Source: Bdellovibrio sp. NC01
GTDB lineage: Bacteria > Bdellovibrionota > Bdellovibrionia > Bdellovibrionales > Bdellovibrionaceae
Assembly: GCF_006874625.1 (NCBI RefSeq)
Contig: NZ_CP030034.1
Location: 2,666,001 to 2,730,000 of the forward strand
Direction: 5' to 3'
Length of the DNA stretch: 64,000 nucleotides
Part shown: positions 1-64,000 of the stretch, in pieces
Numbering within the stretch: position 1 is the stretch's first letter
Layout: the number at the start of each line of letters is the position of its first letter
The notes under the pieces: generated by a model
Database searches by the model: none
What the model was told of the DNA's origin: nothing
What the model saw: the letters and a program-made list of their open reading frames with translations, nothing else
Translations under genes and position numbers: made by a program

Positions 1-1
1 G

Positions 2-1216
2 GCAAACCCTGCTGCCGAAATTGAAAAAACTCAAAAGCTGATCAATGAAGCTCGTGAGCGTCAAATGGACGTGTTATCGCCTACGAATTTCACTAAAGCG
101 GAACAAGCCTTGAATAAAGCCATCGATAAAAAATCGTCCGGCAAATCGAATGAAGATATCTTAGAGCAGATTTCTTATTCTCGTACTTATTTAAAACAAG
201 CCGCTGACTCCACTCAGCTTGCGATACGCCAACTGCCTGGAATTCAAGATGCCCGTCGTGGTGCGATGATCGCAGGTGCGAATGAAGCCTATCCTCGCGA
301 CTGGAACAGAGTCGGCAAAGAGTTAGAATCCGTGACTAAAAGTATTGAAAAAGGAAATTTAAGTCCGTCCGATAAAAAATCCGCAGCGATCATTGGCGAG
401 TACCGACAACTTGAAATCGATGCGGTTACAAAACGTGTATTAAGTCAGGCTGATAATAATTTAAAAGCTGCTGAAAAAGATAAAGCTGAAAAAATGGCGC
501 CTCGATCTTACACGGCAGCGACAATGAAATATCAAAATGCCGCGAAGATTATCGCTGCGAATCCGCGTAATGCGATGGCGATCAACAAGGCTTCGCAAGA
601 CGCTACCCGCGAATCTTTGCATCTGGTTGAAGTGATGAACAAAGTGAAACAAGGCAACACCGAAGACTTGGTTTTACAATCAGAAAAACAACAGCGTGCC
701 ATTTCCTCTTTGCGCAAAGAAAACAACATGAATGAAGCAGAGATGAACGAGATGGCTCGTCAACAAGCTGAACTGCAACGCAGTCAAATGCTGATCAATC
801 AAGCCGCGAATATTCGCAGCCAATTCAAACCCAGTGAAGCCGAAGTCTTCACTGAAAAAGGCCGTGTGACATTGCGTTTGAAATCACTGCAGTTCCCACC
901 CAACCAAGCTTCGTTGGGACGAAAAAATGAAGCCCTGCTTGAGCGTGTGAACGAAGCCATTGAGACAACGGGACCAGCTCGAGTAATTGTCGAAGGACAT
1001 ACAGATTCAACCGGAAATCCGAATAGAAATATGACTCTTTCCGAAAGACGCGCGAAATCGGTCCAAGACTATCTCGTCGCGAACGGAGCTGTTACACTAG
1101 CCAATGTTGAAGCGGTTGGCTTAGGTTCCACAAAACCAGTGAGCGACAATAAGACAGCAACGGGTCGCGCACAAAACCGCCGCATCGAAATCATCATTGA
1201 ACCGCTGTCTCGATAG
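2..1216 (+). CDS. OmpA-domain periplasmic protein (5' end outside window)
   Basis: The reading frame is open back to the left edge, so the N terminus is missing. The visible part is a long charged helical region with many Gln, Lys and Glu residues, probably coiled coil. It ends in an OmpA-like peptidoglycan-binding domain of about 100 residues, marked by EGHTDSTG, LSERRA and a terminal NRRIEI. Such proteins anchor the outer membrane or an envelope complex to peptidoglycan. The next gene begins 9 bases after the stop, with its Shine-Dalgarno site overlapping the stop codon, so the two are probably co-transcribed. The domain call is firm. The role of the helical part is unknown. Confidence 0.85.
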   Translation, partial: ANPAAEIEKTQKLINEARERQMDVLSPTNFTKAEQALNKAIDKKSSGKSNEDILEQISYSRTYLKQAADSTQLAIRQLPGIQDARRGAMIAGANEAYPRDWNRVGKELESVTKSIEKGNLSPSDKKSAAIIGEYRQLEIDAVTKRVLSQADNNLKAAEKDKAEKMAPRSYTAATMKYQNAAKIIAANPRNAMAINKASQDATRESLHLVEVMNKVKQGNTEDLVLQSEKQQRAISSLRKENNMNEAEMNEMARQQAELQRSQMLINQAANIRSQFKPSEAEVFTEKGRVTLRLKSLQFPPNQASLGRKNEALLERVNEAIETTGPARVIVEGHTDSTGNPNRNMTLSERRAKSVQDYLVANGAVTLANVEAVGLGSTKPVSDNKTATGRAQNRRIEIIIEPLSR

Positions 1217-1225
1217 GAGGTGTTT

Positions 1226-1540
1226 ATGGCAACAATTCCTGGCCACGGTTGGACGGACCTCAAACGTGAACTCATGTCGAAGTGGCATGAACTTACTGAA
1301 AACGACATCGACAGCACTCAAGGCAGTAAAGCATCGCTGATGGATCTTCTTGAACGCAAAATTGGAATGAAGATCGAAGATGCCAGTGAACGGATCGAAG
1401 AGATGGCTGAAAGATATCATCTCTATGAAGAGCCGGAAGAAACACAACGTGAATTAAGTAAACAAAAAAAGGAAAGAGTTTTGGAACTTTCACCAAGTCC
1501 TGAAAAGGAATCCGAGCGTGATATTCCTAAAACTCCTTAA
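1226..1540 (+). CDS. CsbD-like small stress protein
   Basis: This 104-residue protein has the CsbD-type core WTDLKRELMSKWHELTENDI near its N terminus, followed by a short charged tail rich in Lys, Glu and Pro. CsbD-like proteins are small, hydrophilic and often stress-induced, and their biochemical function is unknown. The ATG at 1226 is chosen because AGGAGG (1215-1220) lies five bases upstream. A GTG at 1220 would overlap that site. It follows the OmpA-domain gene and probably shares its transcript. The C-terminal 45 residues go beyond the usual CsbD length and look disordered. Confidence 0.7.
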   Translation: MATIPGHGWTDLKRELMSKWHELTENDIDSTQGSKASLMDLLERKIGMKIEDASERIEEMAERYHLYEEPEETQRELSKQKKERVLELSPSPEKESERDIPKTP

Positions 1541-1566
1541 GGAAGGCCCTGCTCACCGACCCTTTT

Positions 1567-2259
1567 TTAAAGAGTCCCGTCTTCTTGGCGGGATTCTTTG
1601 CTACGAACCACCGACACAAACGAACATGGCATCGAGATCTTTGTTTCGGCTTGGCCATTTTTCTTTTTGATAACTTCTAACATGTCGGCATGATGATTGC
1701 GCTTGCGCACAAAAACCATGACTCCACTGTTTTTCAGATTTGCAAACAACTGCGTGGGAAATTCGTCGGCTCCCGCAGTAAAAATAATGCGATCAAAAGG
1801 TCCCTTTTCTTCCGCCACTTCAAATCCGTCTTGCGCCAAGACTTCCACATTTTCGACGTCAAGATTGTGCAGCAGTTCACGCGCAGACTTCGCAAGTTCC
1901 GGAATAATTTCCGAAGTAATTACTTTTCCTGTGGGCCCGACAAGATAAGACAGAAGGGCAGCATTCCAACCACTGCCCGTTCCTAACTCGTAAACGCGTT
2001 GTCCTTCCGCCAGCTCCAGCATATCCAAAATTCTTAAGACAAAACTCGGTTGAGAAATCGTCGATAGATACGGAGCTTTGTCATAAAGCAATAGAGGACG
2101 ATCTAAGTAAGCTTGTTCAATGGGATACTTCGATGCGAAGAGATGCCGTGGGAAAGAATAGAATGCTTCCACCACTCTTTCTGAAAGTGGTAAAGATTTT
2201 TCAATCAATGCATTTTGAAATGACTCGATTCTTGGATCCACAATTAAGCTTGCAAGCAT
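1567..2259 (-). CDS. pcm: protein-L-isoaspartate O-methyltransferase
   Basis: The product is a SAM-dependent methyltransferase of the PCMT family, which repairs isoaspartyl residues in aged proteins. The SAM-binding motif I reads VYELGTGSGWNAALLSYLVG. Upstream, PYLSTISQPSFVLRILDML matches the substrate-proximal PCMT signature, although family members more often have GQTISQP. The ATG at 2259 is preferred because GGGA lies a few bases upstream and longer forms would run into oxyR. It is divergent from oxyR with only 25 bases between the start codons, so each promoter must lie partly inside the other gene. Its pairing with oxyR and dps suggests a stress-survival group. Confidence 0.85.
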   Translation of the reverse strand: MLASLIVDPRIESFQNALIEKSLPLSERVVEAFYSFPRHLFASKYPIEQAYLDRPLLLYDKAPYLSTISQPSFVLRILDMLELAEGQRVYELGTGSGWNAALLSYLVGPTGKVITSEIIPELAKSARELLHNLDVENVEVLAQDGFEVAEEKGPFDRIIFTAGADEFPTQLFANLKNSGVMVFVRKRNHHADMLEVIKKKNGQAETKISMPCSFVSVVRSKESRQEDGTL

Positions 2260-2284
2260 TTTGGGGTCCCTGCAATATTGTATT

Positions 2285-3223
2285 ATGACACTCACTCAAC
2301 TCGAATACATTCTTGCAGTCGCTGATACTGGCAGCTTTAGCCACGCAGCTCAACAATGCCACGTCACTCAACCCACACTCAGCATGCAAATTCAAAAGTT
2401 AGAGGAAGATTTAGGGGTCACGCTTTTTGATCGAACGAAGCAACCCGTGCGCCCAACCGCGCTGGGCTTGATCGTTTTAAAACAAGCCCGTTTGGTGATT
2501 CAAGATGCAGCTCACTTAAAAGAGTTGGTGAATGAAAACAAAGGTGAACTTGTTGGCGAGTTTCGTTTAGGAATTATCCCGACACTAGCACCTTATCTGT
2601 TGCCGTTGTTTTTAAAAAAATTCTTAGCAGCTCATCCGCGTTTGCAAGTGCGTATCGAAGAACTTGAAACGCAAGCGATGCTTGATAAGATTCGCAATAA
2701 CTCGATTGATTTAGGCTTAGCAGTCAGTCCGATTGATGACGTCAATATCGCGGTTCATCCGCTTTTTTATGAACCCTTCTTGGTGTACGTGTCGAAAACT
2801 CATCCTCTGGCTGATAAACGCGCCGTTGATGAAAAAGATTTATCGTTGAACGATGTGCTTTTATTGAATGAAGGCCACTGTTTCCGCGAGCAAAGTTTGG
2901 CCTTGTGTCGCAAAAAAGAAGTCTATACGGCCGACAAAAGTTTCAGTTTTGAAAGTGGCAGTTTAGAAACTCTAAAAAAACTTGTCGACCAAGGAAGTGG
3001 CTTTACACTTCTTCCGTATTTGGCGTCCCAAGACGTTAAAGACAAGAAGCGTCTTAAGGAATTTACAGGAACGACGCCGACTCGCGAAGTAAGTGTATTG
3101 CATGGGCCTCATTTCCAACGTAAAGCGCTTTTAAAAGCTCTTAGCGAAGAGATTCAGCGTCAATTGCCTGCAGAAGTTGCTACTAAAAAAGGCAGTCACT
3201 ATAAGGCTATTAGCCCTTTATAG
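2285..3223 (+). CDS. oxyR: OxyR-type LysR family peroxide sensor
   Basis: The protein has an N-terminal LysR winged helix (MTLTQLEYILAVADTGSFSH, then TQPTLSMQIQKLE) and a C-terminal effector domain. From the ATG at 2285 the effector domain carries Cys199 and Cys208 within EGHCFREQSLALC. These have the same numbers and spacing as the redox cysteines of E. coli OxyR, which supports this start over the upstream TTG. Oxidation by H2O2 to a disulfide is the known activation mechanism of the family. Dps lies immediately downstream and is a classic OxyR target. A hairpin followed by T's overlaps the stop codon, so dps probably has its own promoter. Confidence 0.92.
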   Translation: MTLTQLEYILAVADTGSFSHAAQQCHVTQPTLSMQIQKLEEDLGVTLFDRTKQPVRPTALGLIVLKQARLVIQDAAHLKELVNENKGELVGEFRLGIIPTLAPYLLPLFLKKFLAAHPRLQVRIEELETQAMLDKIRNNSIDLGLAVSPIDDVNIAVHPLFYEPFLVYVSKTHPLADKRAVDEKDLSLNDVLLLNEGHCFREQSLALCRKKEVYTADKSFSFESGSLETLKKLVDQGSGFTLLPYLASQDVKDKKRLKEFTGTTPTREVSVLHGPHFQRKALLKALSEEIQRQLPAEVATKKGSHYKAISPL

Positions 3224-3229
3224 TTTTTA
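3198..3229 (+). terminator. hairpin terminator overlapping the oxyR stop
   Basis: The arms ACTATAA and TTATAGT enclose a second short pairing, GGCT with AGCC, and are followed by TTTTTAT. The hairpin includes the last codons and the stop of oxyR and would separate it from dps. Confidence 0.6.
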
Positions 3230-3256
3230 TCTATAGTGATGATAGGAAAAGAGTAA

Positions 3257-3285
3257 TTTTCACTTCAATACAACAGGCATAGAAT
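3257..3285 (+). promoter_or_regulatory. putative sigma70-type promoter of dps
   Basis: TTTTCA (3257-3262) and TAGAAT (3280-3285) are spaced by 17 bases and lie 37 bases before the dps start. The boxes resemble -35 and -10 elements. ATAG tetranucleotides just upstream, around 3232-3244, could belong to an OxyR site, but the full four-part motif is not evident. Confidence 0.4.
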
Positions 3286-3321
3286 CATTCTTGTTCAGAA
3301 TACACGAATTGGGAGGACTTT

Positions 3322-3765
3322 ATGAACACAACTGGCGTTATCGAAAACTTGAAAAAAACTTTGGCTGAAGAATACACTTTGCAAACTAAAACTCAGAACT
3401 ATCACTGGAACATCGAAGGTCCACTGTTTTATTCTTTGCACAAACTCTTTGAAGCTCAATATGGTGAAATTTCCGAATATGTGGATTCGACAGCAGAAAC
3501 TTTGCGCGCTTTGAATACACGCGCACCCGGCAGCTTTACAGAGTTTAAAACTTTGTCGTCAATTCAAGAAGCACCGGCAGACAAACAAAGCGCCGGCCAA
3601 ATGATTGAAGCCTTGACTTCGGATCACACAAAATTGGCTGCTGCATTCAAAGAACGCCTGGAAGAGGCGGAAGAAAATCAAGTTACGAATGCGGTGACTT
3701 TGTACGAAGATCTCATCACGTTCCATGAAAAAGCAGCGTGGATGATTCGCAGTCACCGCTCTTAA
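3322..3765 (+). CDS. dps: Dps family ferritin-like DNA-protecting protein
   Basis: This 147-residue protein is a Dps mini-ferritin, which oxidises and stores iron with H2O2 and shields DNA. The ferroxidase ligands are visible as His28 and His40 (YHWN and SLHKLF) and Asp55 and Glu59 (YVDSTAE), with the standard spacing. A strong GGAGG (3312-3316) precedes the ATG. It follows oxyR, which suggests peroxide induction. The N terminus lacks the long Lys-rich DNA-binding tail of E. coli Dps, so direct DNA binding is uncertain. It ends two bases before the stop of the convergent khpA. Confidence 0.93.
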   Translation: MNTTGVIENLKKTLAEEYTLQTKTQNYHWNIEGPLFYSLHKLFEAQYGEISEYVDSTAETLRALNTRAPGSFTEFKTLSSIQEAPADKQSAGQMIEALTSDHTKLAAAFKERLEEAEENQVTNAVTLYEDLITFHEKAAWMIRSHRS

Positions 3766-3767
3766 AA

Positions 3768-4037
3768 TTAAATAACGAGTTCAATGATGGCACGGAATCC
3801 ATTATTCCCTGCCATCGCTCCGACGATATTTCTTAGTGATGTGATATTTTTGCCTTGGCTTCCGATCAATTTGCCTCGGTATTCTTGCGCTAACACCACT
3901 TTGTAAGTTGTTGTCTTATCACCGTTAGCATAAGTGACTTCAACTCCCGCAGTTGGTGATGTCATTTCTGTAACTACCGTTGTTAGAACTTCTGCGATTC
4001 TCTGACGTACTTCATTGCTAATCGTATCAACTACCAT
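3768..4037 (-). CDS. khpA: KhpA-like KH-domain RNA-binding protein
   Basis: The 89-residue product is essentially a single KH domain. It has the nucleic-acid-binding loop GKLIGSQGKNITSLRNIVG (the G-x-x-G type motif) and a closing beta strand RAIIELVI. KhpA proteins bind RNA and often partner with KhpB/Jag. In many genomes khpA sits with rpsP and rimM, but here it stands alone, tail to tail with dps. The N-terminal half, rich in Val, Thr and Glu, matches the family in length. Confidence is high for the domain and moderate for the orthology. Confidence 0.85.
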   Translation of the reverse strand: MVVDTISNEVRQRIAEVLTTVVTEMTSPTAGVEVTYANGDKTTTYKVVLAQEYRGKLIGSQGKNITSLRNIVGAMAGNNGFRAIIELVI

Positions 4038-4262
4038 GCACTCTCCATGCTACTTACACTCACATTGTTGTCAGAGCCTCTTCTGTGCGGCAAAGGCTTT
4101 CACACTCCACTAGCCTAGGAATTGTTCCAAAATGTTCCTGGCACAAACGGGAGCGTGGAAACTTGTAAACTCAAATGGAACAGTGTGTTTCGTTTTAAGA
4201 CTTTTGACGGAACTCCACATTCACGCCACAATTGGGCAACAAACTCTCTGACGGGAGCACTT

Positions 4263-4940
4263 ATGGCGCAGATTTTCCTACTTGAAGACGATCCAATTCT
4301 AGGCAAAGCAATTCAACTCCAACTGGAACTTGAAAACTATGAAGTGCGCTGGTCTCAATCACTTGCAGAGGCTCGCAGATCTTTTGCCGACTCTTCTCGC
4401 TCGGATCTTTATCTTCTCGACGTCAACCTGCCCGATGGTGATGGTTTTACGTTCTCTCGCTGGTTGCGCAGTGAAGGAGTTTTAACACCGATCATCTTTT
4501 TGACTGCGCGAACGGATGAAGAAAGTGTTGTCCAAGGCTTTGAAAATGGCGCTAACGATTATATTCGCAAACCGTTCGGTCATCGCGAAGTTCTTGCGCG
4601 AATAAAAAATCAGCTTTCTGACAAGAAACCTTCACTGGATTTGATTCGTTATGCAGGACTGACTTTGATCAAAAACCAACAAGTCCTGAAATCTGGCGAC
4701 ACCTTCATTCCGCTGAACCGTCGTGAGTTTGAAATTTTGATGGTCTTCTTTTCGCAACCGGAAACAATTGTTTCCCGGGAACGTTTGATTTCAGCATTTT
4801 CATCGGGCGAAGAAATCTTTGATCGCACCGTTGATTCGCACATCAGCCATATTCGCACGCGTCTGACGAAACACGGGATCAACAATATCAAAATCATTTC
4901 TGTCTATGGCCAAGGCTACCGCCTTGAGAAAACCGTATGA
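4263..4940 (+). CDS. OmpR-family response regulator
   Basis: The protein has an N-terminal receiver domain with the acidic pair in LLEDDP, the phospho-acceptor Asp53 (LLDVNLPDGDGF) and the conserved Lys in IRKPF. The C-terminal OmpR/PhoB winged helix includes LNRREFEILMVFF and YGQGYRLE. The ATG at 4263 has GGGAG ten bases upstream. An upstream open stretch lacks such support and would prepend non-family sequence. Its stop overlaps the start of the kinase gene by four bases (ATGA), so the two are translationally coupled. The signal sensed cannot be told from sequence. Confidence 0.92.
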   Translation: MAQIFLLEDDPILGKAIQLQLELENYEVRWSQSLAEARRSFADSSRSDLYLLDVNLPDGDGFTFSRWLRSEGVLTPIIFLTARTDEESVVQGFENGANDYIRKPFGHREVLARIKNQLSDKKPSLDLIRYAGLTLIKNQQVLKSGDTFIPLNRREFEILMVFFSQPETIVSRERLISAFSSGEEIFDRTVDSHISHIRTRLTKHGINNIKIISVYGQGYRLEKTV

Positions 4941-6337
4941 TCACGAAGCCGTTATTTAGAAAGAACTATCTGCCCTTCGCATCGATCGTCTTGGTGTTCG
5001 TGATGATTGGCTTTGCGTCGTCGTACTTGTACACGCGTTACGAAAAAAGTCAGATGATCATCCGCCCGTCTCCGTTCCTACGCCACATCATGGGCGACCT
5101 TGATCAAGATCCTATGGTCTCAGTTCCTAAGATGAGAGCCTCGATGGATGGAACAGAGCCATTCCGCTTCTATTTGATCAATAAAGAAGGTCAGAATCTG
5201 CTGGATGACGGCAAACTGCTGGAACAACCTCTTGCCGAAGATCAGCTTGAAGAGATCCTCTCAGGTCAACCCGTACAAATCCGTTTGAATACGGAAAGTA
5301 TTTATAAAAATCTCGACATCTCAAAAACCACGAAAGACAACGTCTTTTTCGTGACAGCCTTTAAAGCCCCCGTGAATCGCCCATCGCATTTGATGTGGAT
5401 CACGGTTGGAAGTTTAGCGGCATGTGCGCTTATCTCTGTGGCCGTCGCCTTGTTCTATCAGTTCTCGAAATATCGTGAACGCGCCTTGGAAGCTTTGGAA
5501 GTTTTGGCGAAAATGAAGCACGGAAATCTTTCCGCGCGTATGCCGACAAAAAAATTCGAAGACTTGGCTCCCCTGGTGGATGCTTTCAATCAAATGGCTG
5601 ACGACGTTGAACATCTCGTTGAAAACATGCGTAAATCCGATCACGCGCGCAGGCAATTGTTGCAAGACCTTGCCCACGATTTACGTACTCCACTGGCTTC
5701 TTTAAAAACGTTCCTTGAAACATTGAAGACGGCAGATAAACGTCTTTCCGAAGAAAAACGTCACGAAGTCGTGTCGTTATGTTTCACCGAAGTCGAATAC
5801 TTCGGAAACCTGGTTGAAGACTTGTTATTCTTAGCCCAGATCACAGAACCTAAATACTCTTTGGGCACGGAAGAGATTCATTTGATTGAACGCGTGCAGG
5901 AACAGATTCACGTCTTTAAAACTCGCTATCCTAAATTGAGCTTTGAAATTCGCACAAACCTAGACCCCGATAAAACCATTGTGATTGGCTCTACCAAGTT
6001 GATCGATCGCATGCTTCGTAACGCCTTCGAGAACTCATCATCGTTTGCTAAAGGCAAAGTGATCGTGGATCTACAGCAACAAGGTGCAAAGCTTGTCGTC
6101 AGCATTCAAGATGACGGCCCTGGATTTTCTGAGCGCGCTTTGAAAGAATTTGGCTACAAAAAAGCAAGCCGTGTCTTATCCGGAGACTCCGACAATAAGC
6201 GAATTTCCGTCGGCATCGGTTCAGTAATCATGCGCGAAATCGTTCAACTGCACTCAGGTGAGTTACGGGCGGAAAACGTCTTGAATCAAGACCAGGTATT
6301 AGGCAGCAAAGTCAGCTTCACTTTACCCAGAGTCTAG
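4937..6337 (+). CDS. HAMP-containing sensor histidine kinase
   Basis: This 466-residue inner-membrane kinase has a first transmembrane segment at about residues 13-32, a periplasmic region of some 120 residues and a second membrane segment near 155-175. A HAMP linker follows, then the phospho-acceptor helix with His247 in DLAHDLRTPLAS. The ATPase domain shows an N box (RMLRNAFENSS), a G1 box (DDGPGFS) and a G2-type glycine stretch (SVGIGSVIMREI). It is coupled to the response regulator by an ATGA overlap. The periplasmic region gave no recognisable sensor family. Confidence 0.92.
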   Translation: MITKPLFRKNYLPFASIVLVFVMIGFASSYLYTRYEKSQMIIRPSPFLRHIMGDLDQDPMVSVPKMRASMDGTEPFRFYLINKEGQNLLDDGKLLEQPLAEDQLEEILSGQPVQIRLNTESIYKNLDISKTTKDNVFFVTAFKAPVNRPSHLMWITVGSLAACALISVAVALFYQFSKYRERALEALEVLAKMKHGNLSARMPTKKFEDLAPLVDAFNQMADDVEHLVENMRKSDHARRQLLQDLAHDLRTPLASLKTFLETLKTADKRLSEEKRHEVVSLCFTEVEYFGNLVEDLLFLAQITEPKYSLGTEEIHLIERVQEQIHVFKTRYPKLSFEIRTNLDPDKTIVIGSTKLIDRMLRNAFENSSSFAKGKVIVDLQQQGAKLVVSIQDDGPGFSERALKEFGYKKASRVLSGDSDNKRISVGIGSVIMREIVQLHSGELRAENVLNQDQVLGSKVSFTLPRV

Positions 6338-6354
6338 TTCCACAAGTTTTAAAT

Positions 6355-6395
6355 AGTTCCCCGCTAAGCTTCTATCCATATCAAAGGCGGGAACT
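6355..6395 (+). promoter_or_regulatory. inverted repeat masking the Shine-Dalgarno site of the Met/Gly-rich gene
   Basis: AGTTCCCCGC (6355-6364) can pair, with one bulge, with GCGGGAACT (6387-6395), which abuts the ATG at 6396 and contains the purine-rich ribosome site. In RNA this would sequester translation initiation. Whether it acts as a thermosensor or a protein site, or is chance, cannot be told. Confidence 0.4.
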
Positions 6396-8279
6396 ATGTT
6401 CGGCAAATTAGTTTTATTGTTCGTTTCACTGAGCTCATTACCGGCAATGGCGCAGACCTCTTCAATGTGGGGCACTGGAATGTACGGCGGTACACAAGGT
6501 TGCTCTTATCAAAAGCAAGCTGGCAACGGAGCTCAAAGTCAGGACGACGAAACAAAAGAGATCCAACAAGCCATTCAAGAGCTGCAAAAACAAAAGAAAC
6601 AAAAGACGACAGAAAAAAGCCGCCTGGAAAAACGCGACATGCGTGATTCACTTGCCGTCATTAATGATGTTCTTTCCGCCGACTACGCTGACTTCGTTAT
6701 TAATCATATAGATACTGGTCGTAGCTGTATGGAATATAAAGGCATCGGCGGCGAAGATTCAACCATCGCATCCGGTGATGAAGGTGGAACTGCCGTTCAA
6801 GCCCCGGGCACTGAAGCGACAGAACCGTTTTCGGTCGGTGATTGGTCGCAAATCTGTGATAAGAGCAAATCCGGTGCAGTGTCAGGTTCTATCTGCACGA
6901 TGCGCAAATTCCGCAATGAAGAAAAAGGCACAAACTCTGCCGAAGATTGCCGTAAATCTTTAAGCGATTATCGCAAACAAAAACTACAAAAAGATAAACT
7001 GACTCGTGAAATCGCACAAATCGAACGTCAAATTAAGAGCGAACAAGATCGTTTGAAAGACGCTAAAGAAGATGCTCTACAAGCGAAACGTGATGGTTTA
7101 AGTTCACCCAACACTTCAACTGAAGGTGGCGTGTGTGTTGAGTGTATCGCTTCAGGCAACGGATACACGTATCAAAAACCACAAACTGATTGGGCCAATG
7201 TTATCGCGAATATTGGTACTGGTGCCCTTGCAACTTACGTAGGTTACAAACAACAACAAATGGTGACAGAGGCGAACTCAAACTTAGGTTGGCCCACACA
7301 AAGTTATCCAACTTGGTCTTACGGTCTTCCCTACTTCGCACAAGGTATTTACGGCGCGATCAGTGGTGGCACCGGTCAAGGTGGTTTCGGTTGCGGCAGT
7401 TCTAGCTCTGGAGTCGGCGGTGCTTTTGGCTATCCGCAAGGCATGATGGGCGCAAACACTATGGGGGGCGGCATGTTCACGGGTGGTATGGGCCCTTGGG
7501 GCATGAACGGCATGAATGCACTCGGCGGCAACATGTACGGCGGTATGGGCGGCATGATGGGTTATGGTTCGATGATGAGCATGGGCGGAATCATGAACGG
7601 CGGCATGATGATGGGCTCTATGATGGGTGGCATGTCTGGTTACGGAAATATGATGGGCTACGGCAACATGATGGGTTATGGCTCGATGATGGGCATGGGC
7701 GGAATCATCAACGGCGGCATGATGATGGGCTCTATGATGGGTGGTATGACCGGCTACGGAAACATGATGGGTTCAATGATGGGTTATGGCTCCTTGATGA
7801 ATTCCGGGATGATGATGGGAGGCCTGATGAGTTCGGGCACCATGATGGGCTACGGCACTATGATGGGAAGCTTGATGAATTCAGGCATGATGATGGGCGG
7901 ACTCACAAGCTCGGGAATGATGATGGGTTATGGCTCGATGATGGGCGATTCCAGCATGATGCAGTTACAACAACAAGCGATGCAAATGCAGATGCAGTAC
8001 TACCAACAATACACTCAACAACAAATGCAAAAGTATCAAACGATCTCTTCCCTGCAACAAGAGATGTACAGTTTGATGTATAAGATGCAGTCGATTCAAT
8101 ACGGCTACGGGACAACAGGATACATTGGAAGTACGACGGGTACGTTGACTTCTTCTGGTTATACGACTTATCCGATTGGTGGTTTGACGACGGCGGGAAC
8201 AACTTCTTACGGAACATTGGTTCCAACAATCCCCGCGCCGACAACGACAACAACAACGATCAATGCAACGGGCCGCTAG
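6396..8279 (+). CDS. exported Met/Gly-rich low-complexity protein
   Basis: The 627-residue product begins with a signal peptide ending in PAMAQ. Residues 50-80 and 190-230 are Lys/Glu/Gln-rich and likely coiled coil, and Cys residues are scattered through the N-terminal half. Residues of about 350-520 are dominated by short Met/Gly motifs (MMG, GYGNMMG, GGMMMGSMM), including a 38-residue tandem duplication. A Gln/Met stretch and a Thr/Gly tail follow. No catalytic family is recognised. Met-rich exported proteins can bind Cu(I) or form flexible surface material, but both are guesses here. A strong bidirectional terminator follows. Confidence 0.8.
   Translation: MFGKLVLLFVSLSSLPAMAQTSSMWGTGMYGGTQGCSYQKQAGNGAQSQDDETKEIQQAIQELQKQKKQKTTEKSRLEKRDMRDSLAVINDVLSADYADFVINHIDTGRSCMEYKGIGGEDSTIASGDEGGTAVQAPGTEATEPFSVGDWSQICDKSKSGAVSGSICTMRKFRNEEKGTNSAEDCRKSLSDYRKQKLQKDKLTREIAQIERQIKSEQDRLKDAKEDALQAKRDGLSSPNTSTEGGVCVECIASGNGYTYQKPQTDWANVIANIGTGALATYVGYKQQQMVTEANSNLGWPTQSYPTWSYGLPYFAQGIYGAISGGTGQGGFGCGSSSSGVGGAFGYPQGMMGANTMGGGMFTGGMGPWGMNGMNALGGNMYGGMGGMMGYGSMMSMGGIMNGGMMMGSMMGGMSGYGNMMGYGNMMGYGSMMGMGGIINGGMMMGSMMGGMTGYGNMMGSMMGYGSLMNSGMMMGGLMSSGTMMGYGTMMGSLMNSGMMMGGLTSSGMMMGYGSMMGDSSMMQLQQQAMQMQMQYYQQYTQQQMQKYQTISSLQQEMYSLMYKMQSIQYGYGTTGYIGSTTGTLTSSGYTTYPIGGLTTAGTTSYGTLVPTIPAPTTTTTTINATGR
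7560..7787 (+). repeat. tandem 114-bp repeat in the Met/Gly-rich gene
   Basis: Two copies start at 7560 and 7674 (offset 114 bases, 38 codons) and stay in frame. Each encodes a GYGSMM-MGGI-NGGMMMGSMMGGM pattern. Differences are mostly silent or conservative, which indicates duplication within the gene. Shorter degenerate ATGATGGG units surround the pair. Confidence 0.8.
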
Positions 8280-8300
8280 TAAAAGCAAAATTCAGAAACT

Positions 8301-8330
8301 AAAAAGGGAGTCTTTCGACTCCCTTTTTTT
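8301..8330. terminator. bidirectional intrinsic terminator
   Basis: AAAGGGAGTC (8303-8312) pairs perfectly with GACTCCCTTT (8317-8326) around a TTTC loop, with A's before and T's after. It serves the Met/Gly-rich gene and the convergent small secreted-protein gene. Confidence 0.9.
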
Positions 8331-8332
8331 AT

Positions 8333-8647
8333 TTATGGAATTTGCTGACATTTAGTTCCGACAACCGAGTAATTGTCAGTGTCTGTTTTCTTAAAGATCG
8401 TCAGACATTTAAACGTCGGCGCTGGAGAGTTTCTGCTGTAAAAACCACGCGCGATAGATTCCACTGCTAGATCAACACCCTCTACCTGCACGAACTTCAT
8501 GCCTTCAATAGAGATGATTGATTCATCAAAACCCAAATAGTCCAAAACGCTTTCACGAGTGTCGATATAGATTTCTTTCATTCTGCCCGCAAATGCTGGA
8601 GAAACGAAAGTGCACACCAAACCTACTGCCAATAATGCTTTTTTCAC
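8333..8647 (-). CDS. small exported protein of unknown function
   Basis: The gene begins with GTG, preceded by GAGG at a normal distance, and encodes 104 residues. The signal peptide is MKKALLAVGLVCTFVSPAFA, cleaved before Gly. The mature part of about 84 residues has two Cys that could form a disulfide in the periplasm (KCLTIF and TKCQQ). No family is recognised. Upstream on the same strand lies another small exported gene, but a terminator separates them. Confidence 0.7.
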   Translation of the reverse strand: MKKALLAVGLVCTFVSPAFAGRMKEIYIDTRESVLDYLGFDESIISIEGMKFVQVEGVDLAVESIARGFYSRNSPAPTFKCLTIFKKTDTDNYSVVGTKCQQIP

Positions 8648-8708
8648 AGGAACCTCGCAAAAAATAATTTTGGATTGTTGTAGTGAAAAAGCGTGGTCGA
8701 TGCAAATA

Positions 8709-8742
8709 AGAAGAGGGAGTCTTGTGAACTCCCTCTTCTTTT
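8709..8742 (-). terminator. intrinsic terminator between two small secreted-protein genes
   Basis: AGAAGAGGGAGT (8709-8720) pairs with ACTCCCTCTTCT (8728-8739) around a seven-base loop, with T-rich flanks on both strands. It would end transcription of the 8769-9089 gene. Confidence 0.8.
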
Positions 8743-8768
8743 TACATATTAATTAACAAATTTAAAAG

Positions 8769-9089
8769 CTATTCGACTCCAGAACCGCCACCACCGAAAC
8801 CATCAGGAGGAGGACCTGGGGGACGACCACCACCTCCACCACCCATTCGTGTTGGTGGCTCAAAGCCTTTGGCTTTCAAGCACGCATCCAATGACTGTCT
8901 TTGTTCGTCCGTTGGTGCCGTAGGACGTTGACCTGCTTCGGGTCGACTCAATCCTGCGGCGGTTGCGCACTCCTCGAAAGCGGCTCTTCTTGCATCTTGT
9001 GAGCTGTCTGAAGTTGCTGCATGGGCCATTGAAGTCAGCGCCACAACCGAAGCAACCATCAGAGAAGCTCTAGTGAATTTTGTATTCAT
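8769..9089 (-). CDS. small exported protein with Gly/Pro-rich tail
   Basis: The start at 9089 is chosen because GGAGAG lies just upstream and MNTKFTRASLMVASVVALTS begins a normal signal peptide ending in AHA. The mature protein is about 80 residues. It has two Cys (EECATAAG and DACLKAKGF), each followed by a small helix-like segment, and then a Gly/Pro-rich tail (GGGGGGRPPGPPPD). No catalytic family is evident. The repeated Cys-x-x-Ala/Lys segments suggest a disulfide-stabilised hairpin, which is only an inference. Confidence 0.7.
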   Translation of the reverse strand: MNTKFTRASLMVASVVALTSMAHAATSDSSQDARRAAFEECATAAGLSRPEAGQRPTAPTDEQRQSLDACLKAKGFEPPTRMGGGGGGRPPGPPPDGFGGGGSGVE

Positions 9090-9264
9090 AACACTCTCCT
9101 CTTTCACACAAGCATAGGCAAATAAGATGGAGCGTAGATGGAAGTCTCAAAACAAGGCGCCGCCCAGAGAATCTCTAAAGGAGATTCCTCGACCTTCCGA
9201 CAAGTCCTCCATATTCTTTGCATCATTTAAGGTCACAATTGTTTGCAGGACTAAAGGGGATCAA

Positions 9265-10017
9265 ATGAAGTTCAATAAAAAGTTTTTGGGACCTGTGGCT
9301 GTTGTTGCAGGACTTGCTGTGACCGTTTTAAGTTTCCAAAACTGCGCGAATAATCAATCTGGTTCTAGCTCATCAACAGACAGCACCACCGCGACTGATA
9401 CGACATCCACTTCGGCAGCGGTACTGACTTATCCCAATACGACTCCGGTTTATATGGTTCCTGGTCAAAGTGTGACTGTGAAATTCTTAAAACCTTCTGG
9501 CATCACGGATCTAACGAACTGGGTATGGTATGCGTATAACGATGGCCATGCGCTGGCATCACACTTTGGGACACCGGTTGAAAGCAATGGTTATCTTTAT
9601 ATCTCTGTGACTCTTCGTTCGGATTGGACGACAGCAAGCAAAGACGTTCGCGTGTATTTATATAATAAAAGTACACAGACTTACTTAGACGGCAACGGTG
9701 TGGTTCTGCGTTTAACATACGGCTCAACGACAGCTTACACAGGTGATGCGGTGGCAGAGATGTGCCAACTTTCTACGGCAGCTTACGTTCCGACATTCAT
9801 TTATTCAAAAACTGCGGCGGCGGCCGATGCACTTTATGTCTATGACAACGGTGCTGGTATTGGTTACTTAAGTTGTTCTTGGAGTGATAGTTCAGGCAAT
9901 ACGACTTCAGCCATTGATTGTTTGAATACGTCAGCTTGGCCAAGTGGCTGGGCATCGATGACTTTGAATCTTTACGCAACAAACAGATGCGGAACTTCTT
10001 TCAGTCACTCGTACTAA
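9265..10017 (+). CDS. lipoprotein with Ser/Thr-rich linker
   Basis: The ATG at 9265 follows AAAGGGGATC and starts an N-terminal signal MKFNKKFLGPVAVVAGLAVT that ends in LSFQNC, an apparent lipobox with Asn before Cys. A linker rich in Ser, Thr and Asp (residues 30-50) leads to a mature domain rich in Tyr, Thr and Ser with several Cys, probably beta-sheet. No known family is recognised. A strong terminator follows. The same FxNC ending occurs in the subtilase encoded nearby on the other strand. Confidence 0.75.
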   Translation: MKFNKKFLGPVAVVAGLAVTVLSFQNCANNQSGSSSSTDSTTATDTTSTSAAVLTYPNTTPVYMVPGQSVTVKFLKPSGITDLTNWVWYAYNDGHALASHFGTPVESNGYLYISVTLRSDWTTASKDVRVYLYNKSTQTYLDGNGVVLRLTYGSTTAYTGDAVAEMCQLSTAAYVPTFIYSKTAAAADALYVYDNGAGIGYLSCSWSDSSGNTTSAIDCLNTSAWPSGWASMTLNLYATNRCGTSFSHSY

Positions 10018-10038
10018 GATTGTAAAACTCAAAAAGCA

Positions 10039-10068
10039 AAAAGCCCGGTGATGACCGGGCTTTTTTTT
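10039..10068. terminator. intrinsic terminator
   Basis: AAGCCCGGT and ACCGGGCTT form a nine-pair stem with a GATG loop, followed by eight T's and preceded by A's. It can serve the lipoprotein gene and the convergent subtilase gene. Confidence 0.92.
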
Positions 10069-10094
10069 ATTCTTATAATTTGTTTTATTAAGAC

Positions 10095-11807
10095 TTATTG
10101 ACCACCGACGAAGCTGATACCCCAGCTTGTCAACGTACCGGTTGTGCCTGATTGCGCATCAATCACCGTCAGTTTCCAGTTACCACTGGCAGAATACTCA
10201 CCCAAGAAAGCGTTACTTAAGAATACTTCTCCACCGGTAAAGCTTGTCATACCCGTCAAAGAATTGCCGGCATTGATGATAATACTTTTTGTACCGTTGG
10301 GTGAAGTTAACATGAATTCAAGCTGTGACATCTTGGCGTGTGAAACCACCGCTTTGATTTTGACACCTTCGATCTTCACGTTATCAGTCGTTACGTTAAT
10401 GGTACTTGATACGCCGGTCGCATTGTAATCAGGAATGCCTAAGCTGACATTGCCTGAACTGTACCAACCCGTTTCGTGATAAGTTCCAAGCGCCGAAGTA
10501 TAAGTCTTTGCCATCTTCACAGCCGCATCGACATTGATCGCACCAAAGCCATACCAGTTATGAAATTTGAAACCAGCAGCATTCGTAACCCAACCTTGTT
10601 CCCACACTAAGCCTGAAGCCATTTGTGATGGGATCAAAGGATGTGCAATATTGGAAGTGTTAGAACCAGAGCGTGCCGTCGCAGCTAAAATATACTTCAC
10701 ATCACGCCACGAAAGATTTGGATTTACTTGCAACATCAAAGCAACGGCACCAGAAACTGTCGGAGCCGCCGATGAGGTTCCATTAAAAGTCACGGTATAG
10801 TTACAACCTGAATTTCCAGACTGACCTTTTTCAAATTTCACACTCGTTGAAATATTCGACTGCGACTCGCCTAGACTGCAACCCATACGATCCGTTGTCA
10901 TCATCGCTGGATACGAAGCACCGTCTTCACCACCAAAAGATGAAATCCATAAATTCGCACCTGGGGAAGAATAAGAAGCTGAAACACCGGTAGCATCTAA
11001 AGCCGCCACGTTAATCGTATACGGAGTCGCATCGTCACGGTCAAAGTTCGAATTCCCAATGCATGAAGTATATTGGGTACCGCCACACTCAACCACAAAA
11101 TCGTTACCGGCAGCTTTGACGTAAATAGTGCCTTTACCATTACGCTGCGAAGTCACAGCCGTTTTAAGATTGTTTTCCCAGTTGGTCGCGGCACCATCAC
11201 TGTTATCATCGACATAATATTGGCTTGCGCCCCAACTCATATTGGAAATATCAAACGTGCCTTTTAGCTGATCGATATATTTCGAATAATCCGTGTGAGT
11301 CACACCACTGGAAATCACGTTCGCACTAACCAGTGAAGCCTTCGGAGCGACACCACGTGAGCCAACACCGTTGCCACCAACCGCTGCGGCAAGACCCGCA
11401 ACAGAAGTTCCGTGGGTATCGCCATCTCTTAATGGTGGGCCGTTGCTGGAAGTATAAGGCGCAGACAAGGCGTAATTCTTAGATGACCCATACAAGAAAT
11501 TTGCATGGAGATCTTCATGCGTATCTTCAAAACCTGTATCAGAAATTTGAATCACAACACCGGTACCAAAAATTCCTTCGGACCAAGTGCTGAGCAGATT
11601 CATATCCTTCCCAGAAGAACCGGCATTCGAAGCATAAACTTTCTGGCCACTATTTTCCAAATGCCACGCCAAACCCAAATACGGATCATCACCCATACTT
11701 GCCAGAGTCTGAAAGCCCAATTCCGAACAGTTGGTGAATGCAACCGAAGTCACAGCCCCAAGACTCGCCAGAACGATCGCTATGCGGAGCTTTTTACTTT
11801 TTAGCAT
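10095..11807 (-). CDS. S8 subtilase with proprotein-convertase P domain, lipoprotein-type signal
   Basis: This 570-residue kexin-like serine protease begins with a signal ending in VAFTNC, an apparent lipobox. The catalytic domain starts almost at once (DPYLGLAWHLENSGQ). The triad is Asp90 (ISDTGFEDTHEDL), His132 (GDTHGTSVAG) and Ser345 (FNGTSSAAP), with the oxyanion Asn in KAAGNDF. The C-terminal 130 residues form a P/homoB domain (LEFMLTSPNGTKSII, then GNWKLTVID). The N-terminal pro-domain usual in the family is absent. The overlapping upstream gene encodes a candidate for it. A substrate-degrading role on the cell surface is inferred. Confidence 0.9.
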   Translation of the reverse strand: MLKSKKLRIAIVLASLGAVTSVAFTNCSELGFQTLASMGDDPYLGLAWHLENSGQKVYASNAGSSGKDMNLLSTWSEGIFGTGVVIQISDTGFEDTHEDLHANFLYGSSKNYALSAPYTSSNGPPLRDGDTHGTSVAGLAAAVGGNGVGSRGVAPKASLVSANVISSGVTHTDYSKYIDQLKGTFDISNMSWGASQYYVDDNSDGAATNWENNLKTAVTSQRNGKGTIYVKAAGNDFVVECGGTQYTSCIGNSNFDRDDATPYTINVAALDATGVSASYSSPGANLWISSFGGEDGASYPAMMTTDRMGCSLGESQSNISTSVKFEKGQSGNSGCNYTVTFNGTSSAAPTVSGAVALMLQVNPNLSWRDVKYILAATARSGSNTSNIAHPLIPSQMASGLVWEQGWVTNAAGFKFHNWYGFGAINVDAAVKMAKTYTSALGTYHETGWYSSGNVSLGIPDYNATGVSSTINVTTDNVKIEGVKIKAVVSHAKMSQLEFMLTSPNGTKSIIINAGNSLTGMTSFTGGEVFLSNAFLGEYSASGNWKLTVIDAQSGTTGTLTSWGISFVGGQ

Positions 11808-12579
11808 ATCTCTCCGTTACGACTTGGACGTTAGCAGTTTCAACACGTGGATCATTGCGCATTGTTTGTAACAACAAACTTAAATCAAACGGTTCTGCTC
11901 CTGCAGTGACGTAATAAGAGCGTGTTTCTGGAAAAGCGTTCAGCAAACGCAACCCGTGATCTAGCACGAAACTTTCAAAGTCTGTGCTGTCACGAAGAAC
12001 GACAAGATAACTTCCAGAAATCAAACCAGGTCTTTGCCCGTTGTCTTTATATACAACGATCGGCTGCGAAGAAGAGAAATTATGTTCATCCGCTTTAAAT
12101 GCAGAAGCTTCCACCACAGTGAAACTTCCCACTTGGCCAATCGCTTTACCTGTACCGTTATAGTTTTCAGTTGGCACCGCCGTCATGTGATTCCAAACTT
12201 TCCAACTGCCGTCTTCCCACAATGGAGTCGTCGTCAATTGTTCAGCGCTAGGTCGCACTTGCACAGTGTTGGGATTTCTATTGCGCGCTAAGATACCTTC
12301 AGTTGGCATCTTGCGTTTGCCGTTATCATTAAAGAAGGCTGAATCAGGAACTTCAGCTCGCGGAGTGAAACCTTGTTGAGGGCCACCCGCTTCGGTATTT
12401 GCTTGTGAAGCGCTTAAAGAAGGCTTCGATGAAGCCTGTTCATTGGACTCAGGCTTTTGTGCTTCAGAGGTCTTATGCTGACTTACCGTTGCTTCAACAG
12501 CACCCTGTCTTTTCCAATAGAAAAAGACCGCCACTGCCACAACTAATATAAGAAAGATTCCAACCCCATTACGCTTCAT
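11794..12579 (-). CDS. membrane-anchored protein with candidate subtilase pro-domain
   Basis: The 261-residue product has one N-terminal membrane segment (residues 6-22), a Gln/Ser/Glu-rich stretch and a globular C-terminal region. The last 75 residues run SGSYLVVLRDSTDFESFVL ... FPETRSYYVT ... MRNDPRVETANVQ. This has the beta-alpha-beta pattern of subtilisin pro-peptides (inhibitor I9-like), including the usual 'D-P-x-V-x-x-V' ending. The gene overlaps the protease gene by 14 bases, so the two are translationally coupled. A foldase and inhibitor supplied in trans is inferred and has not been shown. No protease motif is present. Confidence 0.7.
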   Translation of the reverse strand: MKRNGVGIFLILVVAVAVFFYWKRQGAVEATVSQHKTSEAQKPESNEQASSKPSLSASQANTEAGGPQQGFTPRAEVPDSAFFNDNGKRKMPTEGILARNRNPNTVQVRPSAEQLTTTPLWEDGSWKVWNHMTAVPTENYNGTGKAIGQVGSFTVVEASAFKADEHNFSSSQPIVVYKDNGQRPGLISGSYLVVLRDSTDFESFVLDHGLRLLNAFPETRSYYVTAGAEPFDLSLLLQTMRNDPRVETANVQVVTERYAKK

Positions 12580-12619
12580 ATCTACTCATAGATATCGGAA
12601 TTTTTTCAGGAAACCGTAT

Positions 12620-13138
12620 CTAAAATTTATTACCAAGAACGCCCATCACTTGGCTGAATCGAGTTAACATGTTCCCGATTTGAGTCTTCTCTTCCGTATC
12701 GAAGTGAGACCACAGCTTACTGATGTTGTCGTGATAAACAGGATAGATCTTCTTAAGAAGCTCTGTGCCTGCAGGGCTTAATGTCACTCTATAAGAGCGG
12801 CTATCACCTGCGTTCTGAGTTGATTGAATCAATCCCGAATCTTTAAGACCCGAAAGAATCGCAGAGATCGTGGCATTTGTTACACCGACTTTCTTTGCCG
12901 TTTCTGTTGGAGTCATACCGGCTTCGTTATGAAACAACATATTTAATATGATAAAGCGACTTGTCGTGATTCCGTGTTGACCAAAGAAGTCTTCAAGCAC
13001 TGTCTCAAAATCAGACGTGATCTTCCTCATCAGTAAGTGCAGATAAATATCCTGCGGCTTGGCTGAAGAGTTCTCTCTATTAATATAAGCAGTCACGGTT
13101 TGCTCAGTTGGAATTTCATCATAAAACAATTTTGCCAT
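12620..13138 (-). CDS. MarR-family transcriptional regulator
   Basis: This 172-residue winged-helix protein has the MarR pattern. The recognition region is TPTETAKKVGVTNATISAIL, then GLIQSTQNAGDSRSYRVTLSPAG forms the wing with the conserved D-x-R-S-Y-x-V-x-L-T. The family usually dimerises and represses nearby genes until a small molecule binds. AGGAAG precedes the ATG. The gene lies just upstream of the subtilase pair on the same strand, with a 40-base gap. It could co-transcribe with or control that pair, but no operator was identified. Confidence 0.85.
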   Translation of the reverse strand: MAKLFYDEIPTEQTVTAYINRENSSAKPQDIYLHLLMRKITSDFETVLEDFFGQHGITTSRFIILNMLFHNEAGMTPTETAKKVGVTNATISAILSGLKDSGLIQSTQNAGDSRSYRVTLSPAGTELLKKIYPVYHDNISKLWSHFDTEEKTQIGNMLTRFSQVMGVLGNKF

Positions 13139-13378
13139 ACATCACTTCCTCGAATGCTTAAGACTGTAAATGACAAGTGTTGAAGCACTATGGAAAAAAA
13201 GTTCTACAGTGTGCTACAGGTGTATTCCAATTTACGTCCTTTTTGCTTTGTGTCTTAAACTGAGTCGCTCCTAGCTCAAATAAATCGAGGCTCGCATATG
13301 GAGCGGATGGCACATCTCTTGAGTATAGGGATTATGAAGGCTTTATTGAGTTTAAAACAAATACAGAGAGAGGACTTT

Positions 13379-13858
13379 ATGAAAACGAACCTATTGAAAC
13401 TAGTAAAAGTAGTGGCTTTGGCCGCTATGACTATGATGCTTGCTAACTGTTCTAAAGACAGTGGCTCTTCAAACGGCGCAGTTGCAGGTTACGGATTGAA
13501 CCAATACGGTCAATGCGTGTATACAGCGACAGGCCAAATCGCTCCAAATACTACCTATTGTGGAACGAACACGGGCTATACTTATAACTCTTATGGCCAA
13601 TGTATCCAAACATCGACTGGCCAAGCAGTAGCAGCTACATATTGCGCAACTTCAGGCAATTCTTGTAACGGTACTTACTACTACGGTAACGGTTACGGTC
13701 AAGTGATGTCGATCCAATGTTCTTCTACGAGCACAGTGTACTACTCAGGTTCATACCAATCTGGTTATGGCCAAGTTTACAACTGCCGCGGCTTGTACTT
13801 GTACCAACTAGTTAACTACGGCACTGGTCAACAATACCAACAGATCACTTGCCAATAG
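13379..13858 (+). CDS. lipoprotein with Cys-containing Tyr/Gly/Gln repeats
   Basis: The ATG at 13379 follows AGAGAGGACTTT and gives the signal MKTNLLKLVKVVALAAMTMM ending in the lipobox LANC. The mature part is rich in Tyr, Gly, Gln and Cys. It contains two similar units (NQYGQCVYTATGQ...YC and NSYGQCIQTSTGQ...YC) of about 36 residues, then related YGQV segments. The Cys pairs suggest disulfide-closed repeats in the envelope. No known family is recognised. A long in-frame upstream extension to 13298 lacks a good ribosome site and would spoil the signal. Confidence 0.75.
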   Translation: MKTNLLKLVKVVALAAMTMMLANCSKDSGSSNGAVAGYGLNQYGQCVYTATGQIAPNTTYCGTNTGYTYNSYGQCIQTSTGQAVAATYCATSGNSCNGTYYYGNGYGQVMSIQCSSTSTVYYSGSYQSGYGQVYNCRGLYLYQLVNYGTGQQYQQITCQ

Positions 13859-13878
13859 TTCCAAGTTAAAAAGCTAAA

Positions 13879-14043
13879 GTCCTCGCCAACTCCCTTTAAA
13901 AAGGAGTTGGCCTCTCTAACGAGGACAGGAGCGCCGCTTGCTCCCGAGAGGTGTCCAAAACGTCAGCAGTGCCAAGTTGGGTCTTGCATGAAAAGACTCC
14001 CCGTTCCAGCAACATTTCCTAAGGGAAATTGGTAAAAGAACGG
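13879..14043 (+). ncRNA. candidate structured RNA or structured leader
   Basis: This gene-free stretch holds several complementary arms. GTCCTC (13879) pairs with GAGGAC (13921), enclosing GCCAACTCC/GGAGTTGGC. Alternatively GGACA (13923) pairs with TGTCC (13952), enclosing GGAGC/GCTCC, and CCTCTC pairs with GAGAGG. Then come GTCTT/AAGAC (13981-13997) and CCGTTC/GAACGG (14001-14043), which encloses ATTTCC/GGAAAT. The helices nest and some exclude each other. It matches no RNA family I recognise (not SRP, tmRNA or c-di-GMP-I). It could be a small RNA or the 5' leader of the 14101 gene. The strand is assumed from the neighbours. Confidence 0.35.
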
Positions 14044-14100
14044 CAAATGTTTTAGAAGATCTCCATTAGTAAAAACCGAATTTACTTTTAGGAGATTAAA

Positions 14101-14484
14101 ATGAAAAACCTTATCGTTCTTGTTGCGACTTTCGCATCCGTATCAGCTTTTGCTAAACCAGGCGCTGATATCTACATGACTCGCGTTACTTGCAAATCTG
14201 TTCAAAACTACATCGACAACAATACTACTGTGAACGTCCTTGAGGGCGGCATCAGCGGTATTCCACAAGTTGAAGTTCAACGTTCAACTGTTGTTGGCTT
14301 CCAATCTACTAGAACACTAGTTAGAAAAGTTCCTTATACAACTGAAAATGCAACGACTGTTTACGAAGGTAAAAACTTGCGTTTAACTTTGGATTTCTCT
14401 GCTCCAGTTCAAGGCGAATTGTACGCTGGTAAACTTGAGACAAAAAATTCAGTAACTGCTCTACTTTGCCAAATCATCAAGTAG
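14101..14484 (+). CDS. small exported protein of unknown function
   Basis: This 127-residue protein has a signal peptide MKNLIVLVATFASVSAFA, cleaved before Lys. The mature part has two Cys (RVTCKS and ALLCQI) and a beta-rich pattern of Thr and Val, compatible with a small disulfide-bonded beta barrel in the periplasm. A Shine-Dalgarno site TTAGGAGA precedes the ATG. No family is recognised. The upstream 240 bases are strongly structured and may be its leader. Confidence 0.75.
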   Translation: MKNLIVLVATFASVSAFAKPGADIYMTRVTCKSVQNYIDNNTTVNVLEGGISGIPQVEVQRSTVVGFQSTRTLVRKVPYTTENATTVYEGKNLRLTLDFSAPVQGELYAGKLETKNSVTALLCQIIK

Positions 14485-14491
14485 TTTGCAT

Positions 14492-15136
14492 TTAGGACTT
14501 TAGCAGTCTCTTCGCAAGAAGAGCTGCTAAACTTCCGATCACAACGGTTGGTACGACGAAGTGCCACATCACAACGTGCATCCCGTTATCATCTCCGCAA
14601 TTTAAGTTAATCAAAACTCCGCCAATTGCCAGACAAGCACAACCTGCTAACAACGACGAACGCAGTGGTTTTGTATTCAAACCTCTGGCTGCTTTTCGAT
14701 AAACCAATGTTGAAATTAATAAAGCCGTTAAGACCGTGACACTGGCACAACGAGCTCCGCCAGAAAACAGACCTTCATGCATGGCCTCGTCTGACATCCC
14801 TGCCAATAAATAAAGATGCCAGCTGCTGACTGCGACAAGCAATGTGACGAAACTCCATTTGAAAGCTGCAGACAGTTTTGCACCTGGAGTCGCTAACACG
14901 AATAAGATGTTTAAACCCAAGAACGACAACGCTGACCATAAAATCAGGCCAAACCAAAAATAAGACTGTGTGCTTTTGGCAGAAAAATCCGTGCGTGGAC
15001 CACTGACAAGCAACCCTAAAACAACTAGAACCGCAGCAATCCCTGCATACGTCAACGCGATCATGGCTGGTGACTTCCACGGTTTTACGGGTTGTGCATC
15101 GGAAGAAAGTTTCGAAATCAGATCTTCAGTTTTCAC
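14492..15136 (-). CDS. NrsF-like (DUF1109) anti-sigma factor
   Basis: This 214-residue integral membrane protein has six predicted hydrophobic segments after a short cytoplasmic N terminus (MKTEDLISKLSSDAQPVKPW), matching the DUF1109/NrsF family. In Caulobacter, NrsF holds an ECF sigma factor of the SigF type at the membrane and two conserved Cys are important. Cys are present here at GGARCASV and INLNCGDDNG. The start overlaps the sigma gene's stop by four bases, the usual coupled arrangement. The last third contains GMHVVMWHFVVP, also typical of the family. Confidence 0.85.
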   Translation of the reverse strand: MKTEDLISKLSSDAQPVKPWKSPAMIALTYAGIAAVLVVLGLLVSGPRTDFSAKSTQSYFWFGLILWSALSFLGLNILFVLATPGAKLSAAFKWSFVTLLVAVSSWHLYLLAGMSDEAMHEGLFSGGARCASVTVLTALLISTLVYRKAARGLNTKPLRSSLLAGCACLAIGGVLINLNCGDDNGMHVVMWHFVVPTVVIGSLAALLAKRLLKS

Positions 15137-15711
15137 AACATGCCTCCCTGAACTTGATCCTTCAAGGATTTGATGGCGCGATGAACGGTCACTTTGACGT
15201 CGCTGGCAGAATAACCTGTTTTCTTTGCGACTTCATCAATGGATAGACCTTCTATCTTCACCATTTGTAGGACCTCTCGTTGTTTGGGCGACAACAGCGC
15301 TAATAATTTTTCAGCATCAAGGCTGTGATCACTTTCCAATGTCATCAAGGCCTCGATGTTTTCAAGTTCATCTTCAAGACTGACCATGGAACGCTGCACT
15401 TTCGCACGACGTAAATAATCAATCATCTTATGGCGAGCAATCGCGTACATCCACGGCAAAAAGAATTGCTCAGAATTATACGTTTCTCGCTTTTGGTGAA
15501 TTGCCAGCAGGACTTCTTGCACCAAGTCTTCTGAGTTCTCTAAAGGAAGTTTAAACCGACGAAGAGAATTGCGAAGATACTTGGAAAGCAGCCCACTCAT
15601 AAGAGTCAGCGCCTGCTTATAGCTTGCACCATCGCCGGCCTGTGCCTTGCTCATGAGTTTTGACAATTCCATCTCGCTTTTATCGCTTGCGAGACTATTC
15701 ACTTCATTCAT
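15133..15711 (-). CDS. ECF RNA polymerase sigma factor (SigF-like)
   Basis: This sigma-70 family ECF factor has region 2 (EDLVQEVLLAIHQKR, then FFLPWMYAIARHKMIDYLRR) and region 4 (LSPKQREVLQMVKIEGLSID, then a helix-turn-helix ending AIKSLK). It is paired with an NrsF-like anti-sigma factor and divergent from msrB and dipZ, which suggests an oxidative or metal stress response. The outermost ATG (15711) is listed. However, a promoter-like -10 box (CGAA) shares a base with that ATG, so real translation may start at Met14 (15672) or Val4, or the message may be leaderless. Confidence 0.88.
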   Translation of the reverse strand: MNEVNSLASDKSEMELSKLMSKAQAGDGASYKQALTLMSGLLSKYLRNSLRRFKLPLENSEDLVQEVLLAIHQKRETYNSEQFFLPWMYAIARHKMIDYLRRAKVQRSMVSLEDELENIEALMTLESDHSLDAEKLLALLSPKQREVLQMVKIEGLSIDEVAKKTGYSASDVKVTVHRAIKSLKDQVQGGML

Positions 15712-15736
15712 TCGTAGGACCTTCGCAAAAGGTTAC
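15711..15736 (-). promoter_or_regulatory. putative ECF promoter of the sigma/anti-sigma operon
   Basis: Reading the minus strand, GTAACC (15736-15731) and CGAA (15714-15711) are separated by 16 bases. This resembles the GTAACC/CGAA promoters I recall being described for Caulobacter SigF. It would give autoregulation. The CGAA overlaps the outermost ATG of the sigma gene. Confidence 0.55.
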
Positions 15737-15800
15737 AATCTGAGATTCTTTTTGTTTTCCGCTGTCGATAAGTCTAACTATGAGAAAATAAAATTCAACT

Positions 15801-15825
15801 GTAACCTTTTAGATGATCCTGCGAA
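15801..15825 (+). promoter_or_regulatory. putative ECF promoter of msrB-dipZ
   Basis: GTAACC (15801-15806) and CGAA (15822-15825) are separated by 15 bases, 34 bases before the msrB ATG. The first ten bases, GTAACCTTTT, are identical to those of the divergent copy. The shared motif indicates joint control by the neighbouring ECF sigma factor. Confidence 0.55.
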
Positions 15826-15858
15826 TGAGTCATTAGTAAGCCCTTTTGAGGAGGTTCT

Positions 15859-16371
15859 ATGAAACATAGCGGAATTATTCCTATCGTCGCCATGATGTGC
15901 GCACCAGCAATGGGTGCAGACTATAGTGGTTATAAAAAGCCGTCGAACGATGAGCTTAAAAAGCAACTGACTCCCGAACAATACGACGTGACTCAGCGTG
16001 AAGGCACGGAAGCGCCATTCCATAACGCTTATTGGAACAACCACGAAGAAGGACTCTATGTCGACGTCGTTTCAGGGGAACCCCTATTCAGCTCAATAGA
16101 CAAATACGATTCAGGAACTGGCTGGCCAAGTTTTACGAAACCCCTTGATAAGAATGCCGTGACCGAAAAAACCGATCACAAGCTTTTCATGGAAAGAACG
16201 GAAGTGCGTAGTAAACACGCAAACTCGCACCTTGGTCACGTCTTTGATGATGGCCCGGGTCCCGAGGGCAAACGCTATTGCATGAATTCGGCATCGCTGC
16301 GCTTTATCCCTGTCAGCAAACTTGAAGCTGAAGGTTACGGCGAATATTTGAAATTGTTTAAAAAGAAATAG
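15859..16371 (+). CDS. msrB: periplasmic methionine-R-sulfoxide reductase, single-Cys type
   Basis: The 170-residue product carries a signal peptide ending in APAMGA and a full MsrB fold ([37 protein letters not shown]). The catalytic Cys is Cys141 in [11 protein letters not shown]. Both zinc CxxC pairs are absent. The recycling Cys found before GWPSF in many enzymes is Thr (DSGTGWPSF), so the mature enzyme has one Cys. It repairs oxidised Met in envelope proteins and needs an outside reductant, probably the DipZ protein encoded nine bases downstream. A GAGGAGG site precedes the ATG. Confidence 0.92.
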
Positions 16372-16380
16372 AGGATTTTT

Positions 16381-18123
16381 ATGGTGCTGTTTCTTCTTTC
16401 ATACATCGGTGGGGTCTTAACGATTTTAAGTCCCTGCATTCTGCCCGTTTTGCCATTTGTATTTGCGAAAGCAGATCAGCCTTTTCGCAAAACAGGTTTG
16501 CCTATTTTGATCGGCATGGCCCTGACTTTTTCATTGGTCTCGGGGTTGGCTGTTTTAGGCGGCTCGTGGGCTTCGAATGCAAATAACTGGGGTCGCTGGG
16601 TTGCTTTGATCTTGTTAACGTTCTTTGGTCTTTCACTAGTCTTCCCCCAATTCTTCGAAAGATTCTTTGAACCGTTCACACGCTTGGGCTCTCGATTGAC
16701 AGAGGGCAGTTCGGCAAAAACGCAAACCTTCGCAAAATCTTTGCTGATTGGTGCCGCAACAGGTTTGTTATGGGCGCCATGCGCAGGACCGATCTTAGGT
16801 TTGATATTAACTGGCGCAGCTGCTCAGGGCACACCTGAAAAAGCAGTGTGGTTTTTATTTGCCTATGCTTTTGGTGCGGCGACCTCTCTGGCGATTGCAT
16901 TGTTTGCTGGTGGTAAATTTTTAGCGACGATGAAAAAATCTTTGAAAGTCGAACGCATCATTAAAATGACTCTGGGTATTGCCGTTCTTTTGGGTGTCGT
17001 TGCGATCTCTTTCAACTGGGATCGCAACGTCTTAACCCGTATCTCGAAAGTGCAAACGGAAGAGTGGGAAAATAAATTGATCGACATGTTCACGCCGGGT
17101 TCGTCATCACAAAACGCAATGACGAGCGGCCAGAACAACGCGCATCTGGAAGATCCATTAGCGGCTTTAACACCCAGCTTATCGGGTGCGACAAAATGGT
17201 TTAACTCTTCCGCTTTATCTTTTGATGATCTTAAAGGCAAAGTAGTCCTTGTAGACTTTTGGACTTACTCTTGTATTAACTGTTTAAGAACTTTGCCTTA
17301 CGTGAAAGCGTGGGCAGAAAAATACAAAGATCAGGGCTTGGTTGTGATTGGTGTGCACACTCCTGAATTTGCTTTCGAAAAAGATCCAACGAATGTTGCG
17401 AAAGCTTTGCAAGATTTAGGTATTACATATCCAGTGGCAATGGATAACGATTACGCCATTTGGAATACTTTTGAAAACCGTTACTGGCCAGCACATTACT
17501 TCTTTGATCGCAATGGTAAGATTCGCCACCACCACTTTGGCGAAGGTGGTTACGATGAATCTGAAAAAGTTATTCAAGAACTGTTGGAAGAAAATGGTAA
17601 GACCGTCAAAGACCACATGGTGCAAGTGCAAGGTCAAGGTGTTCAAGCGTCGGCTCGTTTTCAAGATGTGCAATCTCCGGAAACATATTTAGGTCATGCT
17701 CGCGCGCAGAATTTTAAATTACGTCCGATTTTAAAAGCGGATCGTGAAGAGAAATATCAACTGCTTAAAAACTTGGAACTCAATGAATGGACTTTAGGTG
17801 GCAGCTGGTTGATTGATCCCGAAAAAGCAACGTTGATGAAGGCGCCTGGTAAACTTGCCTTCCGCTTCCATGCACGTGATTTACATCTCGTGCTCGGACC
17901 GAAAGATGTTGGCAGCAGCATTCGCTTCCGCGTGACAATTGACGGTAAAGTTCCTGGGGCTCGACATGGCATGGACATCAATGAAAATGGAGAAGGTGTC
18001 GTAAATGGCAACCGTCTGTACCAATTGATTCGTCAATCCGACACAGAACCGATTCAAGATCGAACATTCGAAATTGAGTTTTTAGATCCTTACGTCGAAG
18101 CCTTTGCTTTTACCTTCGGCTAA
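16381..18123 (+). CDS. dipZ: DipZ-type thiol-disulfide membrane protein (CcdA + thioredoxin)
   Basis: The 580-residue protein has an N-terminal CcdA/DsbD-like membrane domain of six helices with paired Cys in SPCILPVLPF and APCAGPILG. A periplasmic thioredoxin domain follows, with Cys298 and Cys301 (WTYSCINCLRTLPYVKAW). The last 150 residues form a C-terminal beta-rich domain found in DipZ proteins. It passes electrons from the cytoplasm across the membrane to periplasmic substrates. Adjacency to the single-Cys MsrB makes that enzyme the likely client. Both genes appear to share the ECF-type promoter at 15801. Confidence 0.9.
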   Translation: MVLFLLSYIGGVLTILSPCILPVLPFVFAKADQPFRKTGLPILIGMALTFSLVSGLAVLGGSWASNANNWGRWVALILLTFFGLSLVFPQFFERFFEPFTRLGSRLTEGSSAKTQTFAKSLLIGAATGLLWAPCAGPILGLILTGAAAQGTPEKAVWFLFAYAFGAATSLAIALFAGGKFLATMKKSLKVERIIKMTLGIAVLLGVVAISFNWDRNVLTRISKVQTEEWENKLIDMFTPGSSSQNAMTSGQNNAHLEDPLAALTPSLSGATKWFNSSALSFDDLKGKVVLVDFWTYSCINCLRTLPYVKAWAEKYKDQGLVVIGVHTPEFAFEKDPTNVAKALQDLGITYPVAMDNDYAIWNTFENRYWPAHYFFDRNGKIRHHHFGEGGYDESEKVIQELLEENGKTVKDHMVQVQGQGVQASARFQDVQSPETYLGHARAQNFKLRPILKADREEKYQLLKNLELNEWTLGGSWLIDPEKATLMKAPGKLAFRFHARDLHLVLGPKDVGSSIRFRVTIDGKVPGARHGMDINENGEGVVNGNRLYQLIRQSDTEPIQDRTFEIEFLDPYVEAFAFTFG

Positions 18124-18139
18124 GTGCTACCATGAAAAC

Positions 18140-18703
18140 ATGTTGGAGTTGATTAGCCAAAATACTTATCAAGTTATGCCTTGGAAAAATGGCCAAGGCA
18201 CAACTTCGCAAATTGCCATCGAACCGCCGGGCACGGCGTTTCCTGATGGTGATTATTTGTGGCGACTCAGTTCAGCGATTGTGAAAGCTGACAACTCCTT
18301 TTCACAGTTCCCGGGTTACAACCGTCTGCTTTCCGTGTGGCAAGGACAGGGTTTGCGCATCAATCATCAAGATTTACTGAAGTCTGCAATCCTGGCGTTT
18401 CACGGTGAAGAGCCCATTCATGCCGAACTTATTCAAGGCGATGTCATGGATATTGGCATCATCTTTAAGCGCGGTCGCGTCCAAGCTGACATGAAAGTTT
18501 TAACGGTGCTACCAAACCAAACACAAAGTATCCCCTTAGAGCAGAAGATCCATTTTTTGTTCTGCGCCGAAGGAAGCTTTAAAGCCGAAGCGCACACGAT
18601 TGCTCATGGCGACACTCTCAAAGTCACAGATCAGAATGTCATCACGATTACTGGGGGCTCTGGGGCAACGAAGATCTATCTGATTGGTCTTTCGGCGCGC
18701 TGA
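18140..18703 (+). CDS. HutD/DUF886 family protein
   Basis: This 187-residue cupin-like protein has the HutD family opening (YQVMPWKNGQGTTSQIAIEP, then YLWRLSSAIV) and a core FSQFPGYNRLLSVWQGQGL. HutD is linked to histidine utilisation, with an uncertain regulatory or ligand-limiting role. No other hut genes are seen, but a histidine-related sulfoxide synthase lies 0.6 kb downstream. The ATG at 18140 starts the family homology. Its last 56 bases overlap the convergent DUF2127 gene. Confidence 0.8.
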   Translation: MLELISQNTYQVMPWKNGQGTTSQIAIEPPGTAFPDGDYLWRLSSAIVKADNSFSQFPGYNRLLSVWQGQGLRINHQDLLKSAILAFHGEEPIHAELIQGDVMDIGIIFKRGRVQADMKVLTVLPNQTQSIPLEQKIHFLFCAEGSFKAEAHTIAHGDTLKVTDQNVITITGGSGATKIYLIGLSAR

Positions 18704-19154
18704 CCCTGACATAAATTAAATAAAGTACGACCAGAATATTGAAGATTGTAATCAGCAATTTGATGCCGCTGTAGGCTGTCGCTAATTCATAAAATTCAAA
18801 CGGCAAATACATTCCGCCCGACAAGATCCCTAGCCATTGTGCCCATTCCTTTTGGCGCCACAACCCGTAGGCCTCAACGAAACGAATTGCGGTATAAAGA
18901 AATGCCATCAAAGAGAAAAATAATACGCCCCTCTCATTAATTCCTTTTAGAATTTGCAGGAAAAAACGTGCGTATTCGTCGTGAGGATTAATACCGAGTT
19001 GATTCAAAATCTTCATGCCGACTTTTTGTAGATTCTCATGAACGAAGTCGAGCAATCCCAGGCCCACAAATAGAACCAGACTCCCCTTCGCTAATTCGAA
19101 AAGAGCAACCGTACGCAAACCCTTCCTATGAAGATTCGTATTTTTTCCATTCAT
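18648..19154 (-). CDS. DUF2127 family membrane protein
   Basis: The 168-residue product has an N-terminal basic segment and about four hydrophobic helices. Motifs such as GLRTVALFELAKGSLVL and AIRFVEAYGLWRQKEWAQW identify the DUF2127 family of unknown function. Its C-terminal tail overlaps the end of the HutD-like gene on the other strand by 56 bases. The tail is polar and variable, so the overlap costs little sequence constraint. Confidence 0.8.
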   Translation of the reverse strand: MNGKNTNLHRKGLRTVALFELAKGSLVLFVGLGLLDFVHENLQKVGMKILNQLGINPHDEYARFFLQILKGINERGVLFFSLMAFLYTAIRFVEAYGLWRQKEWAQWLGILSGGMYLPFEFYELATAYSGIKLLITIFNILVVLYLIYVRVSAPKDQSDRSSLPQSPQ

Positions 19155-19269
19155 CCCTCACAGTGTATGCGACAAGGCAAGTCAAGACAAACGGAGTGTC
19201 AAGGATTGTAGAATCGGAACAAAGATTATACTCTATATTGTGCTTATTCGCATTCTTAGGGAGTCCGTT

Positions 19270-22200
19270 ATGTCCTATACAGTTTCGCTGCAAAGAAATC
19301 CCAACCTTTCGATTCCACAAATCGATCGCAGTTCAAAAAATGAAGTGCTCGAAAGTTTTGGATCGTCATGGTGGACAGGTGTTGCTCCGGAAAAATGTGT
19401 TGGCTTCAATAAAGAAAAAAATTTCTTACAAGCTCTTCCATTAATCAACTTGGACATTTGCACACGCCAAGATGTGATTGATTATTTCAATAACTCTTGG
19501 ACTTTGACGGAAGTTCTTTTTTCTTCATTGAAAAATGAATCGACATACATTCGTCCCCCGTATCACGAACTTCGCCATCCATTGATGTTCTACTACGGTC
19601 ATCCGGCGGTGCTTTATTATAACAAAATGCGCTTAGCAGGTTTGTTCACAGAGCCCGTTGATTTGTTTTTAGAAAAAATTCTTGAAACCGGCGTTGATGA
19701 GATGAGCTGGGATGACATGTCGAAAAACGAGATGGCATGGCCACGTATCAAAGAAGTTCATGCCTATCGCAAAAAAGTCTATGACCACGTTTTGAACGTT
19801 ATTAAAACTCATCCTGATCTTGAACCGGGACCAAAAAGAAATTTGGGACCGTCTTCACCACTGTGGTCTTTATTCATGGGCTTTGAGCACGAAAAGATTC
19901 ACTTTGAAACTTCAAGTGTACTTATCCGCGAATTGCCGTTGGAGCTGGTTGAAACTCCGAAGTACTGGGTGCCGATGCATCCGTCTGCGATGTTGAAAAC
20001 TCCAGTAAAGCCGACACCGGGAAAAGACTATCCAGAAAATCACTGGGTGAAAGTTCCTGGTGGCACTGTTCACTATGGAAAAACTCCTGACGTTCCGTCT
20101 TACGGTTGGGACAACGAATACGGTTCACGCACAAAAACTGTAAAAGATTTTGAAGTCACTGAGCAGCTTATTAGCAACGGCGAATATTATGAGTTCGTTG
20201 CCAGCGGCAGTTACATCAACGACAAGTACTGGGGCCAGGAAGGTTTGCAGTGGAGAAAATTCCGCAACACCAAACGTCCCACGTTCTGGGTTGCACACGG
20301 ACCGGAAGGTCTTCACGACTACAAACTTCGTACGATTTTTGAAATCATTGATATGCCATGGAGCTGGCCTGCGGAAGTGAACTATCACGAAGCGCAAGCT
20401 TATGCTCGCTGGAAACAAGAAAAAGATAATACAAAACTTATCTATCGTTTGATCACAGAGCCAGAACACGTGCGTTTGCGTGATGCGGGGACGGACCCTG
20501 TCTTGCAAAAGCAAGCTTACTCTGATGATGGCGAAGCTTTGCGCGTGATTCCTGCGAATTTTAATTTCCAATATTCGACAGCGACACCTGTGAATTTCTA
20601 TGCCGCAAATAAACTTGGCGTAAAAGACTTATTCGGGAACGTCTGGCAATGGGCTGAAGATCAGTTCAATCCGCTGGATGGTTTTAAAGTTCATCCACTT
20701 TACGACGATTTTTCGACGCCGTGTTTTGATGGCAAACATCAAATGATCTTAGGCGGAAGTTTTATCAGTTGTGGGCACGAAGCTTCAGTGTGGGCACGTT
20801 TCCACTTTAGACCCCACTTCTTTCAACATTCAGGTTTCCGCTTAGCAGCGACTTTGGATGGCAGTGCTGACAATGAATCCACAAAATTAAAACAAAATGG
20901 CGAATACGTTCATCCTCGCCGTCAGAACGTGCGCGATCAAATGCAACAACCTGATTGGTGGAAACATGTTGATCAACCAATGGAATTTGATTCTGTTGAA
21001 TTGAAAAATCTGTGGAACCAAACTGAAGAAGCCATTTTGAACTTTGAAATGAAACGCACTGAAATTTCACCGATGGGTCAAGCTCTTGATCCTGCGACAA
21101 ATGACGTTTCTAAATCGTTCCGTATTCCTTATCAGGCCGTAAAAACATTCCCTGAAAGACCGGATGATTTTGAAAAGCTTTTAAAAACGGTGATTGGCGA
21201 AATGGCGCCAATGGGTCAACAGCCAGGCCATCCTGGTTACATGGCTTACGTTGCCGGAGCTGGCAATGCGATCAGCAACATGGCCCAAGCGATTGCACAA
21301 ACTTTGAATCAGTTCACAGGTCATTATAGCTTGGCTCCGGGTCTTGTGACTTTGGAAGCAGAAGCTTTGCGCTGGATCACAAACATGATCGGTTATCCTG
21401 AACAAAGCGGCGCCTTCTTTACAACAGGCGGCAGTCTTGCGACGTTGTCGGCGTTAAGCATCGCGCGCAAAACGAAAATGCAAGGACATGATTTATCTAA
21501 GGTCCGTTTCTATGCTTCAAACCAAGCTCATCACTGTGCGGGTAAAGCTCTTGGTATTTTGGGTTTCCCTAAAGATGCGTTAAAGTTGATTCCGTCGAAC
21601 AATGAAATGCAAATGGATCTTAAAGCTCTTGAAGCTGCGATTGCGGCTGACAAAGCTTCTGGCATTCAACCATTGTGTGTTATCGGCACAGCTGGCAGTA
21701 CAAACACGGGTGCGATTGATTCTTTGCCAGAAATTTCTGCGATCGCAAAGAAAAACAACATGTGGTTCCACGTCGATGGTGCTTACGGTGGCTTCTTCTT
21801 ATTAACAGAACAAGGCCGTAACAAATTAAAAGGTATCGAGCTTTCTGACTCCGTTGTTCTTGATCCACACAAATCGTTGTCACTTCCTTATGGAACAGGT
21901 TGCGTGCTTGTGCGCGATCGTTCTTTGATGACTTACGATTATCAAGGAGCCCCGTCTTACATGCCGCCTTCACCAGGATTGCATGACCAAGTGGAAGCGC
22001 GACTTGATTTCGCAGACATCACTCCAGAGTTATCACGCGACTTCAGAGGCTTGCGTTTCTGGTTGCCGATCAAAACGATGGGCATCGGTCCCTTCCAATT
22101 GAACTTGGAAGAAAAATTGGAGCTGGCAAAATACTTAGCGACAGAGCTTAAAGCGATTCCATCTTTGACAGTGATTACAGAGCCGCAGCTTTCTATTGTG

Positions 22201-22401
22201 AATTTCAAAATGAAAGACACGACGAAAACGCGTGAACTCTTAACACGCATTAATCAAACGAATAAAATCTTCCTGAGCGCATGTACGTTGAATAACGATG
22301 TCGTGATTCGTGTGTGCTTGCTTGGCTTTAAAACGCACTTTGCGGAAGTCACTGCCCTATTGACTGTGATTCGTTCTGCTTTGAAAGAAATGGGTGCATA
22401 G
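19270..22401 (+). CDS. OvoA-type sulfoxide synthase fused to a PLP decarboxylase
   Basis: From the ATG at 19270 (GGGAG just upstream) the product has 1043 residues. Residues 1-528 match the N-terminal part of OvoA: a DinB-like domain with iron-binding candidates His111 (YYGHPAVLYYN), His207 and His211 (GFEHEKIHFETSSVLIREL), then an FGE-sulfatase domain (NVWQWAEDQ, LGGSFISCGHE, HFFQHSGFRLA). OvoA normally continues into a methyltransferase. Here residues of about 571-1043 are a group II PLP decarboxylase with stacking His754 (NQAHH), Asp836 (HVDGAYGG) and the PLP Lys868 (DPHKSLSLPYGTG). Joining cysteine to histidine C5 as a sulfoxide is the family reaction. The decarboxylation substrate is inferred. 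The class V gene follows directly. Confidence 0.9.
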   Translation: MSYTVSLQRNPNLSIPQIDRSSKNEVLESFGSSWWTGVAPEKCVGFNKEKNFLQALPLINLDICTRQDVIDYFNNSWTLTEVLFSSLKNESTYIRPPYHELRHPLMFYYGHPAVLYYNKMRLAGLFTEPVDLFLEKILETGVDEMSWDDMSKNEMAWPRIKEVHAYRKKVYDHVLNVIKTHPDLEPGPKRNLGPSSPLWSLFMGFEHEKIHFETSSVLIRELPLELVETPKYWVPMHPSAMLKTPVKPTPGKDYPENHWVKVPGGTVHYGKTPDVPSYGWDNEYGSRTKTVKDFEVTEQLISNGEYYEFVASGSYINDKYWGQEGLQWRKFRNTKRPTFWVAHGPEGLHDYKLRTIFEIIDMPWSWPAEVNYHEAQAYARWKQEKDNTKLIYRLITEPEHVRLRDAGTDPVLQKQAYSDDGEALRVIPANFNFQYSTATPVNFYAANKLGVKDLFGNVWQWAEDQFNPLDGFKVHPLYDDFSTPCFDGKHQMILGGSFISCGHEASVWARFHFRPHFFQHSGFRLAATLDGSADNESTKLKQNGEYVHPRRQNVRDQMQQPDWWKHVDQPMEFDSVELKNLWNQTEEAILNFEMKRTEISPMGQALDPATNDVSKSFRIPYQAVKTFPERPDDFEKLLKTVIGEMAPMGQQPGHPGYMAYVAGAGNAISNMAQAIAQTLNQFTGHYSLAPGLVTLEAEALRWITNMIGYPEQSGAFFTTGGSLATLSALSIARKTKMQGHDLSKVRFYASNQAHHCAGKALGILGFPKDALKLIPSNNEMQMDLKALEAAIAADKASGIQPLCVIGTAGSTNTGAIDSLPEISAIAKKNNMWFHVDGAYGGFFLLTEQGRNKLKGIELSDSVVLDPHKSLSLPYGTGCVLVRDRSLMTYDYQGAPSYMPPSPGLHDQVEARLDFADITPELSRDFRGLRFWLPIKTMGIGPFQLNLEEKLELAKYLATELKAIPSLTVITEPQLSIVNFKMKDTTKTRELLTRINQTNKIFLSACTLNNDVVIRVCLLGFKTHFAEVTALLTVIRSALKEMGA

Positions 22402-23538
22402 GTGGCAACTTCAAGACTTGCTGAATTTCAAGAACAGTTTGCTCGCAGAGCCGATTTAACTCATCTGAACAATGCAGGTCTTGCGCCGATTACTTTAGCA
22501 GCTAAAAACAAAGTCGAATATTGGGCTGAACGTTATTATCAAGAAGGTTTTTGGACCGACGCTGATTACATGACCGATGTCTTGTCGGCTCGTCATGCGA
22601 TGGCCGATTTAATCGGCTGCCAACATGATGAGATCGCGTGGTTTCAAAGTGCGGCGGGCGGTATTAATCAATTTGCTTTTGGTATTGGTCTGCAACCCGA
22701 TGATGAAGTTGTGATGTGGGATCAAGAATATTCCAGCATGCTTTATCCTTGGAAAGAAGCTTGCGATCAAAACAAAGCTTTTTTGAAAATCGTCGATTCT
22801 GAAGAAAATTTAAAAACTCCGACTGAAAAATACTTGGCAGCGTTCACGTCTAAAACTCGTGTCGCGGCATTTAGTCTTGTGCAATTCAGCTCTGGCGCAC
22901 GCATGGATACTCAAGCTGTTATTTCTGAATGTAAAAAGCGTGGCATTTTAGTGTTCATTGATATCGCACAAACTCTAGGTCTTCATCCGTGCACAGTGTG
23001 GGCGATGGGTGCTGATGCGGTTGCAGGTGGCAGTCATAAGTGGATGGTTAGCCCCGTTGGTGTTGGCTATTTGGCGATTCGTAAAGAACTTGCGCAAAAA
23101 ATGAAGCCACGAAATATCGGCGCATATACTTATGGGACATGTGACGACCCGTCTGACTTTGCCTGCGAACCAAAAAGAGATGCGACTAAGTTCGAACCTG
23201 GTTCAAAACAAGTTCTAGAGATCACGGCTCTTGGTGCCTCAGCCCGAATCATTAAAGCGGTCGGAGTTGAAACAATCGAAGCCGAGGCCTTACGTTTAGG
23301 CGCGAAACTTCGTGACGGCGTTTATAACAAAGGCCATCAGCTTCTGAATCCATTTGGGCGTGAAGCGATTTCTCCGATGGTAAACTTCCTTCCCGGCAAC
23401 GGCATGTCTTTGCCTGATATGGCAAAGCGTCTGTCAGACCATAAAGTGAACTTTGCTTTGCGTGGTGGTGGCATCCGTCTTTCTACGCACGCCTTTAATA
23501 CTGACAAAGATATCGAAAAAGCGCTGTCGCTTCTTTAA
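22402..23538 (+). CDS. class V PLP enzyme, likely C-S lyase partner
   Basis: This 378-residue fold-type I PLP enzyme of the cysteine desulfurase/EgtE-like class has its PLP lysine at Lys213 (GGSHKWMVSPVGVGYLAI) and the cofactor-binding Asp in FIDIAQTLG. Translation begins at GTG immediately after the stop of the fusion gene, with no gap, so the two are coupled. In ergothioneine and ovothiol synthesis a PLP lyase cleaves the sulfoxide conjugate to release the free thiol, and this gene is placed to do so. It lacks the Cys loop expected of a true cysteine desulfurase. A transaminase activity cannot be excluded. Confidence 0.85.
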   Translation: MATSRLAEFQEQFARRADLTHLNNAGLAPITLAAKNKVEYWAERYYQEGFWTDADYMTDVLSARHAMADLIGCQHDEIAWFQSAAGGINQFAFGIGLQPDDEVVMWDQEYSSMLYPWKEACDQNKAFLKIVDSEENLKTPTEKYLAAFTSKTRVAAFSLVQFSSGARMDTQAVISECKKRGILVFIDIAQTLGLHPCTVWAMGADAVAGGSHKWMVSPVGVGYLAIRKELAQKMKPRNIGAYTYGTCDDPSDFACEPKRDATKFEPGSKQVLEITALGASARIIKAVGVETIEAEALRLGAKLRDGVYNKGHQLLNPFGREAISPMVNFLPGNGMSLPDMAKRLSDHKVNFALRGGGIRLSTHAFNTDKDIEKALSLL

Positions 23539-23690
23539 GAACCGACAGCCCCTTGACACTTTGATCGAACTAATTCGCAAAGCTGTGTTGAACCTTTAGT
23601 CGTCGTCTCAATCAGAGCGTGCCCCTTTCCCGAGTGAATACTCCCCGCTATACTGTCCTTAGAGGCCCAACCTCTGAGAGTGAGTGTCTT

Positions 23691-24167
23691 ATGCGCTTAT
23701 TGAATCACAGACGAAAATTGATCGTCGACCGCGAAGTTCAATACGACCTCCTGATGTACGTCGCACTTTTTGTAACCTTCGTATTTCTAAGCCAAATATT
23801 TGTCGCCTATTTATTTCTTCACAAACTCGAAGAAAAAGCCGAACTCGGTGAATTGGGAACAATGACCATCACCGAATTCTTAGCCAAATTTAAGGTGGTC
23901 TTTATGCTGAATGAACTTATTGCCGTGGGTGCTTGCCTGGTGATTGGATTTTATTTTTTCAATCGTCTGAGTTCAAAAATAGTCGGGCCTTTATATAATA
24001 TCCGTCGCATCTTGCGCCTTAACAAAGAACAACCTGGAAAAACATTAGAAATTAAACTACGCAAGGACGATTACTTTCAAGATCTGGTGAATGATCTTAA
24101 CAGTGCCTTAAGTGGCCCCGAACCGGTCAAAATCAAAACGTCAGACGACAAGATACACAGACCGTAA
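23691..24167 (+). CDS. two-helix membrane protein with HAMP-like region
   Basis: The 158-residue product has two membrane segments (about residues 23-45 and 72-97) separated by a short periplasmic loop. A cytoplasmic region beginning KIVGPLYNIRRILR follows, with the Pro-centred start typical of HAMP linkers, and then a polar tail. No kinase or methyl-accepting domain follows. It may be a stand-alone sensor adaptor. The ATG at 23691 has GAGAGTGAG upstream. The in-frame extension to 23619 is not supported. Confidence 0.65.
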   Translation: MRLLNHRRKLIVDREVQYDLLMYVALFVTFVFLSQIFVAYLFLHKLEEKAELGELGTMTITEFLAKFKVVFMLNELIAVGACLVIGFYFFNRLSSKIVGPLYNIRRILRLNKEQPGKTLEIKLRKDDYFQDLVNDLNSALSGPEPVKIKTSDDKIHRP

Positions 24168-24204
24168 TTCGTAGCTACGCCTGTTTTGTGTTTATACTAA
24201 AAGC

Positions 24205-24747
24205 ATGATTACTGAAAAAGAAATTCTGCATTTTTGGTTTGAAGAGATCGATCAGCGCCTTTGGTTTGCGAAGGATGACGACTTCGACCAGTTGATCCGT
24301 GAACGCTTTTCCGAAGTTCACGAAAGAGCAAGGAACAGCGAAACTTATCGCTGGCGTAAAACGCCAGAAGGACGCCTGGCCGAAGTGATTGTACTTGATC
24401 AATTCACACGCAATATGTACCGCGATACGGCGCAGTCATTTGCAAACGATGCGATCGCTTTAACTTTGGCCCAAGAAGCAGTTCACTGCGGTGACGATCA
24501 AAAACTAACACAAATGGGGAAAGCTTTCCTTTACATGCCCTACATGCACAGTGAATCTGAAATCATTCACGAAGAAGCCGTGCGGTTGTTTTCGCAACCC
24601 GGCCTTGAAAGCAGTCTAGAATACGAATTCTTGCATAAAGAAATCATCGATCGTTTTGGTCGCTTCCCCTATCGCAACGAAATTCTGGGACGGCATTCTT
24701 CACGCGAAGAGTTGGAGTTTTTAAAACTTCCAGGCTCAAGCTTTTGA
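24205..24747 (+). CDS. DUF924 family protein
   Basis: The 180-residue protein matches DUF924. It opens with ILHFWFEEIDQRLWFAKDDD and contains the family signatures LAEVIVLDQFTRNMYRDT and FLYMPYMHSES. The fold is all-helical, TPR-like, and the function is unknown. It begins a run of short conserved genes on the plus strand, 28 bases before the DUF1904 gene. Confidence 0.88.
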   Translation: MITEKEILHFWFEEIDQRLWFAKDDDFDQLIRERFSEVHERARNSETYRWRKTPEGRLAEVIVLDQFTRNMYRDTAQSFANDAIALTLAQEAVHCGDDQKLTQMGKAFLYMPYMHSESEIIHEEAVRLFSQPGLESSLEYEFLHKEIIDRFGRFPYRNEILGRHSSREELEFLKLPGSSF

Positions 24748-24775
24748 CGCTATTATCAGCGGCAAGAGGTTTTCG

Positions 24776-25102
24776 ATGCCACACATTCGCTTACGTGCCG
24801 TATCTACAGAAGTCGCAAAAAAAGTAAGTCAAACAGCGCCGGACTTGGCCGTTGCCGCCAACACCGCCGTTGATAATTTCACTTTTGAGCTGGTAGCCAC
24901 TCAGTTTTTCACGGATGGCCAGCCGACAGAGTCGTATCCCTTTGTGGAAGTTTTATTGTTCCCGCGTCCAGCGGAAGTAAAACAGAAAATGACTGACATC
25001 ATCACCAACACGATTAAAGCACATGGCTCGTACGAGGACGTGATCGTGTTGTTCCAGGAATTAAATAAAGATTTCTATTTCGAAAACGGAAAACATTTTT
25101 AG
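24776..25102 (+). CDS. DUF1904 family protein
   Basis: This 108-residue protein begins MPHIRLRAVS and has FPFVEV-type strands (SYPFVEVLLFPR), as in DUF1904, a small alpha/beta family with a tautomerase-like topology and unknown role. AAGAGG precedes the ATG. Its stop codon shares bases with the stop of the convergent cytochrome gene (TTAG, 25099-25102). Confidence 0.75.
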   Translation: MPHIRLRAVSTEVAKKVSQTAPDLAVAANTAVDNFTFELVATQFFTDGQPTESYPFVEVLLFPRPAEVKQKMTDIITNTIKAHGSYEDVIVLFQELNKDFYFENGKHF

Positions 25103-26238
25103 TTCGCTAATTTAAAATACATCGCAGTCGAAGCGGTTTCGTTCACTACACGTTGCGAGATCGCCGGTTGATTCATGAAGTAACCCAAGGCACGCATTTG
25201 ATTTGTGCGAATGACTCCGGCGCTGGTGTTGTTCAGATTCCACGTGCTGGTGAATGCGACATTCTTAAACTGATTCTTCCAATCCCATTGTTTGAAATTC
25301 GCTTGGCCCCATTGATGGGCCATGTTCGCCAAATGGCAACTGGCGCAGTCAACAGTGCCAGGATTATGACGGTCTGGATTTTCATATTCTTGTACTAAGG
25401 CCATCAGATCTTGAAGTTCGCCGTCAGAAGATTTCTTTTTTACCGTGTAAGAATCCTGGATCAACTTACCAAACAGCGGATCTTCTTGCGGTGTTGGCAT
25501 CATCCCACCCGTAAAACTTTGAAATGCCGAAGAGCTGGAAATAATTCCTTGGGTGCGGCCTTTGATTCTTGGAATCGTCATAAATTTCGGCTCGCCATTT
25601 ACAACATCAAAGCCCGAGAAAATCCACAATTGTTCGCCTGCCATGACATTCATATTGGTCATGCGAATCAAAGTTTTTTCTCCGCAGTATTTTAAAATCA
25701 AATTTCTTAATTTTGTATAATACGGACCTTTTAAGCCCTCAGCCTTCATGCGTGGATGAATTTGCAAAGCATCACTGGTTTGACCCGACGATAAGGCCTG
25801 CCACTCTTTCCAGATTTGTGTGAATGTCGTGTCATCAAATTCATAAAAGCTGTGAACGGCGGCATCACGAGTCGTCACACCCTCTTCAGCAAAAATCACG
25901 GGCTGCCAAACCAAACGAATTTGTCGACGGCAGTTGCGTGGTCCTTCGCCTTCAATAAAACATGGATCAATACGTACACCGATGACACGAACGGCATTTT
26001 TTAAAAGCTGCGAATTTGGAATTTCAGGAACAAGCTGTACAAATTCCAGCAAAGTTTTTTTGGAAAGCAGCGGACCTTGCGCGCCTTCATCCTGGTAATT
26101 CAAAAGCAATGGAAATTCTTGCTGGTTTGGCAGTGGAATCAAAATCGTTAAATCATTCAAGCTCATCGCACGCGATGAAATTGGCGCCCAAAGCATAACT
26201 GCAACAATACTGACATAGAGCAAATTTTTGATTCTCAT
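25099..26238 (-). CDS. exported protein with one c-type haem motif
   Basis: The 379-residue protein has a signal peptide (MRIKNLLYVSIVAVMLWAPI, ending SSRA) and a single CxxCH haem site (DCASCHLANMAH) about 80 residues from the C terminus. The rest matches no family I recognise. A Met such as that in the following ANMAH could be the distal ligand, which is an inference. The ATG at 26238 is chosen for its GAAGG site. Upstream Met codons lack one and would lengthen the signal. It probably acts as a periplasmic electron carrier or a peroxidase-like protein. Confidence 0.72.
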   Translation of the reverse strand: MRIKNLLYVSIVAVMLWAPISSRAMSLNDLTILIPLPNQQEFPLLLNYQDEGAQGPLLSKKTLLEFVQLVPEIPNSQLLKNAVRVIGVRIDPCFIEGEGPRNCRRQIRLVWQPVIFAEEGVTTRDAAVHSFYEFDDTTFTQIWKEWQALSSGQTSDALQIHPRMKAEGLKGPYYTKLRNLILKYCGEKTLIRMTNMNVMAGEQLWIFSGFDVVNGEPKFMTIPRIKGRTQGIISSSSAFQSFTGGMMPTPQEDPLFGKLIQDSYTVKKKSSDGELQDLMALVQEYENPDRHNPGTVDCASCHLANMAHQWGQANFKQWDWKNQFKNVAFTSTWNLNNTSAGVIRTNQMRALGYFMNQPAISQRVVNETASTAMYFKLAN

Positions 26239-26440
26239 TGCGACCTTCATCCCAAAACCCAAGACAAGACTCAATCACGAAGCACTAATTGAAAACAAGT
26301 TGATTGACGCCTTGTGCGAGGCACTCCGGCACAGTCTAGAGGGCAAATTGCCTCGATGTTCTTGTGTAACGTCCCTTGCTTGCACCCTATCGTGGCGTAG
26401 CAATTGCTCTAACCAATTCTGACGAGATGGAGGATTGACC

Positions 26441-27058
26441 ATGAAAAAGACGGCTAAAAAAAGCAAAGCGGCGACAGCCAAATCTAAAGTCCAACGCAAA
26501 AAAGCACCAATGAAAATGGCATCCGGCAGAACTGGCAAAGCTGTCGACAAAGAAGGCGACATCATAAATCTTATCTTAGAAGATCATCGTTCTTTGAAAG
26601 AACTTATCAAAGTGATGAAAGATACCGACAACGATATGGAGCAACGTCAGCAAGCGTTTGATGACTTTGCCCCACTACTTGTCTTGCACGCCAAACCTGA
26701 AGAACAAACTTTATATGTTGAATGCAAACAAGACGAAGAACTTCGTACAGAAGGCTTTGAAGGCGACGTTGAACATCAACTTGCCGATCAAATGCTGGAA
26801 GAAATCGAAAGAACTGAAGATGAAGATTTATGGTCTGCTCGTGTGAAAGTTTTGGCTGAACTCGTGGAACATCACATCCAAGAAGAGGAAGGCGAACTTC
26901 TTCCAGACTTTAGAGATCATTCTGAATTAGAAGATCGTGTCGAGTTGGGCAAAAGATTTATTGAGCTCAAAGAGCGCTATTTAGCTTTGGGTGGAACGGA
27001 CTCTCCTTCAGAAGTGGAACTTGAAGAAGAAGAGCACCATCACCATCCAGGACATTAA
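26441..27058 (+). CDS. hemerythrin-like protein with histone-like basic tail
   Basis: The 205-residue product starts with about 35 residues rich in Lys, Ala and Arg (KKTAKKSKAATAKSKVQRKK), like a histone H1 tail. A hemerythrin HHE four-helix domain follows, with ligand candidates in LEDHRSLKEL, VLHAKPEEQTLY, DVEHQLAD and LVEHHIQEEEGELLP. It ends in EEEEHHHHPGH. Hemerythrins bind O2 or NO at a di-iron site. The basic tail suggests nucleic-acid binding. GGAGG precedes the ATG at 26441. There is no signal peptide, so it is cytoplasmic. Confidence 0.85.
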   Translation: MKKTAKKSKAATAKSKVQRKKAPMKMASGRTGKAVDKEGDIINLILEDHRSLKELIKVMKDTDNDMEQRQQAFDDFAPLLVLHAKPEEQTLYVECKQDEELRTEGFEGDVEHQLADQMLEEIERTEDEDLWSARVKVLAELVEHHIQEEEGELLPDFRDHSELEDRVELGKRFIELKERYLALGGTDSPSEVELEEEEHHHHPGH

Positions 27059-27837
27059 GCGGTCGCAGGTCTTCGAAATACTTGAAAGTACAACATCAGC
27101 GCAAATAAAATTCCTGATGTCAAAACCGGTATTGCGAAACCGAAGTAGTTAAATTTGCTGAATGCAAAACCGCCCACGACTGAACCAAGTCCAAAGAAAA
27201 AGATGATCCCAATACGCATCAAATTGGGCTTGGTTTCGTCATTATAATTATCACCCAGCGAATGACGATTTAAAAATCGCATCAAACCAATACCCAAATC
27301 CGTCGTAATCCCTGTTAAATGCGTCGTGCGCACAACTGATTTTGAAACCGTCGTGATTGTGCCGTTTTGAATTCCACAACTTAAACACAACATCATCAAT
27401 AGCGCATAGTCACGAGAGGCTCCAAAGGGCTCACCAAATGTACCGAAGTACCCGCCGACGCCCCCAATGAGCACCGCTGTAATAAGGAAGAAAATCAGGC
27501 CGAAGCTGATGTAGTATTTTGGTTTTTTATGAAGCTTCAAACGAATGTCGACAAGATAACCGCTTAACATCGCACCTAACAAAAAGAACAACGGTGTCGC
27601 GAGCATTCCAAACGCAGAACCATGCGGCTGTGTCAGCTCATAACCAAAGAAGGTTGCAAAACCTGTGACATGTGAAACAAAACGATGACAAGCCATGAAG
27701 CCGCCGATATTCAACACACCGGCTTGAAATGCCATGGACATCCAGATGGCAACGTTACTTTTGGAATAGTGAGAGATGGATTCGTTTCCGAATAACACAA
27801 AGTACCTCGAGATATTCGTAGATGGTAACACATCCAC
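27055..27837 (-). CDS. DUF1275 (YoaK-like) membrane protein
   Basis: This 260-residue integral membrane protein has about six helices. It shows the DUF1275 pattern: AFQAGVLNIGGFMACHRFVSHVTG at the N terminus, then GIQNGTITTVSKSVVRTTHLTG around the middle. The family has a major-facilitator-like half fold and unknown substrate. The stop shares bases with that of the convergent hemerythrin gene (TTAA). Confidence 0.85.
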   Translation of the reverse strand: MDVLPSTNISRYFVLFGNESISHYSKSNVAIWMSMAFQAGVLNIGGFMACHRFVSHVTGFATFFGYELTQPHGSAFGMLATPLFFLLGAMLSGYLVDIRLKLHKKPKYYISFGLIFFLITAVLIGGVGGYFGTFGEPFGASRDYALLMMLCLSCGIQNGTITTVSKSVVRTTHLTGITTDLGIGLMRFLNRHSLGDNYNDETKPNLMRIGIIFFFGLGSVVGGFAFSKFNYFGFAIPVLTSGILFALMLYFQVFRRPATA

Positions 27838-27904
27838 CGCTGTTTATGAGTAGCCACCAGCCCTTAGACTTGGTAGATTCTTTGAATCTAACGAGGATGG
27901 ATTC

Positions 27905-29032
27905 ATGCCGACGAAGAATGCAAAACCAGAAGATAGCAGCGCCTTCAAACACTTTTATAATAAAGCTTATCTGAAACGCCTCGGGAAAAGTCTGGCTGCT
28001 GTTCATCCGGAATTCAAGGAAGCAGACCTTGTAAAACTCGAGCACGATCTCAACAAACTTGAGATGAAAGCACGCGTCCATTTGATTCGTGATCATCTTG
28101 CCGTGTCTTTACCTGCCGACTTCAAAAAAACTGTGCGACTTCTAAAGGAAGCGACCAAGAATTCTGCTTTATCAGGGTTTGAGCTGTGGCCCATCACAGA
28201 ATACGTGCAACGTCATGGTTTGCAACATCCAGAAATTTCGTTAGAGGCATTGAAATATCTGACACCCCTGTTCACGGCGGAATTCGCCGTGCGCCCTTTC
28301 ATTTCCCATCATCAAGACCTGACAATGGAATTTCTTTTGAAGTGCAGTGTCAGCGACGATCATCACGTACGTCGTTGGGCCTCGGAAGGAAGTCGTTCAC
28401 GCCTGCCCTGGGGCGAGCGCCTGCACGCCTTCATTAAAAAGCCAGAACTGACTTATGGTATTTTAGATAATCTTAAATACGACGAATCCATGTACGTTCG
28501 TAAAAGCGTCGCAAATCATTTAAATGATATCTCGAAAGACAATCCTGACAAAGTCATTCAAAAACTCAGCGAGTGGCAAAAACAAGCGCCACCTGAACAT
28601 CAAGACAAGATTACTTGGATTATCAAACACGCCTTACGTTCATTGATTAAAGCTGGTGATCCGAAAGCCTTGAAACTTATTGGTGTGAACAGTGGTGCGA
28701 AAGTACAAGTGGCCGATTTCAAAATCAGCGGCAAACAATTCCAATTGGGCGACCGTCTTGAGTTTGAATTTACTGTGAAGTCTGACGCTAACAAAGATCA
28801 GAAACTTGTGATCGACTATATTATTCATTTTGTAAAAGCGAATAAAAAGACGGCACCAAAAGTTTTTAAACTAAAAAACGTCAACCTACCGGCCAAAGGC
28901 GAATTGAAAATCGCAAAAAGTCATCACCTGAAACGTGTGACGACAAGAACGTTTTATCCAGGCCAACACGCCATCGAAATTCAAATCAATGGCGCGAAGG
29001 TTGGTAAAAAAGATTGGAAGCTGAAGGTCTAA
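27905..29032 (+). CDS. alkC: AlkC-type alkylpurine DNA glycosylase with Ig-like domain
   Basis: The 375-residue product has an N-terminal helical-repeat (HEAT-like) domain with AlkC signatures ([40 protein letters not shown]). A C-terminal beta-sandwich of about 100 residues follows ([20 protein letters not shown] to the end), matching the Ig-like domain known in AlkC. The family excises 3-methyladenine-type lesions without flipping the base. The gene stands alone, convergent with a chemoreceptor whose stop codon it shares in part. The weak SD GAGG precedes the ATG. Confidence 0.85.
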
Positions 29033-30465
29033 GCGGCCTTCTGCCCTTCCACCATATGACGAAGTTCCAAAATCAAACGATCTACCGACTCGGTCTTTTC
29101 GTTTAGCTCCATCGCAGTCCTAGAAACTTGTTCTGAAGCCTGAGTATTGGCTTGTGAAGTGCGATCCAGTTCACCCAGAACTTCTTCCACTTTACCGATA
29201 CCAATCTTTTGCTCTTCACTTGAAGAAGCAATGTCATGATTAAATACCGTCACTTGCTCAACAGACTTCACGATACGTTCTAAAACTAAACGGCCCTGAT
29301 CAGCTTTACTAACACCTTCGTTAATGTGGTTTGAGCTTTCTTTAATCAGATCCGAGATTTCTTTTGCTGATGACGTACTTCTGCCCGCCAAAGATCTGAC
29401 GGCTTCCGCAACGACGGCGAAGCCTTTACCTGCCTCACCAGCACGCGCAGCTTCCACGGCGGCATTCAGCGCCAACAGATTTGTCTGGAAAGAAATGTCT
29501 TCGATAATGGTGATAATGTCCTGCATGCGTTTTGAACTGTCGCTAATGCGGTTCATGGATTCGATCAACTGCCCCACCGCTTGCGAACCATCACTTGCAG
29601 ACGTTTTCGATTGTTCCGCCGCCAAACGTGCATGCCCCGCTTTTTCGCTGCTTAGATTCACCATCGAAGAAATCTGGGTCATTGAAGCTGTACTTGATTC
29701 AAGCATAGACGCTGTCTTGAATGAACCCTCGTGCACGGTAGAACTAACTGCTGTCAGCGTTGAAGCCGCTGATTGCACGTCTTCAGAATTTTTAGCCAAT
29801 GAATCACAAATGCGCTTTACTGCCGCAGTAATTTTCGTCGACATAAAGAATGAAAACACGCCCGCTGCCAAAATACTGCCGATTGAAATCCATAACATCA
29901 ATTGTTTGGCGATGTCCTTACCCGAATGTGCCAAGGCCACTGCTTTATCCGACAATTCAGCTTGATAACGAGTTTCTTCTAGCAAAGACACATAGACGCC
30001 ATTTGCTTTGACTCCGCAAATGTCACGGATTTGATGAACGACCTCTTGGTGATTGGTCTTATAGTCCTTTGCAAGCGCCAAAAGATTTACACCGAATGTT
30101 TTAAACTCGCTCCATGATTTATAAAAGTCTTGATAACTTTTGCGATCAGTAGCAGTGGGATCAATTTTTAAATACGCATTAATATGTTGTTCGAACTTTG
30201 CAACTTGCTCGACAGACTGTTGCGCGTAGTGATTCACTTCTTCTTGGGTATTGCCTTCAAGTCCCATGCTGCGCACTTGGATGCGCAATTCGCGAATCGT
30301 CGCACGAAGATCTGCAAGCGTACGAATTGCAGGAAGATTTTCTCCAGAGACTTTGGAGTACTTGTCACTGACATCGTTTAAAAAGTAAAAGCCGATGGCG
30401 CCACTGGATGCAGAGACGATTGCCGCCAACATGCAAATCAAGGTTAATTTCACCTTCAAACTCAT
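29029..30465 (-). CDS. methyl-accepting chemotaxis protein (four-helix-bundle sensor)
   Basis: This 478-residue chemoreceptor has membrane segments near residues 7-30 and 186-208. The periplasmic region between them is entirely helical, of the four-helix-bundle MCP type. The cytoplasmic signalling hairpin carries the conserved tip [29 protein letters not shown] classical HAMP is hard to see. A sigma28-like promoter lies upstream (30489-30515), as expected for a motility gene. The ligand is unknown. Confidence 0.92.
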
Positions 30466-30488
30466 AAGATACGCTCCTTATGAGGAAA

Positions 30489-30515
30489 GAATCGGTTCTA
30501 AGGATAATTACTTAA
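30489..30515 (-). promoter_or_regulatory. putative sigma28 (FliA-type) promoter of the chemoreceptor
   Basis: Reading the minus strand, TTAA (30515-30512) and ACCGATTC (30496-30489) are separated by 15 bases, close to the TAAA-N15-GCCGATAA flagellar consensus. It lies 24 bases before the ATG. The 227 bases between it and the truncated haemoglobin gene showed no further feature. Confidence 0.45.
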
Positions 30516-30742
30516 CCCGTAAACTCGCTCCAGTTGGCTCTTTGGAGTCAAAACTATTTGATCGAATTTCGCTAAAACTATGAGAAATATTTCGCGCATC
30601 GTGAACGACACTTGTAAACAATGCGAAACCTACCAGACTTCAGAAGTGAATGCTAACAATTGTCTAAACTCTATCACGAGAATTAATCGCAGCAGTGAGC
30701 GCATTTTAATAAGGACTAGTTTTTAACAATTTGTTCCAGATG

Positions 30743-31138
30743 CTATTCTTCCGGCTGATTTCGCATGTGATCAGCCAAATTTAAAAGGGAGTGCAACAAT
30801 TCAGAACGAAGTGGTTCTTGGATTTGCATGTCATCAAATGCTTGCACCATACACAACATCCATTGATCGCGTTCCGATTTGCCGATCTTAAATGGAAAGT
30901 GGCGCATACGCATACGAGGATGACCGAAACGCTCGATGAAAAGATTCGGTCCCCCCAACCATCCTGATAAGAACATAAATAACTTTTCTTCAGAACCACG
31001 CAAGTTTTCGGGATGCATTTGGCGAATGCCTTGCGCTTCAGGCATCGTGTGCATGATTTCATAGAAACGTTGCACAAGCTTGCGAAGAACTTCTTCGCCA
31101 CCAAGTTGCTCGTAGGGTGTGGGTTGTTTCTCTGTCAT
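30743..31138 (-). CDS. group II truncated haemoglobin
   Basis: The 131-residue globin matches truncated haemoglobin group II (GlbO-like). It has YEQLGGEEVLRKLVQRFYEIM at the start, the FLSGWLGGPNLFIERFGHPRMRMRH core with the proximal His, the group's WG-type packing and the terminal HSLLNLADHMRN. Such globins bind O2, NO or peroxide. It is the last gene of a minus-strand cluster that includes a terminase-like and small membrane genes, 16 bases after the terminase-like stop. Confidence 0.9.
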   Translation of the reverse strand: MTEKQPTPYEQLGGEEVLRKLVQRFYEIMHTMPEAQGIRQMHPENLRGSEEKLFMFLSGWLGGPNLFIERFGHPRMRMRHFPFKIGKSERDQWMLCMVQAFDDMQIQEPLRSELLHSLLNLADHMRNQPEE

Positions 31139-31154
31139 GCGTGACTCTTACTTT

Positions 31155-31463
31155 CTAAAACTCTTGAAGTCCAAGAATCTCTTTACAGATATCCATTTGT
31201 CGCTCAATTTCCGCAATCGCTTTATCAAGCTTCAATCGTTCGCGTGGATCAAGATCGTTTTCCAGTGCCGCAACAACCATAGGCTGTTTCTTTAACCAGG
31301 CGCCCTGACGGGAAGCATAGTTTTCTGGAATGCCCGCGCGGTAAGCCGATTGTTTGGCGTTTCCATCTTTCAGATACTCAACAATAAATTTTAAAGTTTC
31401 CAGCGTGAGCATTTTTCTGTGCGCCTTCAGTCTGGAAGAAAAAGCCATTTGGCGAATTCGCAT
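31155..31463 (-). CDS. phage terminase small-subunit-like protein, lone
   Basis: This 102-residue protein has the DNA-binding pattern of Terminase_2 small subunits: LETLKFIVEYLKDGNAKQSA, then YRAGIPENYASRQGAWLKK, and a C-terminal helix rich in charged residues. In phages this protein recognises pac sites. Here there is no large terminase, portal or capsid gene nearby, so it is probably a domesticated DNA-binding protein. AAGGGGAC precedes the ATG. Its neighbours are housekeeping-like on both sides. Confidence 0.65.
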   Translation of the reverse strand: MRIRQMAFSSRLKAHRKMLTLETLKFIVEYLKDGNAKQSAYRAGIPENYASRQGAWLKKQPMVVAALENDLDPRERLKLDKAIAEIERQMDICKEILGLQEF

Positions 31464-31472
31464 CTTGTCCCC

Positions 31473-31850
31473 TTACAGAAATGCTCGACGGAAAATCTTG
31501 TCGACCGTATAGATTGCCGCACTGGAAACGAAAGCCGCAGCACCAAGGCCGCCTCCGAATCCTTTTACCAGTGGAATCAAATAATACAAAATTAAAGCAA
31601 ACACGACGCTTGCAAGCAAAACTCTTTTCCACCCTAGTCTTGATTTATCAGTCATCCCCACAAATGTCGCACCAAAGAACGCCGCTTGCAGTCCCAATAC
31701 GAATGGCAGATTCGTGAAGCCAATCAAAACCGCAAACACCAGCGAAGGCGCACTTGAAGCACGCACCGTCGGCCATTGTCTTTTATGTATCAGATAATAA
31801 GTGATTTCAGCTCCCAGAATAGAGGCCGCGATTAAGCACGCTAAGATCAT
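31473..31850 (-). CDS. small membrane protein, paralogue of its neighbour
   Basis: This 125-residue protein has about four membrane helices. Its end, VKGFGGGLGAAAFVSSAAIY, matches LKGFGGRLGAIAFISSLLGI in the preceding gene product, so the two arose by duplication. The ATG at 31850 overlaps the preceding stop as ATGA, which favours it over the GTG at 31856. Paired small membrane paralogues often form hetero-oligomeric transporters or channels. The substrate is unknown. Confidence 0.7.
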   Translation of the reverse strand: MILACLIAASILGAEITYYLIHKRQWPTVRASSAPSLVFAVLIGFTNLPFVLGLQAAFFGATFVGMTDKSRLGWKRVLLASVVFALILYYLIPLVKGFGGGLGAAAFVSSAAIYTVDKIFRRAFL

Positions 31851-32245
31851 AACCACAACCTCATCGCGATTCCCAATAACGACGAGATAAATGCGATCGC
31901 GCCAAGACGACCACCAAAACCTTTAAGGTACGGAGTCAAAGCGAAGTACACCGTGCTACCGATAATTGAAACGAGAAGAATTTCCCACAGACCCGCACTG
32001 ACAACTTTTGAACCCATCGCAACGAATGCGCCCATATAAATGTTGGCATGCACATGAACACTATCGATGCGTTTTGTTTGTGGTATGAAAGTACCTAAAA
32101 GACCGGTGAAGGCTGCCGCGACAACGGCTGTCCATTGAAACTGCGCTTGCAGAAAGAAGCAAAAGTAACATCCCGCAAGAAATGTCGCGAACTTATAAAA
32201 CCAAAGTTCACCGTGTTTGCGAGAAAACTGCCAAATAAAACTCAT
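31847..32245 (-). CDS. small membrane protein, first of a paralogous pair
   Basis: The 132-residue product has about four hydrophobic helices and the same closing motif, YLKGFGGRLGAIAFISS, as the next gene, to which it is coupled by an ATGA overlap. Three Cys/Phe-rich residues lie in the first helix (GCYFCFF). No family is recognised. The pair is conserved in topology, and the shared GFGG-LGA-AF-SS motif near the end of each is probably functional. Confidence 0.7.
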   Translation of the reverse strand: MSFIWQFSRKHGELWFYKFATFLAGCYFCFFLQAQFQWTAVVAAAFTGLLGTFIPQTKRIDSVHVHANIYMGAFVAMGSKVVSAGLWEILLVSIIGSTVYFALTPYLKGFGGRLGAIAFISSLLGIAMRLWL

Positions 32246-32279
32246 AGGCCCTTATGCTATAGCACTCGGAACCTAATTG

Positions 32280-32540
32280 CTACCATTTGCCAAAAAAGCT
32301 GCGGGCCTTCTTCATAAATTGAACTTCTAAATCCAATTCTTCAGAAAGAGCTTCAACAATAGCTCGGTCTTTATTCAGATCCACGATTTCGCCAGGGCGA
32401 TAAATAAGGTCTTCATCCGAAGATTCGAAAGTTACCCAACCGACCCCTTTTGCGACACGGACCGAAACCTGAGCAGAACCCGGTTTTAAATCCTGGGGAC
32501 GCCATAACTCACCTTTTTGAAGCCTAACTGTATAAAGCAT
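32280..32540 (-). CDS. DUF2917-like small protein
   Basis: This 86-residue soluble protein has a short beta-rich core, VSVRVAKGVGWVTFESSDED followed by LIYRPGEIVDLN. That arrangement resembles the cupin-like DUF2917 family, with the typical Trp after the first strand and a Gly-Asp/Glu turn. The function is unknown. It lies upstream of the membrane pair on the same strand, separated by 34 bases. Confidence 0.6.
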   Translation of the reverse strand: MLYTVRLQKGELWRPQDLKPGSAQVSVRVAKGVGWVTFESSDEDLIYRPGEIVDLNKDRAIVEALSEELDLEVQFMKKARSFFGKW

Positions 32541-32635
32541 ATGGTCTATTATACCGAATTTTATTAAGCTTCTATAGGTAAATACCAGGGTCTTTTAAAA
32601 ATCGAATGGCATTCGGCGCAAGCAAGGAGAGAGGC

Positions 32636-33079
32636 ATGAGTCTAGATAGTACTGACAGAAGAATATTAAGTCTGCTGAAAGAAGACTCACGTATGCAGTA
32701 TGCAGAGATCGGTAAAAAAGTAAATTTGTCAGCGCCCGCTGTTCATGCGCGCGTGAAAAAGATGGAAAGCAACAACATCATTCGCGGTTATACAATCGAC
32801 ATCAACCCCATCGCCCTGGAAGCTGATTTGTGTGCGTTCATCCGCATTGGTAAAGGTAAAGGAACTTCCGCTGAAGTCGCCAAAGAACTTGTGAAGATCA
32901 AACAAATTGAAGAGTGCCACGGTGTCGCTGGCGAAGACTGCTTGATGGTCAAATTGCGAACGCGTTCTACAGCAGAACTTTCAACTTTGATCGATCACAT
33001 TCGCGGCATTGAAGGAATTGATCGAACGCTGACCGTTGTAGTTTTAGAATCACATTTTGAACGAGGTCTGACGCCTTAA
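32636..33079 (+). CDS. Lrp/AsnC family transcriptional regulator
   Basis: The 147-residue protein has an N-terminal winged helix (LDSTDRRILSLLKEDSRMQY, then LSAPAVHARVKKMES) and a C-terminal RAM ligand-binding domain (CHGVAGEDCLMVKLRTRS). The family binds amino acids and controls metabolism genes. The ATG at 32636 lies after an AAGGAGAGAGGC site, and the family homology starts directly after it. It is a lone gene ended by a strong terminator. Neighbouring targets are not evident. Confidence 0.92.
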   Translation: MSLDSTDRRILSLLKEDSRMQYAEIGKKVNLSAPAVHARVKKMESNNIIRGYTIDINPIALEADLCAFIRIGKGKGTSAEVAKELVKIKQIEECHGVAGEDCLMVKLRTRSTAELSTLIDHIRGIEGIDRTLTVVVLESHFERGLTP

Positions 33080-33082
33080 GAA

Positions 33083-33110
33083 AAAAAGCCACTCTGCGGA
33101 GTGGCTTTTT
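33083..33110. terminator. bidirectional intrinsic terminator
   Basis: AAAAAGCCACTC and GAGTGGCTTTTT pair around a TGCG loop with T-runs on both strands. It lies between the Lrp gene and the convergent outer-membrane protein gene. Confidence 0.92.
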
Positions 33111-33115
33111 TGTTT

Positions 33116-34129
33116 TTAGAAGTAGTATTTATAACCAACACCGAAGCCCGTCAGATAGCCGCTACCGAAATCGACGGCAGTTGAAGCATCTGTGGCGCGA
33201 CCTTTAAGACCAATTGCTCGCAGGAAAACTTCACACGCAGAGTTTTCTGAAAACAAATAACCAAAGCCCAAGTTACCACCCACAGTTCCAGTGATATCCC
33301 AAACTTCGGTGTTACTGGCGTATGTCAAAGCTGGGACGCTATAATTCAGTGACAATGGCAAATATGCTTTGCTCCACTTGTAGGCGATGCCTGCTTCGAC
33401 GATGAAAATCGAAAACTCTGGTTGAGTGGAAAACGCATTGTTGTAATTACCGCTGGGACCTTTCATTGTTAATGAACTGACTTTGCGTCTTGGTTCATAA
33501 AGCAAGGAACCTGTTAAACCCCAAGAGTATTCGGCCGGATTTAGGTAATTAGCACCAAAACCAAAAGATCCTTTGCTATCGTAAGAGGCTTCAATAGTTC
33601 CCGTTCCACTACCCGTCGTGGCCTGTGCATTTTTGAAAATAACTTTATCTGCGACAGAATAATACAATGTCGCACTGAAGGGACTGCGGCCTTTCGCTTT
33701 CGTGCTTGTAGACGCCTTAGTTCCCGCTGCGGGTGCAACGGGCTTCATCATTGAAGGACTCTCAACAAGCAACGACGGTTCAACCGGTGTCGTTAAGGTT
33801 AAAGGTGTTCCTTGATTACAGTCACTGGCATCAAAGGCCATAAGTTTACGATTCACTTCTTGCAGTTCCAGAGTGCACTGATGACCATCTGGAAAAGTCG
33901 CAAGAAAGATCTTTCCACTACGGAATGGACTTTCGACACTAGATTCAACAATGACGATATTTTTACTACGAATGATTTGTTTGATCGCGTAGGAGATCAC
34001 GACAGGCGATTCAACCACGGGCTGCAAAGCCGGCGCATCGTCCAAACTCAATTCGTCACTAACATTTTGCGCAGACGCATTTGCTGCGATCACAAGAACG
34101 TACAAGATAGAAAAAATCGCCCTCTTCAT
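33116..34129 (-). CDS. outer-membrane beta-barrel protein
   Basis: This 337-residue protein has a signal peptide (MKRAIFSILYVLVIAANASA). An N-terminal beta-rich domain includes a short hydrophobic strand series and one Cys pair (HQCTLEL and SDCNQG). A Ser/Thr/Lys-rich linker follows, then a C-terminal barrel of alternating polar and aromatic residues ending in GYKYYF, the usual BamA recognition ending. The ATG at 34129 has GGTGAGGG upstream. The substrate is unknown. Confidence 0.75.
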   Translation of the reverse strand: MKRAIFSILYVLVIAANASAQNVSDELSLDDAPALQPVVESPVVISYAIKQIIRSKNIVIVESSVESPFRSGKIFLATFPDGHQCTLELQEVNRKLMAFDASDCNQGTPLTLTTPVEPSLLVESPSMMKPVAPAAGTKASTSTKAKGRSPFSATLYYSVADKVIFKNAQATTGSGTGTIEASYDSKGSFGFGANYLNPAEYSWGLTGSLLYEPRRKVSSLTMKGPSGNYNNAFSTQPEFSIFIVEAGIAYKWSKAYLPLSLNYSVPALTYASNTEVWDITGTVGGNLGFGYLFSENSACEVFLRAIGLKGRATDASTAVDFGSGYLTGFGVGYKYYF

Positions 34130-34260
34130 AACCCTCACCTGTTACTTTTTCTAAGTAAACAGAGCGCTGTTAATAGGGGAAGTCGATAGTGCTTCGTGTG
34201 ACTACAAATAGACAAACATCCAGATGTTTATGTCAAAGAGTAGCAAAGAAAAACCATTCT

Positions 34261-35907
34261 TTAACGTCTTGTCTCGACACAAGCGAAATTATTCGCTTCG
34301 TCTTTAGATCCCGCACCTTTATAAATCGGCCAGCGAGGATACGGGCACAACGGACGTCCTCTGCCGCTGGTTGATTTATTCATATCTCGCCCAATCAAAA
34401 TTTCTGGACGCTGATTTTTCTCGACCCAATTATCTAACGCTGTCAATGGGTCCCATGAAACTGCGAAACTTCCCCAGCCGTGACCAAATCCAGGGACAAG
34501 ATAAAACTGTACTGCCGCTTGCACTTTTTCTTTACCGAACAATTCGACAAGCTTTTTGTAATAAGCAATTGTGGGATTCGTACTTATCATCGCGTCGGCT
34601 TGCCCGTGCATCAGAATTAATTTTCCACCACGCGCAAAAAACTTTTCAATATGTGGATCTGTAGCTCCCACGATTCCTGAAAGTTCAACGACTCGATCCT
34701 GATATTTACCAGGATGAGCAGGATCAAAATTTAACGCATTAAAATTCGCATCGCGAGTCAACAGAAAGCGAGCCCACTGTGAACCTTGCAAAAATAAATA
34801 TCCATTTTCAATCGTAGGCTGCCCTTGCAACTTCGCCGACGTACCAAAACCACTGTTACCCCTGAAGTCGGCCCCCTCAAGAATATTGTAGCCTTCGTGT
34901 TCACGAATTCCGTTCGCCAGTGAATAAGGCAACTGCAACGATGTATGAATTGTGCGCACACTTGTCAGCTGCGCATCTGATAAACAACCATCCCCCAGAT
35001 CGCCTCCTCCCGTACAGCGCAAGGATTCCAAAGTCGCAGCAGAGATTCGACGACACTCTTCCACATTACTGACTAAACCATCTTCGAGATTATCAAGACG
35101 ATCACACGCCGCGATGACTTTCTTAAAGACCAGATCTTGCTTGGCTGAATTTAAAAAACCACCTTTGCTGTACAGTGCTTTTCCAATACGCAAACCGTTC
35201 ATACGTGTGCCAGTAAAGTTCAAAGCTGGTGCCGAAGAAATCACACCGTCATAATCTTGTGGCCAGCGCTGTAGTACCGTCAAAGCTTCGCGCCCGCCGG
35301 TAGAGGCTCCAGCAAAATACACCTTCGCGGGTTTCATATTAAAATAATTATGAATAATAACTATCGCGACATCGTGAGTTTTCTTAAGGTGTTGATGACC
35401 GAAATTCAGTAAAGCTTCATCGTTTACCGCAAAGCTTGCATCCGTGGAATCACCACTGTGACCCGAATCACCGCCAAAAGTTGCATACCCCAAAGCTAAG
35501 GGGGTAGGTCCTTCAGTGCCAGAAAAACTAATCAGCGAAGTCCCAGATACGACCGTACCGTTGTATCCTCCACCACCCATTTGCAGTGCTTTGTTATTCC
35601 AATTCTCAGGAAGATTTATTTGAAAATGAATGGGCGGCGCTTTCGGGTCCACAGATTTAATTTCGCCAAGCACGCGGCAATAACGACGATCAAAACCGCG
35701 CTCGTCGCGGTCGTTAACGAGGTCCGTTTGTGAAATCACAGCACCTTGGGTCGGTAAAGAAATTTCCTGAGATGAAATTGATAGATTTTTAAGATTTTTG
35801 CAAACAGATGGATCCTGTGCGGGTTTACGACCTAATAAAGTCGTACAACCTACAAGCAAAACGAAAACGGACGCTCCAGAAAAAACGAAAGAGTATTTTG
35901 TCTTCAT
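34261..35907 (-). CDS. tannase/feruloyl esterase family lipoprotein
   Basis: The 548-residue alpha/beta hydrolase starts with a lipoprotein signal ending in LLVGC. It has the family nucleophile motif YFAGASTGGREAL, the acid region LMHGQADAMIS and the catalytic His in VPGFGHGWGSF. Pairs of Cys near the lid suggest the disulfides seen in tannases. The family cleaves ester bonds of phenolic acids. A broader carboxylester role is possible in this organism. No Shine-Dalgarno site is clear upstream of the ATG. Confidence 0.85.
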   Translation of the reverse strand: MKTKYSFVFSGASVFVLLVGCTTLLGRKPAQDPSVCKNLKNLSISSQEISLPTQGAVISQTDLVNDRDERGFDRRYCRVLGEIKSVDPKAPPIHFQINLPENWNNKALQMGGGGYNGTVVSGTSLISFSGTEGPTPLALGYATFGGDSGHSGDSTDASFAVNDEALLNFGHQHLKKTHDVAIVIIHNYFNMKPAKVYFAGASTGGREALTVLQRWPQDYDGVISSAPALNFTGTRMNGLRIGKALYSKGGFLNSAKQDLVFKKVIAACDRLDNLEDGLVSNVEECRRISAATLESLRCTGGGDLGDGCLSDAQLTSVRTIHTSLQLPYSLANGIREHEGYNILEGADFRGNSGFGTSAKLQGQPTIENGYLFLQGSQWARFLLTRDANFNALNFDPAHPGKYQDRVVELSGIVGATDPHIEKFFARGGKLILMHGQADAMISTNPTIAYYKKLVELFGKEKVQAAVQFYLVPGFGHGWGSFAVSWDPLTALDNWVEKNQRPEILIGRDMNKSTSGRGRPLCPYPRWPIYKGAGSKDEANNFACVETRR

Positions 35908-35975
35908 AAAATAAATGATAACAAAATACTCTCGGTTGTCTGCTAGCTTTTAGCGACAAGCTGTGTTTTTGTTGT

Positions 35976-36341
35976 TTAACTCGCCTTCGAAAGATGGGCT
36001 ACATCAAGCGGAGCTTTTGGATCTGGACCAAAACGATTGTCACCTTCATCACCGGCAACGAACGCTAGGTACTGACCATAGATAGGAACAAACATCCACC
36101 AGCCGCTTTTGTTCACGTCATGCATACGACGAACCGTGACTGCAAGACTTGGAAAAAACATTCCTAGATTAAAAACAGCAGAAACAAAATCGGCGTTCTT
36201 TTGTCCCAGCGTCAATGTTGTTGCAACACCAACGACCACTCCGACAATCAAATACCAGAGGTGAAACATCCAAAACTCTTTGCGACGAGCACGCGATTTA
36301 TAATTTGCGAAATCCATAATCACATCTACGAAATAGTCCAC
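35976..36341 (-). CDS. DUF805 membrane protein
   Basis: This DUF805 protein has the opening FVDVIMDFANYKSRARRKEF and MFHLWYLI, then a helix, VRRMHDVNKSGWWMFVP and the tail DEGDNRFGPDPK. It has about four membrane helices. The GTG at 36341 is chosen because GGGAGG lies six bases upstream, which gives 122 residues beginning just before the family homology. A longer frame to 36401 has no such site. The function of DUF805 is unknown. Confidence 0.82.
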   Translation of the reverse strand: MDYFVDVIMDFANYKSRARRKEFWMFHLWYLIVGVVVGVATTLTLGQKNADFVSAVFNLGMFFPSLAVTVRRMHDVNKSGWWMFVPIYGQYLAFVAGDEGDNRFGPDPKAPLDVAHLSKAS

Positions 36342-36609
36342 GAATACCTCCCGAAGCCCTATAAATATTTCTTTGTTTTTATCGGTCAGAAGACTGGTCA
36401 TCTACAGATCATGAAAACAAATTAATATTTATGATGATGTCATCTCAAATTGAGACGCTAACGAAGTGTGTTCCATGTAAGTCTATAAGCTGTTTCAAGA
36501 TTGTTAATATCCAAAACACGCAAAACATTATTCGTACAAGATCCTGACTTGCGTTCTGAAAACCGCGCGTGCTACATGCGTGATGAATTCAAAAACCAAG
36601 GAGCTCCCC

Positions 36610-36936
36610 GTGAAAACAATGATCTTGTCTGCTATCGTACTCATTTCTTCTTCGGCATTCGCCGCTAACAACAAACCTGCAAAACAACCTTGTGCTGATT
36701 TCGCACGCGGTGCTGCTGAAGCTGTTTACCTTGCTGATGCAACTGGCATTCAAGGCCACGAATGGGACAGCCAAGTCACTGCTTATGAAATTCAAAAAGA
36801 CAAATCAGTTGTTGTGACTGTGGCGATCGCTGGCAACAACGATGAAGGTGATCAGTGGGAATCAAAAGTTGAAGTGACAGTTGGTACTGCACCAAGCTGC
36901 CACATCATCGAAATGGGCGAAATCAAATCGAACTAA
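36610..36936 (+). CDS. small exported protein of unknown function
   Basis: The GTG at 36610 has AAGGAG six bases upstream, which makes a 108-residue protein with signal peptide MKTMILSAIVLISSSAFA. The mature part has two Cys (KQPCADFARGAAEA and SCHIIE) and a beta-strand-rich pattern. No family is recognised. The 268 bases upstream contain only short palindromes and no recognised feature. Confidence 0.7.
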   Translation: MKTMILSAIVLISSSAFAANNKPAKQPCADFARGAAEAVYLADATGIQGHEWDSQVTAYEIQKDKSVVVTVAIAGNNDEGDQWESKVEVTVGTAPSCHIIEMGEIKSN

Positions 36937-37061
36937 GAGACCTAATTCAGGTCGTTGTCTAATGCTTAGACAGCGACTTGCCTTCAGAAATAACCTACTG
37001 CCTACTGATGAGCCTCCTTAAGGGAACCACCCTTGCAAAAAAATGCACGTGGAGGCTTTCT

Positions 37062-38216
37062 ATGAGAATCAATAAATTCGCCCTGTCAGCGCTACTTGCA
37101 ATCACTCCCCTTTTGCAATCCCCAGCAGCTTTGGCATTTGAAGCACTCCGCGATCCCGCAAAGTTATGGGAAGCGAAAACTGAAGACGTTAAACGAGTCA
37201 CTACCGCGCGAGTAATTTTGGCGGACTATGAATTGATTCGTAAAGACTTCCCTGAAATTCGTAATCTTTCAAATCAAGAAATCGATCAATGGCTTCTGCG
37301 AAACACTGCTTTTGTTTCGAAAGAGCAAGCCGCACAAGAAGTCGTGAATGATAAAATTCATACCGACGAAACTTCTCGCATGGCCTATCGCCCGCGTGAG
37401 TATCGCCGCGCCCATGTCTTCGTTGCTGATACCGGTGGCCTCATTGACGCTAAAGGTACTGGCGCCGTAGATCCTTCAGGTGGCAGTCATGATAACGGTC
37501 TTGCAACCTTAGGTGATATGATTCGTGAATACACTTACGAAAAACTGATTCATGCTTTGTTCGTTAAAGACGGCCGCTTTGATACTGTCGGCAGTTACGC
37601 AGTGATCGACTATGGCTTTGATATCAAACATCCAGATGGTGGCAGATCACGTGCGGGAACAGTTTTACGCCAAGCTCACACTCGTTATCATGATGGTCCT
37701 ATGGGAATTAGAACTCGCGGTCAATCAACGATGCTGCCGCGTGAACATCAAGTTGAAGTTGAAACATTCCTTCGCCAATTCGGTGTAACAAGTTCGGTGA
37801 AATTTAACGGTTTGGATTTGGTCAATCTGCAAGGCGCACAAAATGGTGCGGTGATTGATTTCGGTTCGTTCCTGACTCAAGAAAAATTCACGAACACGGT
37901 TTCCTTTTTCTATGACAAAAACGGCAGTGCTCGTCCTTCTTCAGCTGATGTGATCATGAAACCGGGCGAAACAAAGTTCATTCAACCGACTCACGATTTG
38001 CAAATTCCATTTAAGATCTGGGGCTACTCACAAACTGGGAAAGCCGATTCAAAATACGACAACCCGTATATTTGGGCGCATGAACTTGCAGAGTCTTTAG
38101 CGAAAGGTCACGCCAGCCGACAAGATGCTGAACAACACGTTCGCAACTTGTTCGATACTGCGGAAGTTCAAAACGTGTTCGCGAGAATTCATCCTTCGTG
38201 TCAGGCATTATTCTAA
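37062..38216 (+). CDS. exported SelO-like protein
   Basis: The ATG at 37062 follows GGAGG and gives a 384-residue protein with a signal peptide ending in ALAFEA. The central part resembles SelO pseudokinases in order and spacing: a KGTG segment, LGDMIREYTYEKLIHALF (compare IRE...SEAMH), a GTVLRQAHTRYH stretch like GAMLMRVAPSH, and GAVIDFGSF like the metal-binding DYGPF. SelO transfers AMP to proteins. If the resemblance is real, this is an exported form. It is shorter than SelO and lacks the typical C-terminal CxxC/U motif. The match is by eye only. Confidence 0.6.
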   Translation: MRINKFALSALLAITPLLQSPAALAFEALRDPAKLWEAKTEDVKRVTTARVILADYELIRKDFPEIRNLSNQEIDQWLLRNTAFVSKEQAAQEVVNDKIHTDETSRMAYRPREYRRAHVFVADTGGLIDAKGTGAVDPSGGSHDNGLATLGDMIREYTYEKLIHALFVKDGRFDTVGSYAVIDYGFDIKHPDGGRSRAGTVLRQAHTRYHDGPMGIRTRGQSTMLPREHQVEVETFLRQFGVTSSVKFNGLDLVNLQGAQNGAVIDFGSFLTQEKFTNTVSFFYDKNGSARPSSADVIMKPGETKFIQPTHDLQIPFKIWGYSQTGKADSKYDNPYIWAHELAESLAKGHASRQDAEQHVRNLFDTAEVQNVFARIHPSCQALF

Positions 38217-38274
38217 TCACCTCAACAAATAAGTTTATGTACTGTGATGGTGCAAGCTGGGTGAACGTCGGCAA

Positions 38275-38763
38275 CTAGCGAATACGGCGCCATTCACCAT
38301 TTATTTTTTGCATTGTAAAACGCGCACGAAGATATTGGCGTACTTCTTTGTCCTGATGAAGGCCTTTGATAAACGCCCAATACTCTTCCGTCGTGTCAGG
38401 AGCTTGCCCTTTCGTCTTTTTATCCAGGATATGTTGAGCTAAATCTACCAGAAAAACTGGATCTAAAGTCGTCGTCACCGTTTCAACCAAAGTATTGCCA
38501 TCCGGAAGCAACATTCTATCTGCAAGCGTGACTTCAGTCATTTCACGAGTCGCCGCCAAGGTGTCCGTTTTAATGTCAGTGATATTTTTATAGCCGCTGG
38601 GCATTTTATCCAACATGAACTCTTCAAGTTGAATCATCGCGATGCTGGTCACCGCATGCTGAAAACGCTTTTCTTGGAAGTATCCGTAGAACTTGTAACC
38701 ACCGAAAGATAAAACGAAAAGTGCACAAACTGCTGCCAGGATCTTTTTATGAAAAGTTGTCAT
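38275..38763 (-). CDS. single-pass membrane-anchored protein
   Basis: This 162-residue product has an N-terminal membrane segment (residues 7-26) and a periplasmic alpha/beta region. The mature part ends in LRARFTMQKINGEWRRIR, which resembles the closing strands of small lumazine-binding-like (SnoaL/NTF2-type) folds with the W-x-I ending. No family is certain. It is convergent with the SelO-like gene, 58 bases from its stop. Confidence 0.65.
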   Translation of the reverse strand: MTTFHKKILAAVCALFVLSFGGYKFYGYFQEKRFQHAVTSIAMIQLEEFMLDKMPSGYKNITDIKTDTLAATREMTEVTLADRMLLPDGNTLVETVTTTLDPVFLVDLAQHILDKKTKGQAPDTTEEYWAFIKGLHQDKEVRQYLRARFTMQKINGEWRRIR

Positions 38764-38945
38764 AAAAAAATATTAGAAGCAGATGTGCACTCTCGCAATC
38801 TTCACCGAAAAATTCCGTTCCATGTGAAATGAATTAACGAAGTTTTGTGGTAAGTCTAGACCTTATCAATTTAGGACTTACAGCTCTCGATTCTCATCTC
38901 GATACAGGACCTTTGTAACTCGAGTCACCACTATATTTGAGTTCT

Positions 38946-38972
38946 TCACTTGTTCCATGAAAGTTCCGATAC
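38946..38972 (+). promoter_or_regulatory. possible sigma28-type promoter of the second chemoreceptor
   Basis: TCAC (38946-38949) and TCCGATAC (38965-38972) lie 15 bases apart, 30 bases before the chemoreceptor ATG, roughly like TAAA-N15-GCCGATAA. The -35 half is a poor match. A seven-pair inverted repeat (GTAAGTC/GACTTAC, 38850-38881) further upstream is of unknown use. Confidence 0.28.
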
Positions 38973-39001
38973 CTTGTTCATCTTAATTCTCGAGGGAACA
39001 C

Positions 39002-40456
39002 ATGGACACACCTGCACAGAACACGAAATTCTTGAAAAGCCTTCAATTCAAAATGATTTTCCTATCCACTTTCGGCCTTGTTATCTTGCTTGGAACATTA
39101 TTGTTTTACGTGTTCCCACTTTACGAGCGTCAGTTCATGGAAAGTCAAAAAGCGGGAGTTAAAGCGTCCATTGAAATCGCTTATGACGTGATTCATCGCT
39201 ATGGTGAAAAAGCGGAAAAAGGCGAAATGACTGTGGAAGAGGCACAAAAGCACACCAAAGACATCATTCGTGCGATCCGTTATAACAAAACGGACTACTT
39301 CTTCGTTTATGACATGAAAGGGATTAGTGTCGTCCATCCGATCAATCCAGATTTTGAAGGTAAAGACCGTTCTGGTGCTAAAGATGCCAGTGGTCGCTTG
39401 AACATCAAAATGATGATGGACATTGCGAACTCTGCTGAAGGAGAAGGCTTTGCCTACTATGACGCCGTCAAAGAAAAAGGCGGACCGTCATTTGATAAAG
39501 TCTCTTATGCGAAAGCTTATAAACCTTGGGGCTGGTTCATTGGCACTGGTGTTTACGTTGACGTCGTTGAAAATACGATTCGCAGTTTTGAGCGCAATAC
39601 ACTTATCGGCTTTGCATGTGTCGTCCTTTTAGTGGCTCTTGCAAATCTATGGTACAGCAACCGCTTCGCTAAAAACATTCGCGGCATTGTTGAAACAGTG
39701 CAAGGTCTTTCAACGCAAGTGACTAATTCTGTGGGCCAACTTTCTCACGCAGGTAAATCATTGTCAGACTCTTCAACAAGTGTGGCAGCGTCTTTAGAAG
39801 AAACAGTGGCTTCGCTTGAAGAAGTCAGCTCTATTATTAAAGTAAACTCAGACAATGCTTCGCAAGCAGCGACGTTGTCGCAGGAATCAAAACACGCGGC
39901 TGAAAACGGTGAAAAAGAAATTGCTCTGCTTATTTCATCAATGAGCGAAATCTCTGAAGCTTCTAAGAAAATCGATCAGATCACTGAAGTTATTGACGAT
40001 ATCGCTTTCCAAACGAATTTGTTGGCCTTGAATGCTGCGGTTGAAGCGGCACGCGCGGGCGAGCAAGGTAAAGGTTTTGCGGTTGTGGCAGATGCTGTTC
40101 GTACGCTGGCGCAAAGATCTGCTTCTGCGGCAAAAGATATCAGCGGTCTTATTAAGGACAGTGTTCACAAGATTGATCGTGGTGCCGAGCTTGCCGATAA
40201 ATCAAGCGATGTCCTTAAAAATATCTTACGCTCTGTCAATAAGGTCGCGGCTTTAAATGGTGAAATCGCAACTTCAAGCACCGAACAACTTGCAGGTATT
40301 CAGCAAATCAATACGGCGATGAATCAGTTGGATCAAGGTTCGCAATCGAATGCGGCTTCCGCAGAAGAGATTTCTGCTAACGTGGTTGAAATCGCCCGCA
40401 GCACAGAGCAGGTCGATAACCAAGTCATCGTGTTAAACAAGCTGATCGCTGGCTAA
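39002..40456 (+). CDS. methyl-accepting chemotaxis protein with sCache sensor
   Basis: The 484-residue chemoreceptor has a first membrane segment at 19-40. An sCache_2-type periplasmic domain follows, with [20 protein letters not shown] and [19 protein letters not shown] as family landmarks, then a second segment near 200-220. The cytoplasmic hairpin has the tip [31 protein letters not shown]. sCache domains bind small organic acids or similar ligands. A terminator follows. Confidence 0.93.
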
Positions 40457-40485
40457 TTAGACCGTCAAACATTTTAGATTTTCGT

Positions 40486-40511
40486 AAAGGGCACAGCAAT
40501 GTGCCCTTTTT
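40486..40511 (+). terminator. intrinsic terminator of the second chemoreceptor gene
   Basis: AAAGGGCAC and GTGCCCTTT pair around AGCAAT and are followed by five T's. Confidence 0.88.
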
Positions 40512-40779
40512 AGTTTGTTTCATAGACACTATTATGAAACACAAAACGTCCATTCCCCTGCTCAGTTGTCCTCGTTGACTCAATTCAAGAAATTATTTTT
40601 GGGCTCATTTACAAAATACTGACAACACATCGTACGTTTTCTTCAAGACATCTTGAGTTGTGTGATGAAATAAAAACTTTTGTGAAAGAAGTGATCAATA
40701 ACTTTCAAATTTCTGTACGGTGTGTGAACAGGACTGAGCGCACGCAATTTTGCCCCATTTTTATTTTCGGATTTCCCAA
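40512..40779. other. gene-free spacer, no feature seen
   Basis: The 371 bases between the chemoreceptor and the next lipoprotein gene hold a terminator and a leader hairpin. Between these, the sequence is AT-rich with no credible coding frame, RNA gene or repeat. Confidence 0.5.
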
Positions 40780-40818
40780 CTAATCTGGTTAACGACAACA
40801 GATTAGGTTTTTTATTTT
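40780..40818 (+). promoter_or_regulatory. terminator-like hairpin in the leader of the lipoprotein gene
   Basis: CTAATCTG (40780-40787) pairs with CAGATTAG (40799-40806), followed at once by GTTTTTTATTTT and then the GGAGGA ribosome site (40819-40824). The gene downstream would be switched off if the hairpin formed, which suggests attenuation. Confidence 0.45.
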
Positions 40819-40827
40819 GGAGGAATA

Positions 40828-41850
40828 ATGAAAAGCACAAAACTACTACTATCACTTTCACTAGTAGGTCTACTCGCAGGATGCGGTAATCAGCTTCAAA
40901 CAGCAGACGGCGCTTCGCAAGAGACAGACTCGTCACAATCAACCACATCAGCACCCGCTCCAGTACAACAAACAGCCGCGCAATCTATGATGAACGACTT
41001 GCAAAGCAGCCTTAAGGCGAAAGCCGCAAACTCTGTCGCAAGTGGTGCTGCACAAAAAGTGACCTTAAGCGGTCTTGGTTTAAGTTCTGATCAAATCCAA
41101 ACTATTCTTGCAAGTGCGGGAATGGCTTTGTCTTCAGCAGGTCTATCTAATAGTAACGATCTTTCAGCCATCATCCCTGCGATCATTCAAGGCGCAAGCT
41201 TGGGTGTCGGCACATTGAATCTTTCCGATCTGACTGCAAAGTCGGGCCTTCTATCATTGATTGGCGACAGCACTTTGAATTCACTCGTAAATTTGTCTAA
41301 TGATTCCGTTTCGACAAATCTGATTGAGTCCGTAGCTAAATCTTTGTTTGCGAATTTGAATTTAGCCGGTGTTGGTTCTGCGAATCAATCAACGGCGGCA
41401 AGCTCCATTATCAATACTCTTCTTGGTAACCTTGCTAATAAAGACTTTGACGTGAGCAGCTTGACGACTGTGATTCAAAGTCTTGCATCTGGTTCAGTTT
41501 TGGGATTGGGGTCACTGGGCAATTCTTCTTCGATCTTGAATACGATTGTTAAAAACTTAGGTTCTGGTTCCTTGACGGGTTTAACTTCTTTGATTGCGAA
41601 CCTTGGTGCAAATAACAATACAACGACAACTCTGCAAAGCTTGATCGCTGCTTTCACAACAGGTTCAAATTCAGGTTTAAGTTCTGTGGTTGCAAAATTG
41701 GGTGGCGGTTCTTCGATCTTGTCGACTCTTTTAAGCAGCTTGATGACTGGTATTACTAATTCAGCTTCGACAAACACGTCGACTTCGACTTCGAATCTTG
41801 TGGGATCAGTCGTTGGCTCATTGCTAACTTCATTCTTGTCTCGTCTCTAA
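40828..41850 (+). CDS. low-complexity lipoprotein rich in Ser/Leu/Asn/Gly
   Basis: The 340-residue product has a classic lipobox (VGLLAGCGNQ) and a Gln/Ser/Thr linker. The remainder is made of Leu/Ser/Asn/Gly segments of roughly 15-20 residues, such as LASGSVLGLGSLGNS and LGSGSLTGLTSLIAN. These could form a beta-helix or amphipathic helices. No family is recognised, and Cys occurs only in the lipobox. It has a strong GGAGGA site. Its leader contains a terminator-like hairpin. Confidence 0.75.
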   Translation: MKSTKLLLSLSLVGLLAGCGNQLQTADGASQETDSSQSTTSAPAPVQQTAAQSMMNDLQSSLKAKAANSVASGAAQKVTLSGLGLSSDQIQTILASAGMALSSAGLSNSNDLSAIIPAIIQGASLGVGTLNLSDLTAKSGLLSLIGDSTLNSLVNLSNDSVSTNLIESVAKSLFANLNLAGVGSANQSTAASSIINTLLGNLANKDFDVSSLTTVIQSLASGSVLGLGSLGNSSSILNTIVKNLGSGSLTGLTSLIANLGANNNTTTTLQSLIAAFTTGSNSGLSSVVAKLGGGSSILSTLLSSLMTGITNSASTNTSTSTSNLVGSVVGSLLTSFLSRL

Positions 41851-41868
41851 TTTGATTGATTTTACCCA

Positions 41869-41900
41869 CGCGAACCTCGGGAGCCTCCCCTTGGTTCGCG
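41869..41900 (+). terminator. weak terminator-like hairpin after the lipoprotein gene
   Basis: CGCGAACC and GGTTCGCG pair around a loop that contains an inner GGGAG/CTCCC pairing. A T-run is only partial after it (CTGTTTACTT). Confidence 0.5.
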
Positions 41901-42076
41901 CTGTTTACTTCTGAATATGAGGCTTCTTGTTAAGACACTCCGTTCTTTCGTCTTTAACTTTTCTTCGGCGCAATATCTTTATAGCTTTTTAGCAGCAAGA
42001 CCTACGCGTTCTACAACATGACTTTTGATGCGAGTAATGTGTGAGCAAAGCACAAGCTGCGCATCAGGAGGATAAT

Positions 42077-42961
42077 ATGTGTTTGTCTTTAATAACTCTG
42101 ATATTTTCATTTATCGCTTCAACAACATTTGCGGCATCAGACCCTACGCCACCCTCGTGGTCGGACTGGAGTTCTCTTGGAGGTATTGCCACCTCTGATC
42201 CCGCTTCGTGTTCTTTGCCTGGGTTTAAGACCATTGTTGTCGTGCGTGGTACTGACATGGCTTTATGGGGACGTCTTTGGGATGGAAACAAATGGTCACC
42301 TTGGACTTCCGTGGGCGGTGTCTTAACGGGCTCTCCGTCTGTTGTGTGTTCGGGCAATTCACGCGTCGATGCTTTCGTGCGCGGCACTGATGGTGCGCTG
42401 TGGACTCGCACTTATAAATCAGGCACATGGACTGATTGGATGTCATTAGGTGGCGGTCTTGCTGCCGATTCAGGCCCCACTGCGGCCTCGTGGTCTTCAT
42501 CAAAGCTGCATGTTTTTGTCAGAGGCACTGACAACGCCCTTTATCACAAATGGTTGAGTGGCGGCACATGGAGTGGATGGGAAAATCTGGGTGGTGTTCT
42601 GACTTCAGATCCAGGTGCAACAGCGTGGTCCAACGGTCGCCTTGATGTGTTTGTGCGCGGAACTGACAACGCTCTTTGGCACAAATGGTTCGATGGCAGT
42701 TGGTCAGGATGGGAATCACTTGGGGGCGTGTTAACGTCTGCACCCGATGTCGCATCATGGGGCTCGGGCCGTTTAGATGTCTTCGTGCGTGGCACCGATA
42801 ATGCCTGCTATCACAAATGGTACAGCGGCGGTTGGTCAGGTTGGGAATCTTTAGGAGGTGTACTGACCTCTGGACCCGGCGCGAGTTCTTCGGCGAAAAA
42901 TCATGTGATGGTTTTTGTGCGCGGGACTGACAACGCTGTCTGGTTCAAAGGATTCAGATAA
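42077..42961 (+). CDS. exported six-bladed beta-propeller lectin-like protein
   Basis: After a signal peptide (CLSLITLIFSFIASTTFA) come six near-identical repeats of about 46 residues. Each has a W-x-x-W-x-S/N-L-G-G turn and a V-R-G-T-D-x-A-L/V-W/Y segment. The first W-motif is at the N terminus and the last VRGTD at the C terminus, so the ring is closed by pairing of the ends. This matches PLL/tectonin-type (DUF346-like) sugar-binding propellers. The ATG at 42077 has AGGAGG upstream. Binding of prey or matrix glycans is inferred. Confidence 0.85.
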   Translation: MCLSLITLIFSFIASTTFAASDPTPPSWSDWSSLGGIATSDPASCSLPGFKTIVVVRGTDMALWGRLWDGNKWSPWTSVGGVLTGSPSVVCSGNSRVDAFVRGTDGALWTRTYKSGTWTDWMSLGGGLAADSGPTAASWSSSKLHVFVRGTDNALYHKWLSGGTWSGWENLGGVLTSDPGATAWSNGRLDVFVRGTDNALWHKWFDGSWSGWESLGGVLTSAPDVASWGSGRLDVFVRGTDNACYHKWYSGGWSGWESLGGVLTSGPGASSSAKNHVMVFVRGTDNAVWFKGFR

Positions 42962-42977
42962 TATTCATATTTACTTG

Positions 42978-43005
42978 CGGGCTTTCAGTCTAGATTGAAA
43001 GCCCG
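42978..43005 (+). terminator. hairpin after the propeller gene
   Basis: A ten-pair stem CGGGCTTTCA/TGAAAGCCCG surrounds an eight-base loop. There is no T-run, so termination may be partial. Confidence 0.5.
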
Positions 43006-43069
43006 TCACTAAGTACTTCCCACATTCCTGCTTTCTGCCACTACACTGATGCTTCAGGAGAACACTCGA

Positions 43070-43258
43070 ATGAAGGATCTTTTCTTGGGCTTGAAAGACA
43101 GCATCGTCAACCTGTACAAAAAAATCAAAGCTATGGACGACATGATCTTTAATGGCTTAGATAGCGAATTTTACGAAGAGAAAAAAGAGCACGTCCGCGC
43201 CAAAAGAACCAACAACGTGCGCATCGAAGATCTTCGTCCGCCTAAGCGCGAAGATTAA
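43070..43258 (+). CDS. small charged cytoplasmic protein
   Basis: This 62-residue protein is rich in Lys, Glu, Asp and Arg and ends RPPKRED. No signal or family is recognised. CAGGAGAACACTCGA precedes the ATG at 43070. An in-frame ATG at 43049 lies before that site and is less likely. It is convergent with the dipeptidase gene, three bases away. Confidence 0.55.
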   Translation: MKDLFLGLKDSIVNLYKKIKAMDDMIFNGLDSEFYEEKKEHVRAKRTNNVRIEDLRPPKRED

Positions 43259-43261
43259 TTT

Positions 43262-43870
43262 CTATTCTAGAATCGGATGATGGCCATAAACTTTATCTTT
43301 AGCCATCGCATTGAAATGCCACCACTCGTGTTCAAGAACTTTGAAGCCTTGATCTTCAAGAAGTTTTCTTAAGATCAAACGATTGTCGTGCTGCTGACGT
43401 GTCAGCTCCCCGCTTGCTAGAAATTTTTCTTCCAATTTCGGCTGAGCCAAATCTCTAAAATCGTCAAACCCCGTGCCCATATCAAGCAACTGTCCATCAC
43501 GTGTTTGCAAAGTCAGATCAATCGCCATACCAAAATTATGCAAGGACCCTGGATGCGGAGCCGCCACATAATTCTGAAACGGAGTTCCCGCCAAATGATC
43601 GTAAAATTTCGCCTGAATACTGCGTGGACGAAGTGTGTCCCAGACATGAAACTGTAAATGCGGATAGTCTTTCTTCAGAGCACTGCACGCCTGTTGAAAC
43701 ATTTTTGCAGCCGCTGGAGCAAGAAAACAGCGCTGAAAACCACCATACACATCTGCATTCATAAAGTTATCGCCTGTGGAATATTTTAAATCCAACACCA
43801 CTTCAGAAGAGTCTTTAATTTCCGTGAAATTCTTTTCGATAAATTCGATTTGCTGCGTGAATGCGTTCAT
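43262..43870 (-). CDS. D-alanyl-D-alanine dipeptidase (VanX/DdpX-like, M15D)
   Basis: This M15D zinc dipeptidase of 202 residues has the metal site SLHNFGMAIDLTL and the catalytic EWWHF near the C terminus. It also has RPRSIQAKFYDHL, which contributes the conserved Arg. It cleaves D-Ala-D-Ala and could recycle peptidoglycan fragments or act in prey wall digestion. The ATG at 43870 is chosen. An in-frame extension upstream to 43906 looks like a signal peptide, but its first codons come from the T-run of the upstream gene's terminator. Confidence 0.88.
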   Translation of the reverse strand: MNAFTQQIEFIEKNFTEIKDSSEVVLDLKYSTGDNFMNADVYGGFQRCFLAPAAAKMFQQACSALKKDYPHLQFHVWDTLRPRSIQAKFYDHLAGTPFQNYVAAPHPGSLHNFGMAIDLTLQTRDGQLLDMGTGFDDFRDLAQPKLEEKFLASGELTRQQHDNRLILRKLLEDQGFKVLEHEWWHFNAMAKDKVYGHHPILE

Positions 43871-43892
43871 GAACGAAATCGTGCCACAAATA

Positions 43893-43928
43893 AAAAAGAG
43901 CATCAATGCCGAGTCGCAATGATGCTCT
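43893..43928 (-). terminator. intrinsic terminator between the HTH gene and the dipeptidase gene
   Basis: On the minus strand GAGCATCA and TGATGCTC pair around a 14-base loop and run into T6. The dipeptidase ATG at 43870 lies downstream of it, so readthrough or a promoter in the last 25 bases is needed. Confidence 0.78.
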
Positions 43929-43951
43929 GTATTTGGACTTAATTCGTCAGA

Positions 43952-44284
43952 CTAAAGAGAAGGACTGACTTCCGGTGCTCGCATAACTGGAGCTTGCACC
44001 TGAACCTGCGCTTCACCTCTTCTGCCAAAATGTTTTTCCCATTTACGGCGAGCTGACTTTTCTGCTTCGATTCGTGCTTGCTCAACATATTGTTCAAGCA
44101 TTTCATCTTCAGATACTTTATAGACTTTGCACATTCTTTTCAAAACCTCGACGGGCGGTTTGCGATGGCCGATCTCAAGGTTTGATAAGAACTGTGAGTT
44201 CTTGTAGCCAAGAAGCTCGACGGCTTCTTTTTGAGTTAGACATGCATCTTTGCGGTGCTTCTTGATGAAGTTTGATAGTGTCAC
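43952..44284 (-). CDS. XRE-family helix-turn-helix regulator
   Basis: The 110-residue product has an N-terminal XRE HTH domain (CLTQKEAVELLGYKNSQFLS, then NLEIGHRKPPVEVL) and a charged C-terminal region with a polar tail rich in Gln, Val and Pro. The GTG at 44284 is chosen for the AGGAGG site nine bases before it. A longer frame to 44332 adds non-family residues. Targets are unknown. The dipeptidase gene downstream is a candidate because of position only. Confidence 0.82.
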   Translation of the reverse strand: MTLSNFIKKHRKDACLTQKEAVELLGYKNSQFLSNLEIGHRKPPVEVLKRMCKVYKVSEDEMLEQYVEQARIEAEKSARRKWEKHFGRRGEAQVQVQAPVMRAPEVSPSL

Positions 44285-44522
44285 TGCTCTTACCCTCCTG
44301 TGTACCAAATGAGCAATCCATATTGGATTCATGCTTACAGTTATATAAGAACATTGCTCGCCTTAGGTAGAATCATTTAAGTAATGAAAATTACATTACG
44401 AAAAGGCAACTCCACAATTTTAGTTTATGTCACAACGACGTATACTTCTGTTTAACAGTTACAAAAGTCACACGAATGTCACTTCTTTTGACCATTGTTA
44501 ATTTGCGAACTATCTATGACCT

Positions 44523-45251
44523 ATGTGGCGCAAAGAGAGTTCACTACAACTCGTTAAAGAAATTCAAAACCTAGATCTTCCGACCTATGTCACTGACGAA
44601 GTTGGAAAAATTTATGGCAGCAACGACTCTGGCGCTGATATGTTTGGTTATCAGCAAAAAGAACTCGTTGGTGAATCGGAAGACATTTTCTTTTCTCACT
44701 ACCTTGAAAAACCTAGTGAAGCTGGTGATCACTACACGTGGCGCGTCCGCAAAAACGCGGAAATTTTTTATGCAAAAGAAGAAGTGATTTCTGTTTCTGA
44801 GAACGATCAAGACACAAAACTTTATGTCAAAACTGTCGAGGACATGTCATCACATCTGACTGTGCTGGAAAAATGCGACTTGTGGTTTACGCACTTTAAA
44901 GACTTAAATTACGGTGTCCATGTAGCAGACGCGAAAACAAGACACTTACTTTATATAAATGACCTTCTTGCGGCACGTTTGGGTTATACCGCACAAGAAC
45001 TTACCGGAACTTACGGAACGAAACTCGTCGATCCTGATCAGCTCAAGGTAATGCCCACCAAAGTTTACCCTCAAGTCGCCAACAAAGGCCGCCATCAATT
45101 TTCATTTCGTTATCTCACGAAGCATGGGATCGCCTTCCCGATGTCTGTCGAAACAGCCTGCATCAGAAATATTAAGGGCGAGATTGAATATCGCTTAACT
45201 TTAAGCCGTTTGAATGACGAAAGTCCCTGCGTCGAAACTTATCTGGTCTAA
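44523..45251 (+). CDS. double PAS-domain protein
   Basis: This 242-residue soluble protein has two PAS modules: residues 12-115 (YVTDEVGKIYGSNDSGADMFGY, then TWRVRKN) and 125-235 (GVHVADAKTRHLLYINDLLA, then GYTAQELTG). No output domain is present, so it probably works by binding a partner. No clear Shine-Dalgarno site precedes the ATG. It abuts the stop of the convergent YcaQ-like gene. Confidence 0.82.
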   Translation: MWRKESSLQLVKEIQNLDLPTYVTDEVGKIYGSNDSGADMFGYQQKELVGESEDIFFSHYLEKPSEAGDHYTWRVRKNAEIFYAKEEVISVSENDQDTKLYVKTVEDMSSHLTVLEKCDLWFTHFKDLNYGVHVADAKTRHLLYINDLLAARLGYTAQELTGTYGTKLVDPDQLKVMPTKVYPQVANKGRHQFSFRYLTKHGIAFPMSVETACIRNIKGEIEYRLTLSRLNDESPCVETYLV

Positions 45252-46397
45252 TTATTTCTCGAGCTGAAACTTTTCAAAGCGTTCAAGCTCATTTTCAATG
45301 AGCTTTTTGTTTTTCGATGACTTGTGTTTTCCCAGCCAACTCCACTGTTGGATAAGCAACTCGTTATTCTGACGATCCGTCTTCAAATCAAGAACTGCCA
45401 CCGCTTTATCGCCGATAAGCACCGGCAGCGCGAAGTATCCGTACTTGCGTTTTTCTTTGGGCACATACGCTTCGAAGCGATGATCGTAGTCGAAAAACAT
45501 GTGAAAGCGTTTGCGTTGGATCACGAGAGGATCAAATGGAGAAAGAATATGCACTAGTTCTTCGGGATGTTCTGAGGCGTGGGCTTCGTAAACTTCGGGC
45601 TCCATCCAGAACTGAGTCTTTTCGTTATCCTCAACGACAACAGAAACCAAATTCCCTTTTTTAACTCGTACTTCGACTTTCTTAAGAAGTTCTTTTTTGC
45701 GCGGAACTTTTTCAAGGTGAGCGATAGAGTCAATAGTGATAACTGCTTGCGATTTCAGTCCTCTATCAATTTCATAATCAAGAACTTCACCGGCCGTTGC
45801 TGCTTTTGGTTTTTTATCCCAGCCGAAATGACGATCTGTCAGTTCGTATTTCTTTAGCATTCCCAGACGCTCGCTGATCACTAAGTCTCCGCCATTAAAT
45901 GCCAATTGCATCGCGCGCTTTGAAGGTTTGCGACTTGCCCACTCGTGTTCTTTTTCAACCAACACGTCGTCATTAATATCGCGAATGGAAATAGCGCCGT
46001 CTTTTTTGATCAGACGCATAACCTTTTGCACATCTTCTTTTTTGACGTTGCTAAACCAGCTTGATGGGTGGGCCTTGCGATATTTCATCGCCGGAAGGAA
46101 ATATTTAAAGTCGTCCGTATGAATATAAGCAAGAGCGTGAGTCCAATATTCAAACACCGACTTATCTTTGCTTTGCGCTTGGTGCAAGTGTGCGCGTTTA
46201 TAATCGGGAATGCGGGAATAAAGAATGTGGTGATGACTGCGTTCGATGACGTTGATGGTATCAATCTGCACATAGCCCAGATGCTTAATCGCCTTGGGCG
46301 TGGCCTTAGCGCCCTGACCGAATGGAGAGCTTTCCGAAAGACCTTGAGCTTTTAACCACAGAGCACGAACTTGGGATTTTGTCAGAGTGACTTGCAT
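45252..46397 (-). CDS. YcaQ-like (HTH_42) crosslink-repair glycosylase family
   Basis: The 381-residue protein matches YcaQ/AlkX proteins, winged-helix DNA glycosylases that unhook interstrand crosslinks. It has GYVQIDTINVIERSHHHILY with the Q-x-D catalytic motif and HALAYIHTDDFKYFLP. The C-terminal part contains FDPLVIQRKRFHMFFDYDHR and YGYFALPVLIGDKAVAVLDL. The start has no strong SD. It overlaps no other gene and is preceded by a terminator from the next minus-strand gene. Confidence 0.88.
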   Translation of the reverse strand: MQVTLTKSQVRALWLKAQGLSESSPFGQGAKATPKAIKHLGYVQIDTINVIERSHHHILYSRIPDYKRAHLHQAQSKDKSVFEYWTHALAYIHTDDFKYFLPAMKYRKAHPSSWFSNVKKEDVQKVMRLIKKDGAISIRDINDDVLVEKEHEWASRKPSKRAMQLAFNGGDLVISERLGMLKKYELTDRHFGWDKKPKAATAGEVLDYEIDRGLKSQAVITIDSIAHLEKVPRKKELLKKVEVRVKKGNLVSVVVEDNEKTQFWMEPEVYEAHASEHPEELVHILSPFDPLVIQRKRFHMFFDYDHRFEAYVPKEKRKYGYFALPVLIGDKAVAVLDLKTDRQNNELLIQQWSWLGKHKSSKNKKLIENELERFEKFQLEK

Positions 46398-46435
46398 ATC
46401 TTTTTGTATGCCGATTGGTGGGGATTCTCAATAAA

Positions 46436-46462
46436 AAAAGCCCGGTTTATCGCCGGGCTTTT
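46436..46462 (-). terminator. intrinsic terminator of the small secreted-protein gene
   Basis: AAGCCCGG and CCGGGCTT form the stem with TTTATCG as loop on the plus strand. The minus-strand reading ends in T7, so it serves the 46478-47035 gene. Confidence 0.9.
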
Positions 46463-46477
46463 GGGGTTTTATTCAAT

Positions 46478-47035
46478 TTATTTGAATTTAACTGTTACCA
46501 CTTCACAGATTTGACCTTGTAGAAGTGATGCACCTAATTGGATCTTCGCGTCTAGCACATCGCTGCTGCGAAGAGCGTTTTGGCGGCTTGCCTCACACTC
46601 GTCCATATAGTGCGCGCAGATACCGACGCTGTCTTTGTTATCGCAAACCCAGAAGAATTTTTCTGTGATTCTTGAATCGAATTTCACGTCTTCAAGCTCA
46701 GAGTGAAGTTCAACACTGCACACGATCTTTGCGCGACCATCCGCTTGTACGTCTCTTGTGAAACCGTACGTAAAGTTTTTGTATTTCAGCTCAATCTTTT
46801 TGCTCTTTGCGATTTCGTTTTTACGAGCTTCGATATTCTCGATGAATTTTTCGCACTTCTCGCCAAGTTCTTGAACTGTGCCCTTTTGACTCCAATTCAA
46901 AACACGGCCCGATGGTTTACCGAAAGTACAACGTGTCCCTTCCGCATTACATCCGATACCAGAATAATAAGGGGCTGCCTGAGCGATATTGCCCAATACC
47001 ATCAACGAAAAAAGAGTCGCCAAAGTCTTTTTCAT
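46478..47035 (-). CDS. exported Cys-containing protein of unknown function
   Basis: The ATG at 47035 follows GAAAGGTG and gives 185 residues with a signal peptide ending in NIAQAA. The mature part has eight Cys, which would pair in the periplasm (GCNAEG, TRCTFG, KCEKF, VCSVEL, WVCDNK, GICAHY, DECEAS, QICEVV). No family is recognised. A longer in-frame open stretch upstream lacks a ribosome site. Confidence 0.72.
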   Translation of the reverse strand: MKKTLATLFSLMVLGNIAQAAPYYSGIGCNAEGTRCTFGKPSGRVLNWSQKGTVQELGEKCEKFIENIEARKNEIAKSKKIELKYKNFTYGFTRDVQADGRAKIVCSVELHSELEDVKFDSRITEKFFWVCDNKDSVGICAHYMDECEASRQNALRSSDVLDAKIQLGASLLQGQICEVVTVKFK

Positions 47036-47282
47036 AAAACACCTTTCAAAACGGGTTATTAATTCATGAGAGGTCTTAAGCCAAAAGCGAGCCACCGTCG
47101 ACTGCAATTGGGAGCGTCTACGCTTTGTTTGTGTGAATAAAGTTTTGACAGAGGCCCGCACAGGGGCAATTTCTTACTCGACAGTAAGCTCTTAACAATA
47201 GAAAATCACTGGCTTAATGAAACTTTCTGGAACGTCAAATTTCACTCTTTCAGAGAGGGATTTTGAGTGTTAGCATTTTCTT

Positions 47283-48230
47283 ATGAAGATCATTTCTGCG
47301 TTGAGCGTTCTTACTTTTTCTTTTGCCTTAAGTGCCATGGCAACACCTTCTTCGGTTGTTCCTTCTTCAAAGGTGCAGCGCAAACCATTTAATGAAGATG
47401 TGTTGGGTAAGAATTCAGTGATGTGTCTGCTTGCGCAGAAAATGGAAGTGCATGGGCATCGTGGTTTAGGTGGCTTTCCTAACAACACATTGTCTTCATT
47501 TCGCGCAGGCTACGATGCCGGCGCTGATGTTGCCGAGCTAGATCTGCAAATTACCGCTGACAATCATATCTTGGTGGCGCACGATGCTGTTCCCAACGTG
47601 GGGACTGAGCGCTGTTCATTGCATGGCAAGTCTTTAGAGAAAACTTCTTTGCGTGAACTGCCTTTTGCCGAAGCTTCGCAGATTCGTTGTGGCGATCGTT
47701 TATGGACGGAATCATTTACTGACTCAATTCCCGAACTCAGTGCGGTATTTGCGGCTTTTAAAGATCGTAAGTCTTTAGCTGGCAAACCCGTACGCTTAAA
47801 TATCGAAATTAAATACTTCAAAGATCAAGTGCAGTACTACCCGCCTCAGGATGAATATTTGAATATGATCTTAAAAGTCATTCGCGACAGTGGCTGGTCG
47901 ACAGATCGTTTTTTTGTTCAGTCGTTTAATCATGACATCTTGAAGGTTCTGAAATCTAAAGCGCCCGACATAGAGTTCGTGCCTTTGATTTGGGATGCCC
48001 GTGATGCCTTGAAGGCCGCGTTGGATGTGGGAAGTTCTATCGTGACTTCGGGTTTCCCGCAGTTAACGCCTGAAGTGGTTTATCAAATACATCAAAAAAA
48101 CGTGCGTGTGATCTCGTGGACACCGAATTCTGTTGAAGAATTGAAGTGGGTTATTGCTTCTGGGGCTGATGGTGTGATCACTGACCGCGCTGATTTGTTC
48201 ATGCAAATCCGCCGCGAATTATGTGAGTAA
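47283..48230 (+). CDS. exported glycerophosphodiester phosphodiesterase
   Basis: The 315-residue TIM-barrel phosphodiesterase has a signal peptide (ALSVLTFSFALSAMA) and the GDPD signatures. These include HGHRGLGGFPNNTLSSF, with the catalytic HR, DVAELDLQITADNHILVAHD with the metal-binding Glu-x-Asp and second His, and the closing SWTPNSVEELKWVIASGADG. It hydrolyses deacylated phospholipids to glycerol-3-phosphate and an alcohol, and could use prey lipids. The upstream 247 bases are divergent from the Cys-rich protein gene. Confidence 0.9.
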   Translation: MKIISALSVLTFSFALSAMATPSSVVPSSKVQRKPFNEDVLGKNSVMCLLAQKMEVHGHRGLGGFPNNTLSSFRAGYDAGADVAELDLQITADNHILVAHDAVPNVGTERCSLHGKSLEKTSLRELPFAEASQIRCGDRLWTESFTDSIPELSAVFAAFKDRKSLAGKPVRLNIEIKYFKDQVQYYPPQDEYLNMILKVIRDSGWSTDRFFVQSFNHDILKVLKSKAPDIEFVPLIWDARDALKAALDVGSSIVTSGFPQLTPEVVYQIHQKNVRVISWTPNSVEELKWVIASGADGVITDRADLFMQIRRELCE

Positions 48231-48379
48231 GTTTATTTTCACGGCCTTTTTCCCTCGAGAAATCTCATTGTAAGACGGAAATGTCATTTTTTTGCCCAAC
48301 CTTTTGACACTCTATTTTCTTGTTTCTTTTTCTGCGCGATACTGATCTCAGCTGTTAGTAATGGGACAAGGAAAATCAA

Positions 48380-48589
48380 ATGAAGAAGTTAGTTTTGAAC
48401 GTAATTAGTTATTCATTGTTTGCCGCCTCTGCGATGATTCCATCGTCAACAATGTTTGTTGCGAAATCTTTGGAGCCATCAATCTTCGATATTAATACCG
48501 CTGGTGGTTTCCAAACTGAGGGTGCATGCAAAGCGCGCTTCCTGGATAAAACCCCAAAAATCCTGCGCGACAAATGCCGCATGTCTTAA
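48380..48589 (+). CDS. very small exported protein
   Basis: This 69-residue protein has a hydrophobic N terminus (VLNVISYSLFAASAMIPSS), then a short segment with two Cys (GACKARFLD and RDKCRMS). ACAAGGAAAATCAA precedes the ATG. Its TAA shares a base with the next ATG, so both are coupled. No family is recognised. Confidence 0.6.
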   Translation: MKKLVLNVISYSLFAASAMIPSSTMFVAKSLEPSIFDINTAGGFQTEGACKARFLDKTPKILRDKCRMS

Positions 48590-48957
48590 TGTCGTATTTA
48601 CGAAAACTGCTACGCCTTATAGTTAGTTTTTGTTTTAAGATCGTCTTCGCCTTATTCAAGGCCTTATCAATTTATTTAATCGTAGCCTTCGCCGCGTTGA
48701 TCTCAACCGAAGGCTACTCATTCGTCAAACAATACGCAAACGCCAACGACGAAGGCAAAGCCTATATCATCTGCGTTTTTTCCATGCGCACAGTGGAACC
48801 ATCGGCCACGGACTTTTCAAGTTGTCTGCCCTATCGCGAGATGAGTTCGATGAAAGCCAGTGGTGAAAAGCCTCTGGAACCCGTTGAGGGCGAGTGCCCT
48901 CATGGGTATGAGTTGAAGAGTGGGATGATGGGGATGGTGTGCCTCCCCATCAAATAG
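48589..48957 (+). CDS. single-pass membrane-anchored protein with Cys-containing outer part
   Basis: The ATG at 48589 overlaps the preceding stop by one base (TAATG) and gives 122 residues. A membrane segment lies at about residues 8-40. The outer part has paired Cys (ICVFSM, SSCLPYR, GECPHGYEL, MVCLP). No family is recognised. It is convergent with the large helicase gene, whose end lies 41 bases away. Confidence 0.62.
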   Translation: MSYLRKLLRLIVSFCFKIVFALFKALSIYLIVAFAALISTEGYSFVKQYANANDEGKAYIICVFSMRTVEPSATDFSSCLPYREMSSMKASGEKPLEPVEGECPHGYELKSGMMGMVCLPIK

Positions 48958-48998
48958 CTTTTAGAGAGTAACATTTAAATTATCCCACCAACAATTTT

Positions 48999-51900
48999 TT
49001 AGGCACGATCAGAATCTGCATCTGGCTCTTGTTGCGACTCTCCATTCGTTTCACATGCCTGATTAGAAATAAGCAATGCTTTTTCAATTCGAATAATCTC
49101 TTTACGCCAATCCTTAGACCAATCTTGTGACCAAATACGTTCAATCTTCCAACCTCTAGAACGCAATAAACTTTCTCTTATTTTATCACGGTCTCTAGCA
49201 TATGGCGTGGAATGAAAGATTGCTCCGTCGCATTCAATTCCTAGTTTATAGGTGTTCGGAACAACGTTATCGTGAATGCCAAGGTCAATAAAAAATCCAC
49301 TCGCACCAATCTCAGCGGTAACTTTATGCCCATTTTCTTCCAGTCGACGTTTCACATCCAAAGCAAATCTACTCGATTTGCGGCCAGAAATTACCCCGCC
49401 AGCGGAAAATGAATTGAGGATATGGAGGGCACGCTCGAGATCGCCCTCAGAAATTGCCTTTGCATATATCAAATATTTCCCAAAGGTACATGCATCGGGA
49501 TTTTTTTCGTAGGCCTCGACGTCAGATGGAATTTCAGAAGGATCAAAGGAACAATAAACATGCATTTTAGCCTTTGCGCGAGTAATTGCCACGTTTAATC
49601 TACGCCCGCCACCTTTCTTGCCGAGCGGTCCAAAATTTTGTTTTAGCTTTTTTCCTTCTTCAGTTGGCGCATATCCGACAGACATTAGAATTACATCTCG
49701 CTCATCACCCTGCACATTTTCTAAGTTTTTAACAAATAGACCTGCGTCCGCTTCACCATCCTTATGTGCACGAGCCGCTTCAATTAATTTCCGTGTAGCC
49801 GGATCTTTCTCCATTTCCATCTCAATTACTTCGTCTATCGCAACGGCCTGCCTCTGCCCCATAGCAATAATTCCATACGACTGATCAGGGCGAACTTTTA
49901 ACAGATTTATTAAGTCGCGAACAAGGCGTTCTGCTTCCTTCAAGTTCCCATCTTTGGCAGTAAAAAAAGCTTTCTCGATCTTTTCAAATCTAATCGCACC
50001 GCTAGATGCTAGTACTGTAGGATTTGGGACCGCAATTAATCTTCCGCCATAAAATGCGCGATTGGAGAATGCAATCAAAGACTCTGCTTTGCTGCGATAG
50101 TGCCACTCCAACAAAACTTCTGGAAATACCTGGCATGCCAAATCAAGCACACTTGAAGCTATCTCGATGTCATCGTCTTCATCATCGATCACTCCGCCAG
50201 CGAAGAAATTTGTGGGCGGCATCTGCTTATTATCTCCAACAACAATCATGGTCTTTGCTCTATAAATTGATGGGATTGCATCTTCGACTCGAACCTGCGA
50301 CGCTTCATCAAAAATGATAACATCAAAAAGCCCATCTCTTAATGGAAGCATTTGGCTAATACTAAGGGGACTCATGAGCCAACATGGTTTTAACTGAAGC
50401 ATGGTCTCTAAGGCCCCTCTCTCCATAATTTCTCTAGGAGAAAGTACTTTGTTCTGCTTTTCAGCTTCGCGCTTTAATAGAGGAAGTCCAGAGCGGTCCG
50501 ACTCTTGAGACCACCTACGAGCAAATGCTTGGTGAACGGCGGATTGCGACCCATTCTTGTGAGCTTCAGATACAACTTTAAACTCCTCAATTAACTTATG
50601 AATTCCTTCGCGAGTATATGCGCGTAACTCAGGGGATTTGCGAATCAAATCATCGGCCCAAGCAAAAAGCATAGTTGCTTCAATTGCCGATGACCACTTA
50701 CCTTTAATAGCGCTTAAATGATTGTTAATAATGGATTTTAAATCGTCTATTCCAAATTTCTTCTGAAGTTTGTCAGTGTAAATATCCGCCTTATCTATAG
50801 TTTCTAAAGAGTCAATACTACTGATCAAACTATCTAAAAAAAGAATTCTCTCGCTAAAAACAAGCGGTTTTGGATATTCGGTCAAAAGATCGCCCAGTGT
50901 ATCCCACAAGCTTTGCACTTCAATATGAAGCTCTCTTAATTTTACAAATGTCATCCGAACTTTTTCGATGTTAGATATAGTTCTATTAAATCCCTCCAGT
51001 GAGCTTACAGCTTCTGACATCATTTTCGCTGGCAAAGCATTATTTGAACAACTCGAAAAAAATGCCTTCAGGGATTGCAATCTTTCAATTTGAGAAACTA
51101 TCCAGTCGTTCAAACTTTTATAGTCAGATTTATCTGGTAAATCTTGAGAAATGAATGAAGACGCAAAGGTACATAGATCCTCAGAAGCCGCAAGATATTC
51201 CAGATATCCTTTAAATGGAGCCGTCGTTCCGTTCCACACCGGGCAAATGATATTACGTAGCTTTCGGTTAATCCAGTAAGCACTCGTAAACCAATCAGTG
51301 AAACCACGTGGAATACTATAATATAATTCCAGCTCTTCAACTTTCGCTGTTTCTGAATTAGGAGCAATTGAATAAAAATACTCCTGATTTTTTTCCAACT
51401 TCGCCTGGAGTAATTTCAAATTTGCTACAGTAGCATCCAGAACTTGTGTCATATCATTTCTCTTTTGCGACCAGAGATTTGTGTAACAAGCTGAAATAGC
51501 GACGGTTCCCAATATCTTATTGAATGATTCTTCACTAACGGCTAGCTCACCAGTCTCTTGACTGAGAATATCATCTAAACTGACCTTCTCATCTTCGAGC
51601 GCCAGCAATTTCATTTTCAAATCACGAAGTTCACGCTCTAAACTGTTCGTTCGAATTACGTCATATCTACGATATTTCCAACCGGTCATTTCAAAGTCTG
51701 GGCACGCTTCTAAAATTTCTTGAATTAAGTCAATATCAGTACTCAAGTATCTGATTTGCTCGTAGTTGAACTTCGCAAAGTGTGGGATAAGATTAGGATG
51801 AAATTTTTTAGAATCCATCTGTGACTGTGCTACAAGAAGCTCAGCCGCCTGAAGTCCGCTCTGGAAGTGCGTGGCTACCAGAGCGTCGGCATATTGATGT

Positions 51901-53282
51901 ATACCCTGTTTAATATTATCAAGATCGTCCGTAAGGCGTAGCCATTCCTTTTCACTAACTTCACTAGGTGAGGAGTTCGCCAAGGAAAGAAAAGATTTAT
52001 ATAGATCTGACTTATTAAGATCACTACTATGTATTAGAACAGCTTGTTCGTCGATTCGTGCACTTCGCATTCTATTATAGACGACATCAAGTGCAGGCCT
52101 CTTTTCAGAAACAAACAGCACCTTTTTCCCTTTTGCCAAATAATCAGCAATTAAATTAACAATAGTCTGACTTTTTCCTGTTCCCGGAGGTCCTTGAATT
52201 ACAATTGCATTTGACTTCGTTGCTTGGTCGATTGCACGATGTTGCGTACTATCGATATCTACGACAAAATAGTTTTCGCGTTCTTTATAAGCATCCAACT
52301 CTTTCAATCTATTGCGATCCAAATCACTCTTTTTTTCGGCGAGCGGACTTCCGTTAAATAGCTCATTAAGAATTGGATGTGGCTTCTCGTCTTCCAAGAT
52401 TTGATCATAATCTTTAATTAAAACCATTCGGCTAGCGCTTAACTGATCGAGATAAAATGCGTCGACCAGCACAAAATTATGACCGGTAACTTGATTATAT
52501 ATTTCCAGATCTTGCTGCGAAAGCGCCTCTTCGATGGGAATAGGGATTCTTTCGATAATTTCTCCATCAGCATCTTTAAGAATTTTGAATTTACTTGGCG
52601 CATCGGGAACTCTATCGACCTGGTTAGAAGCAAACACGACATTACGATCCAATCGTTTCATCTGATTGACGAAGAAATCGAGTGCATTCTCAATGTTTTC
52701 AAACTCTATATCCTCAGGAACCTCAAAACCAAAATTTTGTTTTAAAGCTAGCAAAAGAGAGGGATTAAAGGACAAATCATTATCTTCGGCCTTCAAAATC
52801 AAATGCTTTTTCTTATTTTTTTTTAGATCAACAGCAACTTTAAAAATGGGAGAAATTAATAGATCTTCTTTAGGTACTTGGTTGGAAGTACGCCAGCATA
52901 AGAATGGCCCCAAAATCCAGGCGCCAGAAATCCCAAACTCCCTCTGGTGTCTATCGTCAGTCAATCTGACTTTATCAATCTTACTATAGAACTTCTTAAC
53001 CGAGTTACCATCTGTGACCGACTCGATCCTGAAATGTTCATTTAAATTCATTTCAATTTCGGATTTAAGAACAGACGATATCCCAGAGCAAATTCTTGCT
53101 GGAATAAATGCCCCCTCTTTGTCCTTGATCATCACGGATTCGCTAAAAGGAGAACGAGTCAAATTTATAGAGGACGAATTAGACTCTTTATAATAGAGTT
53201 CACGATTCCTTCTAGATAAATTTGCTAAAAGATCTTTGTGCTTTTTTAACTGTCTTTGCAAGTAAGACGATGAATCTGACAT
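48999..53282 (-). CDS. SF1 helicase with N-terminal DUF4011-like and C-terminal Vsr-like nuclease domain
   Basis: The 1427-residue protein opens with LSRRNRELYY, as in DUF4011 helicases. It has Walker A with Lys370 (QGPPGTGKSQTIVNLIADYL), a DEAS box at 992 (FDEASQVRVEDAIPSIY) and SF1 motifs near 1150-1260 (NVQGDERDVILMSVGYAP, RRLNVAITRAKAKMHVY). The C terminus is a Vsr/REase fold with GIECDGAIFHSTPYARDRDK, containing Glu1350 and Asp1352. This architecture is common in defence loci. The gene is AT-richer than its neighbours and is divergent from a restriction-like gene. AGGAGA precedes the ATG. Confidence 0.88.
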   Translation of the reverse strand: MSDSSSYLQRQLKKHKDLLANLSRRNRELYYKESNSSSINLTRSPFSESVMIKDKEGAFIPARICSGISSVLKSEIEMNLNEHFRIESVTDGNSVKKFYSKIDKVRLTDDRHQREFGISGAWILGPFLCWRTSNQVPKEDLLISPIFKVAVDLKKNKKKHLILKAEDNDLSFNPSLLLALKQNFGFEVPEDIEFENIENALDFFVNQMKRLDRNVVFASNQVDRVPDAPSKFKILKDADGEIIERIPIPIEEALSQQDLEIYNQVTGHNFVLVDAFYLDQLSASRMVLIKDYDQILEDEKPHPILNELFNGSPLAEKKSDLDRNRLKELDAYKERENYFVVDIDSTQHRAIDQATKSNAIVIQGPPGTGKSQTIVNLIADYLAKGKKVLFVSEKRPALDVVYNRMRSARIDEQAVLIHSSDLNKSDLYKSFLSLANSSPSEVSEKEWLRLTDDLDNIKQGIHQYADALVATHFQSGLQAAELLVAQSQMDSKKFHPNLIPHFAKFNYEQIRYLSTDIDLIQEILEACPDFEMTGWKYRRYDVIRTNSLERELRDLKMKLLALEDEKVSLDDILSQETGELAVSEESFNKILGTVAISACYTNLWSQKRNDMTQVLDATVANLKLLQAKLEKNQEYFYSIAPNSETAKVEELELYYSIPRGFTDWFTSAYWINRKLRNIICPVWNGTTAPFKGYLEYLAASEDLCTFASSFISQDLPDKSDYKSLNDWIVSQIERLQSLKAFFSSCSNNALPAKMMSEAVSSLEGFNRTISNIEKVRMTFVKLRELHIEVQSLWDTLGDLLTEYPKPLVFSERILFLDSLISSIDSLETIDKADIYTDKLQKKFGIDDLKSIINNHLSAIKGKWSSAIEATMLFAWADDLIRKSPELRAYTREGIHKLIEEFKVVSEAHKNGSQSAVHQAFARRWSQESDRSGLPLLKREAEKQNKVLSPREIMERGALETMLQLKPCWLMSPLSISQMLPLRDGLFDVIIFDEASQVRVEDAIPSIYRAKTMIVVGDNKQMPPTNFFAGGVIDDEDDDIEIASSVLDLACQVFPEVLLEWHYRSKAESLIAFSNRAFYGGRLIAVPNPTVLASSGAIRFEKIEKAFFTAKDGNLKEAERLVRDLINLLKVRPDQSYGIIAMGQRQAVAIDEVIEMEMEKDPATRKLIEAARAHKDGEADAGLFVKNLENVQGDERDVILMSVGYAPTEEGKKLKQNFGPLGKKGGGRRLNVAITRAKAKMHVYCSFDPSEIPSDVEAYEKNPDACTFGKYLIYAKAISEGDLERALHILNSFSAGGVISGRKSSRFALDVKRRLEENGHKVTAEIGASGFFIDLGIHDNVVPNTYKLGIECDGAIFHSTPYARDRDKIRESLLRSRGWKIERIWSQDWSKDWRKEIIRIEKALLISNQACETNGESQQEPDADSDRA

Positions 53283-53489
53283 TATTTCTCCTAAACATTA
53301 CGCGATAATGTTTATCGGACTAAACTATAGTTAATTAACACCATCTTTCTTATAAAGTTTTAATTATCAAATAATGAAACATTCGATTTATCTCGCGGTA
53401 AAGATTTTTTGTTTGAAAATGCCTAATTTTCAAACAAACCTAAATTTATGTATTCAAATACCGATAGTCGAATTTAAGGAGAATTTTTC

Positions 53490-54401
53490 ATGGCTAGAGA
53501 AACCAAACAAGACAGAACAGTTCGCGCAATCTTAGATCAAACTACGGAACATCTTCATGAATTGAAAACAATGGAAGCGAACACTTCTACTAAAGAGCTT
53601 GATGTCGAGAGATGGGCACAAAGTTTCTTGAGAAATTGTTTGGGTTACACCTCTTCTGCAGGCTATTCAATTCGCGCACAAGAATCGAAAGGTAAAATGA
53701 GACCTGACCTTGTGATTCTTCAAGGTGACAAACCAATCTTCGTAGTTGAAGTTAAAAAATTGGGATTTGATTTAAACAAATCTGACTTCAGATCGGGCAA
53801 AGTTCAATTGAGTGAATACCTAAATCTTATTGGCAATGTTCAATGGGGCATGCTTACAAATGGTGTCGAGTGGAAGCTATTCGACTTCTCTCAACCTCAA
53901 TATGGCGGCATCGAAATTTCAAACTTCGATCTAAAATCTGATGGCGATGTGATCGACGTATCAAAGAAGGCTGTAGAAGAGCAATGCTATGAGCTCTTAG
54001 ATCTTCATGAAACATCATTCACAACTAAAGGTTGGCCGGAACTATCCAGAGAGGCGATGGCCTTTTCTCCGGAATCTTTGTCTAAAGCAATTCTGTCAGC
54101 CGACGTTGTTCGCTATATCGCGAAATTCGTCAAAGGCGAATTTGAATTCAAAGCTAACCACGAAATCTTAACTGATCGTTTGTATTGGCTTCTTGAACAA
54201 GGTCTAAACGACGCGATCAGCGGCTGGAATGAGGCGAAAGCAGCGGAAATCCAAAAATACGTGAAGGCACAGAAGCGAGCATCACGTAAAACAAAGAAGG
54301 CCAAACGCGAAGTTGTTACTGCAAACATCAATGAGCCCGTTGCAGCTACTGAAGTTTCATCTACGCCCGAACCTACTAGCGATTCAAAAGCTGCTTCTTA
54401 A
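53490..54401 (+). CDS. HSDR_N-like PD-(D/E)XK protein
   Basis: This 303-residue protein matches the N-terminal nuclease domain of type I restriction subunits (HSDR_N-like) without the helicase part. The active-site residues are Asp73 (MRPDLVILQ), Glu87 and Lys89 (IFVVEVKKLG), followed by GNVQWGMLTNGVEWKLFDFS. The C-terminal 70 residues are Lys/Ala-rich and likely disordered. It is divergent from the helicase-Vsr gene across 207 AT-rich bases and is followed 11 bases later by a membrane PH gene. AAGGAG precedes the ATG. A defence role is inferred from motif and position. Confidence 0.82.
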   Translation: MARETKQDRTVRAILDQTTEHLHELKTMEANTSTKELDVERWAQSFLRNCLGYTSSAGYSIRAQESKGKMRPDLVILQGDKPIFVVEVKKLGFDLNKSDFRSGKVQLSEYLNLIGNVQWGMLTNGVEWKLFDFSQPQYGGIEISNFDLKSDGDVIDVSKKAVEEQCYELLDLHETSFTTKGWPELSREAMAFSPESLSKAILSADVVRYIAKFVKGEFEFKANHEILTDRLYWLLEQGLNDAISGWNEAKAAEIQKYVKAQKRASRKTKKAKREVVTANINEPVAATEVSSTPEPTSDSKAAS

Positions 54402-54412
54402 GAGGGGATTTT

Positions 54413-54865
54413 ATGTTCAAATTACGAGAGAACGAAGAGATTAAATTTACAGCAAAATTCCACTGGTCAGATTATATCGTTACCGGATTTTGGGCTCTGC
54501 TTTTCACTCCAGCAGTTATGGTTTCAATTTTTGGAAACGCTAAAAATTTTTCGACTTGGCCTTTGTTGCTCATTGGGTATGGACCATTAATTTATAAAGT
54601 TTTAAAAAATAAATCACGAAAATATATTATTACAAACCAACGGCTCTATGTCGAAAGTGGAATTTTATCGAGAACATCGACGGACATTCCACTTAACAAG
54701 ATCAACGACATCGCACTTACGCAGAACTTCATCGAGCGGATTTTCAATGTTGGTGGCTTAAAAGTATTAACTGGTAACGATAAAGGAACACTTATCAACG
54801 GCATAGTTGAGCCAAATGGTTTTCAAGAAATCTTAAGCCGGCACTGTAATGCCAAAGCCATTTAA
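54413..54865 (+). CDS. membrane protein with bacterial PH domain (YdbS-like)
   Basis: This 150-residue protein has two membrane helices (about residues 24-45 and 50-67) and a C-terminal bPH_2 domain. Typical motifs are YIITNQRLYVESGILSRTST and DIPLNKINDIALTQNF. Such domains mediate membrane-linked protein contacts and can be part of stress-response modules. It forms a tight operon with the preceding gene. A strong terminator follows. Confidence 0.85.
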   Translation: MFKLRENEEIKFTAKFHWSDYIVTGFWALLFTPAVMVSIFGNAKNFSTWPLLLIGYGPLIYKVLKNKSRKYIITNQRLYVESGILSRTSTDIPLNKINDIALTQNFIERIFNVGGLKVLTGNDKGTLINGIVEPNGFQEILSRHCNAKAI

Positions 54866-54868
54866 GAC

Positions 54869-54896
54869 AAAGAGAGCGCACTAAGCGCTCTCTTTT
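54869..54896 (+). terminator. intrinsic terminator of the nuclease/PH operon
   Basis: AAAGAGAGCGC and GCGCTCTCTTT pair around ACTAA and are followed by T's. Confidence 0.9.
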
Positions 54897-55010
54897 ATAT
54901 GAAATACATGATAAAAGGCCCGTATCAAACTGGTAATATCTGAGGGCGAGTAAACAAATTAGACTAAAGCCCCCGTCCACTTCGTTTTTGTATATGGCGA
55001 TACGTTATGT

Positions 55011-56105
55011 ATGAAAAACCATCGTGTGCTTTCTTTAAAAAAATTAGCTACTTGTGCTTGGATTTTACTCGCTGGATGTAATCCGATTTATAAAAGCTCA
55101 TCGGCTGGAAAAGCACAAGTCACGGCGGCACTGACAACGAGTGTTACGCAGATGGCACTTGCAACAAATTGCGGAGCTTCAAGTTCTTGCACAGTTCGCA
55201 ATGCAGCACTCACAGGACAAGCTCGTCAATTCACAGTTACGAATTCAGGATCACTCGCTGCTGAAGAGTTTGCGATTGATTACTCTGCGGGAACGGTTCC
55301 TTCTGATACGACGATCACTTCGACTTGCGCAAGCACTTTGGATGCCGGTAACTCATGCACGGTGACGATTACTCCGGGAGCAACAGCAACGGACTTTTGC
55401 GGTTTAAATGGCAGCACGAATTCCCCGACACCAACAACAATTCACGTTTCTGCCGCGAATGCTGCAACGACGGACGTGACGTTCGTTGTTCTTAGTTACG
55501 GTTGTATTTATCAAGGTGGCGCACTTTATTCGATCGACGACTCAACACCCAATACGGGAAGCATCGGCGGTAAGGTTATTTCGACGGTTGATGAGTCGGC
55601 TTCGACTTATTGGAGCAGTGATGCCTCTAATAATCCGATTTATGATGTTATCGCTGGAACGTGGCAGTCATCGGTTGCTGGGGCTAATACCTGCACAGGT
55701 AAAACAGATGGCGTCTGCAATACGAATCTTATCGAGACTTACTACACAACGAACTATCCTGGATTGGGTCGTAGTCACTATTCACCGGGAATCTGTTTAA
55801 ACTCTGCAAATGGTGGTTATACGGATTGGTACTTGCCAGCAATTTGTGAGCTGGGGCCTGACAGCGGCAGTTATGGAACCGGTTGTGGTACGACTGCGAA
55901 TCCCATTATTCAAAACGTCGCAACCAACATCGTTAATTATAATATGACAGTTCTTGGTATAGTGAACACCGACGCTTATTGGGCATCAACGACAAACTCC
56001 GCTGGCGGCGGTTGGCGCTGGGCCCACAATTTCGTAAACGGCAATATTTCACAAATCACTGCAACTCCTGCTCATGTGCGTTGTGCTCGCACCATTATTT
56101 ACTAG
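55011..56105 (+). CDS. lipoprotein with Ig-like and DUF1566-like domains
   Basis: The 364-residue product has a lipobox (ILLAGCNP) and an N-terminal Ig-like domain (FTVTNSGSLAAEEF, STCASTLDAGNSCTVTI). The C-terminal half resembles DUF1566 (Lcl-type) domains with GYTDWYLPAICELGPDSGS and AYWASTTNSAGGGWRWAHN. Several Cys are present. Surface attachment is the usual role of DUF1566 lipoproteins, inferred here. The LysM-barrel gene follows nine bases later. Confidence 0.8.
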   Translation: MKNHRVLSLKKLATCAWILLAGCNPIYKSSSAGKAQVTAALTTSVTQMALATNCGASSSCTVRNAALTGQARQFTVTNSGSLAAEEFAIDYSAGTVPSDTTITSTCASTLDAGNSCTVTITPGATATDFCGLNGSTNSPTPTTIHVSAANAATTDVTFVVLSYGCIYQGGALYSIDDSTPNTGSIGGKVISTVDESASTYWSSDASNNPIYDVIAGTWQSSVAGANTCTGKTDGVCNTNLIETYYTTNYPGLGRSHYSPGICLNSANGGYTDWYLPAICELGPDSGSYGTGCGTTANPIIQNVATNIVNYNMTVLGIVNTDAYWASTTNSAGGGWRWAHNFVNGNISQITATPAHVRCARTIIY

Positions 56106-56114
56106 GACGCCACC

Positions 56115-57305
56115 ATGTTGAAAAGAACACTTGCATTAGCATTGATCACTCTTCCCGTCCTAGCCTTTGCCGACACGACTTACGTGGTTCGTGAAGGTGA
56201 CACGGTTTTAAAAATCGCCGATAAAATTCTTGCAAGCAAAGATGGCAAAAAAGATCCGCGCCGTTATGCTTTCGCTAAGAAAATCGTCGCAGCCAACTCC
56301 AGCATTGAAGATTCAAATCTTCTAAGCCCTGGTCAATCCATCGTGATTCCAGAGGTTGAAGAGAAAAAGAAAAAAGTCATTCAAATCGTCATGGACGAAA
56401 ATGATAAATCCACTGTTGAAGCTTCAGCACAAGAAGTGGATGAAACCGCAGCTCCAGGAAAACAACCTATCGTAGTTGGCGAAGCCGAAGCTCTTGCCCC
56501 CGTGGTCGTTCCGCCGACAGTGGCAACTGCTGCTACAGAACAAGTTGCGAAGACAGAGCCGCAAGCAGCTGTGCAAGCTGAAATTAAAAAAGAAGAAAAA
56601 GTGCCAGAACTTCCCGTCGCCAAAGCCGATTTGAAACTTCCAAAAGATATGGAGTCTGAAGACTTCATCACCATCACACCCAGTGTTGAGTTTTCAAACT
56701 TCAAAGTCAAAAATCGCTCTACCTTACAAGAGTCAGAAGTTCGTTCCAAAGTTAATACGGGTCTTGATGTGCAGTTCGAAAAATCTTTGAATGAAAAAAC
56801 ATCCGTGCTTTTCAATTTAGGATTTAGTTATGTGCAACTGGATCAATTCGATGACGGCGTGACAGAACTTTCTCACACGATTCAATGGCACAAACGTGTA
56901 AGTTTGGGATTAGCTTACGCGCTAACTCCCCGCTTGCATTTTGAAGCAAAGGTTGAAGGTGCAGACCGTCTGTTCATCATCCCTGAAAGCGCCAATCATT
57001 TGGACACGGTGGACGTGTTTAATCCGGGAGCAGAAATCACTGTAGCTTGGGACTTCATCCATACAAATTCCTCGGTCGTTGCTGCCGCTTTAAGCGGTCA
57101 TTATTATGACGGCCTTACCGAAGACGGTGTCACCTATAAATCAAGTTTTGATCCCGCAGGCTCGATCTATTGGGTCGCGAATGCTGACGGAAAAATGAAA
57201 TATCGTCTAAGCGTTGATTATTCTGTAAGAAATCAGGGCACTGATTTAACGGAGCAACGCGAAGAAAGCCTTGGATTTGGAGCATCTCTCGTACTTCCTT
57301 GGTAA
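56115..57305 (+). CDS. LysM domain fused to an outer-membrane beta barrel
   Basis: After a signal peptide ending in AFA comes a LysM domain of about 60 residues (TTYVVREGDTVLKIADKIL, NLLSPGQSIVIPEV) that binds peptidoglycan. Then a 110-residue linker rich in Ala, Glu, Lys and Val is followed by a C-terminal half of alternating strands that ends in ASLVLPW. The ending suggests an outer-membrane barrel. The domain order would tie the barrel to peptidoglycan. It is the second gene of the operon with the DUF1566-like lipoprotein. Confidence 0.82.
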   Translation: MLKRTLALALITLPVLAFADTTYVVREGDTVLKIADKILASKDGKKDPRRYAFAKKIVAANSSIEDSNLLSPGQSIVIPEVEEKKKKVIQIVMDENDKSTVEASAQEVDETAAPGKQPIVVGEAEALAPVVVPPTVATAATEQVAKTEPQAAVQAEIKKEEKVPELPVAKADLKLPKDMESEDFITITPSVEFSNFKVKNRSTLQESEVRSKVNTGLDVQFEKSLNEKTSVLFNLGFSYVQLDQFDDGVTELSHTIQWHKRVSLGLAYALTPRLHFEAKVEGADRLFIIPESANHLDTVDVFNPGAEITVAWDFIHTNSSVVAAALSGHYYDGLTEDGVTYKSSFDPAGSIYWVANADGKMKYRLSVDYSVRNQGTDLTEQREESLGFGASLVLPW

Positions 57306-57321
57306 CAAGGCTCTTGAACTG

Positions 57322-57343
57322 CCTAGCATTCTTTGCTAGGTTT
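57322..57343 (+). terminator. intrinsic terminator of the LysM-barrel operon
   Basis: CCTAGCA and TGCTAGG pair around TTCTT, followed by TTTGTTT. Confidence 0.75.
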
Positions 57344-57466
57344 GTTTCTGTAATGGTCCCTGATATATGTTCAAAGTACGGTTGAACGTCTCTACCAGCT
57401 GCCAAATAGTTGACTATTAGTTAAGCCATTACAGTTAACGAGTTACATAGTCATTGGCGGCACAAA

Positions 57467-58456
57467 ATGTTTGAATCATCTGAATCAGTTCAAAAGATCG
57501 GCCTTGAAGGCGTATCTAATAACCTTTCAAAAGGTATTCTTTTTGTTATCACCGGCTCTTCCAGCTACGGCATGCTATCAACTGTCGTAAAATTCTCTTA
57601 CCACGATCACTACTCCACTGCTGAAATCACGATGGCTCAATACTTCTTGGGTTTGCTTTGTCTTTTCATTTTAAATCTGTTCGCAAAAAAAGATGGCGTG
57701 AAAGAGTCTTTCAAAGACATTGGTCAATTGATGTTCGCCGGTATCTTCGTGGGCTTAACAAGTTTCTTCTATTATGCGTGTGTGAAATACATTGATGCTT
57801 CGATCGCCGTCGTGTTGCTGATGCAATCGGTATGGATCGGTGTCGTCATCGAGATGTTCCAAAAAAGACGTTTGCCTGAATTAAATAAAATTCTTGCCGT
57901 TGTCTTTATCTTATTTGGAACCGTGCTTGCGACGAATTTGATTAATGCGACAAAAATCTCTTTAGATATTCGCGGAGTCGTTCTTGGTTTCTTGGCAGCG
58001 ATTTCATTTAGTTTGACGTTGTTGTCGGCAAATACAATCGCGACTCACCTGCCTTCGGTAAAACGCAGTATGTATATGCTTGTGGGCGGCGCCATCATCA
58101 TGACGATCTTCTGTACGATTATTCAAACGTTGCCATACAACTTCGGCATCAATTTGATTAACGAGCAATTCATCACAGCCAAAGCATTCGATTGGTCGAT
58201 CTTCTACAAATGGGGTATCTTGGTTTCTTTATTCGGAACTGTGATTCCGCCCGTGATGTTAAACAAGGGCTTCCCGATCGTCGGCGTAGGCCTTGGCAGC
58301 ATCTTAGCTTCCATGGAGTTGCCGTTCGCATTGATCATCGCCTTCACGTTCTTAAATGAAAAAATCGTGGCGACTCAATGGATGGGTGTGGCGATTATTT
58401 TGGGTTCGATTGTTTTGATGAACTACAAGATGCTTACGAATCGCAGCACCAACTAA
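57467..58456 (+). CDS. EamA/DMT family transporter
   Basis: This 329-residue integral membrane protein has ten helices in two EamA halves. Motifs such as SSYGMLSTVVKFSYHDHYS (first half) and LGSILASMELPFALIIAFTFLNE (second half) fit drug/metabolite exporters. The N terminus has a polar cap of about 20 residues. The substrate is unknown. The upstream 161 bases show no clear promoter. Confidence 0.88.
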   Translation: MFESSESVQKIGLEGVSNNLSKGILFVITGSSSYGMLSTVVKFSYHDHYSTAEITMAQYFLGLLCLFILNLFAKKDGVKESFKDIGQLMFAGIFVGLTSFFYYACVKYIDASIAVVLLMQSVWIGVVIEMFQKRRLPELNKILAVVFILFGTVLATNLINATKISLDIRGVVLGFLAAISFSLTLLSANTIATHLPSVKRSMYMLVGGAIIMTIFCTIIQTLPYNFGINLINEQFITAKAFDWSIFYKWGILVSLFGTVIPPVMLNKGFPIVGVGLGSILASMELPFALIIAFTFLNEKIVATQWMGVAIILGSIVLMNYKMLTNRSTN

Positions 58457-58569
58457 AATCGGCCTTATTTTCACACTCTATCAGGATTGATTGCTTTACT
58501 GTCTGTGTTTTTTAAAAGAACGAATGAACGATCTCGCCAAAGGGATGTTCATTGGCGGACAATTGCGCT

Positions 58570-59262
58570 ATGAGCAATTCATCTTCAATAGATCGTCGCC
58601 ATTTTATAATTGCCTGTTCGACCCTTGGATCAAGTCTTCTCGTCCCGCAGATTTCCTTCGCAAAAGAGGACGAGACGGAAGAAGTCGGCCCCGCTGAAGA
58701 TTTAATGCGCGAACATGGTGGACTCAACCGCATACTCCTCATCTATGAGGAAGGCATTCGTCGTATAACTGCCAAAACCAACGTCGATCTGAGTGTCGTG
58801 AAAAAATCAGCAACTATCGTTCGAACTTTCATTGAAGAATACCATGAAAAATTGGAAGAAGAGTTTATCTTCCCCAGAATGCGCAAAGAGAAAAAACTTG
58901 TCGAACTGGTTGATACTCTTGAAACCCAACACAAAGCTGGCAGAAAATTGACGGCTACCATCGAGCAGTTATCAGTGCAAAGCACCTTGAAAAGCGAAAG
59001 TGAGACCGCAAAGCTAATATCAGCGATCAACCAGTTCATTAGAATGTATCGTCCCCATGAAAGCCGAGAGGACACGGTGCTCTTCCCCACCTTTCATAAG
59101 ATGCTGAGCGAAAAAGAATACGACATGCTTGGAGAAAAATTTGAAGACCGGGAGCATAAACTCTTTGGCAAAGAAGGTTTTGATGGCATCGTTGAAAAAA
59201 TAATGGAACTTGAAAAAAGTTATGACATTTATGACCTAACAAAGTTTACGCCACATATCTAA
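58570..59262 (+). CDS. exported hemerythrin-like protein, Tat-type signal
   Basis: The 230-residue protein starts with SIDRRHFIIACSTLGSSLLV, a twin-arginine-like signal. A hemerythrin fold with ligands in MREHGGLNR, EEYHEKLEEEFIFP, ETQHKAGRKL and YRPHESREDTVLF follows, giving a classical His/Glu/Asp set. It may bind O2 or NO in the periplasm, exported after folding with its iron. The ATG at 58570 is favoured, but there is no clear Shine-Dalgarno site. Confidence 0.8.
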   Translation: MSNSSSIDRRHFIIACSTLGSSLLVPQISFAKEDETEEVGPAEDLMREHGGLNRILLIYEEGIRRITAKTNVDLSVVKKSATIVRTFIEEYHEKLEEEFIFPRMRKEKKLVELVDTLETQHKAGRKLTATIEQLSVQSTLKSESETAKLISAINQFIRMYRPHESREDTVLFPTFHKMLSEKEYDMLGEKFEDREHKLFGKEGFDGIVEKIMELEKSYDIYDLTKFTPHI

Positions 59263-59310
59263 TGTTGAGATTTCGGTGACAAATCTCTGAATTAGCATGA
59301 TCGTACCTTT

Positions 59311-60489
59311 ATGTTGCGAAATGTATTTGAGATCTTTTGGATTTTCTTACGCTTAGGTTTAACTTCTTTCGGTGGACCGATCGCACACCTTGGTTATTTT
59401 CATGATGAATTCGTCAAAAGACGCCAGTGGCTGGATGAACACGCTTATGCGGACCTCGTCGCGCTTTGCCAATTTTTGCCAGGACCTGCAAGCAGTCAGG
59501 TGGGAATGGCTATTGGTTTACAACGCGCAGGAATTCTTGGCGCGATTGCCGCGTGGATCGGATTTACCTTACCTTCCGCGATCATCTTGGTTTTATTTGC
59601 CTTAGGTATTTCAAATCTTTCAAGCGGCCTTGACACAGGTTGGTTGCATGCATTGAAAGTGGCAGCGGTCGCTGTTGTCGCGCAAGCTATCTGGGGCATG
59701 AGTATTAAACTCTGTCCTGACAAAGAACGCATCTCGATCGCAGTTATTGCAGCTATATGTGTAAGCCTCTTGCCATCGGGATGGATGCAGATCGGTGCGA
59801 TTGCACTTGGCGGAGTTGCAGGAATGATTTTTCTGAGGAATTTGACGACGGTGCCGATGACGCCAATGCAGATGCCGCTCTCTAAAAAATCCGGAGCCTT
59901 TTTCTTAGGTCTCTTCTTTATCTTATTGATTGGCTTACCACTGCTTGCGCAAACTTCACAGATGCACGAAATCAAACTGTTCGATAGTTTTTATCGTGCA
60001 GGCTCGTTGGTATTTGGCGGTGGCCATGTGGTGCTGCCGTTACTGCAAAAAGAAGTCGTTCCGACAGGCCTTGTTTCAAATAATCTTTTTATGGCGGGAT
60101 ACGGAATGGCACAGGCAATTCCGGGACCGCTGTTTGCTTTCACCGCTTATTTAGGGGCCATTGCAAACGTCCCACCCAATGGTTGGGCTGGCGCGGGTCT
60201 TTGTTTGTTCGCCGCATTTCTTCCAGCCTTTCTTTTAGTTTTTGGAGCAATTCCATTCTGGGAAAAATTGCGTGAGCGCAAACACATGCGCTATGCAATG
60301 CTCGGGATTAATGCCGCCGTTGTGGGAATCTTACTTGCAGCCTTCTATCATCCCGTCTGGACAAGTGCGATTGGCAATGCGAAAGATTTTTCCCTAGCTT
60401 TATTCGGCTTTGTGTTGCTCACATTCTGGCGCACTCCTTCATGGGCCGTCGTTTTATTGAGCGCTGCTGTGGGCGCCGCATTCATGTAG
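59311..60489 (+). CDS. chrA: full-length chromate transporter (ChrA family)
   Basis: The 392-residue membrane protein has two homologous halves, each beginning with a CHR-type motif. The first half has LRLGLTSFGGPIAHLGYFHDEF and LCQFLPGPASSQVGMAIG. The second has RAGSLVFGGGHVVLPLLQKEV and GYGMAQAIPGPLFAFTAYLG. Such proteins export chromate. It follows the exported hemerythrin gene by 48 bases, and the two may share expression under oxidative or metal stress. Confidence 0.93.
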   Translation: MLRNVFEIFWIFLRLGLTSFGGPIAHLGYFHDEFVKRRQWLDEHAYADLVALCQFLPGPASSQVGMAIGLQRAGILGAIAAWIGFTLPSAIILVLFALGISNLSSGLDTGWLHALKVAAVAVVAQAIWGMSIKLCPDKERISIAVIAAICVSLLPSGWMQIGAIALGGVAGMIFLRNLTTVPMTPMQMPLSKKSGAFFLGLFFILLIGLPLLAQTSQMHEIKLFDSFYRAGSLVFGGGHVVLPLLQKEVVPTGLVSNNLFMAGYGMAQAIPGPLFAFTAYLGAIANVPPNGWAGAGLCLFAAFLPAFLLVFGAIPFWEKLRERKHMRYAMLGINAAVVGILLAAFYHPVWTSAIGNAKDFSLALFGFVLLTFWRTPSWAVVLLSAAVGAAFM

Positions 60490-60585
60490 AACAACATAGG
60501 CTTCCACCTATAATATATATAGTTTAAATCGGATTTTACGATATTCACCTCTCAGGCGATAATTTAAAAGTCGAGAGGTGCGAAC

Positions 60586-61107
60586 ATGGAATTTACTTTT
60601 ACACATGCAAAATTGAGTGACGTTGATGCGATTGTGGAACTTGTGAACTCTGCCTATCGTGGCGAGAATGCAAAGCAAGGTTGGACAACAGAGGCAGATC
60701 TGCTTGGTGGACAACGCACGGATCGTGACGGCATTCTTGCAGACATTCAGCGCGAACGTTCTACGATTCTTGTTGCAAAAGATGCGAATCAAAAAATTCT
60801 GGGCTGTGTGCACTTAGAAAACTCGCAAAATCGCTGTTATCTTGGAATGCTAACGGTGTCTCCCCTTGCCCAAAATAATGGCTTAGGTAAGAAGCTTTTA
60901 CTATTAGGTGAAGGATATGCTCAGGGTTTACGCTGTCAAAGTCTTTACATGACTGTTATTTCTAGGCGCCTTGAACTTATTCAGTGGTATGAAAAGAATG
61001 GCTTCCAAGATACTCTTGAAAGAAAACCATTCCCTTATGGTGACGAACGTTTCGGCGTTCCTTTGGTTGATGACTTGGAATTTTTAGTTTTAGCAAAAAC
61101 ACTCTAA
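60586..61107 (+). CDS. GNAT family N-acetyltransferase
   Basis: This 173-residue enzyme has the GNAT fold with the acetyl-CoA motif YLGMLTVSPLAQNNGLGKKL and the closing strand LEFLVLAKTL. The substrate is unknown. Its stop abuts the stop of the convergent YiiX-like gene. AGGTGCGAACATG gives the start. Confidence 0.88.
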   Translation: MEFTFTHAKLSDVDAIVELVNSAYRGENAKQGWTTEADLLGGQRTDRDGILADIQRERSTILVAKDANQKILGCVHLENSQNRCYLGMLTVSPLAQNNGLGKKLLLLGEGYAQGLRCQSLYMTVISRRLELIQWYEKNGFQDTLERKPFPYGDERFGVPLVDDLEFLVLAKTL

Positions 61108-62526
61108 TTATTGGACATTGCTGGGTCTAAAGATTTTATGAAACTTAGGACTCTCGCCTTGTTTATAGCGTTCAAGATCTTGTTCGCGATATTTATCGTT
61201 TGCTTGCATCATTTCTAAAAACGATGGCAGATAGTTTTTTGCTTTGTAGTATTCGTCTTCCTTCTTATAAAGATTTTCCTCTAACGGATCGGCGACTTTT
61301 TCAAACATGAAAACGGATTTCATGGTTTCAATCGGCATGTAAGTTGGAAACTGATCTTTAAAGAACCCCAGATAGCGCAGGAATTTTCCTATGTAAACTT
61401 GTGCGGTAATGCTGGCATTGGGATAGAACGTATAATTCTTATCGATCATCCAACCGTAAACACTTTGCAAAACCGCATCTTGCATACGCACCTGACGGAG
61501 CAAGGGATAATATTTCCCTTCGGCCACAAATTCAAAGCGAGGATCAACCTCAATATCATAAGGCGCAAAGAGTGTTGAACTTGTCACGCCTAAGGATTTG
61601 GGATAATCACCGCCTTTAAATTTACTAACAGTGCTGCGATAAGCAGGAAGAATCACTTTGCCATTAGAGCCTTTGTCGTAAGCATATTTCACGACTTCCG
61701 AACAAAACGCTTTGCTATAGTCGCTATCGTCCATCGCAAAGTCATAGTCTAAATGCTGTAAACCCCACGGATAAGCGGCCTTTGCCGCAGCGATAGCAAT
61801 AGCGGGATCACGAAAGCGATAAAGAGCGACCCTTGCATCCTGAGTCTTGCGCCATTGCTCCAACGGAGTCACAACCACTCCGTACTGAATGAGAGCTTCC
61901 ACCACATACAAGGCGCCCTTCTCGTCTTGGGCAACGATGGCGGCGTGAGAGAAATTCCCTTCTTCATCACCGATTCGAGCGATCATCGCAGACACATAAC
62001 TTTTTCCGCGAATGAGCATCACGTCGCCCGCTTGCAGTTTGACCTCTGAAAACTTTGGATTGCGTAAAACGAACGGTTCCTCACCAGCTAAAATCGGCGC
62101 TTCTGTAAAGGAGTAAACTTTCTCGTGCATCAGCCACTCTAAAACATATTCTTCGGTAAAACGCGCGTATTGAATTCCTTCGCGGATTTTTAAAACACAC
62201 TCTTTGGAAAGCTCACCACTGTTTGCAAAACTGTCTAAAACATCATGTAAACGTACGCGCACGGCAAAAATACTTTTTAGAATTTCAATGCCGTGATTTT
62301 TAAAATACTGAATATCTTGTGGAGTCTTCGGCACAAAATGATCTGCGGGTTGGCGAAACAAATACTCTGTGACAGAATCAATATAAGTCGGGCACGTCTT
62401 CACATTGAAGATCTTCGGATCGTTTAAATCCTTGGTGACTTTTTGAACCCCTTCAACAAGGGCCACTTCTGCGTGTGCAACCGTCACCACCAATGACAAT
62501 AAAATAATCAGTATTTTTGCTGCCAT
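61108..62526 (-). CDS. exported YiiX-like permuted papain-fold protein
   Basis: The 472-residue protein has a signal peptide (ILIILLSLVVTVAHA) and a helical N-terminal part. A permuted NlpC/P60-type core of the YiiX (DUF830) family follows, with catalytic His194 in NFSHAAIVAQDE and Cys275 in AFCSEVVKYAYDK. The opening LQAGDVMLIRGKS also fits. The family hydrolyses amide or thioester bonds. The C-terminal 130 residues are unassigned. A role in cell-wall or lipid turnover is inferred. Confidence 0.78.
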   Translation of the reverse strand: MAAKILIILLSLVVTVAHAEVALVEGVQKVTKDLNDPKIFNVKTCPTYIDSVTEYLFRQPADHFVPKTPQDIQYFKNHGIEILKSIFAVRVRLHDVLDSFANSGELSKECVLKIREGIQYARFTEEYVLEWLMHEKVYSFTEAPILAGEEPFVLRNPKFSEVKLQAGDVMLIRGKSYVSAMIARIGDEEGNFSHAAIVAQDEKGALYVVEALIQYGVVVTPLEQWRKTQDARVALYRFRDPAIAIAAAKAAYPWGLQHLDYDFAMDDSDYSKAFCSEVVKYAYDKGSNGKVILPAYRSTVSKFKGGDYPKSLGVTSSTLFAPYDIEVDPRFEFVAEGKYYPLLRQVRMQDAVLQSVYGWMIDKNYTFYPNASITAQVYIGKFLRYLGFFKDQFPTYMPIETMKSVFMFEKVADPLEENLYKKEDEYYKAKNYLPSFLEMMQANDKYREQDLERYKQGESPKFHKIFRPSNVQ

Positions 62527-62656
62527 TCATTCCTCGCTTCAAAGATATTTTCGTTCAATTCCGCTTGAGTCCATCGGAACCCGCTCTTGGCTGTAAATTA
62601 ACATCGCAATCAAGAACTGCACGACGGAAAGACTCCGCGAATGTCAGAGTTTTCCT

Positions 62657-64000
62657 ATGAGCAAGTGGATGATTTTAATCACCGCGATTTTCTTTGCTGC
62701 TGGTTCCGTACAGGCGGCACAGACCACGAAAAAAAGACCGCGTATTGGTCTTGTCTTGGGCGGTGGTGGTGCGCGCGGTTTTGCTCATATCGGTATTCTA
62801 AAAGTTCTTGAAGACAACCACATCCCTGTCGATTGTATTGTGGGCACCAGCATTGGCTCGCTTGTGGGTGGCAGTTACGCTGCTGGCAGAACGCCCGAGG
62901 AAATGCGCAAACTTGTGAAGGCCGCTGACTGGAATACATTGCTTTATGCGCAAGCTCCGCGCGAAGCATTTCCGTATCGCAGAAAACAAGACGATAAATT
63001 TTCAATGTTAAACGTTGAAATTGGGATTGCCGATAACGGGCAAGTGAAATTGCCTTCTGCCGCGATTAGCACCCAACAAATCGAATTATTTTTACGTTCA
63101 CTGACTTATGGGGGCACGGTTAAAGACTTTGATCAGTTATCTATTCCGTTTCGTGCGATCGCAACGGATCTTGTGACTGGTGACATGGTTGTTTTAAAAG
63201 ACGGCGACCTTGTCACCGCAATGCGCGCAAGTATGGCGGTCCCTGGAGTCTTCCCCGCTGTGCCCACGGGCGGTCGCGTTCTAGTCGATGGTGGATTGGT
63301 GCGCAATCTTGGTGTGGACGTTGCGAAACAAACTTGCGCTGATGTCGTGTTCGCGATTGATGTGGGAGCTCCCCCTTTATCACAAGATCAGATTAATAAT
63401 ATTCTGTCCGTCGCCGATCAATACACGCGATTGATGATGATTCAAAATGTGAATCCCCAAAAAAAATCTTTGTCTCATGCTGACGTGGTGATGACGCCAG
63501 AGTTCGGGGATTTAGGTTCTTCAGATTTTGAAAAAAGTGACACCATGTATGCGATTGGCGAAAAGGCCGCGTTGAAGTCGCTTGATCAGCTCAAACGTTA
63601 TGCCGTCAGCGACGAAGAGTTTAAAAAATGGGAAAGTCACCGCGAGAAAAATAAACTTAAACCCAAACCGATCAAAGAAGTTTCGGTGGGCTCTAGTGGT
63701 TGGACAAATCCTGACGTTTTAAAAAGCGCCTTGCAGGTAAAAACCGGAGAGCTTCTTCCACAAGATGATTTCGCCAATCATTTAACGAATCTGTATGCGC
63801 GTGGCGACTTTAGTCAGCTTGATTACGAATTGCTTGATGCAACCGACGGACAAAAGCTTTATATCCTTCCCGTTTTAAAAAGCTGGGGACCGAACTACTT
63901 AAATCTTGGTTTAAGTTTGGGCACTGACTTCGATACTTCTTATCCCTGGAATCTGACCGCTATGTATCGCCGAACGTGGGTGAATGATCTGGGTGCCGAA
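62657..64000 (+). CDS. patatin-like phospholipase autotransporter (3' end outside window)
   Basis: The frame runs off the right edge after 448 codons. It has a signal peptide (MILITAIFFAAGSVQA) and a patatin domain with the oxyanion loop GGGGARGFAH, nucleophile Ser65 (GTSIGSLVGG) and Asp211 of the DGG dyad. A POTRA-like segment follows (EVSVGSSGWTNPDVLKSALQ) and the start of a barrel. This is the PlpD/type Vd layout, in which the barrel displays the lipase outside. No clear Shine-Dalgarno site precedes the ATG. Confidence 0.9.
   Translation, partial: MSKWMILITAIFFAAGSVQAAQTTKKRPRIGLVLGGGGARGFAHIGILKVLEDNHIPVDCIVGTSIGSLVGGSYAAGRTPEEMRKLVKAADWNTLLYAQAPREAFPYRRKQDDKFSMLNVEIGIADNGQVKLPSAAISTQQIELFLRSLTYGGTVKDFDQLSIPFRAIATDLVTGDMVVLKDGDLVTAMRASMAVPGVFPAVPTGGRVLVDGGLVRNLGVDVAKQTCADVVFAIDVGAPPLSQDQINNILSVADQYTRLMMIQNVNPQKKSLSHADVVMTPEFGDLGSSDFEKSDTMYAIGEKAALKSLDQLKRYAVSDEEFKKWESHREKNKLKPKPIKEVSVGSSGWTNPDVLKSALQVKTGELLPQDDFANHLTNLYARGDFSQLDYELLDATDGQKLYILPVLKSWGPNYLNLGLSLGTDFDTSYPWNLTAMYRRTWVNDLGAE

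Follow-up and report, generated by a model that had tools for sequence, protein, structure and literature searches.

An OvoA-type sulfoxide synthase fused to a group II decarboxylase in Bdellovibrionota: a candidate two-gene cassette for 5-thiohistamine

Organisation of the locus

The window, that is the whole stretch of DNA that was analysed, comprises 64,000 nucleotides of Bdellovibrio sp. NC01 (NZ_CP030034.1, positions 2,666,001 to 2,730,000). A single open frame of 1043 residues lies where an earlier note, made from the sequence alone, had located it. The motif AGGGAG (19258-19263, + strand), which is likely its ribosome binding site, is found 6 nt before the ATG at 19270, and a second gene begins at the base following the stop codon. 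The features are the following:

19270-22401, + strand: fusion gene, one open frame of 1043 residues
19270-20853, + strand: OvoA-type sulfoxide synthase half, residues 1-528 (TIGR04344, 597 bits; structure 8khq; invariant residues)
20854-20979, + strand: inter-domain linker, residues 529-570 (alignment of fusions)
20980-22398, + strand: group II PLP decarboxylase half, residues 571-1043 (Pyridoxal_deC, 194 bits; structures 4obu, 1js3 and 4e1o)
22402-23538, + strand: class-V PLP enzyme gene, probable C-S lyase (Aminotran_5, 144 bits; directly 3' of the fusion)

The synthase half displays a DinB-like helical part and an FGE-sulfatase fold, and the linker is in frame in all the fusions and conserved in part in their alignment. 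The earlier note had seen no methyltransferase motif in this protein; profile searches with Pfam and NCBIfam agree, since no methyltransferase model, including the NCBIfam model of the OvoC methyltransferase (TIGR04345), matches anywhere in the 1043 residues. A full-length AlphaFold2 model was built with 60 sequences and reached a mean pLDDT of 84.8, the addition of OvoA relatives having raised it from the value of 64 obtained with the fusions alone. Both halves described in the earlier note are recovered in this model: residues 45-541 match the OvoA structure 8khq (Z 43.3, rmsd 1.9, 446 aligned residues) and residues ~667-1043 match PLP decarboxylases (Z 32-37). Upstream of the fusion, the window encodes in a row, between 15859 and 18703 on the + strand, MsrB (SelR), a DsbD-TM/AhpC-TSA/thioredoxin-like fusion and HutD. 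Among the loci examined, this order recurs only in genome G019 and is absent, for instance, from G004.

The OvoA-type synthase half and the distribution of the fusion

The profile TIGR04344 (ovoA_Nterm) recognises residues 59-525 with 597 bits, above its cut-off of 400, while the EgtB model gives 137 bits (cut-off 360) and the SenA model 131 bits, far under its own cut-off. Passing TIGR04344 is insufficient alone to define an OvoA, as short EgtB-IV-like proteins also exceed its cut-off. The nearest solved relative of this half is OvoA_Th2 (8khq), whose structure was determined in the presence of histidine and cysteine. The iron-ligand pattern pointed out in the earlier note is confirmed by alignment with 8khq, where His111, His207 and His211 occupy the iron-ligand positions; these residues are invariant in the 19 aligned fusions.

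In a tree built from 84 N-terminal halves, all the fusions group in a single clade (SH-aLRT 100) whose sister, with a support of 94, is a methyltransferase-bearing OvoA from the same genus (genome G014). Together they are nested in a group where the tested members carry methyltransferase domains (TIGR04345 was confirmed in L048), with the exception of L074, a protein of 530 aa. The EgtB-IV structures fall outside the OvoA group. Ten positions (103, 144-148, 208, 282, 481 and 516) are near-constant in OvoA and different in EgtB-IV, and all of them show the OvoA state in 20/20 fusions. Profile, phylogeny and diagnostic positions together support the assignment of the N-terminal half to the OvoA-type synthases, as the earlier note had proposed. 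The fusion-specific changes in this half are conservative, as in the replacement of Arg209 by Lys, and every OvoA-conserved residue is retained. Residue 209 is situated between the two C-terminal iron-ligand His (motif EHEKIH); Lys occupies it in 20/20 fusions, as opposed to Arg in 27/27 of the near OvoA and 31/32 of the far ones.

These data also bear on the possibility that the locus serves ergothioneine synthesis, with an EgtB-IV-type synthase and an EgtE-like lyase. The EgtB-IV structures (8vih, 8vig) are close relatives that share the sulfoxide synthase fold and a single-polypeptide core with the fusion, and the downstream lyase is weakly EgtE-like. However, the EgtB-IV enzymes are of the ergothioneine type, have no fused decarboxylase and differ at the ten diagnostic positions. 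EgtD is needed for hercynine; it is absent from 15/17 fusion genomes, including the source genome (G000), and in the other two a separate EgtB-like gene adjoins EgtD. The ergothioneine route was rejected on the absence of EgtD in the source genome, the tree placement and the ten OvoA-type positions, and we regard it as very improbable.

Several short sulfoxide synthases (445-513 aa; L140 6633-8964, L141 1741-4473 and L139 2116-3597) have mixed diagnostic residues and branch, in the tree, at positions intermediate between OvoA and EgtB-IV. A class-V PLP enzyme gene follows two of the three, and EgtD is present in two of the three genomes. Besides short EgtB-IV-like proteins, TIGR04344 passes many proteins of ~450 aa in the Obscuribacter/cyanobacterial sample, and annotations as 5-histidylcysteine sulfoxide synthase based on this model may include ergothioneine enzymes.

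Intact fusions were detected at 20 distinct loci, including the window, across the Bdellovibrionota (Bdellovibrio, Pseudobdellovibrio and Bacteriovorax-type genomes). They measure 1010-1073 aa, the others being 56-79% identical to the window protein, and one of these is located on the complete chromosome of Bdellovibrio sp. qaytius (CP025734). Since the same layout occurs at 20 distinct loci, the fusion is due neither to chance nor to misassembly, and the assembly error that the earlier note had envisaged is excluded. In a set of 369 genomes from the Bdellovibrionota, TIGR04344 exceeds its cut-off in 35: 22 matches have a length of 1019-1089 aa, nine of 692-741 aa (the size of methyltransferase-type proteins) and three of 467-516 aa, and one is a contig-end fragment. 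Samples from three other phyla gave no frame of fusion length among their matches, which number 24 in 398 genomes (the phylum to which a Thioploca MAG belongs), 47 in 292 (that of an Obscuribacter MAG) and three in 296 (that of a Bacteroidia MAG).

OvoC is not found over its cut-off in any of the 17 fusion genomes tested, which extends to whole genomes the absence of OvoC seen in the protein; it is over the cut-off in the 3/3 non-fusion OvoA genomes taken as controls. As the fusion clade is nested within methyltransferase-bearing OvoA and OvoC is absent from the fusion genomes, the fusion most likely arose once, the decarboxylase taking the place of OvoC. A comparison of the window with G019 gives 0.11-0.16 non-synonymous changes per site, with saturation of the synonymous sites, for each half of the fusion and for the lyase; judged from such sequence comparisons, the fusion is under purifying selection. 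The divergence of the synthase half, the decarboxylase half and the lyase is parallel (r 0.87-0.91). In the Bacteriovoracaceae MAG G066, the fusion is interrupted by a Tn5-type transposase gene (L075 8990-10306, same site as L148 7183-8499), and the downstream lyase gene is intact.

The decarboxylase half and the adjacent class-V PLP gene

Pyridoxal_deC (PF00282) matches residues 625-982 with 194 bits (gathering cut-off 27), in accordance with the fold announced in the earlier note. The PLP-binding Lys868, Asp836 and His754, named in that note, are invariant in the 19 aligned fusions, and so is Tyr897, contained in the motif [ST]YMPP, which aligns with the catalytic-loop Tyr. We take Tyr897 to be the equivalent of Tyr332 of dopa decarboxylase (DDC) and Tyr334 of histidine decarboxylase (HDC); in the alignment with human HDC, the catalytic Tyr334, included in the motif NPIY, corresponds to Tyr897. 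In the group II decarboxylase fold, the Tyr of the flexible loop protonates the quinonoid, and its loss leads to aldehyde synthases. The invariance of Tyr897 thus favours a decarboxylase over an aldehyde-forming enzyme. An assignment as aldehyde synthase, with Phe914 (motif LDFADI) as the loop-Tyr site, was considered and rejected, human HDC also having a Phe there.

The C-terminal half could still be a fused, OvoB-like C-S lyase or an aldehyde-forming enzyme instead of a decarboxylase, considering that PLP enzymes switch reactions and that a fusion of OvoB with OvoA has been reported in hydrozoans (PMC9103826). Against this, Pyridoxal_deC prevails with its 194 bits over Aminotran_1_2 (25 bits) and Beta_elim_lyase (24 bits), the loop Tyr is invariant and a separate lyase gene is always present, so that this explanation appears improbable. 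These data support the C-terminal half being a group II decarboxylase with a full catalytic set, including the loop Tyr.

The substrate is less sharply indicated. The nearest solved relative is the tryptophan decarboxylase of Ruminococcus gnavus (4obu); DDC (1js3) and HDC (4e1o) are further solved relatives. All share with the C-terminal half the fold, the catalytic Lys, Asp and His and the loop Tyr, at about 25-33% identity, but only the C-terminal half is fused to a sulfoxide synthase. It scores far below the cut-off of every substrate-specific NCBIfam equivalog (PanP, DABA, MfnA and HDC). The position aligned with Ser354 of HDC is a Thr in the window protein and varies (T/M/Y/A) across the fusions; therefore the substrate is not settled by it.

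The product of the gene 22402-23538 belongs to the class-V PLP enzymes (Aminotran_5, 144 bits). Its best NCBIfam matches, SufS (110 bits) and EgtE (TIGR04343, 54.7 bits for a cut-off of 400), are both under cut-off and give it membership of neither family. It shares with these enzymes the fold, the PLP-Lys213 and the carboxylate-binding Arg359, both kept in 19/19 partners, but in the same 19 aligned sequences there is no Cys in the loop that bears the catalytic Cys of SufS. The retention of Lys213 and Arg359 and the absence of this Cys are more in keeping with a C-S lyase than with a cysteine desulfurase. The enzyme is probably a C-S lyase, for which context and residues suggest an EgtE-like role. 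Its family presumably differs from the PLP family of OvoB.

This gene is directly downstream of 20/20 intact fusions and is their only conserved neighbour, the others varying by family (histone deacetylase-like protein, LysR, L,D-transpeptidase, methionyl-tRNA synthetase, glucose dehydrogenase). Because it alone stays adjacent while the other neighbours change, the cassette is composed of two genes, the fusion and the class-V PLP gene. Homologues of the lyase (about 37-38% identity) are also located behind two short sulfoxide synthases of other Bdellovibrionota; the lyase family therefore accompanies sulfoxide synthases more widely.

A predicted pathway to 5-thiohistamine

In the ovothiol route, OvoA forms 5-histidylcysteine sulfoxide, from which OvoB liberates 5-thiohistidine, the substrate methylated by OvoC (PMC12631010). 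The fusion resembles the bifunctional OvoA of structure 8khq in the fold of its N-terminal half, the iron-ligand His, the OvoA-conserved positions and the combination of a synthase with a tailoring domain, whereas this domain is the OvoC methyltransferase in OvoA and a PLP decarboxylase in the fusion. OvoA-OvoC fusions are standard. As OvoC is replaced by the decarboxylase and OvoB by the class-V enzyme, the three-step logic of the ovothiol route would be kept.

From the architecture, the intact catalytic residues, the conservation, the operon partner and the absence of OvoC, all observed, we infer the substrates, the order of the steps and the product. The OvoA-type half would first convert L-histidine, L-cysteine and O2 into 5-histidylcysteine sulfoxide; C-S cleavage by the class-V PLP enzyme would then produce 5-thiohistidine together with pyruvate and ammonia; finally, the decarboxylase half would strip the carboxylate from 5-thiohistidine to yield 5-thiohistamine. 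Because it holds the place that OvoC has in an ordinary OvoA, the decarboxylase half most likely acts on 5-thiohistidine, the same intermediate as OvoC. The earlier note had identified the synthase, the decarboxylase and the replacement of the methyltransferase, all of which the present data support; it had overlooked the class-V PLP gene that follows, which likely encodes the C-S lyase and in whose absence the proposed pathway would lack its C-S cleavage step.

We lean towards considering that the fusion and the next gene form a cassette whose product is a decarboxylated 5-thioimidazole, the simplest candidate being 5-thiohistamine (5-mercaptohistamine). Several observations speak against it: the C-terminal half meets no substrate-specific model and has a tryptophan decarboxylase as its nearest structure, the position of HDC Ser354 varies among T, M, Y and A, and the lyase is far under the EgtE cut-off (54.7 against 400).

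Decarboxylation could alternatively come first, the C-terminal half producing histamine from histidine or acting on the histidyl side of the conjugate, and the decarboxylated molecule being handled next by the synthase and the lyase, with the same end product. According to a review, OvoA can 5-sulfanylate histamine (PMC9103826), and the fused halves would permit a direct hand-over. This order is unlikely, as the N-terminal half, with all its OvoA-conserved residues kept, shows no sign of a switch to a carboxylate-free substrate and the analogy with OvoC places the fused domain at the last step. The sulfoxide conjugate has two amino-acid ends and the group II family includes cysteine-sulfinate decarboxylase, whose structures 2jis and 6zek also match the C-terminal half; the decarboxylase might thus act on the cysteinyl side, or make another conjugate, and give a cysteamine-type or other thioether with no free thiol. 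This would leave the conserved class-V lyase without its cysteinyl substrate, unless its role differs, and we consider it improbable.

Returning to decarboxylation of 5-thiohistidine as the last step, we give about even chances to the broader proposal that Bdellovibrionota make 5-thiohistamine as an undescribed low-molecular-weight thiol via a dedicated two-gene cassette where a decarboxylase replaces the methyltransferase. If true, it would represent a third branch from 5-thiohistidine, beside ovothiol and N-acetyl-5-thiohistidine. A 2025 paper states that, besides its N-acetyltransferase, no enzymes are known that make non-ovothiol derivatives of 5-thiohistidine (PMC12631010). This acetyltransferase, 5THNAT of Proteiniphilum, likewise departs from the ovothiol route at 5-thiohistidine, but it is a separate enzyme beside an ordinary OvoA and performs no decarboxylation (PMC12631010). 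The earlier note knew of no enzyme with the present layout, and neither a fusion of OvoA with a decarboxylase nor the biosynthesis of thiohistamine was found described in the literature covered, which lies outside subscription journals and preprints; the main text of a 2024 paper on the comparative genomics of Bdellovibrionota mentions neither ovothiol nor sulfoxide synthases. The novelty would reside in the tailoring domain, which is new for this known synthase, and in the new product that follows as a prediction: a further 5-thiohistidine derivative and redox-active histamine analogue in predatory bacteria. Small and sharply defined, the two-gene cassette provides a means of studying the cellular role of 5-thiohistidines.

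Concerning stand-alone enzymes, the gene context of the nearest decarboxylases, from haloarchaea and Streptomyces, is uninformative. In Actinophytocola xanthii (L072 7824-14411), a stand-alone group II decarboxylase is located 2.7 kb downstream of a methyltransferase-type OvoA. This proximity was treated as due to chance, with nothing identifiable between the two genes and no such arrangement in the related Streptomyces loci examined; the stand-alone enzyme is 35% identical to the fused decarboxylase.

Follow-up and report, generated by a model that had tools for sequence, protein, structure and literature searches.

The sulfoxide synthase OvoA of ovothiol synthesis has, in an adjoining gene, the lyase OvoB, which acts on the OvoA sulfoxide according to the portions of two reports used here (PMC12631010, PMC9103826). 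The mycobacterial ergothioneine C-S lyase EgtE, a class V enzyme, turns its own sulfoxide into a sulfenic acid in need of a reductant, as stated in the part of PMC4493562 drawn upon, and in MsEgtE a Tyr stacks on PLP and an Arg serves the substrate carboxylate, the R348A exchange killing the enzyme (PMC10805701, likewise in part). A tailoring enzyme co-encoded with OvoA, the N-acetyltransferase 5THNAT, diverts 5-thiohistidine from ovothiol, and the 2025 abstract that presents it (PMC12631010) says that no enzymes making or using 5-thiohistidines other than ovothiol were known before; those known now are still few.

In this work, we describe a two-gene module of some Bdellovibrionota in which the proposed tailoring enzyme is not an acetyltransferase but a decarboxylase, in most cases joined to OvoA where ovothiol synthase has its methyltransferase, and from which a new thiol amine is predicted. 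The second gene resembles OvoB in adjoining OvoA and in the reaction predicted for it on the same sulfoxide. A literature search of titles and abstract openings, covering few subscription journals, returned no report of an OvoA-decarboxylase fusion, of a pathway to thiohistamine or of an ovothiol lyase of class V. If the reading given below is true, the module represents a side branch of ovothiol-type antioxidant chemistry not described so far.

The window, a stretch of 64,000 nucleotides of Bdellovibrio sp. NC01 DNA, carries the OvoA-decarboxylase fusion at 19270-22401 on the plus strand, as are all features of the window given here. Its start is listed at GTG 19240; ATG 19270 is more likely, because GGGAG stands a few bases upstream of it and the homologue in L065 begins there. 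The sulfoxide synthase core (residues 69-535 of the protein, P0002; 19444-20844) reaches 597 bits against TIGR04344, with a cut-off of 400, and contains the HxxxHxE iron-ligand motif (H217, H221, E223; 19888-19908), invariant in 20/20 aligned fusions, which together place the upstream gene among the OvoA sulfoxide synthases. Mapped by eye, the motif appears to match the iron-ligand triad His170/His174/Glu176 given for E. tasmaniensis OvoA in the consulted part of PMC9103826. The methyltransferase of an ovothiol A synthase is absent, as Pfam and curated-model searches of the fusion gave no match to TIGR04345, and its place is taken by PF00282. This PLP decarboxylase domain (residues 635-992; 21142-22215; E 3.9e-57, 194 bits against a gathering score of 27) belongs to the group II PLP decarboxylases, and its nearest solved chain is 4obu (E 3.6e-67). 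K878 in the DPHK motif (21871-21873), which we take to be the PLP lysine, is invariant in 20/20 fusions and aligns with DAHK of 4obu. The best curated matches of the domain are diaminobutyrate and aspartate decarboxylases, histidine decarboxylase giving only 61 bits, and the substrate cannot be read from the family. A model of the fusion (pLDDT 73, pTM 0.52) was too weak for a structure search. The fusion frame of L007 is open over 1062 aa, two TGA triplets there lying outside the annotated frame.

At residue 477 (20668-20670) the fusion has Asn, in FNPL, and the OvoA chain 8khq has Tyr, in IYPF; Asn is also present in G014 and Ala in G094. We infer that this site would be the Tyr417 discussed for E. 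tasmaniensis OvoA.

The class V gene (22402-23538; GTG start, TAA stop, 378 aa in the ORF list of the window) begins on the base directly following the TAG of the fusion (22399-22401), just as originally noted, and this start is supported by the homologues in L064 and L065, which show ATG at exactly that site. In nine other fusions the stop and the following start lie between 14 bases of overlap and 3 bases of gap, if the internal ATG (9016) of L068 is taken as the start there. The protein, our candidate for the C-S lyase of the OvoA product, is a class V member by its match to PF00266 (E 9.3e-42; 143.7 bits, gathering score 21.5), the only match in the Pfam search, which gave none for PF00155. 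In this it differs from the OvoB-like partners of methyltransferase-type OvoA found here, which are class I/II (PF00155); the contrast is drawn from these partners.

The pairing of the two genes proved constant. Among 99 relatives searched with the fusion, the full-length protein was found in 10 genomes, own genome included, and the class V gene adjoins it in 10/10. A survey of 368 genomes of the phylum with TIGR04344 at E 1e-40 gave 37 matches, of which G221, weak and under the cut-off, was excluded. The remaining 36 OvoA genomes comprise 24 fusions, nine with frames of 692-741 aa and three with cores of 467-516 aa. One open frame of 1019-1089 aa is present in 22 of the fusions; that of G105 is broken and that of G110 is split across contigs. 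The class V gene adjoins the fusion in all 24 of these genomes (ten seen in sequence, G102, G105 and G108 in retrieved DNA, ten by coordinates only, and G110 through its contig L096, which has matching coordinates and bears both the decarboxylase and the class V gene). The contig of G108 ends about 107 residues into the class V gene, and this genome is missing from the matches of the class V profile search. Genes flanking the pair vary between genera, and since the pair itself recurs in 24/24 fusions, chance is a poor explanation; the proposal that both genes form one operon and serve one pathway is upheld. All three cores also have the class V gene adjoining. A family member of at least 290 bits was found in none of the nine genomes with a methyltransferase-type OvoA of 692-741 aa (24/24 versus 0/9, Fisher p 2.6e-8, to be read as a guide only, the genomes being related). 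In G105 (L141, 3191-8964) a Tn5-type transposase gene interrupts the OvoA part and the decarboxylase frame has a break of its own, whereas the class V gene is intact.

The nine OvoA of 692-741 aa have other partners. In four (G094, G096, G171, G160) it is a class I/II or PatB-type lyase; in G164 and G165 a GNAT protein together with a distant class V protein; in G251 a divergent class V protein on the opposite strand; no partner was recognised beside OvoA in G014 and G359, the neighbours of the latter having been compared by BLAST with five queries. At L137 (5418-8734, G160) the OvoA-methyltransferase is followed by a PatB-family C-S lyase (TIGR04350, 450.7 bits, cut-off 340), a further lyase type. 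At L139 (3324-7047) and L140 (2736-6444) OvoA is followed by a GNAT acetyltransferase, in a 5THNAT-like context, and the distant class V protein, an arrangement suggesting that class V has been put to use beside OvoA a second time and separately. G014, of the same genus as our strain, has an OvoA-methyltransferase instead of the fusion (L075, 6728-8899), its core being 52% identical; no PLP gene was recognised adjoining it, and the OvoA tree places this OvoA as sister to the fusions (81/91).

From the gene pairing, domain families, conserved residues and clades observed here we propose a set of reactions, an order of steps and a product. The OvoA core would join cysteine and histidine into 5-histidylcysteine sulfoxide. 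The class V enzyme would form a PLP aldimine with the cysteine part (K213, R359) and eliminate an imidazole sulfenic acid, releasing pyruvate and ammonia; the sulfenic acid would be reduced to the thiol, perhaps with the aid of the enzyme's own C247 and C255. The decarboxylase, fused here and free-standing in L160 and L161, would finally take the carboxylate off 5-thiohistidine to yield 5-thiohistamine. We consider this whole route, with the class V protein as C-S beta-lyase of an ovothiol-type pathway, probable, and a thiohistamine-type product more likely than not. That EgtE, itself of class V, performs such chemistry on the sister sulfoxide counts, by analogy, for a class V lyase. The substrate is likely to be histidine and not hercynine, since a search of the strain's own genome with the EgtD model found nothing; the ergothioneine reading was rejected on the same result.

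The steps might also run in another order, the decarboxylase first making histamine, the OvoA core sulfurising it and the class V enzyme cleaving a histamine-cysteine sulfoxide, still with 5-thiohistamine at the end. Histamine is accepted by OvoA in vitro, according to the part of PMC9103826 used, and the decarboxylase domain is fused to OvoA itself, both of which would suit such a sequence of events. We nevertheless regard it as unlikely, given the low score of the histidine decarboxylase model and the retention, in L160 and L161, of a methyltransferase-like domain beside the decarboxylase, which fits late tailoring.

The two cysteines in question form a CX7C motif in the family alignment (C247, 23140-23142; C255, 23164-23166). 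Both are present in 21/21 fusion partners, in 4/4 partners of methyltransferase-type OvoA (L101, L160, L161, L167) and in row L104 at a contig edge, but in 0/23 others, namely three partners of cores, which thus do without the pair, 15 members without OvoA and five distant rows; L168 and L169 likewise have no such pair. That this dithiol is an in-built reductant of the sulfenic acid is a guess on our part. Equally speculative is the fuller picture, in which the module is a third 5-thiohistidine branch leading to 5-thiohistamine (possibly ring-methylated in the lineage of L160 and L161), with a new class V lyase family whose own C247/C255 dithiol reduces the sulfenic acid in place and is recharged by a thioredoxin-type partner.

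Upstream of the fusion and on the same strand (15859-18703) lie MsrB, DsbD/TlpA-like and HutD-like genes, in an order that recurs in L064 only; they might act as redox partners in the sulfenic acid step.

The class V protein was modelled by AlphaFold (pLDDT 94.9). Among solved folds its nearest are of the SufS type (Foldseek E 4e-28, VIA Z 44), a resemblance which, being one of common fold, shows no function; that no EgtE stood among the 50 VIA matches listed proves nothing either. The protein shares with SufS and CsdA the overall fold and the PLP-binding residues, and alignment to E. coli SufS pairs K226 with K213, D200 with D187, Q203 with Q190, R379 with R359 and H123 with Y110. K213 (23038-23040), the PLP lysine, is invariant in 41/41 rows. 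Y110 (22729-22731) is Tyr in 47 and Phe in one of the 48 family rows, and Tyr in the EgtE reference. R359 (23476-23478), presumably the carboxylate-binding Arg, aligns also with an Arg of the EgtE reference, and we infer its equivalence to R348 of MsEgtE. A Tyr against PLP, a carboxylate Arg and sulfoxide chemistry would thus be common to both enzymes; EgtE, however, falls in another clade, has Arg-Lys where our protein has His212-Lys213, and in its reference sequence has no CX7C pair.

That the class V protein instead works as a cysteine desulfurase or as a general lyase of cysteine, supplying sulfur to OvoA or for other uses and only secondarily linked to OvoA, appears improbable to us. SufS is indeed its best profile (110 bits) as well as its best fold match, and roughly half of the family is found without OvoA and among varied neighbours. 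By profile the protein stands no nearer to EgtE (54.7 bits) than to the desulfurases, which counts against our main reading. The loop with the catalytic Cys of SufS (C364) is nevertheless a gap in 48/48 aligned family rows, Tyr replaces H123, OvoA uses cysteine itself, and the Cys pair is confined to partners of OvoA-decarboxylase and OvoA-methyltransferase. The family (46 rows) forms one clade (100/99), apart from desulfurases and EgtE alike, in a tree computed without five divergent paralogue rows. The original prediction had named clustering with true cysteine desulfurases as evidence against itself, and nothing of the kind is seen. The phylogeny it had called for places the family outside both the EgtE and the desulfurase clades; EgtE, represented by one row only, joins the distant class V proteins found in G164 and G165, both on long branches. 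The protein lies far below every curated cut-off, scoring 54.7 bits against the EgtE model TIGR04343 (cut-off 400), and the absent Cys loop, the change of His to Tyr, the tree and these cut-offs led us to reject the cysteine desulfurase reading. A role in defence was also dismissed, the matches to DndA and SspA being of 56 bits only, as any class V protein might give. Within the family tree the clade of fusion partners has support of 95/60 and the place of L101 is unsettled; no weight is put on either.

A gene occurring mostly without the fusion would also have spoken against the original prediction, and here the outcome is divided. A family member of at least 290 bits is present in 53 genomes of the phylum (51 from the profile search, plus hand-counted cases such as G108), 27 with OvoA and 26 in which no OvoA was found, among the latter G229, where the class V gene is at the contig start. 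The members without OvoA, however, sit on other branches of the family tree, and in the fusion-partner clade every member with upstream DNA covered lies behind a fusion. Since 26/53 genomes are without a detected OvoA, part of the family would seem to do something else or to act on other conjugates. A scan of 84,980 species with two short patterns, which reaches close relatives only and is no census, returned 38 loci, of which 36 belong to the family. A fusion precedes 18 of these (one contig-cut), an OvoA-methyltransferase one and a core three, two are cut upstream, and 12 have no OvoA in the DNA covered. Eight proteins beside OvoA-less members and one gene beside L163 were scanned, and these neighbours (APH kinase, seryl-tRNA synthetase, YiiD thioesterase, MltA and others) gave no hint of a role. 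OvoA was found in 0/45 genomes of the phylum to which the genome of L121 belongs.

The roles of the two PLP enzymes are best told apart where the decarboxylase is missing. The class V gene is present with no decarboxylase next door at the cores L073, L074 and L144 and at the canonical OvoA-methyltransferases L101 and L170 (200.6 and 208.8 bits against TIGR04345, cut-off 170; the OvoA of L170 is cut by the contig start). Because it accompanies OvoA even there, the class V enzyme is taken as the lyase and the PF00282 domain as an add-on. The class V protein would thus very probably take the part of OvoB and cleave the C-S bond of the sulfoxide, as had been suggested for it, and the fused domain is most likely a tailoring decarboxylase. 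The accompanying idea that either enzyme could be the lyase is narrowed, the roles of the two not being interchangeable, as these five loci indicate, and two PLP enzymes working on one sulfoxide need not be assumed, as decarboxylation more likely follows (or precedes) cleavage. Swapped roles, with the PF00282 domain as lyase and the class V protein as decarboxylase or aminotransferase, are thinkable from sequence alone for two fold-type I PLP enzymes, but are highly improbable given that the class V gene is kept at three cores and two canonical OvoA-methyltransferase loci with no decarboxylase adjoining.

In a second phylum OvoA was found in 4 of the 58 genomes searched, and in G438 and G439 the gene order is OvoA, a free-standing decarboxylase and class V; the overlaps come to 4 and 19 bases, and gaps of 3 follow. 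These OvoA end in a divergent methyltransferase-like part (82.5 and 72 bits, under the cut-off). In a comparison with 13 further decarboxylases taken from relatives, the two decarboxylases and 13 fused domains make up one clade (100/100). The OvoA tree, built from 29 cores, has two sides, split at 100/100: one holds 13 fusions (themselves 100/99), the three cores, L160, L161, L163, L162 and G014, and the other eight OvoA with OvoB, PatB, GNAT or divergent class V partners. The lyase type therefore follows the lineage of OvoA, with the decarboxylase as an addition that comes fused or free; if this is true, different PLP subclasses have filled the lyase step in step with OvoA's own lineages. A class V search of seven genomes of the second phylum found family-like proteins in G429, G433, G432 and G422, none of which gave a TIGR04344 match, the OvoA of G429 turning out to be cut by the contig start.

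A Zn alcohol dehydrogenase gene lies near the operon in L160 (849-1979) and L161 (9965-11167), both Ahr-like, and also, by a look at the sequence only, in five Bacteriovorax loci, for example L093 (3670-4716), which may be chance.
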